From the NCBI GenBank assembly GCA_947179485.1, contig OX359250.1:42416600-42480599 (forward strand): a stretch of DNA of 64,000 nt, given 5' to 3'. The position numbers and the translations under genes are program-made. Positions 1 through 64,000 of the stretch are shown here, piece by piece. This DNA comes from Allacma fusca. Its lineage: Eukaryota; Arthropoda; Collembola; Symphypleona; Sminthuridae. A model generated the notes under the pieces. That model was given only the letters and a program-made list of their open reading frames with translations. It was not told the DNA's origin and ran no database searches. Position 1 is the stretch's first letter; every line of letters begins with the position of its first letter.

Positions 1-274
1 CTGTAGATATTAAATAAAGCTAAATCATGGCAATAAAGTATTTCAGTTTCGTCGTGTACCTATTCTTATTTATCAATTGTTCAACTTTTAACTGGAGCTG
101 TTTCTAAAGAAATACCCATAAATTATACATAACCGTGTTTTGTAATGAGGGTTTAATCACAATAGGTTACCACTAATAATTGGAATCACTTACTAATTTT
201 CCAAATTATCTTCCTACAGTTTTTATACTGGTAGTAATGATAGAGTTTTCAGAATACAAATTATTTACAGTATT

Positions 275-1694
275 TCATTTTTTCTGTCCGTTGCTGATCT
301 TCGCTAACTTCGTATCGCTTGACTTCTTTTGCTGGGCTTGGTGCAATTCCATTGTTAGAACGCAGAGACGTTCATCCTTCAAGTTAACTAGTGTCTCCAG
401 TCTTCTCACCTTATTCTTCAGTTCTTTAAGCTCCTGATCCTGCGTGTTGATCTTGCTTTGCTTCTCATCAAAAATTTTCTGACTCAGGTACCTCACCCCA
501 TTGTAAACCACCATGTCCTGATTGTCACCGAAAACCTTACATATCACATCCTTACCCACACCCTCGCCAGTACCTCCGTAGATATCTCCTGAACGGTGTC
601 TTGCTTCGTTATCCGCATCTGCCTGCCTTGCACGAGCTTCTAATATAGACATTATTTTTCCGTAGACATACTTTAAGACTAGCTCCACTGCACCGGTTTT
701 GCTCAAGGCCAGAAATTCAATTAGGGTTTCCGACAATGTAAATTCTAATTTTGAGAACACTTTCCTATTCAAAGTTTTCCAATTGTTCTTCTTTGCAGGA
801 AGAGCGTTAGCAGGTATGTAATTATGGAGCTCGACGATTTTCGGGATAAATTGGTGAATCAGTTCAGCCATCATAACTAAACAAAATCATGAAAAGACTC
901 CATATATTATTACCAATTCTCTAAAACATATGAGCAACCCAAAAAGGGACAAAATTACACTCTTGTAATGGAATGCTCGTATAAGGAGAAAAGTTAACAG
1001 GCAAATAAAGAGAAATGTGTCCACGCCAAACATTTTTACCCATATGGGAAATAAAAGCCCGGTGTACACCCTTTATAATATTACCCCTGCAAGATGCAAA
1101 ATTAAAACTCACTGTGAGATAATTACTTATAAGGGCCTTTTCTCTATAAGGGCTGGAATGTTTAGAAACATTTCCATTTACCTCAAGTTAATTTTTCTTT
1201 TAAGAACATATCATTATAAGTGTCGAATTTTGCTCCCCTTCTAGGTGCTCATTGCTCCACAGAGTTTTCACAATGCCCCGTTGCAGTGGCAAATTGTGTT
1301 CCTTTTGCAGGCGCTCTTAAGGACATCCACTATTTAGAATCAAATTTTGCTAAACTAGTAGGGGATTTTTTATAGATTGTACTTCTGAAATATGAAATTT
1401 TGCTCTGGCTATTAGTTCAGATATAGAGAGAATTCTGTAGTCAAAAGAAAGTAATCTACCGCCATCTGCAAAATCTCGATGAAGATGCTTTTTCGGTCGA
1501 GAAAACGTTTGTTCATCTATCCACGCCAGAACTGTTTTCATCTCATCATTATCTGGCTCTAGCAAGGCGTCAATTCCGTCTATACTCAAAACAGGTAAGC
1601 GAACTGATGTTGATGTCAATTTCCTCACTGGAAATACACTCCCACCCAGGATTGGCGTATCCCTTTTCCTGTCTACGCTGCTGTAGCTTGCCAT
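275..1694 (-). CDS. SPEF1: Sperm flagellar protein 1 (SPEF1/CLAMP), microtubule-binding CH-domain protein
   Basis: Two coding exons, 1694-1460 and 876-275, joined across a 583-bp GT-AG intron in phase 1, give about 278 residues; human SPEF1 is near 236, and most of the excess is an N-terminal tail of about 50 residues. Exon 1 ends with the start of the calponin-homology domain (LAWIDEQTFSRPKKHL, then RDFADG). Exon 2 continues it (PKIVELHNYIPAN, NWKTLNRKVFSKL). The C-terminal quarter is a coiled coil ending in the family signature LETLVNLKDERL. SPEF1 binds and bundles microtubules in the central apparatus of motile axonemes and at cell-cell borders; that role is taken from the family. The ATG at 1694 is the first in frame of a Ser/Arg-rich leader; a shorter start is possible. 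No upstream gene lies within 1.9 kb. Confidence 0.9.
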
Positions 1695-3625
1695 GTCTTC
1701 GGAGAGTCTGTCCGTGTGACCAGATATTGTTCATCAAACACTGTCACAGTATTATAGTAAAAGCCAAATACCACTAGCGAATTCTACAGAGAAATAACAT
1801 TCAAAAAACTTCTTTGAATTGAATTAATGGGGATTTTGACGTTTGAATTGAAATTACACAGAATAATATGATCTCCGTTACTTTAGCCAGAGGGTTACTA
1901 CAAAAATATATCATCTAAAAATCCCCGTTTGTTACAGTATGTAATGTAGCTGGGGCTGCGTTTATTGTAAGGTAAATAGATTCCGTTTGTACGAAATTTT
2001 AATAAAATGATAATGGAGTGGAGGTGTTTCCTATACACGTACTTTTGCGAAATAGTATTCCTGGTATCCTGATTATCCTGATTGGTGCTTTCTAATTCTT
2101 TTATGTCAATTTAGAGTGTTTTCTTCACATCATACTTGAAAGTTAGTTAAAACTTATTTTTATTTATTTATCCTCCAAAAATCCAAAGAAAGGAAGTGAG
2201 TGAGTCTCTAACTAACACCAGAAAATATCACTATAGAGTTAACATTTTTGGAAATTCGTAGTAAAAATGTATTCCTTTCAAGCCATACTTTTACACACTG
2301 AAGTATTCCTTGAGAATTTATTGTTGTGAGATAAGTGTTGGAGCAAGAATTCCAATAATTTATTTTCATATATTTTATTGTAGCTCTTTAACACAAATCA
2401 ATAAACTATGTCTTACATTTTTAGGACCTGAGACCGCAATTTTTGTCATATGAAGATGATATTGGAGTCCGATGAATCCCTGTGAAATTTGTAATAATCA
2501 CAGCATTCTGAAATATTTTTATGACCAATGAAAATATGGCAAGATCAGAAATTATTTTCTCTCGCATCTCCCGAAGCTAAATTTCTCAAAACTCTGTTAT
2601 TTATGGGTCATGTGTACAATTCTCAACTTAGAGACTGCGTGTAGTTCCTTGAAAAGCCCATAAAATTTCCTACAAACAAGCGTCAAAAAATATTTGAGAA
2701 AACATTGCTGAAATAAACAACCGTTGAATTCTTTCGCAAAAAATTCCGAATTCCGGCTCACGTTCGTGACGGCTATGGCCCCGATCAATGAAACATATTT
2801 TAGAAAATCTGGAAACGAATTTGTGACAAACTGGGGGAATCAAATATTTTCTGAGACTTCCTTCGTTGGGGTAGGGGGAGATAAAGGATGTGAAATACCC
2901 TTTGCCCTGACAATAGGTAATTATGTTAGCCGTATGAAAGCAACATTTGTGGCATATCAAGTTAAGTAAGTAAAATAAAAGCAGAATTTTTAAACCGAAA
3001 AGTATCCATTTACCCTTAAATTACAATAAAAAAACTGCCAATGATACTGCACACCCATATTGTAAAAACATAGCCGTATAGGTTACAATACGTTACTGTT
3101 TTTGACCAGTATAGACATTGATAATATTTATTAGCAGAAACTTTCAGCACTTTGAAAATCCCAACAAGGCTCTTTTTCACGAACACATTTACAAATCATA
3201 CAGTACTAAACAAAATATGTAGGATGTAAGTTGTTTCCCCTATTGACTAGGACTAGACCATAGATGACTATATAGAATATATCTAAGGAGGAGCAATATT
3301 AGTCCGTATTCTTATCTGCCTGCAAAATGAAAATTGAGAATAATAATAAATTGAAGCCCCCGTAGCTCTTTGCTGGAAAAATGGAGGGAGGTTTGTGATC
3401 CAGAACAGCGATTTACGCTTGAAAAAGCTCTATACTTATAATGTGGGCTAAAAATTCACATAAAAATGAGTCGAAATGTTAGGTGGTTTATTGTCTTTGT
3501 ACTTTTAGATGTACTGCCGTCAGATTGATCACTGATTGTTAGTTTTTAAAGTTACTGCAATTATTAAGTTACAATCGGTAAGATTAGTTTCACTGTTCAT
3601 AGAATATTGAAACGAATTTAATGAC
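1695..3625. other. Intergenic, no gene seen
   Basis: This AT-rich stretch separates the SPEF1 start from the 3' end of the F-box gene. It holds only short unsupported open frames (for example 2724-2969) with no splice partners, conserved motif or coding-like composition. I see no clear repeat or RNA gene. Confidence 0.5.
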
Positions 3626-5718
3626 TCAAACTTCTGAAGTAATAATCTGCATCCGAAATACAGACCGATCAATTGAGATCTGAAATTCTCCTCGACGTCC
3701 ATCCATCCCAAAGTCCGCCTCACAACTGTCCAAATGCGACCACACCATACTGATCCCAGGAGTGAATTTAAAAAACATTTTCATCAATTTATATTCACAA
3801 ACAGTCATATGACACTCGAATTCCAATCTGATTAGACTAGGCTGACATCGGAGTATAGTATGGATAGTATTCAATGTATAGAGTTCTCCGTGAATCCCTC
3901 TGAACTCCAGCTCCGTCAAATCCAGATGTTGGACTATCCAATGAATTTGATTTAAAGTCAGATTAATGCTCATCCTAAATGCTTTGAAAGCTTTATGAGT
4001 GGGCAAACACTCCAGGAATTCGACATTAGCATCCGCAAACCGGAAGTTCCATAAACGTCCCACTGTCAAAGACTTGAGAAGACTGCAAGGACTTAAGGCA
4101 GAACAATTGAAGTCGTAAGGGTGAGGGATGCTCAATACCTCCAAAGTTCTTTCATTATTTTGTATTGAATTATATAACGGTAAAGATTCTCTCCTAGTTC
4201 TCGAAAATTCTTTAACAATCTTTAAAGTCTTGAGACGTGTTTGGGCAAGCAGCAATTTGAAACCTAGAAGGATTTGAAGGGTCAAAGAAATATAAGAACC
4301 TATGAGCCTGAAGCCTCAGAGATCGAACATTGTTCATACATAGTTTCCCGTTCTTACCCAAATGAAACATAGCTGTACCCTCATAATCCAAAAATGTAAT
4401 GATCAAAGACTCTAAGCTCACGAGCTTCAATTTACGAACTATTTTATCAAAATGATCGATCAGATCATTTGACAAGAGAATCAGCATGCTTCCCGCACTC
4501 TCCCGAATATCCGATGGGTACGAAAAACTTCGGAGTTCCAGCTGAAGTGATTGTAATGTTGAATGATGATTGGCAATGAAGTTGTGAAGTTCCATGTAGA
4601 GCATTAAATCCCGCCGGAAATGTAATTCAATATACAAATGTGTAAGTTTAGGGAATATCGCTTGAGCAAAAAATTCTTCGAGGTTACCATTATCCTTTTG
4701 AGCGATTCCTTCTATCTGCAATATAATAAAATCCTGATTAGACTATAGTTCCAAGCTCTAAATCATTGTATTACTTTGCTCTGGTCCAGCAGTCCTAATA
4801 CGTAACATCAAACTTACATGAAGACTAATTAAGCACCTAAACATTCCGACTTGCTGAGGGAAATCGAACGTTGAGCATCGGATATATTTCAATTCTTGCA
4901 AGTTTGGGAAGGACAAAATTAATACTATTTTATTACTGGGGGACACTCCCTCATAAAAACAGAGACTTCTCACTCGATCACTACAGAGTTCTGAGAGCAG
5001 GAGTCCATTTTCATCTACCGGAAGTGGAAGGTACAGATCCTCCGCTTTAATTGTACTCACATCCGTCTCATAGCCCATGTTAAGAATGCTACTGAAAGTT
5101 GTGTCGCTCAGTACTGGAACAAAAACGGTTCGGTACCGGGCGGCGATATTGAAACTGACGCAGACCAGGCGGTAGTTACAACGATCATCGCGTTTTGGGA
5201 GGAAGCTCAAGATTTTGTCCAGAATCTGAAACATCATGAAGGGGAAAGATGAAAAAAAAAGTGATAAATCACAGAGAGTGCTTTTAAAATTTCAGGAGTA
5301 TTCTGTCCGCCTCTCACCTCAATCCGTTCCATCAGTTCTGAAAACTCTGTCGTGGAATATACATCCCCAGCACCTCCTCGACAGGATAGATGATGATCGG
5401 AAAGTGCTTTCCGATTCTGGCAAATTGACCTCACAGTAAGTGCATCTGTCGGGGAGAGAAAGGAAAAGAGTCGGTTCATTACCTAAGGAAGTAAAACAAA
5501 CGGGAAAGTAACATTACTGTAATAATTATTTGTACCATTAGGGACTAGTAATGAATAAAAATGCCTGAAGATAGCAAGAACAACTTTTGTTTCTCAAAAT
5601 AAAGTTGGGAACGCCCAGTATCGGGATAGTCAACTTCCTCAATGCTTATAACACTTACCTTGTCGTTCTGCACCAGCGACAGATACTGCTTTTGAGCTTG
5701 GTTTATGTCCATGTCCAT
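3626..5718 (-). CDS. F-box / leucine-rich-repeat-like protein, apparently with two tandem F-boxes
   Basis: Five coding exons: 5718-5659, 5482-5318, 5225-4818, 4715-4358 and 4263-3626. Phases agree throughout and give about 542 residues. Exon 2 reads as an F-box (NRLFSFLSPTDAL, then SICQN). Exon 3 begins with a second, more typical one (ILDKILSFLPKRD, YRLVCVSF). The remainder is Leu-rich with recurring LxxLxL strands such as FPKLTHLYIEL and LKTLKIVKEF, as expected of an irregular LRR substrate-binding region. F-box proteins recruit targets to SCF (Skp1-Cullin) ubiquitin ligases; the target cannot be told here. The last intron (4357-4264) has a GTAAGA donor, and skipping it would shift the frame. 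The start ATG at 5718 follows an in-frame TTG. The family assignment is fair; no orthologue is named. Confidence 0.72.
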
Positions 5719-6963
5719 TTCAAACAACTCTTTCGTACAAATTGTTACAAATTATTGTATTTAGAAAATAATCTTCAAACTTAATTTCAATTCTGAAGAA
5801 AGAAATATAGTGGGCGAAACTACAGTATTGGTGCATAGAACTGGGGCTGTGAAACGTTTTTTTTTCTACTTCAATATACTTATGGAGTCCGGGAAAAAAT
5901 GAGACTGCCAGTCGTATAACGTAAGAATGTATAATTTACCTAATAATCATAATATTGGTGTAATAAGTAATAAGGTATTTCTAGTAATGACAAATCCACT
6001 GCGTCTGGAAAAAGATATTTTTCAAAAGGACTTCAATCCCTTCCCAGTGCAAAGTAAAGAAAGCGATAAAGATGAAGCCTTTTGTATTCTGTACTGTGAA
6101 TGTGAACTGTGACCTGGGACGTGTGGAGTTATTGGATAGTATACATTTTATTTTACATGGTCTGTATCTGCCACACCGGGAGAATAAATCTATTCCAAAT
6201 GAGAATATTTTTGTAAAGGGAAAGCATATTATTATGCATTGTAAGTACAACTGACAGAATAATAAAATAAATATCCCAATATTCCTGATGGATGTACTGA
6301 GAGTGAATGAAGTGTAGTCATTATAGTCTCATCTGTTTTGATTGTCATGGGTTGAGATTATTTTGAGTTTCTCGTGTATATATGGGTAAGAGTAACTGAA
6401 AAACTTTTACCAAATCAATCATTTTCTAAAAAAATATTTCCCTTTATCTTTTAAGTACAAAAAAAAATGTCAAAAGGGATTAAACGTTTTTATCACTTTT
6501 TTTCTCCCATGACTTCTCGGGGACTTAGAGGGGATGTATTATTACAGAAATGTATGTTTAAGGTATTACTATGAGTGTAATGTGTAAATAGGAACTTAGG
6601 CATTAAAAAAATTAAATTATTGAAGCTTGTAGGGACAGTAGTAGGCTAGTAGATTGTAGATTAGATACATATAACCTATGAGAGAGTAAAGTAAGTATTT
6701 CTGACAATAATACATTTGATAAGTAAAGCCTAGTAGTAGGGAATAAATGTTAGACAAATCTCAAAGGATATTGTAAGGACTAAATTGGTTAGAAATCGGA
6801 ACCCCATACGTCACGTAGGAATTAAGGAATTTATAATGAATTACGTTGATATTGAGTTAAGAAGCTTGAGAGCATTTGTTCATCATTGCCAGTAAGTACT
6901 TCCGTGTAAGTACGATCGGATCCGAGTGTGAGACGTTCAACTATCGTCCGGGACTTTGTAGGA
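5719..6963. other. Intergenic region between divergent genes, likely shared promoter region
   Basis: About 1.2 kb separates the start of the F-box gene (minus) from the start of the coiled-coil gene (plus). It should hold both promoters and 5' UTRs. I see no recognisable core promoter motif, RNA gene or repeat; short open frames here look incidental. Confidence 0.4.
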
Positions 6964-9900
6964 ATGGACAACAGTGACAATATCTACTGTAATGACAAAA
7001 ATTTACATCAATACCACCGAAGTAACACGGCCCCTTCACACGAAATGATCTGCAGCTTTGATAAGCTTTCAATTAAGTCCAGTTCCATTTCCGGCTCTGG
7101 ATATGGTTCAGAGGCCGAAACGGAAATATCCCTGGCGGAGGATACTATTAACCACAACCAGTTCGGTAACTCCCCTGAGTATCAGTGTTCGTAAAAAATT
7201 ACTACTTCAGAGAGGATTTATCCCTATAATATTTATAACCAGTAGTAATTGTCACTGAGTCACTGAACGATCTGCAAAGAATACAAAAATTTTGCTTGTA
7301 GATGAAAATGACAACACACCCAGTCAAAACTCCATTGCGAACATGACAGGTTCACTGGGGAAAGGGACATTCTCCGACCTCCTCGGACCCTCGGACAGTG
7401 AACTGTTCCAAGTAAAGAAAGAGCTAGTTACAAATCTGCACGTAATTGATGACGCCGAGCAAATGGTAACACAAGCACTTCAAAATCTTCAGTCGCTCTG
7501 GCTCAATATTGACTCGAAAGCGTCTCTGCCATCACTGACCAATGCCACACAAGTATGTACGTTTGTAAGGCAATGTCTCCAGAGCGTAGTAGTATATATG
7601 CATATAAGAATATATGATTTTTGTTTTAATTGTAGAATTATGATAACTAATAACTCAATTACTGAAAGCAAATGTTTAAACCGTAGGGTCAGCATAAGCT
7701 AATTCAAAAGCTCACGTTGATTTCTTTCGTTATCAAAGAGATGAGAGCGGAATGGAACGCCTTTGCTGGGAACCCTTTACAAGCTAACAAGTCTGTCTGT
7801 ATTAAGCATCTACAAGAATTTTAAGAATTTATGTTGTCTGAGATGTTCTGGCCTGTTACTATTTATCGATCCCTTTATCTTTCAGACTGACATCCCTGGA
7901 GAATTCTAACCGTCTCCTTCAGGAACAACTGGAGAGTTCCAGAGTGATCCAGTCATGCCTGGAGTCGGAACTGAAGTACATAGAAAAGGAAAAATCCTTG
8001 TTGAATGAGGAGATCCGTGAGTTAACACTGCAAATAGCAGGTCAGCCCAAGCCTTCATATCTGCAGCTCAGTAAAAAAAGAGAAGAAGAGTCCAATTCTC
8101 ACTATGCCCCAAATAACAATGTTACGTTCCAGACGGAAGACAGTCTCTTTTCCCCAATGACCTACAGACACTCCCCAAAGAGTGACCAACACACAAAGAA
8201 CAGTGTAGAGGAGCAGGTTAAAGGTCTCCCTCCAAGACCTCCAAGTTCCAGACCAAGCTCAGGAATCCGTTACATGGGGAAGATCAGCACAACAAATATA
8301 CGGAAACGAGAGAATGACTTTGACTCCATCATGAACTTCGTCCGGGAGAGAGGAAATGCGATGGATTCCTTAAACACTCAAATGGAAAAGTACAACGAAG
8401 ATTTCCAAACCCTCCAGGAGGAGATTTATCAAGTGGCTTCAGAAAAAATGGAATTACACAAAGCATATGAAGCACTCCTAGAAGAGCATAATACATTACT
8501 CAAGGAACGTCAAAGCTACGAAGGGATCCTTAACTTGATACTGAAAGAGAAGAGAGGGACCGAGGAGAGTATCCACCAAATTTTGGAAACATTGATTAAT
8601 AAATTAAATGCAATAGCGGCGGAAGAAGGGACAAATTCCAGATTTGCTGTACTTGAGAGTGCCCTCCATGCAGTACAAGGACAAAATTCTTCTTACAGGG
8701 ATGAAATCACTGAGCTCAAGTGCAAGTTGAATACAGTCGAACAAAACAATTTAACTGTACGGTCGGAGCTAGAAGGTGCGGTTGCCAAAGCCAGGTGTGA
8801 GGCTGAAGAATCGAGAATTTTGCTCCAGGTCAAAACTGAAGAATTTACAGTGAGTCAAAACAGCATCCAGGAAAAACATGCCAAATTACAAGAACTCCAT
8901 GAGATTGTTGCATCTGCAAAGGTTCGGGTTTAATAGGCTCTCGTAAGCTTATCTATTAGACGGTATAAAAAAATGCCTCGTGAAACTTACTCAGTATGGT
9001 TTGTTTTGGTAGGCGGACGTTGAAAAAGCTTTAGTCGAGAAAGAGACCGAACTGGCTAAACAGCAAGTGGCAATGGAAGGTCTGCAAAAGGCTAACTTTA
9101 AGTTACAAAAAAAAATTCAAGAACTTCAAAAAACTAACACGAAAGTGCTGAAGGAAACACAGGAGCACAAAAGAAATGTAATATAGACAATTTGGTTGTA
9201 TTCCGTTAACTTAAACGCTCAAGTACATTTTAATTTATATACATATGAAAATGACGTGTCATTTGCAGCAGAGTTTTCATTTGTATTTTTTTCTAAAAAT
9301 TAGATTGAGCAGCTGAACACGTTAGTCAGCCAACTAAGAAATAGTTTGAAAGAGCAGAAAACCCAGTGGAGTGAAAGGTTGAAGTCGGCTGGGGATGAAT
9401 CGTCGCAAGTAAAAGACCACTGCCGTTGGCTTCAGTCCCAAATAGACAATTTAAATCATCAATTGGCAGAGTCTCACGAGAGAATCAAAAAATACGAGAA
9501 GGATAAAACCACACTGGCTCAACAGGTCATGTCTGCTGAGGAGGAAAGGTTAAAAGTTTTAAAATAAAATTTTAGAAGGAAACTAAATTGTTGTCCATAC
9601 AAGCTTGCCTTTTGAATTTGGAAATAACCAATTTTAAAATATTTGCAAATTTCTGGTGTATTTTTAGGAAAGTTGTCGACAGGAAATTAGAAGAATTGAG
9701 AGCTGCCCTACAAGGTGACACAGTTCTACGTGAAGCCTTAATGGAACGGAACGAGGCCTTGCAGATTGAAATTAATCGACTCAGAAGAGCTAAATTAATG
9801 AATCTCGTTATCACTAAAGAAGGTGATCATTCCGAGCCTCCGTCAGAGATGAGTACCTTAGATGCAATGTCTTCCTTAGCTTCCGTCCCTCCAACTTACC

Positions 9901-9989
9901 TAGCTGATAAGGGACAGAGAAAGAATCGGTATGCTGCTGGTATTGCATCAAATTACCCTGGGAAGGACACAGCACGAAATGCAGTATGA
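6964..9989 (+). CDS. Coiled-coil protein of unknown function
   Basis: Seven exons: 6964-7165, 7302-7552, 7687-7790, 7886-8921, 9013-9177, 9304-9548 and 9668-9989. Phases match at every junction and give about 774 residues. The first 75 residues are Ser-rich and polar. From exon 2 onward the protein is a long heptad-rich coiled coil with high Glu/Lys/Gln/Leu, broken near residues 230-310 by a Pro/Ser-rich stretch (KGLPPRPPSSRPSSG). The tail after the last coil is Ser/Thr-rich. There is no signal peptide, membrane segment or enzymatic motif. I could not match it to a family; centrosomal, ciliary or cytoskeletal scaffolds are the usual homes for such proteins, but that is a guess. Donors at 7791 (GTCTGT) and 8922 (GTTCGG) are weak, so those edges are least certain. 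Confidence 0.75.
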
Positions 9990-10117
9990 CAATTGACATT
10001 TCAACATAAGTTCAACTTCATATCGTGGGGTAAGAGGGACGAATGAATATCTGCAAAGTTTTAAAATTGAATCTCTAGAAAAAGTGAGGAAGCAAAAGTA
10101 AAACTTTACAATATTTT

Positions 10118-10123
10118 AATAAA
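10118..10123 (+). terminator. Likely polyadenylation signal of the coiled-coil gene
   Basis: AATAAA lies about 130 nt after the stop codon of the coiled-coil gene, the first good hexamer downstream. Confidence 0.45.
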
Positions 10124-11051
10124 AGTAACATTTGAATACACATACTGACTTTCGCTTCTTCAATATTTCAACGATTTTCAATTTTACCTGTTACCCAACG
10201 ATATCATTTCTAAGCTTAAAGATTTTTAAAGTCGTCCTAAATGATACAGATTTCAGCGCATAGTTCAGGAATGACTCCCAGTCAAGGGGAAAGCCCGTCG
10301 TGTTTGGATTAACAAATGCTTGATAATATTGAAATGATTTTGAGCCAACTTAGCTACTTACATGGCACTATCAAATATTATTCATCTAACAAAAGTCATA
10401 CCTGCCTATATAATTGTACATGATCTAAATTGTACAGTAGCGATACCAGTGGAAATAGGGTAAAATCATATAGCTAAATGTAATTTGTAACAACGGCTCA
10501 TATACTTAATTGGACAAACAAAACAACGACGTTTGAGCAATAAAGCTACTTCTCAGAACTGAACATAACCGGATCTCAGGTTCGTAATTCCTAAAAATCA
10601 TAGGTGAAAAATGACCACTGAAACTGTTTCTAAACGTATGTAATACATTTTCCAAACAACCTATATAGAAGTGTTTGCCCTAAAAATTATTTTCCCCAGT
10701 TTATTTTACAAGGAAAAAAATAGAATGAAGTATCGGAAGCTAATTCCTAAGTTTTGAAACTTGTTCAATTGATTTCTAGATAAAATTCACTACATAAACA
10801 GTGTTTGGTCAAACTGACTGGCTTATTAATCTTATTACAATAAAATCAACTTTAAGAAGTAAGAGAAAACTTTGATTGTTTTCTGTACACACCTAAACAA
10901 TAATAACCAAAAATCTAATTTTTTAAATAGAAAACAGAGGTTGAAATATTATTGTTAATCACGACGAGGGCACATATATTGGTTATGATGTTAGACAATA
11001 ATGTTTTTTGTTTGCACTAGTAACTATGTACAAGGAAAGAAATATCCATAA

Positions 11052-11057
11052 TTTATT
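11052..11057 (-). terminator. Likely polyadenylation signal of MRPL39
   Basis: AATAAA on the minus strand begins 52 nt beyond the MRPL39 stop codon. Confidence 0.5.
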
Positions 11058-11109
11058 CTACAGGTTTTTTTAAAAACGTTCACACTAGTTGTAAGTATAA
11101 ATAAGGAGA

Positions 11110-13333
11110 TTAACCACTAGCCTCAATACGCTTATTGCTATCTATGTTTTGTGTTCCTTGCTCGTTTGCGGATTCTGAACCACCCGGTATTTTCGCTGAA
11201 TTCATTTTTTTCCCACGATTTTCAATCAACCCCCAAGCAAAATGGTTAAGCTGAAATACAAAAATAATTTTAAAGACAACTCGTACCGATTTTAATTGGT
11301 TTTAAACATCGTCACTCATAGGGCAAAACTCTGCTTTTGGTGATGAAGTACACGTGATCATATTTTCAATGAAACACTGCACTGCAGGAGTTCACTTTCC
11401 CAAATGTTCGTAATCATTAAAATATAGTTTTCTTAACTTACAAGAAAGTCAGCTGGTAAAGCAACTCCTTGAAATCTGTAGAGAGTGGGGGAAATATTGG
11501 TATCAAGAGGTATAAGGGAGGCGACCGTGGCTCTGCTAACTTGACTCGTGTTGGACATCAAGGGTCCTTTACTGATATCAACAAAATCTCCGATGCGGTA
11601 TATTATTACAGTGTTGCCCGTTGGAGATCCTGATGCAATAATAGGAATCTGCTGTTTCTTATACTGATTATCTTCAAAAATTTTTGACGCCAAGTCCTGA
11701 TGTACTTCAAGTCGTTCGAATTGTAACTCCGCTTCTACCAGCTTGCGAAACTCTCCACTGAAGACGCGCATTTCATCCTAAAATAAGATCAGTTTCAGAT
11801 ACGTGCGTACATGGTACATGCTTGCTGACTTTGGCACTTCAAGTGAACTAAGAATGCATAGTTATAGTTACAGAATACCTTTTCAAAACAAAAGGAGAAC
11901 TAATTAAAAATAGCTGGTTGGAAAATTGTCATTTAACATGCAACAACACTGAAAATACTACTACTATTATAGTAAGGAAACACCACTGAGAAGCAAACCA
12001 TTTTCCTCAACAACGAGGTTAATTCAATACAAGTAGACTAAAGTGCGTACACAATTAATAAACTTACTTTATTATTATTGCTTTTCTAAGTAATTCTGCG
12101 TCAATAATTATTACCCAAAACGACTACTGATAAAATCGTTTCAACTTGGAATGAGAGCTCACGTTTACGAGTTGTAGCTCAGCGCTTATAAATAGTTACT
12201 GGTAAAAAATAAACTAAACGAGCAAAGGTAGTGAATACTTACAGAATTTGGTCTCCAATCCTTTAGTTTAATATCCACGTCATAAATAAAACTTCCACTT
12301 CGTACTAAAATAATCAATACGCAGTTTCAGTTTCACACATAAAAATATAATAATTAACTGAAAGATTCCCATGCTTGTAAAATTATCTAACTCCCAGACA
12401 TGGATTAACAGCATAATTTCACTAACCATTGGGAGGAGGGAAACTATGGAGTTCAACATAAATGTGATCTTGAAACGCTCGCTCCGCAACATAACCCAAC
12501 ATCATTGAGCAGCTTCGCCAGAATACACGATTAACCTAAGAAACACAATGGATAAGTCACTACACCAATAAGACCTCCTGACTCTAGTACTCAAGCACCA
12601 CACCTGAAAAGGGTCCTCATCCTTCATCTTCATATGTAAAAAACGTAATTTACTGTTGTCTTCTAGAGGACGATTCATGTCCCACAGTTGTCCATTAGTT
12701 TCAGCAACAATACTTCGTTTAACATGCAGCTCCGACAGGTCTGAAATGAATGAAATACCCACATGGTAATTCTTCCCCACCAAGTAACCCCAGTGATCTC
12801 AAATCAACCAGGAAACATCAATCTGAGTAAGATCCCTTACGCTGAGCAACGTGAAAAGGAGTAGAAATTCCTTTATTCATCATCAGAGTAACTTTCCCTT
12901 CCGGTTCCCCTTGAAATTCGACATCAATTTTTTCTATCCGTCCTACTTCATTAAACTGACGTTCCTTTTCTTCTTGAAATAATGCCGTCCTTTTGGCTCT
13001 CACGGATGCATTATTGATAACCGGGATTGGGAACTTTTGACGCTGGTAGATTCTTTCCTTCGATAGTCCGTCAAAAAGTTCATGACGAATTAATGCAACA
13101 TCTTCCACTGTCGGTCCAATTCTGGAGTGCATTCGGAGTCCACCTTCAGTCCAAACCAAATAACCCAAAGCTTTCAATATCAACGAACCAGAACCAAGAC
13201 AATCTAAATACTAATTACACATAGATAACGTATACTCGAAATAATTTTAAAATATTATTAGTCACATCTTACGCTTTGTTTCTCGTAGGACTCCTACGTT
13301 GCACTTGTCGTAGATGATTTTAAAAAATCGCAT
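11110..13333 (-). CDS. MRPL39: Mitochondrial large-subunit ribosomal protein mL39 (MRPL39)
   Basis: Seven exons: 13333-13273, 13203-12841, 12740-12604, 12535-12427, 12304-12243, 11777-11442 and 11250-11110. All phases agree and give about 402 residues; human MRPL39 is near 338. Family blocks appear in order: MNKGISTPFHVAQ, HLSELHVKRSIVA, GQLWDMNRPLED, NRVFWRSCSMMLGYV, YRIGDFVDISKGPL and YRFQGVALPADFL. These correspond to the TGS-like and threonyl-tRNA-synthetase-like fold of mL39, a structural protein of the mitoribosome large subunit with no expected synthetase activity. The first exon codes for 20 residues (starting MRFFKIIYDK), consistent with a mitochondrial targeting leader, and was chosen because its GTAAGA donor fits the phase of exon 2. 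The gene converges on the coiled-coil gene and diverges from senju. Confidence 0.95.
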
Positions 13334-15325
13334 TATGACACCGACTAGAAATCCAACTTGACTTTCGTATTAAAACAAAATTACAGTATTCACTTTTAAA
13401 ATTCCGAACAAATCTTGAAAGCAAAGAACTTCGAAGACACAGTCCAATCTATCTATCCAATTCTATCTACTTCAATCGCACACTTTATAGTCACTTTATT
13501 GAAGTCCTCACTTGCATCACCAAAATATTATCTTTAATTTTTATTCTGCTCACCGTAATTTCTTCTTCTATAAAATAATTAGTGTAAGTTAAGTCTTTCA
13601 ATAGTTGAGTGGAGAGCTGGGTTTAATCCTATTCGACCATATAGCCTCTGAAGTTGAAATTTCAAATCCAGACAAGCAGCATGGGATTTTGAATCTTCAC
13701 GTTTCCTGTCCACATGATATCAAGATGCGAATAGCATAGCCCCAAATCTCCTCCACCTCCAGTCGGCCATTCAAGAACTCGGCCGTCAAATATCTGCTCT
13801 CGTATAACTTTCAAAGTACACACCCGATTTAAATAAAAACACCGCCTCTTGAACTGAACTCGAGGAGTTATGTTAGTATTAACAATACAACCCGGCCTTT
13901 TTGTACTAGGAGCAAAACTCTGTGACATGACTTTAACCCAGCCTCAAATGGGGTAAATCCATTATAGCTTCGCAACTTTCGAAACACCCATCCGATTTGG
14001 GGCTGGGTTAAAGTTATGTGAAAGAGTTTTGCCCATATTAGAAAAATTCAGGGTTTAAACCTCAAACCACCAGAGTCCCTCCCTATGGATATACTTGCGT
14101 ACCTGGTGCCTGGTACACGCCCCCAAATATAAGTATACCTGGTATGGTTATGCTGGTTCACACTACATAAAGCTCATTCTCTTATGCCAGGAAAAACACC
14201 TGGTACTCGACATTGTACCCAACACTTACTGAACCCCGAATATAGTTGATATTAATTGAAGGAAAATTGATTGCTGAAAGTGGGGATTCGCGTATGGCAA
14301 ACCAAGTATATTTTAGCCCCACCAAGGATATAGGTACTTGGTATTAATCGAAGGAAAACTGGTGCTGACATCCAGAAATATTTTTGCATCTAATGTTATC
14401 CATTTCCCTTGCCAGTGTCCCTACAATTCCCGTCCAACTAACCTAACCTGAACGTTCGAAACGACAGGTTAGATTTTCAAATCCCCAAATACTGCTTCAC
14501 CCCCAACATTTTAATGTCTTCGCTAATGCAAAACATCATGTCAGTTCATATTAATACCATGTAAGTTCCTGGTTTCCTGAAAACACAATCCTGGTAATTC
14601 TTCATTTTGCCCCAAACCCCGTCCCAAACCAAAGAACCAATCTTTCTAGCGTGCCCTTTAACATCGTCATTTTGAAGTTCAGTAAATGACTGGTACAATG
14701 AAATACCATGGTACAACCTACTACAAATTACCACCACAACTCATTGAAAAGAGTTCAAGGGCGCTGTCTATTGAAGTCGGGTGAGTACTTGAGAGTCTGA
14801 AGCTACAATGGCTTTGGCCGAATTATATATTGGCCGACTGGGGCTGGAACATTTCTGGCGCTATCTTCATATATGCATGAAAGGGAGCAAGTAGCAAAAA
14901 ATTATTATTGCAGTGTTGCACATTGCACTATCGTAATCGTGTACTTATACATATAGGTCAGTAAGTGTTTACATATTCCAAACGCATCTTTCTAATTGAG
15001 ATTGTGGGTCTTGGGAGGTGGATGGAGATTTAATATTTGTTTCGTAATTTTGCCTTTAGGGAGACCTGTACGTGTTCAGTGGGAATTGTGAAGATGAGCT
15101 CATGGGAACTAAGCTAGGCTAACAATTGAGTATGCATTGAATTGTTTCCTCGACTAGTAGTAATAATAATGTTTAGAAGGAAGGGGAGGTAGTTATTTTG
15201 CAAATATTTAACTCTGAGCCCTCCACATGCTCATGTGAAAGCTTTCACTTTGTTAATACAATTCTGTAGAAATATATGAAGTTGTCGATGGCTGAAAAAG
15301 AAGAAACCTTCAGTCAAGAGTAAGA
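13334..15325. other. Intergenic, with an inverted repeat near 13.9-14.0 kb
   Basis: No gene is visible between MRPL39 and the 15.3-17.2 kb element. It contains the foldback listed at 13912-14032. The open frames at 13662-13928 and 14546-14737 have no homology or splice support. Confidence 0.4.
13912..14032. repeat. Inverted repeat (foldback) of about 38 bp per arm
   Basis: The left arm (13912-13949, starting GCAAAACTCTGTGACATGAC) is matched, with a few mismatches, by the reverse complement of the right arm (about 13995-14032, ending AAAGAGTTTTGC). Both arms share the core CTTTAACCCAGCC. A spacer of about 45 nt lies between. The shape suits a small foldback element or a stem-loop transcript; neither can be distinguished here. 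Confidence 0.6.
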
Positions 15326-15334
15326 TTCTTTAAC

Positions 15335-17170
15335 GGGTGATACTCAATTACGGGACATCCCGGGACGAGACGGGGCCAATTTTTTTATAAGACAGGAGCG
15401 GACAAATTTTTAATGTGCCGGGTCCGGACACCGTCCCAGGGTTCAGGGGACACAGGAACTTTTTCCTAGGAACGGAATACGGTCTCAAGGGTCTTTGGTC
15501 GTGGGACGATTTCTCACCCACACTTACATTTTTTGGACTTAATTGTCCTCGCTCCACGAAGGGTTAAATTGCGGGGTGACAGGCAATGAATTCCGGAACG
15601 TAAAGTCGGTATGAGCTAGCAAATAATCTCAAACAATAATAATTTATGGTGTAAAGAATCCGCATTATTTTGTAAAAATTCAAGTAAAATTTCATGGATA
15701 AAACTTCAAAATTTCTTCAGCACTGCTGATTGCACTCGCCGGATGAGTGCAACTATTATTCCGGCTGTCTCCTACAAGTGCAGACCAAAAATATGAGTGC
15801 AAGTGCTGCCTCAGACACTCATGAAATCAAAAGACTGAGTTTGAGTGTTTGCCGTGCACTCATTCTGAAGTGGAGCTACTTGAGCAAAACATTGATCAAT
15901 GTTTCGGTGCCAGAATCACAATCAGTGATAATAATGAAAGTAATTGTTGGACTCTAATTTCGTTCAGCAAAAATTCAGTTGTCGGCTTTTAATGGGAACT
16001 AGTTCCGTTGCTTAGCTGACAAACAATGGTCGTATTCTTATTTCTTTCATCGGGGGGGGGGGGGTCTTTACTATAACACACGTATGTGCAATTATGGTGT
16101 GCTCTTATAAGTAGAGAAATTATCGTGGGTGGTTAAGAAGAATGAGTGGTAGTATGTATAGACATGTGCAATAGAAATGTTTATGTTTTGAACGTGGATA
16201 TTTGTTGCCGATGAAGGCTTCATTGAAGGTGGCGGACCGATTTCTCAGATTAATGAGGGTATATAGAATATGGAGATAGGCTGAATTTATTCGAAAAAGG
16301 TTGAGGGAAGGCTTCAAAATAGTTATACCTAAAATGGGTTCGAAATAGCCTTAAAGGTTTCAAGCCGTGGAAGGATGACGGAATCAAAGATGATGCCGTA
16401 GGTTGTATGGATATAATACATGGAATACAAGGCATCAGTGTGAAAGAACGGTGAACTTTCAACTTTCAAACAATTACTTCATGTGTCTCAAAGGCACTTG
16501 CGGTCTACTTTTGGAGGGTACTCGAGATAGACAGCGGGAATGTTGCGCACATCTGTTGAGTGTAACCAGCAGTGCTGATCAAGATTTATTCATGGAGATG
16601 TGTTATTAATTTGATTTACAAAATAGTGCGGATTTATTATAAATTGTTTGTCAGTCATCTGCTAGGTCATACCGTTTTCATGTTCCGGAATTTAGTGCCT
16701 GCCATCCAGCGACTTAACTGAGCCCCTGCTTTATCCGTTGCGTGAGTCCTGGAGTGGATGTGTCAGGTAAGAGATTTTCCTGCGGCCCTTGTGACTATTC
16801 CGTCCTGTGGGACCCATGCCCCGTCCAGTGAGAACTGTCCTGTGACATCCGAGACGGTGTCCCGGCCCTGTGAAAAACTGTCCCATGACCTCTGAGACGG
16901 AGTCCAGTTCCATCAAAAATTTCGTCCGTTCGGTGAATATTTGTCCCTTCCTATACTATCAAAACATTTTCCCGTCCCCTACTATTAGAGCTTTGACCCG
17001 TGAAAATTTGTCCCCTCCTGTCCTATAAGAAATTTTTCCCGGCCCAATAAAAATGTGTTCTACCCCGTTCAATCAAAAGTCCTGCCCGGTTCGGTGAATA
17101 TATGGCGTCCCGTCACGTCCCTTAGTTTAGTGCTTGGTTGATTGATGAAGTTTAGTATCAAATATCACCC
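15335..17170. mobile_element. Non-autonomous DNA transposon-like element with 9-bp flanking repeats
   Basis: The stretch begins GGGTGATACTC and ends with the inverse, TATCACCC. Subterminal blocks on the two sides are also inverted (GGGACATCCCGGGACGAGAC against GTCCCGTCACGTCCC). It is flanked by TTCTTTAAC (15326-15334) and TTCTTTAGC (17171-17179), a 9-bp direct repeat with one mismatch. Nine-base target duplications are typical of Mutator-like elements. The interior holds a poly-G run near 16053 and a C/G-rich array of repeated GTCCC-type words (16720-17130), but no transposase-like open frame. The ends are well supported; the superfamily is an inference. Confidence 0.6.
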
Positions 17171-17248
17171 TTCTTTAGCTTGATTAGATGATGTAAGATC
17201 GATTTGGAGACTTGAGGATTGCCATAAAGATCAGTCTAATACGAAGAC

Positions 17249-19463
17249 ATGGGTTTGCTTGCAAACACCGAATTGAAATGGAAGGATCTGTTCCCAACGT
17301 CATGGAGTTTCCTCGTGTTTATTTTGTACATGGCTTTATTTATTAATCAAGGTTTGGCTTTTATTGTTTGATCAGTTTTGTTAGATGTATTATATTATTT
17401 TAAGTTTAACTTTTTGGAATTGAACGTAAATGATGCTTTTTGAGTTTGGATTCTAATAATAATTATTATTGCTGATTTTTGTTTTAGGAATTCTAGTCAC
17501 TGCATCACAGAATGGTCAAAAGGGATACAGCTACAATACTGTTACAGCGGTCTTACTTACCGAGATCATCAAATTAATTGTCTCCAGCGGACTTTTTGTT
17601 CATCGGTATAGTTTTTAGCAGATTTTTATTTCAAATTGAGTTTATTATTGAACGCTTGTTGATGTTGTTACTTCCTTCTTTTTCTTCCTGATATTTTTGA
17701 GTTAGTTGATGGCTTATGCGAACAATTTATTTGATTAGATCGCTGATTCTGTAAAGGTAGTACCGATACCGGTGCAGCTTTGATCTGTAGTAGAGTTAAT
17801 AGTAATTTGTTTCATTGCTTACTTTGTTTTTTCATTTGGTAGGTCACTAGTAAATTATTTAATTTAAATTGGAGTAGATTCTGCTATCGATAGTTTGGAG
17901 TAAAAGTATTTATAAAATATTGTAACAAATTCTAATGGTGCTTTTTGACGGCGGGTTTCAATTCGTGGGGTATATTGAAGATTTTCCTGTGAATATTGGG
18001 CTATAGACATGTGAATATACGTATTGGTAAGAAGAGGTGGAGACTGACATACATCTTGTGTATCTTGGTTAGGAAATCCCTGAGTGTGTTTGTCAACGAA
18101 GTCAGCAAAAATTCCAAAGGTGAGATAGCTCGATGGTTTCTCTTTCCATGGCATCTGTAAAATCTCAAGATTTTGTCATCCTCAAGCATTTTATCAGCTT
18201 ACGTTCCTCTAACTGTAACCTCCGAGGATGTTATTTACGTAATTGTTTAGTGAGCAAGGAATTGATTTGACCTTTTACTACTTGTGACACGAATTAGCTC
18301 TTCGTGAAAGCATTATTATGAACTAGTAGTTCTATCATCCTCCTCTATTTGCTCCTCATTTAATACGCATTAGTAATGCGATAATCTTCGGATAATTTGA
18401 TAATCTATTTAATCAATGCTTTTGCTTTCTCAATCAATTCGCAGTTTTTCTCTTATACTTCATTCCGGCCTTTTTGTATTGCTTGTACAACAACCTGGCA
18501 TATACTAATCTGGCTACTTTTGACCCTACAACATACTTTCTGTTGCTACAATTCCGAGTAGTGGTAACAGGAGTTGTTTTCCAGGTGAGTAGTGAAATAA
18601 TCATACTAAATTGCGCTCAATAGTTTTAAGACAAAATGAGTCAATTAATCGCGATTGGCAACCATGTTAGGTATTGTTAATATTAATTTTTTTTCGAATC
18701 CAGATACTTTTCAAGAAAAATCTTAGCACCCATCAGTGGATCTCATTGCTATTTTTGACAGTTGGATGCATGGTAAAGGAAATAAATTTTGATGCTATTT
18801 TCGGCAGCAAAACACTTGGTGTTTCTCCGACAGTCGAGTCTTCAAGCAAATCCAGTGCCTTAGAATTTGTTGGGCTGCTTTTAATTTTCTTGCAGGTAAG
18901 TTTATGTTGTTGTGAGTACTTGGTTATTCAAAACACTCTTAAACATCCGTTTATACATTTGTTGATGTTTTCAGGTAGTTTGTTCTTCAAGTGCTGGAGT
19001 TTACAATGAATATCTGTTGAAAGGTACCGGTGTCCCTGTCCTCGTTCAAAATACTTGTCTGTACCTTGACTCAATAATATGCAACATTGTGTTGTTGTTT
19101 ATCCAAGGAAATTTGAGTTCTGGTCTTAATATGGAATCTGTTCAAACAATTTTGGGCACCCCTATTAATCTTGCTGTAATTTTAAACAATGCTGCAATAG
19201 GAATTGTAACTAGTTTCTTTTTAGCTCAATTGAATTCAATATTGAAAACTTTTGCCAGTGCTTTGGAACTAATGTTCACAGCGGTCCTTTGCTGGATGAT
19301 TTTTGGTATTCCCATTTATTTGAATACTTTACTTGCTATATGCATAGTCACTCTGGCTATTTATTTGTATTCCTTACAACCTGTTGTCAACCGAGGAAAG
19401 ATCGAAGAATCTCCTCTAAAATCATCAGCAGCAGATTTTAAAAAGTTACCGGAAGATGTATAA
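17249..19463 (+). CDS. senju: UDP-galactose/nucleotide-sugar transporter, senju-like (SLC35A family)
   Basis: Six exons: 17249-17351, 17488-17605, 18073-18119, 18445-18584, 18704-18895 and 18975-19463. Phases agree and give about 362 residues, normal for SLC35 transporters. The protein is a string of about ten hydrophobic helices. Diagnostic stretches are SQNGQKGYSYNTVTAVLLTE, YCLYNNLAYTNLATFDPTTY and GVYNEYLLKGTGVPVLVQN, which follow the nucleotide-sugar transporter layout; the first recalls Drosophila senju. Such proteins exchange UDP-galactose or related UDP-sugars for UMP across Golgi membranes. The third exon is only 47 nt and was found from the phase mismatch between its neighbours; without it the frame breaks. 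The C-terminal tail is short and polar. Substrate specificity is inferred. Confidence 0.88.
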
Positions 19464-22400
19464 TTGTCCCTGCTGTTCATTATTCTCAAATAATTGTATA
19501 TTTACTGGAAATTGAATCTTGAGCGTCGTGAGGTTGAAACTTTGAGTTAAACTTTTGTAGTTGACAGATTGAAGTTACCATTACTATTATGTATTGTTTA
19601 GGGAAAAATATATTGTTAGCTGTAGAAACTGCGTTCCTATTAATTCTCCTGCAGCGGATAGAATTCAGCTTGTATATAAATTATGTTAACTGGTGCCTAC
19701 TGTACCTTTTCTTGTTTTAGTTAAAGGATTATATTTTTATTCACCTGACTGGAACCGATAAAGTCGGTATGTGCTGTGTAGAGATCGGCTGTGATAGAAT
19801 TATTATTGAAGTCAAGGATAAAGATTGTACCCTGCCATCAGTGCAAGTTCACACTACTGGTATAGTGGTAATCAACTTAAAATTAGTATGTTTGTTAATA
19901 ATTTATTAATTAATTAATGACTATCGGATGATCAGGACCAGAAAAACCTCTTTTCATTAATTTGCTGTCAAATTGAAACGAAAGAAACCATTTTGTTTGT
20001 TTTATATTTATTAAACGTAGCTACGTCGAGAAATTCTAAACGTGCCAGTTAGAATCACTAAAGTATATTAGTCACAAACCCTTAAAAGCATAAAAGTGTA
20101 ACCTTTCGGTAGTAATTAAAGGAATTTAACGCAACTTAAACGAGATTGGTTAAAGTTAACATTTGAGTAACACTAAGAAGCTTTGAGCGACACCGCGGTC
20201 AAATAAGTAAATATCGCAAAATAAAAAATTATGGTTTCAGTTGGCTTGTTGAAAGTTCATGTTAATTGGACTATATTTCATGCTAAATGTAATACATGTT
20301 CTGTGTTGAAGCCTGATAGTGTGATAATATTGATAATATGTATTTCGGTTATTGTGTCGGTGTCAGTAATTATTTCTGAACAACATCGCAAAAGCACAAT
20401 AACGTCCAATAATGTGGAGCAACCACCTTTTGGGTAACTTACAATACAATAATTAGTGATCTTCGTTTTTGATCCAGTTATTTTCCAGTAATTGCCTGTG
20501 TTGTTTACATATTTTGGATTAAAAGCTAGCAGAATTTACTCTTATGTGGTGCCGGAATGATTTTTTTCCATAAAATCTTCGATTGTTAATAGTTTATATT
20601 ATCAATCAGGTATTATCTGAATGCCGCCTTACCTTTTGTATAAAATACTCTTAAGTACAATATGAACGCACAAAGATACATTACGAACGAAAATTGTGAC
20701 GTTACGTAAATTATTATTTCTATTTAAGCTCTAACTGAATGTAGATTTGTTTAGTCTAGTTCATGCCAGTTTTTTTACAGCAAAGTGCTAATTATCTATA
20801 GAGAATGAGCTGAAAGTACAAGTGTGTGCTTATTTGTATGATTTATTGAAAGGGACCAAAGAATAGAACTGTTCAGAAAGTGCTTGGTTTGCTTGTTTTT
20901 ATTTATTTAAATACGCGTGTTGTTGTAAGACACAAAAGTATACCAACAGACTACAGTCACAATCATACCTGTATGTAGTTCCAGTTCGTTGGTTGGATAA
21001 TTTTTAGAAATGCTGCGTTTCGAATCATATTCACGTTGATTAAAGGACAAACTTGGCAAGAGCTATGTAAAAAATATGCCGTGAAACTAATAAGAGATTA
21101 TCTGAGAAACAGGCCCGCCTGAAAAAATGACGAATGATGTTTAAACTTTTGAAAGACGTTCCCGAACAAATCAAAGTTTAGGTGTGCGTTTGCTGAAGCC
21201 TCCCTAGTTCCGAATCCTTTGACGTAATTCAAATATTAAGTCAATGACACATTTTGCTAGTCGAATACTTTTTTCATCTCCCCAACAAGTAAATATAGTT
21301 TAAGAGATATGAAGATGTTTATACCGAAATTTTCCCATGAGTCTACAGAATTACCTATTCTATATCAGTGCATTTTTTTAAGAATCTTCACCAGGTTGAA
21401 TTTTGACGACATTTTGCACAAACGTTCGCCAAATTTTTGTAAGATAGTGTGCAAAATTTCGTGGTGGGACAGAAAGGGTTTGAGCCCTTAAAAATTATTT
21501 ATTTAAAAATGTGAGTAACGGCTGTCACAATAAAATCCGTTTGATATTGAAGAAAAAATAAAAAGCATTAAATTATATTAACTTCAAAAAATCTTAACTC
21601 CCTAAACTAAAGTAGTGTATGATAAAAACGTAATTTAACCTACAATGCATAAACCTCATCACATATGTCACATAGAATGGATTCTCATAAACAATCCAAA
21701 CAAACACAAAATTCGAACACAATCTGATATTCGACAATCTGATATTCGACAATCAGATTTCTGAATCTGAATTACGTTGCTAGGAATAGGGACTCTGTTG
21801 TTAAATTACTGGAAGTTGAAATATCAAAACGTCTTTATTTCCCCTACAAGAATTTCATGCCACGCCAGATATGTACATCTATCCTGATTTTGCAAGTTGC
21901 AAAATTAATCCCGTATTTGGATTACTTTATTATGGCTATTTTTTTCAATAGATCAAATTAAGGATATGTGCTTACGGATTACTGGAATAAAATCTTTATG
22001 AGATATTATTTCTTGTAGGGTTGCTGACTCGCCGAATTCATAGTAATCCTAGAATGTCATAATTACAGGGATAATATCATATGTGATTAATGTGACATAG
22101 ACTGGATAATATTAAAATATTTATTACTTCGTCTAAATTCTGCTTCCAAAGGAATTTAAGGATTACAAAAATAATGTAAAAAATGCTAAAATTTTGAATG
22201 CAATATTGGGAGCGTTCCTCAACTATTGAAAAAGTAAAGTATAGTGGATTAAAGTCAAGTAGAAGGTGAGATTTCAAAATCATTCAAAAAACATTTCGAA
22301 ATTTGCAGACTGCATGCAATATCTAAAAATATATTTGAACAGTTTAATACAACATGCTAATACTTGTCTCACTACATGTCTGTTGATACTGTTGACTTCT

Positions 22401-22517
22401 AGCACAAATGAAACTTGAATAAAAAAGATACATGTAAAAGGTTTCTCTGAAGTGGAAGAGAGTCAAAATACACTTTAAAAAGATTTAATTTTCTTCGTGG
22501 CACTAATCTGTAGCGTG
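19464..22517. other. Convergent intergenic region between senju and STYX
   Basis: It includes the 3' UTR of senju and about 2.5 kb of AT-rich sequence. A small direct repeat built on AATCTGATATTCGAC (three imperfect copies, about 21720-21770) is visible. An isolated 68-codon frame at 20231-20437 with a hydrophobic middle has no other support. I see no RNA gene. Confidence 0.4.
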
Positions 22518-23533
22518 CTACTCATAAGTTCCTTCAGTATCAAAATCTGACCCGTCTTCTAAGGATCTTTTCATAACAGTTCCTTCCGAGTCCAGAACAT
22601 CATCAATTGTCCGCTTGACTCCCATCGGACTTTGAGGAATGGCAGATTTCCAAAGCATCCCCATTTGTTTAGCCTTGAATATAGGTTCGAACTCTTTGAG
22701 TTGTTCCAGGTAGCAATCTGTGGGGCGGATGCAGAATCGACGCTGCTGGACATACTGGTGAGCTTCCTTCGGAGAGACGCCATATCTGAAAAATTGATGT
22801 TTCCCATATTTTAACGTCAAAGCCTAGACGTGGGTATTCTGTGAACAACTGTACCGAAACATAACAAAAGCAATTATTAGAATCGCAGAGCTACTAGCGC
22901 CACCATTTCCATGAATAAGTACTTTCCCTCCGTGACCCAGCGTTTCAGAGACGAATTCACAGACGGACAGGCATGCGGGAATAATGCTCTGGATTGCATT
23001 TTCTGTTTCAAGAAGTTTAATTTACTCATAAATATCCCAGAATTTATGTCACACTTTTATTTAAGATTTTTAAAGCAAGATTTGAGGCCAAGGGTTTTTT
23101 TTAGTGGATCTTCTTTTTACATTAGGTAAAAGTACTCACCATTCATTTCCACAACTTTGTAAATGAAATGCTCGGGGAAATTCGGTTTGATTACTCTGCG
23201 CTCCAGCACATGCCGAACACAGACAATGTGAGTGAAACCCGCCTCTTGTAGTTCCTGCAACTTCTTTTTAGTTGCGGAGGCGTAGGAGCCTATTTTTTAT
23301 CAAATTAATAAATTACTGTGCAATCCGAGGGTCTCACTAGAAAGCACATAGCATAATGAGAACACCAGAAGGAACTTGCCAAAATACACATTAGAACAAA
23401 TCTCTTGCATTTCTCGCCGCATCTCATATTTCCAGTAAGATGGAGGGTACTCAGGTAACGGTGGATAAGACAGTTCTGAAATGCTGGTGTCATCCTTAAA
23501 GGAAGTTTCTTCAATCTCCATTTCCTGGTCCAT
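22518..23533 (-). CDS. STYX: Serine/threonine/tyrosine-interacting pseudophosphatase STYX
   Basis: Four exons: 23533-23380, 23289-23140, 23002-22855 and 22785-22518. They encode about 239 residues; human STYX is 223. Matches run the whole length: YEMRREMQEIC, SATKKKLQELQ with FTHIVCVRH, IKPNFPEHFIYKVV, then YVQQRRFCI with LEQLKEFEPIFKAKQ. This is the dual-specificity phosphatase fold. The signature loop is H132-G-N-G-G-A-S-S-S140, so the catalytic Cys is Gly, as in all STYX, and the Arg position is Ser139. STYX acts as a phosphatase-dead anchor, described in mammals for ERK localisation and for FBXW7. Intron 1 has a GC donor (GCAAGT) rather than GT. The tail is acidic with KRTIDDVLDSEG, as in vertebrate STYX. 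It lies on the same strand as AK9, 1.5 kb downstream of it. Confidence 0.93.
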
Positions 23534-25038
23534 TTTGAATCCAAAAATAGCTAAATGTTACAGGAATATGGATCTATTAGAGAAATCTTGACTTACTGTA
23601 GATATAATAATAAATAGACAGTTTTATTATCTTCATCACTGGTTGTAAAAGTGGTTTTGGGATACCTTTAAAATAGAGTCACGAATTTAGTAACGATTTT
23701 CAGTAATCGGTTTTCTAATTATTCTAATTTATAATTGTAAGTAGTTATTTTGTAACAAAATCCTCGCTAGGAATTTCCCAACAAATAAGTGTAAACTAAT
23801 TCCCAACAAGAATGCTTCATGTTTTTAAAACTATACGGTGCACGTATATTGTCATACTCAAAATTGTTTTCGTGATTCTTGAAGTACTACGATTATACGA
23901 TAATTTATCAATCTCGTTATATTTCAAATTTCAACAGTGAGTGTATTATCAATAGTAAACGTCATCTTCGGAGAATCATCAGAAAAAAGTGTGAACATTT
24001 GATTGTGGAGTAGTATTAGGCCGACTTAAATGTTATCAACGATTGATTATATACGTAAGGAATCATGAGAATAAGAATCATGCCGCACAGTGGAGACTGT
24101 GGAGATGCTCATTATGAAATCGAAATAAAGACAATATAATTTTGATCTACTTCAGAAAGAAACTTAAAACTTCAGAAAGGCGAGAAGATTTTTCATTATT
24201 TCTATTTTTACTTTTCAAAATTTCCAACTTTTAGAAAAAGTCGTACTACTGAAAAGGTTGCTGTAATCATGAGTTTACTATGGTTCCTTAAAATAAAAAT
24301 TTTTACAAAGATTATTTTATTTCATTTCATATTTTTAAGATTTTCTAGCCGAAAAAAATATCTGTACTGTACCTATGTATATGCTTTTGTCTTAGAGCAA
24401 CAACATCTATTCTGTCACACATTTTGTCACATCCCAATCAAAATGTTGAATGTCACTGGAAAACATTTCCATACAAAAATTATTTTAAACTTTGACTGTA
24501 GCAGTAGTCGGTACAATACTGTTGGCCACTGTCATAATGCATTTCTTTTCTTTGAAAATCTTGTAGATTTAGGTTACGGCCAGCAATGTATATATATCTG
24601 TGATTAATGTAAACAAACCAGTTTATGTTAGCTACCCACACAAACACAGCCGGACTATGTGTTACAATGTGTATCAAAACAACTTTAGATAGAAACATTT
24701 TTACTTCCCACCCAAGGATGGGTTCACGATTATTTAAACATCAAATAAAGTCAACTATATACTTTTACAGTATTTGTTTTTAATGATATTGCTCTTTTAG
24801 CTTTATAAATTTTTTTTTGAAAAATAGATATGAAATAGTTTATTCCACAATTTACAATCACAGTATTACTTATACTGCAATTCAAATAAAAATTCGGGAT
24901 TCACAGGTATTTAAAACTTTACGGGAAAAATATTCATGTGAGAGATTGCACTTAATTATGTAACTGAATGGCACAATGGAATGAGAAAGAGTAGGTCACT
25001 CGAACAAACTTTTCTACCAGTTGTTAAAATGTTGTTTC
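23534..25038. other. Intergenic between AK9 (3' end) and STYX (5' end)
   Basis: About 1.5 kb of AT-rich sequence holds the AK9 3' UTR and the STYX promoter. AATAAA on the minus strand at 24839-24844 is a possible AK9 polyadenylation signal. The open frames at 24269-24698 lack support. Confidence 0.4.
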
Positions 25039-28000
25039 TTAGGGATTGGCTTTCCTATTAATAAAATTGAGAACATAGTGCTGTCTGATTGTTTGCGCCT
25101 CAATGCATTTAGCAGCCACATCACTGTAGATATCCGCTGGGTTTCTGTTACCGTCGTAGTCATATAAGCACTGCATTTGATCGCCATACCTGAAGAAATC
25201 ATGCAGCATTATTACAATTTCTAGCGTTAGATACATTAAGCTCAATCATAATAATTATTTTAATTTAACTTAAAGAATTATACGACTTATTTTAAAGTTT
25301 GTATGAAATTCAAGGTTTTACCAAAATACACAAGGCGAAGCGTTCGGTCCATAGGCCTCGAATTCAAGTTTAATTAATTCGTCGCAGTCTTGCACCGGGT
25401 CTTTAAAGCTGCATATAAAAATCACCCATGATTAATCAAATGACTCTTTTTATGGAGTAAACAAAGCAATGCATTCATCTCACTTATAATTTGGTATTCT
25501 CCGAATGTTTTCACAACGCTTAAGCGCCGTTTCTAATTCTATATCAAGTTTGACAATTACGGCAGGGATGATTCCTTGTTCTAGCAATACTTGTATCGAA
25601 ATATCTTCCATTGGATATCCGTCAAATACACATCCGTGATACTGGGCTCTGAAAAGAGTGACACAATTAAAAAATATTCATCGGGCCTTCAATGCAAACT
25701 AGTTTAGAGACTTCAGGTTCTCACTCTGGCTCCACTAGGGCGAAGTCTAATGATCTGTAATACATGTAAGGAGGAACGCTTTTTCCTTTCTTTAAATACG
25801 ACAAAACCATTTGGGAAAAAACCATCTGCTGTGGTCCTTCCACTACTGTTGACTCTTCGAATTCTATTCTAGATGCTAGCGAGTGTTGAATTATCCGTTC
25901 AATCACATCATCCTCTTGAATGTATACAAATCCAAGGTTACTGGCAATTCTATTGGCCACTGTTTCCACAAAACATTACAAAATTCATAATTCTGGTATT
26001 TCAATGTCTCATTTTGAGTAAAGTTCTTAAAAAGTGGGCACTCATAATCACATTCTGTTTTCCCCGACTTCGGAGGACCCAAAACTACTATGTGGAACGG
26101 TACGGCCGGTAAGGGTGTCAATTGTTGTGTCATATCCAGAACTTGATTCTGGAATTTTTCCAAATTTTTTTCCCCAGCTACAGTTTACGGGAAACAAAAT
26201 AATTACAGTATATTCTTAAAATACCTCTCCCAGATTTTAGCATCTCAAAAAAGGTACATACCGATAAAGTAAATGTAATTTCGATAAAGCACCGGATACT
26301 TGGTCACACTAGGAGCATTCCACAAGTTAATTCCTTGATTACCTTTCGATACCTACACACAAATATATTTCTCTGCATCAAAATTTTACTGTCATTGACT
26401 CTATGGCCCATGCTTTTTGGGACGTTATTAAATTAATTTCACTTAAAGGTTACCTCAACAGGACAAAATCGTTTGAATCGAGTTAAATGGAAATATCTTT
26501 TTTGAAGTAAAGCTTCAGCTTGATTGAGGTATAAAAGGTGAGTACTTTCAAAAAAGTTACGCCTACATAAAAAAAGTAACATTCAACAACACAGTTCTAC
26601 TTCATTTTTAAAATGGTGAATAAGATTGGAAAAAAAGCGTTTATATTGTAAGCACACTTACCTATACTTCAGTGAAGGAGTAAGCTGCTTAACTAATTCA
26701 AGTTTGCCCTCAAGCAAGCTTAAATCTGTATTGATTGACGACCAACAGATCCTCCTATTGTTCAGTTCAAACTAGAAATTAAAAACACTTACAAATAATG
26801 AATGAATGTCTCAAAAATTTTACTGAATTTAACTACACGAAAATAATAAACTCCGAAACCTTCATGTTTTTCAGCAGCTGAGTAAAAATGTAGTGATAAT
26901 GGTAAAGGACCTTCCCCGCCCGGACACAAACTTTGTCATTATTACACCAAATGTCAATCTTTACATCGTCATCGGGTTGCAGCTCCAGATATTGGTGCGC
27001 TTCAATCTCTGCACGCCTTGGGTGATACTGATGAGGGTACAAGATTTTGGGCTTTGTTCGTTTATCCCCAGATTTCTTTTTACTATTCCAAAGATGAACT
27101 GCTTCTCGAATAAGACGGTTCCGGCAGGTTTTTTTACTACACTGAAATCAGATTTAAACAGAATATTATTTTAAATATAATTACTACACTGCTTGCAGTT
27201 AAACCTTCATGGCATCATGAATTTTTTTATGCTTTGTACTTCTAGTATGTAAACTTTCTCGGGATAGCAACCACGATCTGCCAAGTACTGAACATCTTTC
27301 GCCGTATTTGGAAATCCAACTAGGATAAATCCTTTGGATTTGAACGGTTCATCATTCCACAGGGCGGGGATGAATTCATCCAAAACGAAAGAAGGCAACT
27401 GAGTGCCACACTCTAGAAATGCTTTGGCATATTGCTCCGCATTAGACATCCCATCTCTTTTAGCTGTCTCTTCAGCCTTGTTTTCAGCTCTTTGAATGCT
27501 ATCCATAGGATAAGACGCTATTTCTGCTTTCGACAGCAATCCCATAGATCTCATGGCAAGAAGCTCCATCTGGTTCCTCTCGTTTTGCTGCCTCCTCCAT
27601 TCTGATTCTGCATCCCAATCTTCTCCGTCCTCTTCATTCCGCTTGTCATCGTAGCCTTCTCCAGGAATAGATTCTCGTCCAGTCTCCTGGGGGGAGCCGG
27701 GCAAACTAAAAATTGAATGAATTAAAAAGTTTAAACGAATTATGCAACAACTAGATACAATACCCGATGTCCTTTGGAAACTAATGGCTCGTACAGAGTT
27801 AAATATGACTGCATAAAATTAAAAGCTGGTCATACTTTTTAGATTCTATCTAACCTAAATAATCTAATAACATTATACCTGTCCGGCTCGGTTACAATGA
27901 CTCCAGTATGGTAAGGCCCTACGTTGGCCCCAAGACGACTTTTGATGACTTCCTGTAAACGATCTCGAAAATTAACATAGTATATTCCAGCCTTCTGACT

Positions 28001-31000
28001 CATGTTCATACCGACTTCATTTTGCCCACAGGCTGGAGCACCTGTAATAATGCAAGCAAAGTCCTCGAAATGTAATGCTGAATTTTGGGATTAGCAAAAC
28101 AATTTGAAATCACAGTTTTTCAATACATATAAAAGTGAACTATTTACAGTGGCTACGAACTGCAAAAGCCTTACCAGTTATACAAATTCGAGGTGGTGGA
28201 ATACATTTAGCTGCAGTAGGGGGAAGGAACTTCTTCGGATTTTCGATAAATCTCAAGGAAGCTTCTTTGCTCACGAAGTAGTATAATCTATCTTGAAACT
28301 TGACGGCGTATTTGGAATTTCCTTTCCGAATCATCTTCAAGTCGTAGACAGTGACCGGGCAGAAGTATTTAAAATCACCGAATAATCGATAGCTCTCAAT
28401 TTCATCTAAAGTTCGGCGAAAGAGGTCCGGATTATTTTCCATCCCACGGAGTTTACTTCCATAACGTTCCTCCACCTCTGCCTCCTCATCACTTAGATCC
28501 TCCGCCTCTCCAGGGATTTCCTCATCTTCACCAACATTCCTGGAATCACCAGCCTGTCCTGTCCATAATAATTTAGACTCCTCCACATCCTGGTCATCCT
28601 CTTCGAGCTCCCCTGCAGTGACTGGTTTAGGTGGTAGATAAAACCGAGCTTCTAGAGCACCCCAGAACCTTTTAGCTACCGATTCACTACGATCTTCATC
28701 TACTGTCCCAACTTCCCAAGAATTAACTTTCTGTTCATTCAAAACTGGATAAACCATGTTCCAAAAATCGTTGAAGGTAGTTATCTGCTTCAGGAAGGCT
28801 TTTCTCAGTGATAAAGGGCTTTCCTTTTCGAGACAGTCAACTTCACCGTAACATTCTAAACGTGTTATAAAGTTGCTGGGGGTATTCAAACCACTAGGAG
28901 TTGGAATATAGTCTTCTTCACCCTCTAGCTCTGTTTCTTTCTCAGTTTCAGTTTCAGTTTCAAGCGCTGCCTTGGAGAGCTGCGACATTCTTGAGGGTTT
29001 GATTGTTGGTTTCTTATACTGTGCTATAACTTGAGTCATCCTGTCTTCTCCATCGTCCTCGCTGAAGTATCCACGATCTTTAGTAGTAAGGCCCAAAGCT
29101 AGGTTTAACGGAAGGATAACGATCATTTCCGACGGAACTACTTTTTTCATAGGGAGACTCAGACCAAGTTCCTTTTCACTTGCAACTGTATGCCACAATT
29201 TCACACACGCCGGATTCATAAATATCAGGGATGGGGAGACCGAAAATTGGAATGAAGATGGAAATGTCGACGTAACTTCTTTCAATGAAAGTTCCTTGTC
29301 GCTGGGAGGCTCTTCTTCTGTTATAATGTCCGTTTCCGAATTTGCAAACGATTGCTGTCGCCCACGATCCCTATCCACTTGTTTCATTTCCGACTCCGTG
29401 CTGCATAATTTTCCTTGAAGATGATCCGTAGGCAGATTAGACTCTTCCAACTTGCTCTCGTCAGTTTCTTCTGGTTTTAGATCATCCTCAAGATATTTTG
29501 CCAGCATTTCCTGACCATCAAGTTCACCTTCTCTTTCCCCCTCCGCCACCAAATCCCCCAGCCGCTTTCGACGTAGACCTATTTTTAATCAAAGAATCAT
29601 AAATTACTCTACAATAAGAAATTATTTTGCGATTTTACAAAACCACTAAACTCGCCTCACAGCTACACAATAAGATCGGAATAATCGGCGATTAAGTAAA
29701 TCCATAGAATCGTGTAACATTAAATATTAATTTACTTATTTTCCTTCCCGGGTTGGAATTTATGTACAGTTTCTTTAGTCGTCTAGTAATGTTAGAGTAA
29801 TCTCCACTTGCATCTTGTAGAACAAAAATCTGATCAGGGCACAGAGCTGGGTTTCGTAAGATACTTCGCCATTTCTCCACATCTAGAATCAGGTTCTCGA
29901 CAATCCACCCGCCCGAACTAGACCATTGAGAAATATTAAAGCATTTAGAGAATATACTTTTCACTGAAAACATATTAAAATTTTCGGTTTTCGGACACTC
30001 AGTTGAACCTTACAACTTACAAATGAGCATATGGAAACCGTTCCTGGTATGTTTCTTCTGCATCACGAAGTGCCATCTGTAATATTTCTTCATATATTTC
30101 ACTTGGAAGAGTTTCCACCCATTTTAATGTTTCCTTAAGCTTGTCTCGGACATAGGCTTGGACCTGCTCATTTTGATCCTCAACCTCCCCTGGCCTTGGG
30201 ACAGGTTCTGTCAGCTCAGGACACATTTCGGGGTAACGCATTCGAAGAGACTCTGTTATTATTGTGGACAATGAAAAGCGAGATGAAATGAATAAGCTTA
30301 CACTTGTAAATGCTTATAATTGCACGTTATCTTGCGTTGATTACCATCCGGTTCAGCATCACTTGGCAAAGGTGAAGACTCGATTTCATCGTCAGTGATA
30401 ACTGCCACTTCCGAAACCTTCGGACCCTTCTTCTTACAGTATGGCCTTTTCCTCCTCCGCCGCTTCTTTTTCGTTACTTCCTCTTCCTCGCCAACGGATT
30501 CTCCTCCATGTTCACTCTCCTGCTCACCACTTTCCTCATCATCCCCACTTCCTTTCCCTTCACCTTCATCCTCTCCTCCTTCGCCTTCGTCCTCATCTCC
30601 TGCACCTTTGGGTTTCTTTCGGTAACATATCCGTACAAGCTTTTTATTCGATTTATATCGCAGTTTCCCTTCTTTGAACAGCTCCCATGCGAGCTCCAAC
30701 CTTTCTTGATGCGTCCAGGCAGCTATCCCTTTTTTCTAAATAAGATTTTATTATAATTAATTATAATTTAATGAATATTATATGTGTCATTTTTTTGAAG
30801 ATTCTAAGTCTGAGAAACGGGTTTGCAATACTCTTTCTCATATTCAGTAAGGAAGTCATGCAGATCTTACAAGGCAAACTTACAATATCTTCCACGAATT
30901 TTTTCCATGAAAAGGCTAAATAATCTGGGTTGCATGGACTGGCTTTGAATGGAGCACTCAGTTCGTGATACTCACTAGCATAGCGCCATTTTCGATACGT

Positions 31001-34000
31001 TTTCATGCGACCCTCTCGTTCCGCCTCCAAGACTTTGTTCACCTCTTCTGCTGCCTTTCTTCGAATATACTCCTGTTAAATAAAAAATAATTTTTTCCGT
31101 TGAAAACAATTAACAATAATACTTGTCCCTCGGGGGAAACTACAAATACTCACAGCAATCCATTTCTCGACTCGCTCACGACGATGACGCTCCATGCGCT
31201 TCCATTCCTCATAATTCTGCTTGTTTATGGTCTTTTTTGCGGCCATTGTGGCTTCAAATCGTGCTTTAAATAAGTGCCTTTGTTTAACTAGCTCCAAATT
31301 TTTCTTCACTTGTAATTTCATGTCAATTACCTACAATGACCAGGAAATACATCCATAAGAGAACTACATAAATTGTACGCTGGGAAAAAAATTTGATTTT
31401 CTAACAGTTCCGCCCGAAACAGCCGCCAATTCTTTAGCAAAAAATGTTTTTCCCGCTAAGGGATGTCCGACGATAAAAAATTTAATAGGGCTGGTGGGCA
31501 TACTTTTGACTAGATACTGGCGAGGGTTGAATTTGAATCTCGCCACAGCGTCGTCTGTCGATAAGAAGTAGACTTTATCATGGAACCTTTTGGAGAAACA
31601 CTTATTAGTCAAGTTAAACAAGCAATCTGAATAAAATTCACTTCGAACTTGAAACTATTTCGAACCCGTATGCGAATTCCGGACGGCCAACAAAAGATCG
31701 ACCTTCTTTCAGAGCAACTGGACAAAGATTTTTCCAGGAAGATATATGCCATCTATTAAATATTTAAATACTCCAAAACTTGAGCACTAATCCATATTTT
31801 GCGCACATACGTTGTTTTAGAATACAGTTAAAATTAGGAATTTGTAACATTTTTCAGGCAAACCTGAATCGGGGATCGATCCTACCACGCACTACGACTG
31901 CCCTCATGATGGCTTCCCAGTCTGCGGGATAGTCTTCTTTTTTGACATTATCCGGGTCATTTGGATCTGGTATGCAGCCTTCATCACCCGAAAAATATCC
32001 TTCCGCATCATCCTCTGCACCAAGTCGCTTGCTGACTGCTTCTACAGGTCGGAATATCTCAATGGGTAGGGCACACGGCAGTATTCCCAGAGCGGTCATT
32101 ATCTTCAGAGCATTCTGCAGAACGGAATTTTCGTTAAGATGTCCGGGATCTTAAGGCAACATGTATGTAATATGTATAGGTGTACTTGCATTGGATTACC
32201 TTCATCATAACTCTCGGAGAAAAGTAAGCATCTAATTCAAAAACATGGGTTCTGTCTATTGAATTAATATAAGCCTGAAGAACAGGGATAGCGGCGTTGA
32301 ATTTTGCGAAGTCTCTTCGAACAGGAACAGGGTGATCTTCCAATCGAGAAATAAGACGACCAACAACTTCTGGTGCCAAGGGTAAAAAATCTCTTTCTTC
32401 TTGCTCCAGCACAAGCTGTTCACAGTGTTTTATGAAAAATAAATTAGGGCGTGGCCCAAAGAAGTTCTGTAAATAGGTTTATAAAATATCGAAATTCGAG
32501 ATATAGTAACAGATATGCTGGCGAAATAATTACACGCTGGTCAATGACTTTGTCTCTGTCGTGTAACCCTGTGCTGGATATGGTTGTGACAGACACAGTC
32601 TGAACAGTCGTGTTCAAACTATTTGACGGGTCTAAGAGTTCTCCATTTGGAATGCTGCCTTTTTCGACCAATTCGGGTGGAACCAGAGATGTTCGAATGT
32701 AATGCTTTTTCGTGTATATCATCATTGTAACCGGATCCAATTTCTGCTCGACGCGTCTCTTGAACAAATCCTTATCTTGCATCTGAATCAATTTAACGAA
32801 TTAAATTAACCATTACAATACATGGTTTTGTAGTCAGAACGATCCGATAGTCAAGGAATCCTTCACCTGCAAAAGAAATACGATATCCGGCTGATAAGGG
32901 AGCATCTTCATCATGTCCAATTGTTCCTTAACGGATAACTCTTCAGATGTGATAATGGGCCAGCCATCCAACATGTATCCCCTACAACGAAACATTTCAG
33001 GGTAATTACAATGAACCTTCGAGAAGTTTTGAAACACTTGTTTCGGCATCCTAAAAATGTCTACCAAGGATTAGGCAAATGTGTACACGTACCGATGGTG
33101 AACATCCCAAACTTCAATGCGTTTACAAATGAATTCAAAGATTACTCGATCATCTATACCCATTGACTGGAATTTTTCCGGATACGCCGGACCCGAAAAT
33201 TGTGTCCCAACATTGTTGGCCATATTGGCAATAGAGGGATTGAAGTACTCAACAGCAGATGCAGCTGAAAAGAAAATCCGGACTGTGTGTATACTCACCA
33301 GGGATTAAAAAATCTTCAAAAATATATTAAACAATGAAATTGTACATACGACTAATATAAACCAAGTTCATTTTTTCTGCAAATTTCATAGCAAAGGTGG
33401 TTAAGCCCACGCCGGGTTTTCCAAGGACGAGGAAATTCGTGGGTTTCGAAGTTAGACCGGCATAGTTAATGTCTTCGTAGCCGTAGTAGTCTGGAGTTGG
33501 ATCCAATCGGGCATTCACATCCACGAGAGCGTTCCTCTGGATAACTAATCTGTTCGTAAACTCTCGAACTTGCTGCTCCACGCTAGCATCTTGCCCATCC
33601 AGAAGTTTCTCCCCTACAAGAATTGCATTGTTCTCTACGAGATGTTGGGGTGTTTGGTTCCTTTCTTGCTGAATCAAATACGGGCGTGCCTCTTCCTCCC
33701 CACTTTCACCTTCCCCCACTTCTACTACCTCTCCTTCTGGAGCTGTTGGATATGCCTGATAAGACCCATCTGGACCGTAGTTCAAATCCGCCGAGTCCAA
33801 ATAAGGTGGATACACCTCATTTTGCACAAAACTATTCGCAGGGATTTGGGTATTGAAATTCCGATCATATTCTAATTCCTCCAATGCCGTTTGTAACCGA
33901 TCTTTATTCACTTGGTAGCCCGCCAGGGAGTTGATGCTCTCCGTTACTTCAGTGTTCGCAGACAAAACCGACCTTCATTTTAAATAGTAACACCGTTACT

Positions 34001-34070
34001 CTCAGAGCGTAAGTCATAATTAACCATCACTGTCAAACGTTGTTCATTAAAAGTACCTTGCGTCCGCCAT
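25039..34070 (-). CDS. AK9: Adenylate kinase 9 (AK9/AKD), multi-domain nucleoside monophosphate kinase
   Basis: Twenty-six exons: 34070-34057, 33972-33350, 33264-33093, 33050-32867, 32782-32534, 32466-32200, 32114-31864, 31752-31642, 31586-31406, 31330-31154, 31072-30884, 30735-30304, 30250-30021, 29917-29736, 29578-28175, 28041-27879, 27705-27240, 27141-26860, 26771-26662, 26562-26454, 26352-26262, 26177-26052, 25959-25725, 25648-25484, 25408-25322 and 25189-25039. The total, 6651 nt, encodes 2216 residues; human AK9 is about 1911. Four P-loop regions occur: GKPGVGLTT (about 190), GHPLAGKTF (about 662), GAPACGQNE (about 1555) and GPPKSGKTE (about 1998). Other kinase landmarks include RGYMLDGWP, GWIVENL, FILVGFPNT and GCVFDGYP. 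Acidic runs lie in exons 12 and 15. AK9 equilibrates nucleotides and has been tied to sperm motility. The 14-nt first exon (MADA) and the exon 8/9 and 12/13 joins are the least certain. Confidence 0.92.
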
Positions 34071-35752
34071 TATTTCAATTTGTTGGAGCCCAGAGACCCA
34101 CAAGTATAATCAAACTATAAATAACTGGCTAGTACGTACAAATCCTCCTGAAACTCTACACTTCTTCCTGTACTCTCGTCATTTAGTTCCAACTCCAGTA
34201 AGTAACATTCCTGCGACTGAGGAAACCGATACTTAACATATGGGATACCTCAATGGTCAAATATTTGGTGTTTCATTTCTAAAAATCATTTTTCATTTGA
34301 TTACAAATCAAAAGTTCAAAACCAAATCGAAAACGTTGAAGAGGGTTAACTGACCCACTCAAATAATGTTAAAAACTAAACCTTGGTATTTAGGTTTGTC
34401 TTGTATTTATACTCTTCATTCATTCATATACATATTTCCCATCAACTCTAAAAAAGATGGGAGTCGTGGGAGGGTTATTCTCGATTTTTTTTCTATTATT
34501 TACACAATGTCGCAAGGTACGAGTTAAGGCACACGACTTCGGAAGTTGTTAATTCAGTAAACGCTAACTATAAAGTTACGCTTGAAATCGAGACTTTTGA
34601 GAATACACTCGGGGATTTTGCGATACATTTTGAAACTGGCAAGGATTCTTCAATATTAAGGGCTTAAAGTGTTTGGGAAATCAAGACCAATTTTACTGAA
34701 TTTCAATTGTAGTTGTAACCTTGAAGGGTTCTGAAATATTTACCAAAATCAACAACTTTTTGGGACCGTTGAGAAGCAAGTAACTACTTGACTACCATTT
34801 AAGAAACATTGCATAAGAGACCTTGTTTCAGAAGGGTATTCCCCCAATGCAATTTTGTTAAAATTTTCCACGAAAGGTCAACCAAGAGTGTACAAACTAA
34901 TTTGTGAAATTCTAAGGTGGCCAAGCCAAGGCTTGGGTAAGTACCTTTTCCCAACCTTCCGGCATTAGTATTATACTAGCAATCAAGCCATCTGCCATTA
35001 CGGTTTGGAAAATTTAGGGTCTACTTGAATTTTCAACCATACAAAAATCAGCGTTCCGCGATTATTTAAGGCTGTCACGTAGAGCGGCGTCGGCGTCAGC
35101 TATGGCCATCTCTCCTTACCCTGTTTAGCGTATTATGCCGAGCTCATTTCAATAATTCCATTACAGATTCTTGGAAAAATATAAATAAAAATTTTTGAAA
35201 AATTAGTGTTATTAGTACTAACTGACATACGCAAAATTTTTTAATTAAAATTGGTGGAACAGTTCATGAGAAAACAAAGATTTTATTACGTACGAAACAA
35301 GTGGACCGATTTCAACCACAACCGAACTCATCTAAGGAAGTGGCATAAAGAATGTTCGCAAAAATTGTGAACAAAGTCGGTCGTAACCCCATACTTCCTA
35401 AGGTGTGGACAGCGTGGCCAAAAATTGCAATTTCGGCAAACATTTTTTTATTTAAACAAAAGTATGAAACCTACAATTTCAGAAAATTAGCTAATCGTTC
35501 CCTATTATACTGGCAATTACCACACCAAATTTCAAATGTCCAGGTCAATCCAATTAACCTACAAAAAATTAAAAGTTCACCTACTTCGGAAATTTTCCGC
35601 CATTTACCATACAAACACATACGCCTATACTAATACATGGGGGCCCGACACATATTTTAGTGGAATTATAATATTCATTTCAACGTTCACCGAGGCCTAT
35701 ATCAGCTTGAAAACTACAAATATGATGCAGGGGACATAACCTATTTCTGTAC
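34071..35752. other. Intergenic, 5' side of AK9
   Basis: It should hold the AK9 promoter. No coding exon, RNA gene or clear repeat is seen; the frames at 35352-35739 are unsupported. Confidence 0.4.
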
Positions 35753-35849
35753 TTGACCTGGGCAGGTCACTTGGGTCAAGTTAATTTTTGTTGTTCCAAT
35801 AAATGTTTTAGCATTTATAGGAAATTGAGGGGCCATGGTCAGGTCCGAA

Positions 35850-36682
35850 TTAGATTTAAGGTTAGAATCAAGTTTCGAATCAAGTTTACACTCAAGTTTA
35901 GGCTCAAGTTTAGAATCAAGGTTAGATTCAAGTTTAGACTCAAGTTTAGATCTAATTTTAGACTCAAGTTTAGACTCAAGATTAGACTCAAGTTTAGACT
36001 CAAGTTTAGACTCAAGTTTAGACTCAAGTTTAGATTAAAGTTTAGATCCAAGTTTAGACTCAAGGTTAGATTCAAGTTTAGACTCAAGTTTAGATCTAAT
36101 TTTAGACTCAAGTTAAGATCTAATTTTAGACTCAAGTTTAGACTCAAGTTTAGAATCAAGGTTGGATTCAAGTTTAGACAAGCTTAGACTCAAGCTTAGA
36201 CTCAAGTTTAGACTCAAGTTTAGACTCAAGTTTAGACTCAAGTTTAGACCCAAGTTTAGACTCAAGTTTAGACTCAAGTTTAGACTCAAGTTTAGACTCA
36301 AGTTTAGACTCAAGTTTAGATTAAAGTTTAGAATCAAGGTTAGACTCAAGTTTAGACTCAAGTTTAGATTAAAGTTTAGAATCAAGGTTAGATTCAAGTT
36401 TAGACTCAAGGTTAGATTCAAGTTTAGACTCAAGTTTAGATCTAATTTTAGACTCAAGTTTAGACTCAAGTTTAGACTCAAGTTTAGAATCAAGGTTAGA
36501 TTCAAGTTTAGACTCAAGCTTAGATCTAAGTTTAGACTCAAGTTTAGACTCAAGCTTAGATCTAAGTTTAGACTCAAGTTTAGACTCAAGTTTAGATCTA
36601 AGTTTAGACTCAAGTTTAGATCTAATTTTAGATCCAAGTTTAGACTCAAGTTTAGACTCAAGTTCAGACTCAAGTTTAGTTT
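35850..36682. repeat. 12-bp minisatellite, about 830 bp
   Basis: A tandem array of TTTAGACTCAAG with common variants (TTAGATTCAAG, TTAGATCTAA, TTAGAATCAAGG), arranged in higher-order blocks that repeat the same variant order. Because 12 is a multiple of three and the unit lacks in-frame stops, it opens long spurious frames on both strands. Confidence 0.95.
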
Positions 36683-36879
36683 GTGTATTTGAAAAATTGC
36701 AGCATTAGCGTCAGAGTTGGGAAAACCCGGGGTTTATAAATAAAAGCTAAGCCAGTGGCTAGAAATGGTAACAACCGATTTTTATTGGTCAGTGGGTTTA
36801 TTTGGATAGTACTAATTATGACTGTTTTATACCAACCTACCGGAGCTGTTATGTTATTTTAAATACATGTTTTTCAAAT

Positions 36880-37320
36880 ACGCATTTAAAATACATTTTT
36901 GTATTTTTGTCGCTAAGTATATTTCGCATTTTTGTCGCTGAGTATATTTTGTATTTTGTATTACGTAAAGGAAGCAATGTATTTAGTAGTTTGTATTTTG
37001 TATTACGTAAAGGAAGCAATGCATTTAGTAGTTTGTATTTTCTACGTTTGAAGTATGTATTTAGCATTTTGGGGTCTGTATTTTCTACTTTTCAAGTATG
37101 TATTTAGCACTTTTTAGTTTGTATTTTCTGCGTTTCAAATATTTGTGTAGTATTTTCTAGTTTGTATTTTCTGCGTTTCAAGTATGTATTTAGTATTTTA
37201 TAGTCTGTATTTTCGACGCATAAAGAATTTATTTAGTATTTTATAGTTTGTATTTTCGGCGCCTAAAGGATGTATTTAGTATTTTGTATTTTCGACGCCT
37301 GAAGAATGTATTTATGAAGG
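36880..37320. repeat. Degenerate T-rich tandem repeat
   Basis: Loosely repeated units of about 40-65 bp are built on GTATTTAGTATTTTGTAGTTTGTATTTTC. Two adjacent copies (about 36950-37040) are almost identical and contain ATTACGTAAAGGAAGCAATG. No coding signal. Confidence 0.65.
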
Positions 37321-37494
37321 CAAGAGGTACAGGCCGGTTAGAACCGGATTTGACCTAATAATGGCCAGACCATTGCTTGTTATTTGCCAACCTTGATTAC
37401 CGTACGTGCAAGCTACGCCGGGCATTACCCAGGTATAATCCGAAAACCTCAATTTTTCGGATATAAAAAATCGACGATAGCTGGATTTAGGGTA

Positions 37495-38647
37495 TGTCGA
37501 TTTGAAAATGCCTGGCATTTTGGGCAACTTGTCCGCCCAAAATGCCGGGGCAATTTGGGCATTTTCATTTCAGGGCGAGGGCGGCATAATAGCTCATGTT
37601 GGGCAAGGGCATTTTGGGCATTTTCATCGAGGACAAATTGGGCATTTTGGGCAGAATCGTGGAATATAATAGCACAATCTATACAATTTGACAATGGATT
37701 TGAAAATTTCTTTGTAATTTTGGAGAAAAAGCGTTCGAAATTACCTTGAAAATTTTATTATATTTATGTCATTATGTTGACGAAGTTAATTCAACCGGTG
37801 ATGAAATACGTTTTGATACCATAGGTCATATTGAACATTACAATTTGTGAAACACCTAAACACGATACGGCTATAAATTAAATTATTCTAGGAACAATTT
37901 TTCCACACTGCAGACGATGTAAAATGAACTCCCATCATCATGGAATATTCACATACCCCTATACATGTGTGTATACTACTGTGATCAGAAATGTCTTTTC
38001 GGCTAAAATTTGAACCCATACGGGAATTGTTTTATACACCATAAAACTACAAACAACAATATTTGGGGGACCTGTACGGAGGATGTATATTGGTTTTTAC
38101 TCGAGCCATTTTTGGCTGATCGTTGCAAACTGCAGACAATAGTGATGTAGAATAAACTGAGTATAAAATTCAGCTTAATCACCTATTAAAATTTTGGCTG
38201 ATCCCTTACCATCAGATTTTTACTTTAGTAGTACTTAATAGTATTTCTGCCCGCCCGTCAGTGACGCATATGTAAATTTATTTCATATTATTGTTTACAT
38301 ATAAATTTATTTTCATAGGAGTGATAAATGATATCACCTTACGTCAATGAAATTAAATTGATTTGGCTGTTTTTGCCATTATAATGTATTACGAACAAGC
38401 GAATATCCAGACAATCACATTTGTAACGCTTCCTTGGCTGCACTTTGATGCATTTGGATTTATATTCTGAATATATGCAAGTAATCCAATTTTGGTGCCG
38501 TGAAAATGCCCAAAATGCCCTGCCCAAAATGCCCAAAATCAGGGCATTTTCAAAAGCTGCCCATTTACCCGATTTTGAGCATGTGGGCAGGCATTGTAGG
38601 CATTTTCAGCTGGGCGGGCAAATACTGCAGGGCATTTTCAATCGACA
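37495..38647. mobile_element. MITE with TA target duplication (Tc1/mariner-like)
   Basis: The left end TGTCGATTTGAAAATGCC is mirrored at the right end by GGCATTTTCAATCGACA (one base of length difference), and both ends abut TA (37493-37494 and 38648-38649). TA duplication and short inverted termini suit the Tc1/mariner superfamily. Subterminal regions on both sides carry runs of the word GGGCATTTT and its complement. The 1.15 kb interior has no transposase-like frame, so it is non-autonomous. Confidence 0.7.
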
Positions 38648-38839
38648 TATCATAGTTGCAACTCATAATATGCCATTCTAGATAGACATGTAAAATTTAA
38701 CGAAGATTCGACCAGAGTTTCCCGAGAAATAGGAGGTAATGCGATTCGCTGGTATAGGGCAGGGGTTGGAGTTTTGTAAATCTCCCTGGAAGATGATTTC
38801 CGAATTTCCCTGCTGAATATTATCTCCCTGCTGGAAGGT

Positions 38840-39245
38840 CCTCAACGATTTGAAAAATCCCTGCTGGAAAAAAGGTCAACGATTTGAAAAATCCCTGCTG
38901 GAAAAAAGGTCAACGATTTGAAAAATCCCTGCTGGAAAAAAGGTCAACGATTTGAAAAATTCCTGCTGGAAAAAAGGTCAACGATTTGAAAAATCCCTGC
39001 TGGAAAAAAGGTCAACGATTTGAAAAATCCCTGCTGGAAAAAAGGTCAACGATTTGAAAAATCCCTGCTGGAAAAAAGGTCAACGATTTGAAAAATCCCT
39101 GCTGGAAAAAAGGTCAACGATTTGAAAAATTCCTGCTGGAAAAAAGGTCAACGATTTGAAAAATCCCTGCTGGAAAAAAGGTCAACGATTTGAAAAATCC
39201 CTGCTGGAAAAAAGGTCAACGATTTGAAAAATCCCTGTTGGCAAA
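38840..39245. repeat. 34-bp minisatellite, about 11-12 copies
   Basis: The near-perfect tandem unit is built from GGTCAACGATTTGAAAAATC followed by CCTGCTGGAAAAAA. Copies differ mostly by one C/T change (TCCTGCTGG). Diverged, shorter relatives (TCCCTG words) extend to about 38780 and 39440. Confidence 0.95.
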
Positions 39246-39445
39246 GAAAAATCCCCTACAAGACGTGAAATCCCTACCAAATTAGACAAATCAATCTAAA
39301 AATCCCTGTTTGAATAATAAATTCCCCTGAAACTCACTGCCAAAAAAGTTCAACGATTTTGAAAATCCCTGTTCGTAAAAATAAATCCCTTCCCTTTGAG
39401 ATTTTCCCTGCCGGAAATATTTTTTCCCTGGGAAGAATCTTTCAA

Positions 39446-40397
39446 ATCCTGGTATAGGGGTGTCATAATTATGTCTGACTTTTACCCAAAATATTTTGGG
39501 TAACAAATTATTAGTGACAAAAATTATTTACCAATTATTTGTCAATTATTATATTATATTATTTGTAAATTATTTGTCAAAAATTATGTGTAACTTGAAG
39601 TCAACATCAGTATGTTAGGGTTAAGACACGCAATCAATACAATAGGATGTAACAGCATAAGACGGTAACTATTCGTTGCCCTATATATAATTACTCCAAA
39701 ATGGTCTTAAATAATTATACCAGTTATCGTTGACTATTAGACAGTACACGATTATGCACACCGACACCGGTGCTCATTAAAGCGTTTGTGGATGAACTAT
39801 GAACTCATCTACGGGCACGCTAACATAGACATAGACCTCATCTGTTACCATAGTGTATAGATAGACATAGTGAATTCACTTGCATGGCTAGTTTCGGGAT
39901 TCGCTACTTAACTTTTGGTGGCTGGCGCTACAGTAGCGTTTCGCTCGGTCTTTGCATGTTTGACATGACGAATGAGTATAATCCAGAAATAATACATCAA
40001 AAATATGCATAAAAACCGCATTGCTTGTTATTTAATATATAATTAATTCTTTAAAAACTGTCATTATGAATATTGTCATGATCCAGCTACGCTTTATCAT
40101 TGCCGCTCGTCATCACAGAGTGAAGACGGTTTGGTGTCACGGCTACGCGCCGCGCTTATTGACGATTGTTGCTTATTGAAGATAATTATTATTATTGAAA
40201 ATATAAATTGACTGAAAAAGTCAATATTACTAATATTTATTTTATAAAATGCCAGAATGGCAATTGTAATGCTATAAGCATTGAGTTAATGTAAAATGTA
40301 CTGCGGAGCCTGTGGACTCTGACTGATCCTGTCATTCTAGGTTAAGTTTTCTTCGAATAAAGACGTACCTCTCTTATTATAATTTCCTCTTATCACG

Positions 40398-40399
<2 letters not shown>
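39446..40399. other. Intergenic, nothing recognised
   Basis: AT-rich sequence with a more GC-rich patch near 40080-40170 but no coding potential or clear repeat boundary. Confidence 0.35.

Positions 40400-40457
<58 letters not shown>
40400..40457. repeat. (AT)n microsatellite
   Basis: An uninterrupted run of alternating A and T of about 57 bases, flanked by GACA and CCCG. Confidence 0.98.
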
Positions 40458-40459
<2 letters not shown>

Positions 40460-42279
40460 CGTAAGATATAAGTATTTAGCATTTTGATACAGTACAATTA
40501 AACGACAAATACAATACATGAATGGGCACAAAAAATCACTAATCTGTAAACATTACTAGCGTAATTTAACTTTTTTATTCTACTTTGTCTGGATTTGTTT
40601 CAATAAAATGTCATTATTGTGAACCTGTTGACTCAGTTGTGAAAGGCCCAAAAAGCTCTTTTATAGCAGCTCTCTCCTACTAGTAGATTGCCTAGAGCTC
40701 TCATTCACGTCACTACAATTTTTGACATGTTCACAAGAATGTAAATAATTAGTCAAGATTCCAATCGTGTCACTTGGAGGTTACATCGAAGAAAAAAGAT
40801 GCAAAGTATTAGCAAAAGTATTTCACAAGTTGCGGAATATTTAATTCCTTTTACTTCAGATACTTTGCCCAATCTTCCAAACTCCGCAAATCCCTCGAAG
40901 CCTTCGACATGTTGTCCAGAGTGGCAATGATTTCAACAAGTTGAAATACGGAAGGTTTTCTCGAGAAAGGAATATTTGCCTCGAGCCAGTACTTTTACTT
41001 CACCACTGCACAAAATCAAAGGAGACGTTAAAATATTAAAGAATTAAATTGTTTGTGAAAATAGGGAAACACGTGCTCAGTAAAGACAGAATGTGTCCGG
41101 ATATAATTTAGATTAGAATCAAAATAATCCACTGGCCTTTTTACATAAGGGACTTTCGTTGGCTACAATTGTAGGAACTGTAGATTTTAATCCCCATCGT
41201 GTTCGAGCAGGATTACTAATCTTTCAACTATTTATTATTATGTATTCACTGTCTTTAGTTAATTGTGACCCTTCAAAGTGTAAATAACAGATTGGGTGTT
41301 GAAGTTGAATGCAATTTCTCTCTTGTGAATATTTTTAACCAAGCTGATTTATCAGTGTGTTTTGGGCACTTAAATAAATGTGTTTTTGATCCATTATACC
41401 CAGACTTGCACCCAACAACAAAGCAAGATACCATTTTATTCACAGTTAGTTAAGTATTTATTATTAATTGAGAGAATTTCACTACCACTACAACTGAACA
41501 CATATTAGACCAGAAATTCTCAAGCGGTAAGCTACCACAGCGCTGCATGCGGCGAGTTAATGCAAATCGTTTCTGAATGATTCCCGCTTAACTGGAAGTG
41601 CTTACACTATCTCATCTAAGCACTATGCTGTTACTGACGACCCTAAATCCGGGCAGTTATCAGGTAGTGAGTGGCCTTTCTTATAAATAATTATGAGAAA
41701 TTCTACTCAAAGCTGCATACTGAATACTGATTCCAACTTCCAACCCGTTAGATACGCATGCTGCAGTATTTCAGTGTGGCAACTCTCAGCTCTGATTGTG
41801 AGTTGAGAGCAAACTCCTGAAATACATTTAATGTAAGCAATAAATACAACAAAATTATGGATGGCGCAAGCTGTACTTCCCCCGTCTTGTACATATGTAT
41901 CTACAAGGGACCTCATTTAATTCTCTGAAGTCAAACGGATGACCCGATATCCTTAAAAAACAATAGGCATATTACTTTTTAGTTAATTTGACCCTACAAA
42001 AAAACAGAATTGCCTGGTGTCATGGGTTCGGCAGTTATCGTGATGACAGACGAACAAATCGTGATGACAAATCCGATAGGATCTTTCAACGTCGCTTCGC
42101 CCCTAAAAACCGATGTCTGGGGCTAACCAGGTTAATTGTTAGTATTCGTGAGTACATGTCGTGTTAACATGCAAACTTTCTTCTTCAAGCCTTCTCAATC
42201 CCCAGATTCATTTTTAAACCGTATAGCTAAAAAAAACATTCATTACAACTAATGGTTTCCACCTTCCGCCACCACGTAG
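40458..42279. other. Intergenic, nothing recognised
   Basis: No gene model can be built. The frames at 41265-41453 and 41707-41916 have no homology or splice support. Confidence 0.35.
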
Positions 42280-44711
42280 TTCGGCTTCAAATTCTCATAT
42301 GGAAAACTGTCAATGTACACATATAAAATCTAAAGTTCCTAACCGATTTCGATGAAAATAGTCTCATTGAGTTAAGAATGAAGAGTTGTGGTGGTACATC
42401 TCGAAAAACCGCCAAATATCCCGCCAAAAAAATTCTCATTTACTTAGCCACAACTGAGGGAATTTCAATGTATCCTAATAACTTCTAAACTTCTCACCCG
42501 ATTTCAATAAAAATTGACTCAATGAGTTCGGAATAGAGAATGTGGTGGTACATCTCGAAAAACCGCCAAATATCCCGCCCGGAAAAATTCCAATACCCAA
42601 GGCCTAAATGAGAGAATTTCAATGTATTCAAATAGCTTCTAAACTTCCCACCCGATTTCAATAAAATTTGTCTCATTGAGTTCAGAATGAAGAATGTGGT
42701 CGTACATCTCGAAAAACCGCCAAATATCACGCCCGGTAAAAAACCTCATTTACCAACCTGCAACTGAGAGAATTTCAATCTATTCTAATAACTTCTAAAC
42801 TTCCAACCCGATTTCAATGAAAATTGTCTCATTGAGTTCAGAATGAAGAGTGGTGGTGGTAAACCTGGAAAAACCGCCATATATCGCGCCCGGAATAAAC
42901 CTCATTTACCCAGCCACAACTGACAATGAGAGAATTTCAATGTTTTCTAATACCTTGTAAACTTCTCAAACGATTTCAATGAAAATTGTCTCATTGAGTT
43001 CAGAATGAAGAATGTGGTGGTACATCTCGAAAAACCGCCAAATATCCAGCACAAAAAAATTCTCATTTTCCCAGCCACAACTTAGAAAATTTGTTTGTAT
43101 CCTCGAAACTTCTAAACTTCTCACCCGATTTAATGAAAATTGTCTCATTGAGTTCGGAATGAAGAGCGGTGGTGGTAAACCTGGAAAAACCGCCATATAT
43201 CGCGCCCGGAATAAACCTCATTTACCCAGCCAAAACTGAGAGAATTTCAATGTTTTCTAATAACTTCTAAACTTCTCACCCGATTTCAATGAAAATTGTC
43301 TCATTGAGTTCCGAAAAATATCGCCCTTCTTTGTATGATAATAGGTTATTTCATCGAAAAGAAGAGCCTTGATACCAAGGGTCAAGTACTCTCACTGCGT
43401 GCCTATTGGTATATATGTATCTGTCCTAGTATGCATTGCTCTCCTACCCATATTTGCTTTGTATCTTCTGGCAGCGCTTTGCCAGCCTACATAAGATATA
43501 TAATTGTGAGTTGTAGATAGTGCAAGCCATATGCAATGATCACATGCAATTTGAAACCAAAGTATGGGTTTGATTAATTCTGTAGTAAACTACATTATCC
43601 AGTGGGAATAAATAATAAGGGACCATTATGCATGCACTGTGGTATACATGTTCATACACTCTGGTAATTACTGGTATCAAGTAATTCCCGCCTCATTCTC
43701 AGACCGTCTCTGCAAACGTTTTCCCAAAGATCCTGATTGTAATCCTGTCCTAAGCAATTTGTGCTTTGAGAATGTTCCGCTCGCCATAAATGCCTAGCCT
43801 TTACTTGAACGAACTTGTAGCCTGCCTGAATAGCCCAGTCCCTTGTTCGTAAATATCTGAATAGTCTAGATTCTCCCTAAGCCTATATTGTAGTGGTGAT
43901 TGCCCAGCCTAGAACCTCGCCTAGATTTATATCCCAACTTGCAGCATCCTTGAGCCTTAACCTATTATAGGGCCTAGAATCTAGAATGGCGCCCATGTTT
44001 GGCGTGCACACATGCAGTGACTGCTTTCATCGCAGAAGTGAATGTTGCCGAAGGAGTGCATACACGTTGGTTGACAAGTGATTGGGATGTGTATTATTAC
44101 TTTATTGAAGTGTCAAGACTGACTGTGGCAACTCGTGCTACTACTTGTATATATTGTATCGAGAGCAACTCATTTGCACACGTTATTGTATCGATGTTTT
44201 GTGCATTTGGTGGTGCTTATTCGGGGCATTATGAGAGCAGATGGTTGGTTACATGAAGTGCCATAAGGGGTATGGTAGTGGAAAATAATTTTGGTAACTA
44301 AAAAACACATTTTATACAATTTTGAAGATGTACAATTCAAAAATTTACAACTTTTGTTTACGTTGGAAAATACATACGGCGAATAAATGCACTGTACGGG
44401 TAACTGCCAATTAATATAAATTTTCGCGGGCGGGATATTTGGCGGTTTTTCGAGATGTACCACCACAACTCTTCATTGTTAACTCAATGAGACCATTTTC
44501 ATCGAAATCGGGTGAGAAGTTGAGAAGTTATTAGAATACATTGAAATTCTCTCAGTTGTGGCTGGGTAAATGAGAATTTTTCTGGGCGGTATATTTGGCG
44601 GGTTTTCAAGATGAACCACCACAACTCTTCATTCTGAACTCAATGAGACTATTTTTATCGAAATCGGTTGGGAACCTTAGATAGTATTAGTTTGCATGCA
44701 TTGAAGCCGAA
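42280..44711. mobile_element. Foldback-type element with inverted tandem-repeat arms
   Basis: The left end begins TTCGGCTTCAA and the right end finishes TTGAAGCCGAA, its exact complement. The left arm (about 42300-43320) carries roughly seven tandem copies of a unit of about 157 bp. The right arm (about 44410-44700) carries two copies in the opposite orientation. Each unit contains ACCCGATTTCAATGAAAATT and CATCTCGAAAAACCGCCAAA. Between the arms lies about 1.1 kb of unrelated sequence without a gene. Long inverted arms made of tandem units are typical of foldback transposons; no flanking duplication was identified. Confidence 0.6.
42300..43320 (+). repeat. About 157-bp tandem repeat, about 7 copies
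   Basis: The word CCCGATTTCAA (or a close variant) recurs near 42343, 42496, 42649, 42806, 42967, 43122 and 43279, a spacing of 153-161 bp. Each copy also has TCTCATTGAGTTCAGAATGA and the CCGCCAAATATC motif. Confidence 0.9.
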
Positions 44712-44843
44712 TGATTTTTTGGCCGATCGTGCATGGAGCTGAGTTGTGCCTTTTTCACGCGTATCAAAAAAAATAATTCCCATGCAAAGGGATAAAAATG
44801 ATTATCGCAAATTACAAAATTAATTAATTTTAAAATTAAAAAA

Positions 44844-44879
44844 TTAAGCCATTTAAAAAATTTTTTTTAAATGGCTTAA
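44844..44879. repeat. Near-perfect palindrome
   Basis: TTAAGCCATTTAAAAAA is followed directly by TTTTTTTTAAATGGCTTAA, a hairpin-forming inverted repeat of about 17 bp per arm with no spacer, set in extreme AT-rich sequence. Confidence 0.75.
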
Positions 44880-45580
44880 CTAATTCATATTTTTAAAAAA
44901 TAGTTTATTATGATTATTTTAAATAATCGAAAAATCAATAATTTCAATTTTTCAATTTTTATTGATTGTAGTATGCATTATATTGAATGTTACTACTAGT
45001 ATATCATTTGCCTGACGAAGAGTAAAAGCTCGAAACGTTGCTGCGAATAAAATATAAGCCTTGTGTTAAAAAGTGAACTTCTACCCTTATTTAATATATT
45101 ATCGCAAATTACAACTATTCAATGGATTAAATTCTATTCGTCTTTTCAATTCAATCATAACAAAATATTTTTGCAGAAGAGAAAAATGAGGAAAGCACAC
45201 TTTTGATGGGTTTTTGACAGAGTCAAAAAAGTAGGTTTGACAAAGTTTTGTATGAACGCGTCGTTTACAGGGTCATGGGATCATTCGAGCTGACCATAGC
45301 TATTTGAACGGCTGGTGTTGAGACCAGGGGCTTTTTTGCGTTTCTTTCAACGCATTGCTCCTCCAACTTTAATGTGTTCAATGATAATTTGCTTCCAAAT
45401 GTGATATTGAATTTATGTAAATGTACATGTGCATGGGAAGTTAGCAGGAACGCCTGACGGTGGTACAACTCCATACCTGACCTAGCCCGAGCCCGAGCTG
45501 ACTTATTCATCTGACCTAACGTTGCAGAGTTTTTGAAATAAAAATCAGAATACACATCAGGATGCAAGAATTACGGGGAA
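44880..45580. other. Upstream region of the Reeler/DOMON gene
   Basis: About 700 bp holding the presumed promoter. It contains a hammerhead-like word at 45011-45036 (discussed under findings) and no supported coding exon. Confidence 0.35.
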
Positions 45581-48500
45581 ATGAACATTTTCATGCCTTT
45601 TTTGACATTACTAATCTCCATTCTTGTTCCTTTGCATCGTGTTTGCTCTGAAGACGACGACTACGATCGACCCGTGGAGAAAACACTCGTCAAATATGGC
45701 AAGTTCTGCACTCACTTGGAGGATTTCAATGTTGATGGGGTGCCGGAGAAAACAAATGATGTTTTTGATATCGAACTTTTCGAAATAAACGATTCATCCA
45801 GTAGCAACACAATACATGTTCTTGTAAAAACTTCCAAAACCAGATACGACTACCTTGTCTTAATGGCCATTAATGAGAAGGGAATACCTACCGGGCACTT
45901 CCATCATTATCCTTGCGTTGATGCGAAGAGCCATCCAACGACCGGGGTGAATAAAGTGAGCATTTTTTGCACACAAAAAGGGAGCAGATTGGAGAAAAAA
46001 TATGGGGTGAGTAAATCTGGACCCTTGGAGTCTTTTTTCTAGAGTTTGTCTAAAGAATAGAAAAACTTTAGCCTTTACTATTGTTGATTTTAGGTCACCC
46101 AAATGATGTTCACCGTAATCAGAAACGAGCCTGATGGCTCCGGTATCATCGAAAAATCTCTGGGGCATGTGAGCAACTTCTGGACGTGGACGAAGAGGGA
46201 TGGACCACCCCCGAAGAAACTCCAGTTCCTATATGCTGCAGTCAGGGCAACTGAGGATCAAGAGGATACTTTTTGGATTGACAAATCACCTGTGATAGAC
46301 TTTCAAGAGACATATACTCCTCACAATTTTAAAGTTAACGACGAGAATGACGAGGTCCGAAGTATGTACTGCTACCGCAATAAAATTACTACGTCCTCCA
46401 AAAGGAATTTCAAAATATCGAGTGAACAAAAGGAAATTCAAGTGAATGATGAGTACATACGAGATTTATTTCCAGATATAGAGTGTTAGCTCCTCTCGTT
46501 TCCTAATCAGATATGATTTTGTAGCAGAATATAAACCGAAATTGTACCTTTACTGCCATCGACTTGCTAGCTTAATGTTTGTAATTCATTTCTTTAGTCC
46601 CTGTTCTAACAACCACAACATTGAGAACTACTCCTACAACTACCACAACTACGCGACCTACTACAACCACAAAAACAACAACGGTAGAGGACCCTGATGA
46701 GCCACCTGTTGTTAAAACCATGGTGCTGTATGGCAGGTTCTGTGCACACATAGAGGACTTCGATGTGGATGGGACACCGGAGAAACAAAACAATCTCTTT
46801 GGCACCAAAGTCTATGAAATACGAGGTCCATCTAGTGCCAATACCCTCCATGTTGTTGTGACGACAACCAAAACTCGTTACGACTACTTGGACATGATGG
46901 CCATTGATGAGATGGGGTTGCCGTCAGGACGTTTTCACCACTACCCCTGTGCTGACGCAAAGAACCATCCAACTACCGGAACCAATAAAAACCGAATACG
47001 TTGCACGGAAATAGGAGGCAAGTTTGGCAAAAAATATGGCGTGAGCATATATACACCTAAACTACTGAAAACATATATTATATGATTAAATTAGGTCTGT
47101 GGTGTGTTTTATTGTAATGCAAAAATAAAAATGATAAACTATCGGAAGCACTTCCTCGCTGTATGATAAAAAAGGGAAAATATTCTCTTGTGATTTCAGA
47201 AAACGGAAATGTCCTTCACAGTCAAGAGGACAGATGAAGCTGGTAAGGAAATAGATCGAACACTCGGAGCTGTGAGTAACTTCTGGACATGGAGTCCAAT
47301 TGATGGACCAGCCCCGAAGAAAATCCAGTTTCGATATGCTGCTGTAAGAGCGAATGAAGGCGAAATGGATACATTTTGGGTTGATATGTTGTCACCTGTG
47401 TTGGAGTTCCAACAAAAGACAGTCCCTAAAAAATTCAAAATTGATGACGAAACTAAGGAAGTTCAGGAAATGCTATGTTTTCGTGACGAAGTAACTACGA
47501 ATTCCCAAGGGAATTTCAAAATTTCGGATAACCAGGAAGAGCTTCCAGTCAATGAAGCCTACATGCAAGAGTTGTTTCCGGATTTGATTTGTAGGTTACG
47601 GATAGAGAACGGAAGTTTTTTGTTAAACCCGTTCAATATAAATATGTATATGCAATATAAATCAATTCAGACTTTTGTAAGGAGCTAATTATGGGTAAAA
47701 TAATTTATTTCAGTCCCTACACGACCCCCAACGACTACTACAACTACCACAACTACCACAACAACCACAACAACAACGACCACAACAACGACTCCTACAA
47801 CTACCACAACAACTACAACAACACCTACAACCACTAAAACGACTACAGTGGAGGAAGAAGAGGGTCCACCTATAGTAAAGACCATGGTGCTGTATGGGAG
47901 GTTCTGTGCACATCTGGAGGACTTCGATGTGGATGGGACACCGGAGAAACAAAACGATCTCTTTGGCATCAAAGTCTATGAAATACGAGGTCCATCTAGT
48001 ACGAATACGCTCCACGTTGTTGTGACGACGTCCAAAACTCGTTACGACTTCTTGGACATGATGGCCATTGATGAGATGGGGTTGCCGTCAGGACGTTTTC
48101 ACCACTACCCCTGTGCTGACGCAAAGAACCATCCTACTACCGGTTCGAATAAAAACCGCATATTTTGCACTCGGAAAGGAGACAAGTTTGGGAAAAAATA
48201 TGGCGTAAGCATAACGTGAACTACTACAAATATATACATAACTAATCGTGTACTGTAAATATAAATGATCGTTTGTGAATTTGGAAACACCTGGCCGATT
48301 TTGGCGTCTCGCCCACCCAAATTACATTGTGATGTTGGATGAGATATTGAACATTTTCTTCTCAGGGCAACTAGATGGCAATTGGGCGTTTGTGCACAAC
48401 TGATTATAATAGATCAATATATTTGTTCAATCGATTCAGTAACGTCTTGCAAAAAGTTGTATTAAATTCCCGGATGCCTTGCCATCCGTTTCGTTGCAAA

Positions 48501-51500
48501 GCATCCATCATGATGGTTAAAATTATAGCAATTTTGGTATTAATAATTTGCTGTTATTTATTTCATCATTTAAACCATCGGTGATCAGCAATGTGATACT
48601 AGTTGAATCTCGGGGGTTATGCAATATTGTATAGTGCACAAGCAATGCTTAAATTAATACCTGCTTAGAAATATATGCGTCCACTATGTAATCTAACTTT
48701 TCTAAGGTAAAACAAACTTGAACCATCAGACTGCCCAATTTGCTGGGCTCATAATGTTGGAAATAGGACCAATTTTTAAAATCTGCCTTACTGGTTGCTT
48801 AACATTTTTGGATACATTTTGAACATTTTCGTTCGGGATGGCAAATACTTTAGGACATTATAAAGGGTTCAAAAGGCCGTAGATGTAGTGTAAACCAAAC
48901 AAGTTGTAATTTTGAGTGAAAACAGAAATGTGTCATGTAGGAAATATGAAGAATAGAATTCTCTTGTGATTTCAGAAAACGGAAATGTCCTTCACAGTCA
49001 AGAGGACAGATGAAGCTGGTAAGGAAATAGATCGAACACTCGGAGCTGTGAGTAACTTCTGGACATGGAGTCCAATTGATGGACCAGCCCCGAAGAAAAT
49101 CCAGTTTCGATATGCTGCTGTAAGAGCGAATGAAGGCGAAATGGATACATTTTGGGTTGATATGTTGTCACCTGTGTTGGAGTTCCAACAAAAGACAGTC
49201 CCTAAAAAATTCAAAATTGATGATGAAGCTAAGGAAGTTCAGGAAATGCTGTGTTTTCGTGACGAAGTAACTACGAATTCCCAAGGGAATTTCAAAATTT
49301 CAGATAACCAGGAAGAGCTTCCAGTCAATGAAGCCTACATGCAAGAGTTGTTTCCGGATTTGATTTGTAGGTTACGGATAGAGAACGGAAGTTTTTTGTT
49401 AAACCCGTTCAATATAAATATGTATATGCAATATAAATCAATTCAGACTTTTGTAAGGAGCTAATTATGGGTAAAATAATTTATTTCAGTCCCTACACGA
49501 CCCCCAACAACTACTACAACTACCACAACAACGACTCCTGAAACTACCACCACAACAACGACTCCTGAAACTACCACCACAACAACGACTCCTGAAACTA
49601 CCACTACAACAACGACTCCTGAAACTACCACCACAACAACGACTCCTGAAACTACCACTACAACAACGACTCCTGAAACTACCACCACAACAACGACTCC
49701 TGAAACTACCACTACAACAACGACTCCTGAAACTACCACCACAACAACGACTCCTGAAACTACCACTACAACAACGACTCCTGAAACTACCACCACAACA
49801 ACGACTCCTGAAACTACCACCACAACAACGACTCCTGAAACTACCACTACAACAACGACTCCTGAAACTACCACCACAACAACGACTCCTGAAACTACCA
49901 CTACAACAACGACTCCTGAAACTACCACCACAACAACGACTCCTGAAACTACCACTACAACAACGACTCCTGAAACTACCACCACAACAACGACTCCTGA
50001 AACTACCACTACAACAACGACTCCTGAAACTACCACCACAACAACGACTCCTGAAACTACCACTACAACAACGACTCCTGAAACTACCACTACAACAACG
50101 ACTCCTGAAACTACCACCACAACAACGACTCCTGAAACTACCACTACAACAACGACTCCTGAAACTACCACCACAACAACGACTCCTGAAACTACCACCA
50201 CAACGACTCCAACAACTACCACAAGTACTACAGCTGTGGAGAGCACTACAACTACAGCACCACAGCTTGCTCCATCAACAACAGCGAGTGTCACAGTAAC
50301 AATAACGAGTGCTCCCGCAACAACATCCAGTGCCCCAGAAACAACAACGAGTGCTCCAGCTACTGTAGCTGCTCCAAGCGCTGCTCCTGAAAGCATAGTT
50401 GATACGAGCACCTTTCCGATAATACCATCCCCAGTTACAACAACAACCCAAGCTACAGTTCCTGTAATGACATCTCCATTAAAAGTAGTTCCTTTAACGT
50501 TAGCTGAATCAATCCTAGCTACTTCAACCACTGCTGCCGCCTATTTAAACGCAATCCTGTTAACCACCATTCCTCAGACGAAAGGTACTAACTTTACAGC
50601 ACTTACTACTCTAACAGATCTTATAACTACTTCATTAACGGCAACTCATACTTACAGTTGTTGAAAATAATAATTTTTATTTCACAGCTCCTTCAGTAGC
50701 AACCTCATCATCTATAGAAGCACTCTTAGCAACAAGTCTGGAGTCCACCACAGAAACTAAGCTGAATTTAGCATCGGTTGTAACGACACAGACGTCACCA
50801 AAACATACACCCCTCACTCTCTTCCGTGTAACTGGTAAAAAGGAATTGCCTTCAAAAGCAGCAGTAACGTCACCAGCTACACCAACCACTGCAAAAAGAG
50901 ACACCATTGAAAAGATTCCTCAACGATCGAAGGAATCAGAAGAATCATCTAAAAAGGGAGCTAAATTCTCTGATAAATTAAAGGAAAATAATCTGTCAGA
51001 AAACATGTACACGAAACGCCCAAGGAGGTTAGATGACAAACCAACGCTTGAGGGTGTTTACAGCGGCTGCTACGAAGGAAAGGCATGCATAGAAGATGTC
51101 CCGGGCTGTGCAAAGTCTCAGGGTTGCGAGCTTCTCGTCACCTACACCGGTACCAGTGACGCTGGACCAGGTTATTACAGATTTGAACTTCTGGCAGACT
51201 TATCACAAGGACACGGTTACGTGGCAGTGGGGCTATCGTCTGACCGGATAATGGTTGGTTAACAAAATATTTTGAGTGCATGCGTCGGTGAAAAGGCAAA
51301 ATGGACTGCATGCATTTTTATTAGAAGCAAAATTAACTTAAAAAGGCAAGTCTCCCTACATGAAAAGTTAATCACATGTAACTAAGTACTAAACGAGCTA
51401 ATTGTAAATGATACGTGTACTGTACTAAAAGGCAAGGATCAAGGTGTGCATTTTTATTCAGGATAAATCACACAAGAAATTGCTCGTGGTCCATTTTGCT

Positions 51501-53687
51501 TGTAGGATGAACTCGACGTGGTCCATTTTGTTTTTAATATTTAATCCACCTGGTACATTTTTTTAATGAAGTGTAACTACTTCAAGATCAATATGTTTCA
51601 AGCTGCAATTACATATGCTCGATTTTTACTAAAAAATGTAGCTTAAGTTAAGCATACATAAGTAGCATTCCAAGACAGATGCTAAGGAATAGCAAGATGC
51701 ATAGGGCACAGTGGAACTCTTTATAATCATCCAGTTATGGACAATCAGTAGTTGTAAGTAGCTGTGTGATAAATTATATGGTATTAATTTTTAAACCATA
51801 TTTAAATATACAGGGAGATGACAGTGTGGTAGAATGCGTGGGGGAGGAGAATGGCCAAGTTGGAATTTTCTTGTCCTGGAATACAAAATCGTATGGGAAT
51901 AAAAGAATGGTATTGACATGCATGATGTACACTTTTATATTTTTAGGCCTGGAAACCTAATACAAATTTTGTAATAATTAATTAAAACCTAGCTTGGTAC
52001 GCCTTGTAAACTCAAATCCCGTGGACCACTGCGAGGATGCAATGTTACACTTCAAGATGGGAAAATTATCTGCAACTTTTACAGAAGAGTAGTGACAAAA
52101 ATTTACTCAAATGTATTTGATCTAAACCATAATAGCTTCTTCATTTTACGGGCCTTCGGAAGGCAGACTGAACCTGCCAATGTTTATGGAGATAAACAAA
52201 CAGGTGCTTAATATTAATCATGAAAGGGTATTACGAAACGTTGTCAGTTCGTAATACTATATTTTAGAAATTAACAGCTGCAATTGGGGTATTTATTGCA
52301 GAACAAAAGCGTGGCAAACGTTCGGCTCCCCCTGGGAAAAAGTTCGGAAATCTGAAAAAGCACGATAAAAAATATTCGACGGTGATTGCTAAATCACTTC
52401 GTCAAAGTGTTGATGAGGTACGTAAAAAAGAAAACTGTTTAAAATGTTTTAAATGTAACGCCTGCAAACCATATACAGTTCCAATGTAGCCACAAAAGTT
52501 GTGTGAACATTATGTTCCAGACCGAGTTCGGCACATTGAAGTTAATTTATTTGAGAATTCACGGGGTGTTCATGATAATTGGTTGGATAGCTATTTTGCC
52601 TAATGTAACATTCGTGGCCCGATACTTTAAAGAAACTTGGACTGATGTTGAATTGTTCGATAGACCGCACTGGTTAATGGTAAATTGTAATTTACTGGTT
52701 TAAAACTTGCTATCTTGACAAGAGTTTTACGTTATTTTTTTATCCCCTTTGTGCAGATTCATGTAATAGGGACGTGCACAGCAGGGATTTTTATATTTTT
52801 AGGTTTTCTATCTATTCTCGTACACTCCTTCATTATTAAAAATCGGGTGGAATTTCTTCTCGAGGAGGGGTTACACATAATTTTAGGTTCAATAGCGTTA
52901 TTTCTGTTCATTGTTCAAATACTTCTGGGTTATTTCCGTCCGACTGGACAAAAAGCGAGGATGATCGTAAATATTATTCATTTTATAAATGGGACCGTTA
53001 GCTATCTTTTAGCAGGTAAAGAAACCGATTTCTTTAACTTTATCTTATTTCATATCTTTAAATACTTCCAACGTTCCAACATGTAATTACTACATTTTAG
53101 AAAATTAACATTTGTCTCCACACAGTTGTGATAATTTTCCTGGCGCCAGTAATGGAAACTTCATTCTTTAGCTGTTCGAGTTATTTACTTATTATTACTT
53201 GGCTCGTCTGGTCTTTAATATGGCACGTTGTAATTAATGTAAGGAAGTTAAATCAAGAAAACTGTTGTCGCTGAAAAAGGTAATCGAGGATTGAATCGTA
53301 ATTTATATAACCGTACATACTTATTGTAGGTGGAAATTATGAGACAAGATCACGCACTAAACTTAAAGTTCAGAGCTTTTATGCCACTACCGATTCCGGT
53401 AAGAAGTACTCGTGATGTGCCGGTAAGTGCGGTCTACGGATCTCAATGTTTCTCAAATAATACACGCACAGGTTTGCTTGTTTGGAAATTATCCAACAGT
53501 GAATCTGGAACTACATGATTGACTATTAGTAATTTACAAAAATTATTGCATCTAGGGCCAGAAATGCAGATTAGACATATTTGCTTTTCACGCAGCTGGA
53601 GCATGTATAGTGAGTTTGCTTCTTATTCTTCCGTACTTGATTTCTCAAGTTGGATGTGAATGCAAACAAACAATTTGCTTACTGTAG
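45581..53687 (+). CDS. FRRS1: Triple Reeler-like / mucin / DOMON / cytochrome b561 membrane protein (ferric-chelate reductase 1 class)
   Basis: Sixteen exons: 45581-46006, 46094-46484, 46598-47040, 47200-47590, 47714-48204, 48976-49366, 49490-50656, 50688-51253, 51814-51909, 51993-52203, 52302-52417, 52521-52679, 52757-53015, 53126-53238, 53330-53398 and 53556-53687. The total, 5421 nt, gives 1806 residues. A signal peptide (FMPFLTLLISILVPL) is followed by three two-exon Reeler-like units (to about 844), each with FHHYPC and NFWTW blocks. Thr-rich linkers separate them. A long Thr/Pro mucin stretch (about 844-1350), a DOMON domain (about 1350-1524) and cytochrome b561 helices follow. Candidate haem histidines are 1577, 1618, 1656 and 1691. 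The class moves electrons across membranes, often to ferric iron. The Reeler call is by pattern only; the DOMON-b561 call is firmer. Weak donors: 46485 and 50657. Confidence 0.82.
47184..47713 (+). repeat. Near-identical duplicated block, copy 1 (partner 48960-49489)
   Basis: The acceptor region, the 391-nt exon and the following 123-nt intron are repeated 1776 bp downstream with only a few substitutions. The exon pair differs by one residue (Thr to Ala in DDETKEV against DDEAKEV). The intron between them looks the same base for base. The exons preceding each copy (46598-47040 and 47714-48204) are clearly more diverged. Confidence 0.9.
48205..48975 (+). other. Long intron of the third Reeler-like unit
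   Basis: This intron is 771 bp, against 159 bp and 87 bp at the equivalent positions of the other two units, so about 600 bp of sequence is extra. The extra sequence contains no exon that fits the flanking phase 0. It may be an old insertion. Confidence 0.5.
49534..50208 (+). repeat. 27-bp coding minisatellite (9-residue Thr/Pro/Glu repeat), 25 copies
   Basis: ACTCCTGAA recurs 25 times at an exact 27-bp period from 49534 to 50182, each followed by ACTACCACCACAACAACG or its ACC-to-ACT synonym. In frame it encodes seven Thr, Pro, Glu, giving a mucin-type O-glycosylation stretch inside exon 7 of the Reeler/DOMON gene. The two synonymous forms largely alternate, suggesting a 54-bp higher-order unit. 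Confidence 0.97.
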
Positions 53688-54098
53688 AAGAAATAAATTG
53701 AAGAGGAAATGTGCTATTATTGTACATGCAATATTTTATCGGCTGCTCCATATTTTTTCAAAGAATCACTTATCATTTCTTTACATAACGAATAACGATG
53801 CACACGATGTTGTTGATTTAAATAATAAGTCATACCTATTTTGCGCAAAATACTTAATAAAGACTCACTTTCCCCGGATAATAAAGCTCTAACGGGGACC
53901 CGTAAAATGGCTGGCAACATTACCAAATCACTCTACAACATGGAAATACTACAATATTTTAGCTATTCTATTGATGCATACAGAATCTGATTTTTTCAGA
54001 CTCTAGGAAGTGCTACTATTAGGTAAACTCAGACACACTATCGTCAGGATGAGGAAATGGAATTTCACACGCTTCATATTGATTGATTTTCCTGACAA
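53688..54098. other. Convergent intergenic region
   Basis: Four hundred bases between the Reeler/DOMON gene and STMP1. AATAAA occurs at 53692-53697 and 53856-53861 on the plus strand; the second is at a more usual distance from the stop codon. Confidence 0.5.
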
Positions 54099-54454
54099 CT
54101 ATTTTTCCTTCTTTTGATCCTCTAAATAATCTTGCAACCTTTTAAGCATTGTCTTGGGGTCCTCTACTTTAGGTACCTGTCAATACAAAACGAACGACTG
54201 TTACTTATTTTTCCAACTCCCAATTTCCCAAACACTTTCAACAAAAATAAAAAAAATAACATTTCCACGTCTCTTACGTTTGTATAATTCTGAGAAACAT
54301 ACAGTCCCGTGTATATTCCAGCAGCAAAGGAAACCTAAAGAATAGAACCACACTTTATGAATCACATTTTGGTCCTGATATGTCACCCATACACTATTAG
54401 TTCTTGAGGAATCAAACATATTAGTAAAATTACCAAGTTTGAGAATAAACCCAT
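54099..54454 (-). CDS. STMP1: Short transmembrane mitochondrial protein 1-like microprotein (DUF4535)
   Basis: Three tiny exons (54454-54434, 54334-54278 and 54176-54099) encode 51 residues. The core GIYTGLYVSQNY matches the family pattern GxxxGxYxxQNY of vertebrate STMP1 (47 residues). It follows a hydrophobic N-terminal segment (MGLFSNLVSFAAG) and precedes a charged helix ending DYLEDQKKEK. All three exons are in phase 0, with good donors (GTAATT, GTAAGA) and acceptors. STMP1 is an inner-mitochondrial-membrane microprotein linked to respiratory complexes and mitochondrial dynamics. The 5' UTR appears to continue to an acceptor at about 54520 and so is spliced upstream. Longer open frames over this locus are artefacts of reading through introns. 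Confidence 0.8.
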
Positions 54455-54520
54455 AGTCCCTCAAATTCAACGGCACACTGTCCCTTAAGTTTAATAAAGG
54501 AGACGACGGTCACAGACACC

Positions 54521-56549
54521 TGAAATAAATAATCACAGCAAGTTAAGCCTAAAAATACCATAATTTATCATTTCCTGCTTCAGCCAAAGCCCCAGACCGT
54601 ACTCAATTTTTATACCCAAAATATTTGTTAAATATGTACACAACAAACTATTTAACTTTCTCAACGAGACTGCGCTAAAAATGCCTATTCAATTACTTTT
54701 TATTGACAACACCCTATGAAACGAAGGTCGGTGCTCACTTTTAAATTATAATAACGCTTACATCAGCATTTTTGCGTACACGTATCCCTTCCCGATTTTA
54801 TAAATAAAGGAATAAGTCAATCTTATTCCAGCTGTACGACTTGGATCAATAAACCCTTCGTCTAGTCCAGAACTTGAATTTAAACAATTCACAAATTAAA
54901 TTTAAAATATAGTACAGAAATTTTTACCAGTTCTGGACAGCCGACGTAAGTACAGACAGACTTGCTGATCCACTGACACTGACTGGACTAGTTAGTCTTG
55001 TAGTACGTATGTATATAAATGTCACGGTCACGGTCGATGCTCATTCCAAGATCCCACGACACTCCAGAAATAAATTACTTCACTCAACACAGTGCTCAAA
55101 TGCTCACTCCTCACAGACTCACAGAGAGAAAGGCTGCTGCTTTAATTTTAGCGCCACTCAGACGAGGATTTAATCATGTTCCTAGAAGTGAGTGCTAATC
55201 TATGGCCACGCAGTTCGTGATGAAATTAATTAAATTATTGTGTCACAAATCATAAAGGTACCTTTTAACAACAATAAAATTTTTCTTTTAAATCTAACGT
55301 ATTAAGGCGATGAAAGGACATGATCACCCAAAAACATTTTTGTTAATTTTTAGGGGCGAACTGAAACGAAGTTCCCTATTGTTATTGTTTGAGGTCCGGT
55401 TTCGGGTTGTCCGTCCACACTGCGACAGGAAACTACATTTTTATTGATTTTGGTTTAAAATGGTACCACAAAATGGTTTCATGTAAGGTCATATATTTCT
55501 AGGAAAACTTATGCCATTTTTATCGGGTTTCAACCAAACATCATTTGAGTATTATCTGAGTCTGAGTCATGATGGGGAAAAATTAATCTTGTATTAATTT
55601 TGTAGGGAGTTCCTAAGAGCAAGTTTAACCGCATGTATAAATTTCTATCACTGTTTGGCAACATGTTTTAGAAGGATTTATAGTCCAGCTATGCATTTTT
55701 TTACCTTGGCCCTAAAATTGTTTACCCTGCCCTGCCCCGGGCCAAGGCGACCAGCCTATAAATGTTTCCCTGAGTGCACTGGTGAAAATAATGATCGGAA
55801 ATGATGATATTCGGCAAGGAGGCACACGTTAATAACGGGTACTTATCTGTATTTGTAATAAGTTCCAATAGTACTGTAGTTACTGTAAAAATGTCATTGT
55901 TGGGAGACAGTTAATTAATATGTGGAATGGAAGAATGTATGTATATGAATACAAACGCATAATCCCATAGAGACAGAAATTGACGAATACATGATTCACC
56001 TCAAAATCGTAAATCCAGTGAATTTACTTTCGTGGGAATATGGATTCGAAGCTGACCTCTAATCCAGTGAGGCTGTTCTCAATTGCCCTTCCGTGGGTCC
56101 TTAGGAAGTAGCAAGAGGCAAGAACCCTTTCCAGGAGGATTCCTTCCCATAATCATTGCAGATGTAAAAGTCGTCGATGGAACTCAGTAAGCTAATGGAA
56201 ATTTTTTGCGGAATTTCCTTCCCCAGAATCGGATTCCTTGTACAGCTGCTGGAACTTCACTAACCAACACGGAACAGCACTAAAAAAAACTTTACGGGAT
56301 AAATGTGGTGTTCTGTGCACCCAGATGTTCTCACAAATACCTTTACGGGAATACAATGCTCATCAGCAATGCAATGCATTTTATTATAATTAGCATCAAT
56401 TGAACACATCTTTTCTTTCTGCCTAACAGAAACATATGGGTTTAACTTTACAGTTCACATAATTTTTACGTCACACTATTTGTCAATGAGCTTTCGGTTG
56501 GAGAGATGAAGTAACGGTGATGGAGGACGCCAACTAAACAGCAATCACA
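54521..56549. other. Intergenic upstream of STMP1
   Basis: It holds the probable STMP1 promoter and a non-coding first exon (perhaps near 54.9-55.1 kb). No other gene or clear repeat is visible. Confidence 0.4.
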
Positions 56550-56557
56550 GCACGTAC

Positions 56558-57435
56558 TAGGGTTGGTCATATCGTTACCTTTCGAAATATCGTTAATATC
56601 GTTATCGTTCACAAAAATAATCCCGATAACGATATGGTAGAACGATAAAAACGATATACATATAAATTGAAATAATAAAGAAATTAAGCAGTAAAAATTA
56701 TCCAATAAGTATTTAATTTATTAAAAGTTATATAAGTAATAAAAATAAGCCGAAATAATGCTTCATTTTTAATTATTCACTTTTCCAAATGCCTGTTTAA
56801 CAATTCCTTCTATTGCTCGAACCAATTCAATTCTGAATTGGAAATTTTCGGTTCAGTTCAGTTCAATTTACTAATTTTCCGATTCAATTCAAGATGAAAC
56901 TGAATCGATTGATTCAGATCATAACTTTGTATTACATGAATTGTTTTTCTTGAATTATTAAAGTTCAAACGATTCGTTTTGCCCCAAACATTTCAGCAAC
57001 AGATTTACAGTTTACAAGCTCTCCAGATCCTAAAAGTAACGATCTGTACCCTTAGTTTAACTTCCTTCTGCTGTACGCTTGGAAAATACTGCTGTCGTGT
57101 CTAGAAAGCGTATTCTTTAAGTTTATCTGCGGAAACCGTTGTTTTCGATGCAGTTCAATTCAAAAATTTGAACTGAAACGAATTGAATTAATTTGTACTG
57201 AACTGAATTGAACCGTTTTGACCACTTCTTCCGGTTCAGATGACACTTTCTAGGGCATGAAATACGTCAGATGACAACATTATGTAATTTTTGACGATCC
57301 TACCTTCTTAGAACGATATTAAGATAGAGCGATATATCGCGTGAAATATACGAGAATTATCGTAGCATATCGTTCCTCCAAATTGGACGATATTAACGAT
57401 AATATCGTATCGTTATATCGGTATGACCAACCCTA
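56558..57435. mobile_element. hAT-type MITE with perfect 8-bp target-site duplication
   Basis: The 878-bp element starts TAGGGTTGGTCATATCG and ends CGGTATGACCAACCCTA. It is flanked on both sides by GCACGTAC (56550-56557 and 57436-57443). An 8-bp duplication and CAGGG/TAGGG-like termini are the mark of the hAT superfamily. Subterminal regions repeat words such as ATATCGTT and AACGATA in inverted orientation. The interior holds another loose inverted repeat built on GGTTCAGTTCAGTTCAATT (56850-57220) and no transposase frame. Confidence 0.85.
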
Positions 57436-57443
57436 GCACGTAC

Positions 57444-58105
57444 CTACCTACGCTACGACAAATAGTTCCTTTTTGTTTACATTCATTGTTTCGAAAAGAC
57501 TGAGTGTACAAAGGTTAGACAAAGCATGTATTGTACATATGTATGTACCTATACCATCATTTAATTAAAGTTCCATGTCAAAATTCGGAAATCGCTAGTG
57601 GTACAAGCTACAATGATTCATTAAAATATACCAAATTCTCTTGTAAGGATCTCGGAATTTACCATAGCGATTTTCTAAAATCTCATGCAACAAGGGCGGA
57701 TTTGTAGTGTATAGATTAATAGCACAAGAAAATGAATTGAAAAGATTAACATCTTTCTATTAAATGTCCTTGACTAATTTTTAATTTTAATTTTGGGCGA
57801 ATATTCTTTATCATTCGTAGAATTATTTTATGATTTCGAGCTTCAGGTGAGGTAGATTTACTCCAAGTAATTCTAAGGAAATTAATTATAAAATTAATTA
57901 CTGGGGGTCAAGCAACTTATCTCACAGCTTTTTTGCTGTAATCAAGGATCTATTGATCTATTGGTCTATGATCTATATTATTATCCATCCTATTATCCCT
58001 ATCTATCATTCATCATTTATGTAATTATTATTTTTTGACATAGTATTCACGGAATCACGGAGGGACGATTTGTCGGAATTACCAAGTCAGCCGGTCGTAA
58101 CAATC
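57444..58105. other. Upstream region of SPEF2
   Basis: About 660 bp between the MITE and the SPEF2 start. No repeat or RNA gene is recognised; it should contain the SPEF2 promoter and 5' UTR. Confidence 0.4.
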
Positions 58106-61100
58106 ATGGGGGAAATTTTGAAGGACTGGATTAAAAACCAAGTGGGGCTAGAGCTGGACTTCAACAACGGTTAAAAGCAAATTAATTTGTAAATTAAAGC
58201 CAATCCCTTTAATTTCTTCTTTTTTTTCTTATTCATAAAACTCCCGTACATTTACTTTCCTTCCTACAAGACTTTAATTATTCACAGTATCTCAATGCAT
58301 TACATTATAACAAGATAGTGACTAAAAAAATTATCTCATTGCAGACACAGACCCTGGAAAATTTCGGAGATCAATGTCCAACGGTGTTTTGATTGGAGAG
58401 ATTCTGAGGAAATGTAGTGTGATAAGTGACGAGCAGTACATTTCACTACGGAATACCTTGTAACGATATTTGCAATAATGTTTGTAATGGCTGTACCATG
58501 ACTATTCTTTTATTTTGACCCGGCTGGCGTTCTATTTTAGAAAGAACAAATCTTCCGTGAAAAACATGCAGCATATCCACAAATGGCTCCGAGAGATTGG
58601 CTTGAACACTGATTTTCAGGACTTGTTGGCCATCGTTGAGGTTATAAATACAGCATAAAACACATATGCATACAAACATGTTATATTAACAGAGTGTCAA
58701 TTTTTTAAAACGGGAAATCTTTCAAAAATATATTCTCAGGAGCAACCCGGAGCTGCCATTCGCTTTCTTTACCGTCTCTATATGTGGCTGGAGTCCCCAC
58801 GTGGGGTCAAAGTTTTTAGATCCCAAACGTCGACAACACATTCGGGTCCCAGGCCCACGGTTACTAAACATGGAGTTTGTGGGGGAAGAGGGAGCAATGT
58901 CAGTCGAATAAGTCATTCAAAAATGGACTTTAAATCTAAGGAATTGCTGGCAGAAATAAATCCGGAATTTGTGGAAGAAGATTCTAACCAAAACAATTAT
59001 TATGACGTCTCACTGCAGGTTTCTACTCTTTCAAGGGCTTCCACATTCCATTATTTAGAGAGCTACAACGTGTTCATTTTCATCTACAGCCCCCAGTTCT
59101 GTTAAATGTCAAACCTTTCAGTGGTGACAATATTCACGAGAGGATTGACAACGACGTTCTTTACTATGATCCTCAAAGGCGTAGGAAACCTCAACAAGGC
59201 ATTGAAGAAAGTAACTGCAATGATAAGCCTCAGGATGGTTGTAGCCCGTGGTATGTGTAATTACACAAATTATACCAAATAGAAAAATATTTTTTAAACC
59301 TATCCCATTTACATGTATAGTTTAAATCATGATAAGAAAAAGGGCCGAGAAGCCTTGGAACTAAAAATAGCTGAAGAAATCCAGATCTCCATGGACGAGA
59401 TGAAGAGCTTCAATGAAACAATCCAACATAGCTTGGTAATACATACTTGCTCAGTTGCTAGTTTGTTGTAAATAAGGTTTTAAAAACGTGCTAAACAAGG
59501 ATTGGACCTTCTATTTTGTGTTGCTATTAAAGGAAAGACAACTCCCAAGTGTCAAAATCTACGAAGACGGCACCGGAAATTGGCAAGATTATAAAAGAAG
59601 TTTGCTTACGATGAAGAAAAAATTGCAAGATGAGCAGACGCTCGCAAATGAAAGAGTCGATGCTTCAATAAGTAGCTTTAAATTTCAAGCATCAGTGATT
59701 GAGGTAACAAGATTTCATAAAATAATGTCAAATGTAGGAAGGACTTGTGTGGTCAAATTTTGAGAGCCTACTTGGATGTTACTATTAGAGATCAAACTTG
59801 AGTCAGCAAATTTCAAGCCAAACACATGGTCTTCCGACCCAAAAACAAAATCTTCAGTTCACCGGCTCCATGGAGGGTATCAAAAGTAGCTTCATGGGCA
59901 ATCAAATATTCATTGGAAACCAGGCGCCGAAATCGGAACTGAAAATCCCTGATTGTCAGGCGTCAAATGCAGTTAGTTTTATTAATGTAAGAGCTGGCGT
60001 TACAATATACTTATTGTTCAAATTAATTATTCAAATGATTATTATTTATGCAATTTTGACCATGTCACAGCAAAAAGAATTGCTCCACCGTTGCTTATCT
60101 CAGAAGGACGTTGAATTCTCAACTTGTGTAGAAAATGAAATTTATCTTGCACAAAAAGCCGTATTTACCAAAAATATTGCATCCGATGTCATTGTTATCC
60201 TCAATGGTATACTGGATCTGGCCATGAGAATTGCAACTTACCGAGAGGCAGTTAAAGTGTAGACTTTCAAAGATATTTTGTGTACAATAGCATTATTCAA
60301 ATGAAAAATAAAATTACTGGAAACTTGAACGTTGTTTAAAATCTAGAGATCCACCGGGACCATTGGTGGAGGAATGGAAAGAAGAGATATATTCTGTGGA
60401 AGCGACTCAAGAAGAGATCGAGGCGGGGAGTGTGATGACCATTTTAGATGATCTGCGTGTCAGAGCCTACATTTTCAGGGAAGCCGATTGGAAGGTGGAA
60501 GAGCCAGTACCTCATACGGACTTCATCGAGAATGAAATTTTGAAGAAAATCGTCTCTCACGTGCTTGAATATATTTATCCTGACTCATCTCCAGGTCCGA
60601 CAGGACCCCTGCCTCAGTTGACCGGCATTGTTGCAGTGACTGGAGTCAATTTTCATTGGAAGCCGGTATTAGTTCGTGAGGCTTTACAGGATATTTCTGA
60701 ACGTAATGATTGACGCCAATTTCCTCCCGATATTTGCCACGTCATAAAATACGTCATACTAATATTTTGCAACAAAATTGTGGTTAACACAGCCAACTCC
60801 ATACATCTTCTGGACGCAGCTGTAATTGTCCCAGAGGCAATCAAAGCTTATGCTACTGCCGTTGCCAAATCTGCAAATAGATATTTGATGAATGGAGATG
60901 AAAGCTTGTTTTCATATGCAGGGGAAGTAGAAGAGGAGGAATTGAATCCATTATGGCGTGATCCTTCCCAAGACCATCCCCATGAACAGGACATCGATGC
61001 AGATGAGGAGACGGAACCAAGTGATCATGAACCGTACTCACCAAATTGGTCTACAAACAGTCAGCCCCAGCGAAAAAAATCGAAAAAAACACAAACGCCC

Positions 61101-64000
61101 TCAAAGAAAAAATCAAAGTCAAGATCACACAAAAGTGTAAATACTACTAACAGAAGAAACCCTGGAATTATTGATCTAGCAGAACCAGCACTGGAAAACA
61201 TTGAAACTGTTCCTCCATCACCATCCCCTCAGCTACTTCCAGACGATGCAGTGGTTACCGTAAAAGCCGTTGAAGAAGCCCTTGAACAGAGAAAGGACAT
61301 CAAAAATCTTCCTGAATTTAATGAAAGGTTCCCGACGGAGGAACCATCGGGACCCTTTCAAATTTATGGGAGGCACTCTTTGACACAAATGTCAGTTGTG
61401 AATGCTTCAGCTGAGAAAGAGGTCCAGTTTCTCTTCAGTCCTCAGGATCAGCCAGAGACGTGGCCAGAATTAGTGAAATTAGGCCGGCTAGCGTGGGACC
61501 ATATTTTGGCCGGATATCCTGTCAGTGATGCTCTGGTTGCTAAAATTCTCACTGAAAGAATAAGGTATAATCATTTTGCTTTTGCATGAAAGTAAGTACA
61601 CAGACAGCAGATATTTAAGTAATTATTTAAGTAGTGTACAACTTCTCTTGTAGGCATTACCCCGCAAATAGTTTTGTGGTAATTCTCAACTTCCCCCACA
61701 CACTTTGTCAGTCAATTCACTTGGAAGATTCCATCAATGAAAATAACCTCCCAAGACTGCCATGTTATCACTATGCTGATATTATAATTGACGAGTTCAA
61801 GGAACTTCCCCAGGATCAAGGTATGTTCATTACCAGTACAATTAACTGCTATTTTTATGACATTTTGTACATATGGGGCAATTAATTAAAAATGTAATTT
61901 TCAAGTGGGTCCATATCTGACACTGGCCGGACATCATATGACAAGGACATCAAAATATGAGTCTTTCTTGTTTAAGTACCATACTAAAAGCTTGAGTGAT
62001 TCGTTTCAAAGCTTCCTGGACGCAGTCGTCATTGCTGACATTAATCCAGACCAGATCAGGGATCCCGTGGTTCTCAACAACCGTGAGATGATATTTTTGG
62101 AAGAAATTAGTTACTCTGTATAACAACTCACATATAAAAATCCGTAAATATTCTTTTTGCATTTTGAACTTTTTGCAGTGGAAGTAGCTCAACAACGAAT
62201 GATAAATCATCCGAAAAAGTCCATCAACGAAAAGTTAGATGCATTAAGCCATCTCTCGTACCTTCAACTCAAAAGGTTTTATACCGATCAAGGCCTGGCA
62301 TGTATGCTAGAACTGGGAACTTCTGCGGCTCCTTAGTAAACCTTATTGTACTAAAGCTCATTATTTAAACGAAACTTAAACGAAATTAATTTCAAGCTAA
62401 CTTAAGGTAAATCTTAGTTACGTCGCCTTGAAAGAACTTCTGCAACAACTCATTGTTGAAAAAAACGGCCAGAAACGAAGGTTCTTAGAGTTTCTTGGTG
62501 AGGCTGAATTTCTTCGTCGGGAGGAATATAGTATGGAAGCAGACAATCCTGAAAATACTCCAGAAACAGAAATGGTACCACCTCAACGTTTATCTATTAA
62601 GGAATCCATAGAAACAAAAGAAACTAATCAGAGCATAAAGGCAAATGAAAGTAGTTCAGTTCACACGAAGAAGAAAAGGTATATGGTTTCACTCATCCAA
62701 ATAAATATTCACCAGAACAAAATATTTAATTATAAAACATCTTACAAAAGCATAAGCAATAAATGAGTTACTTTCATATAGCAAAGGGAAAGACAAAAAG
62801 AAATCTGGACAAGGAAAAAACGGAAAGTCAAAGGAGACGAAAAAATCCAAAAGCAGCAAAAGTACAAAAGCAAAGGGGGATACGAAAAATGACAATGTGA
62901 ATGTGAAGTTACAAAAACCCAATGAGGATCCTGTTTTTAAAGGTAGTATGAGAGCTCTAGTGTCAATATTTAGTTTAATAATTTTGTGCGCATTGCAGTT
63001 TCGCTGCAAGACACTTTTAAGGATATTCTCTCTGTAGGAATAAAAATATTTTAACACTTTCCTGTATTTATGGCCATTTTCATTTTTCTCCGTGATAGAG
63101 CATGCCATTGTAACAGTCAGTATTTTAGGGGTTCCTATATAGAGTATATGTAGAATATATGTAAGTCTGTGGAGTGTATGTCGCGTATCGCAATAATATT
63201 TGCACGTAACAAACGCTCAGGTTACAATTAATCAGTAAAAATTTACTACGATGATGTTTGCATATATTATGTATAATTAAGTTAAAAACTTAATGCAGAG
63301 GAAGAAGCAGAAATTGTAGCACCCCCGATAGAGATTCCTGCATTACTTGGTCAGGTACCTTCCATTTTCTACAACATCTCTATGGATGATTTCACAGTAA
63401 GGCCAATCTCTTGCTATTTTTAACTTATTGTCATCTAATCTTTCCTTCCAAACAGCTGAAGCAACTATATCTTCTGTTTTAGGTATTAGGGAATTTTTGG
63501 AAGAACTTGGAAGACCGTTATGTGCGAGGAGTTCGTAATGCTTTACATGAAATTCGCTGTCATCATGATCGAGTGAACACGGCCATCAATCATGTTCGTG
63601 CTAAATTGGCGGAATTTCTTGTACGTCCAGAAAAAGGACCCAGTCTTTTAGTTCAGTGAGTTAGAGATCCTACTAAACCAAAACATTTTCCAGTTAATGA
63701 AAATTTTGAGTAGGAATAATGATCATTACTAAAATTATTATTAATAGTAACTTAAAAAGAACTTAAAAGATTTCAGGAAAAATTCAACCAGGCAAGCTTA
63801 TGCATTCGGAGAAACCACGAAATTAAAACTGAGCTTCGAAACCGCGTTGGCGAACTTCAAGAGAGACTTAGTGCTATATGTGATGAGAGACATGATGAAG
63901 CAATTCTGAAAGTTTCTTCCATTTCAAATGATCAGCCCTGTCTTGATGGGGAGATAGAGATACTAACGAATTTATTCATTACTTTAATACAATTGGAGGC
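58106..64000 (+). CDS. SPEF2: Sperm flagellar protein 2 (SPEF2/KPL2), partial, continues past the window
   Basis: Nineteen exons seen: 58106-58169, 58345-58459, 58541-58640, 58740-59018, 59090-59250, 59321-59435, 59533-59703, 59789-59986, 60071-60258, 60347-60702, 60793-61564, 61654-61820, 61906-62109, 62179-62275, 62418-62678, 62782-62942, 63299-63396, 63483-about 63655 and 63777 onward, roughly 1300 residues. The N-terminus (MGEILKDWIKNQVGLEL, MSNGVLIGEILRKCS) is the CH-like domain. An adenylate-kinase-like module follows (LTGIVAVTGVNFHW; AGYPVSDALVAKILTERIR; FVVILNFPHTL) with a Lys-rich linker (exons 11 and 16) and coiled coils at the window edge (ELRNRVGELQERLSAICD). SPEF2 is a central-pair projection protein needed for flagellar assembly and intraflagellar transport. 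The exon 18/19 junction is unresolved: the best donor (63656, GTGAGT) leaves phase 2 but exon 19 needs phase 0. Confidence 0.9.

Follow-up and report, generated by a model that had tools for sequence, protein, structure and literature searches.

A predicted CYBDOM-class protein of Allacma fusca with three repeated N-terminal units and a Thr/Pro-rich stalk

The closest described systems are the FRRS1-type proteins CG8399/SDR2 of the CYBDOM class, which share with the protein reported here a leader, N-terminal extracellular modules, a DOMON domain carrying the motif SxDxxMGxD and a cytochrome b561 domain with four heme histidines; human FRRS1 has 592 residues. The Drosophila proteins have ~650 residues or fewer (the b561 segment of CG8399 ends at Gly645; PMC10691727), and SxDxxMGxD is highly conserved in animal CYBDOMs (PMC10691727, section 20). 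An N-terminal Reeler domain is present in all nine multidomain insect CG8399 proteins but not in every CYBDOM, and its role in CYBDOM reductases is unknown (PMC10691727). Domain duplication does occur within the class, as 19 of the 888 CYBDOM hits from insects have two DOMONs; section 21 of PMC10691727, which gives this count, does not mention duplicated N-terminal domains. The plant CYBDOM HYP1 also combines DOMON and b561, without repeated units or a mucin stalk, and has been shown to perform ascorbate-dependent trans-membrane electron transport, demonstrated in oocytes, and ferric/cupric reduction (PMC10784544).

In the 64-kb window (the whole stretch of 64,000 nucleotides that was analysed), 16 exons on the + strand, between positions 45581 and 53687, form one frame of 1790 residues. 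All introns have GT donors (15/15) and AG acceptors (15/15), the phases agree and the sole stop is the terminal one, bearing out the continuous phase-matched exon chain described in an earlier, sequence-only reading of this DNA. That reading had proposed a single protein of 1806 residues; the single frame stands, the length does not. It was largely right about the architecture, which from the N-terminus comprises a leader, three units joined by Thr-rich linkers, then the Thr/Pro stalk, DOMON and cytochrome b561; its label of Reeler-like for the units finds no support in the sequence tests. The features are as follows:

45581..46006, + strand: exon 1, start codon, hydrophobic leader (MNIFMPFLTLLISILVPLH...) and first half of unit 1 (gene model, hydropathy)
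46094..46484, + strand: exon 2, second half of unit 1 (gene model, alignment)
46598..47040, + strand: exon 3, Thr-rich linker, then first half of unit 2 (gene model, alignment)
47200..47590, + strand: exon 4, second half of unit 2 (gene model, alignment)
47714..48204, + strand: exon 5, Thr-rich linker, then first half of unit 3 (gene model, alignment)
48976..49366, + strand: exon 6, second half of unit 3 (gene model)
49490..50584, + strand: exon 7, Thr/Pro stalk (gene model)
49522..50204, + strand: 27-bp coding minisatellite within exon 7 (25.3 copies, 96% match)
50688..51253, + strand: exon 8, end of the stalk, furin-like KRPRR and the first portion of DOMON, through the heme-Met motif (gene model, Pfam)
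51814..51909, + strand: exon 9, middle of DOMON (gene model, Pfam)
51993..52203, + strand: exon 10, DOMON, where the Pfam match ends at residue 1482 (gene model, Pfam)
52302..52417, + strand: exon 11, furin-like RGKR/S (residue 1504) and His1521, candidate DOMON heme ligand (gene model)
52521-52679 and 52757-53015, + strand: exons 12-13, cytochrome b561 core with H1-H4 (gene model, Pfam)
53126-53238, 53330-53422 and 53556-53687, + strand: exons 14-16, last transmembrane stretches, C-terminus and stop (gene model)

A tblastn search of the window for paralogues with five pieces of the protein returned, apart from the gene, only three matches at chance level (E 0.60-0.95), and Rfam and tRNA scans of the same 64 kb gave no matches.

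The N-terminal part differs from CG8399/SDR2 in having three units rather than one, so that the duplicated element is the N-terminal unit, whereas in the two-DOMON insect CYBDOMs it is the DOMON. Alignment confirms three homologous two-exon units, with identities to unit 2 of 93% for unit 3 and 56% for unit 1, and each contains four cysteines spanning 193 residues. The Thr-rich linkers between them, also part of the earlier description, hold 19 Thr in residues 273-310 (exon 3) and 37 Thr in residues 551-601 (exon 5). Exons 6 and 4 are near-identical, with 4 differences in 130 codons. Between units 1 and 2, Ks is ~1.7-2.0 and Ka 0.26-0.35; all compared unit exons are therefore constrained coding sequence, and the units are under purifying selection. 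Searches for relatives of the units in two non-eukaryotic collections yielded 164 candidate stretches in viral contigs and 46 in genome contigs, of which 0 were confirmed in either. AlphaFold2 models reached a mean pLDDT of 32.8 for unit 1 (with a 29-codon intron read through) and 35.0 for exon B only, too low to judge the fold.

The Reeler label rests on position and a loose order of motifs. The lack of a Reeler match, by profile or by structure prediction, had been named beforehand as a refuting result; by profile, 0 of the 3 units matched: Pfam returned no family for any of them at E<=10, while the same search recovered 3 of 3 Reeler controls, so that the N-terminal Reeler typical of the CG8399 class is absent here by Pfam. 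Pairwise alignment with shuffles against Reelers (18 tests) gave a best z of 2.07 and a lowest shuffle count of 13/300, compared with z 6.4-29.7 and 0/300 shuffles in 6 of 6 control comparisons, and hhalign against Reeler gave a probability of 0.3% on a 29-column stretch that is out of register. With a home-made HMM built from three Reelers, the units scored only -0.8 to 2.8 bits; shuffles beat unit 3 in 6/300, unit 2 in 12/300 and unit 1 in 83/300 cases. For units 2 and 3, a comparison of exon B with the F-W-x-P block of FRRS1 was marginal, at 7 and 11 of 500. Note that units 2 and 3 do not provide two independent tests because they are near-copies. Pfam, pairwise alignment, our own profile tests and a profile search of PDB sequences thus fail to bear out the label.

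Two readings of the units have to be weighed against these data. Because the units occupy the Reeler's place in FRRS1, between leader and DOMON as in CG8399/SDR2 (PMC10691727), and because the HMM and F-W-x-P counts of units 2 and 3 point in that direction, it is plausible, though just short of an even chance, that they are strongly diverged Reeler domains and that the gene is a triple-Reeler FRRS1; the failure of Pfam on units but not on controls, the weak alignment and HMM scores, the count for unit 1 and the near-identity of units 2 and 3 all argue against it. That they are instead an unrelated, lineage-restricted domain that took the Reeler's place is a reading we would accept and doubt in equal measure. 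It is favored by a four-cysteine pattern of the units' own and by their greater length, the core of 193 residues between outer cysteines exceeding the 124-137 residues of insect Reelers (PMC3616906), as well as by the libraries: beyond Pfam, NCBIfam gave nothing over cut-off (a single match, unit 2, at 15.8 bits versus 39.8) and PDB sequences nothing meaningful (a single match, RNase III, E=0.37). Absence from libraries is nevertheless a weak argument, and the profile is poor, with three rows of which two are nearly identical. The literature was also searched for proteins with two, three or four Reelers, and none turned up in the papers examined; the 'two Reeler' of PMC5090245 refers to two genes.

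The stalk, which CG8399/SDR2 do not have, covers residues 845-1325 and contains 238 Thr and 51 Pro among its 481 residues; the earlier reading put its length at ~500. Most of it is encoded by exon 7, where Thr makes up 221 of 365 residues and 25 T-run-PE motifs occur, i.e. the long Thr/Ser/Pro-rich tandem repeat characteristic of mucin-like proteins. The stalk is predicted to be of the O-glycosylation type.

The exon model alone might have joined two genes or main transcripts, one for a secreted mucin with the three units and, downstream of it, one of FRRS1 type. Hexamers of the poly(A) type do lie inside the locus (17 A[AT]TAAA in 45501-54200, a number that makes the AATAAA at 53692, just past the stop codon exon, weak evidence), and the exons for units and stalk are cassettes of phase 1-1 whose loss leaves the reading frame intact, as it did in 6 of 7 skips tested; as in-frame cassettes, they make modules and stalk removable one by one. 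On the other hand, the end of exon 7 and the start of exon 8 match in phase at GT-AG sites, and a leader is lacking downstream: across 45301-51260, a Met start followed by a hydrophobic stretch occurs only in exon 1 and in a single short frame of intron 5, leaving exon 1 as the only plausible leader and none for exon 8 itself. The short frame of intron 5, considered as a second leader, was rejected, as it runs into a stop and its nearest donor, judged by eye, is out of phase with exon 6. We regard two genes as very unlikely, and a single transcript for exons 1-16 as likely.

Downstream of the stalk, both domains named at the outset pass their Pfam cut-offs: DOMON (PF03351; E=3.6e-10, 40.6 bits versus 32.7) at residues 1374-1482, and cytochrome b561 (PF03188; E=1.4e-5, 25.8 bits versus 23). 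SxDxxMGxD occurs once, as the heme-Met motif SSDRIMGDD at residues 1393-1401. The b561 heme histidines are H1 1553, H2 1594, H3 1632 and H4 1667, with spacings of 41/38/35 compared with 41/30/36 in Drosophila (derived from the residue numbers in PMC10691727). Most class-specific residues are likewise shared: of the 11 CG8399 positions named in PMC10691727, 8 are identical, one is basic for basic (H2-7) and two differ, with L for F at H2-3 and G for P at H3+24. Against a working version of the human FRRS1 sequence, BLASTP of the redox part gave 94.7 bits, E=1e-24 for this single comparison, and 83/348 identical residues, while phmmer of the DOMON-b561 part against the PDB gave 0 matches at E<=1. 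His1521 aligns with the KH of this FRRS1 sequence; it lies 32 residues before H1 (30 in Drosophila) but 123 after the heme Met (93 in Drosophila), and His1476, 78 after the Met, is an alternative. As a heme ligand, His1521 requires an insertion, and a furin-like site sits between it and the end of the Pfam DOMON. Since the residues marking the CYBDOM electron-transfer module are largely present, the proposed surface reductase is a fair reading.

Because furin-like sites are present, ectodomain shedding is a real rival to a membrane-tethered head. One precursor would be cut at KRPRR/L (after residue 1323), and perhaps at RGKR/S, the triple-unit mucin being released to act as a gel or in the manner of an opsonin while the short DOMON-b561 reductase stays in the membrane. 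KRPRR, at residue 1320, is of the RxKR/RxRR type and falls precisely between the stalk and DOMON, and residues 1210-1540 contain two R-x-K/R-R sites where shuffles have a mean of 0.147 and 1% of 2000 shuffles have two or more. This region was, however, picked after the sites were noticed, cutting at the second site would leave DOMON without its candidate heme His, and furin-type cleavage does not favor Leu at P1', the residue present at the first site. On balance, we consider cleavage unlikely.

Overall, the gene probably encodes an ascorbate-driven transmembrane reductase of the FRRS1/SDR2/CG8399 class (CYBDOM) whose enlarged ectodomain would serve in recognition or adhesion. The three units, where CG8399/SDR2 have a single Reeler, would form a multivalent recognition or adhesion head, a role that we infer, held well away from the membrane by the stalk, and DOMON-b561 is predicted to move electrons across the membrane with ascorbate as donor. 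A possible analogy for the head is offered by Noduler and other arthropod Reeler immune proteins, which bind microbes and hemocytes through extracellular modules (PMC12113285), but these are small, secreted, single-domain proteins that are Reeler over nearly their whole length, and any homology to the units is hypothetical. An N-terminal module that occurs in three copies, stands on a mucin stalk and is under purifying selection argues for a binding function of its own. More speculatively, and in our view improbably, the units would be an undescribed four-cysteine extracellular family that replaced the Reeler and spread by 1-1 phase exon shuffling with ongoing homogenisation, the gene encoding a cleavable mucin with a trivalent head above a trans-membrane ascorbate reductase; target binding and local redox chemistry would then be linked at the cell surface.

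At the C-terminus, exon 14 can also read through to its own stop. We prefer the spliced form, which restores the last transmembrane stretch, and a shorter C-terminus may arise from the exon 14 stop.

The candidate gene of the FRRS1/CG8399 class (plus strand, 45581-53687) was modelled as 16 exons with a predicted open frame of 1790 residues, instead of the 1806 given by the sequence-only reading. Exon boundaries were set by eye on the genomic sequence alone and checked afterwards by script: all 15 donors carry GT and all 15 acceptors AG, every junction is phase-matched, and the sole stop in the joined frame is the final codon. The internal donor of exon 14 was chosen because reading past it soon meets a stop, while the spliced form gains an extra final hydrophobic stretch. 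The phases of exons 6, 7 and 8 agree, and the DOMON part showed no leader of its own among hydrophobic Met starts in 45301-51260, where only exon 1 and one short frame in intron 5 begin in this way. The latter (48513-48584) has a very hydrophobic start (MVKIIAILVLIICCYLF...) and could be an alternative leader, although the donor closest to it does not seem to match exon 6 in phase.

Three repeated N-terminal units, a stalk, DOMON and cytochrome b561 are joined in phase, as the earlier reading had it, but its Reeler label for the units did not hold in the profile search: Pfam found Reeler in 0 of 3 units and recovered it in Spondin-1, FRRS1 and reelin as controls. The best of 18 unit-by-Reeler pairwise alignments reached z = 2.07, with a lowest count of 13/300 shuffles (six control comparisons: z 6.4-29.7, 0/300), and hhalign gave a probability of 0.3%, out of register. 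A three-sequence Reeler HMM scored units 1, 2 and 3 at -0.8, 0.8 and 2.8 bits, equalled or exceeded by 83, 12 and 6 of 300 shuffles, and the FRRS1 F-W-x-P block scored against the second-half exon gave 61, 7 and 11 of 500; note that units 2 and 3, being near-copies, are not independent here. The nine sums of a two-block test ranged from 19/500 to 450/500. AlphaFold2 returned low mean pLDDT values of 32.8 and 35.0 on limited inputs, with the intron read through or of half a unit, and with 3-5 rows. Each unit has four equally spaced cysteines spanning 193 residues from first to last, a longer core than the 124-137 residues of insect Reelers in PMC3616906. Position within the protein and loose motif order favour diverged Reeler domains, to which we give slightly under an even chance; an unrelated domain is about an even bet.

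The units comprise two exons apiece. Compared with unit 2, unit 3 shows 93% identity and unit 1 shows 56%. Synonymous sites are almost saturated between units 1 and 2 (Ks ~2.0 in one exon and ~1.7 in the other), with Ka values of 0.26 and 0.35 respectively. For units 1 and 3, Ks exceeds what can be estimated in one exon and is 2.06 in the other, with Ka of 0.22 and 0.36. The unit exons are under purifying selection rather than decaying. Phase-1 introns flank units 2 and 3. Skipping either of these units, both of them or the stalk exon preserves the reading frame; six of the seven exon skips tested do so, the exception being that of exons 2-7. Elsewhere in the window, a search for further unit copies gave only three matches, all at chance level.

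Exons 4 and 6 differ by three synonymous changes and one non-synonymous change over 130 codons, and the introns 3' of them are identical at 123/123 bases, within a repeated block:

about 47182-47813 and 48958-49583, within the gene: near-identical coding-plus-intron block, 96.8% identity

Differences between exons 3 and 5 (Ks 0.24) and between the adjacent introns (159 and 771 bases) make an assembly error less probable. The simplest reading is that the unit was duplicated some time ago and that its second half has more recently undergone gene conversion or unequal exchange.

The stalk holds 238 Thr and 51 Pro among 481 residues (845-1325), and exon 7 has 25 T-run-PE motifs and a repeat:

49522-50204, exon 7: 27-bp coding minisatellite, 25.3 copies

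Judged from its residues, the stalk is mucin-type sequence and would be glycosylated; the minisatellite probably varies in length between individuals. The three units atop it would serve as a multivalent binding head.

In the joined protein, Pfam places DOMON at residues 1374-1482 and cytochrome b561 at 1552-1685, each above its cut-off. BLASTP against human FRRS1 gave 94.7 bits over 348 columns at 24% identity. Of the residues that PMC10691727 lists for the CG8399 class, SxDxxMGxD occurs once, and the four b561 histidines (H1-H4) are all present with spacings of 41/38/35. A PDB sequence search with the DOMON-b561 part returned no match at E<=1. His1521, paired in the alignment to human FRRS1, is probably the second DOMON heme ligand, with His1476 as the alternative; His1521 lies 32 residues before H1 (30 in Drosophila CG8399) and 123 after the Met of SxDxxMGxD (versus 93), the longer distance being due to an insertion.

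Among further residues given there for the CG8399 class, H1+23 K, H2-4 W, H3+4 G, H3+21 R, H3+22 P, H4-7 R, H4-3 N and H4+18 A agree here, whereas the mostly K position H2-7 is R, and F at H2-3 and P at H3+24 are L and G. In the open-access literature, one paper was found that has Reeler, DOMON and cytochrome b561 together, and the matches listed included no protein with two, three or four Reelers; a "two Reeler" mention (PMC5090245) refers to two genes. Nothing further on such an architecture appeared among those open-access matches, and it may already be annotated elsewhere.

A furin-like KRPRR lies where the stalk meets DOMON, and a second site follows:

52302-52320: furin-like RGKR|S just before His1521, within an insertion that separates this residue from the DOMON Pfam match

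As a second reading, the two sites may allow the binding head to be released. When the sequence around them was shuffled 2000 times, two or more such sites arose in 1% of cases, a post hoc figure.

Neighbouring frames in the window agree with animal DNA:

275-886, minus strand: CH_2 domain exon (sperm/cilia SPEF1-type), E=2.1e-18
18966-19463, plus strand: nucleotide-sugar transporter fragment, Pfam E=2.5e-13
28140-29588, minus strand: long frame with a weak FAP206 match, 21.9 bits, below the cut-off of 33

Tandem arrays lie between these and the gene:

35850-36679: 12-bp array, 69 copies, frames open on both strands
38842-39245: 34-bp array, 11.9 copies, 98%
42329-43315: about 154-bp array, 6.3 copies
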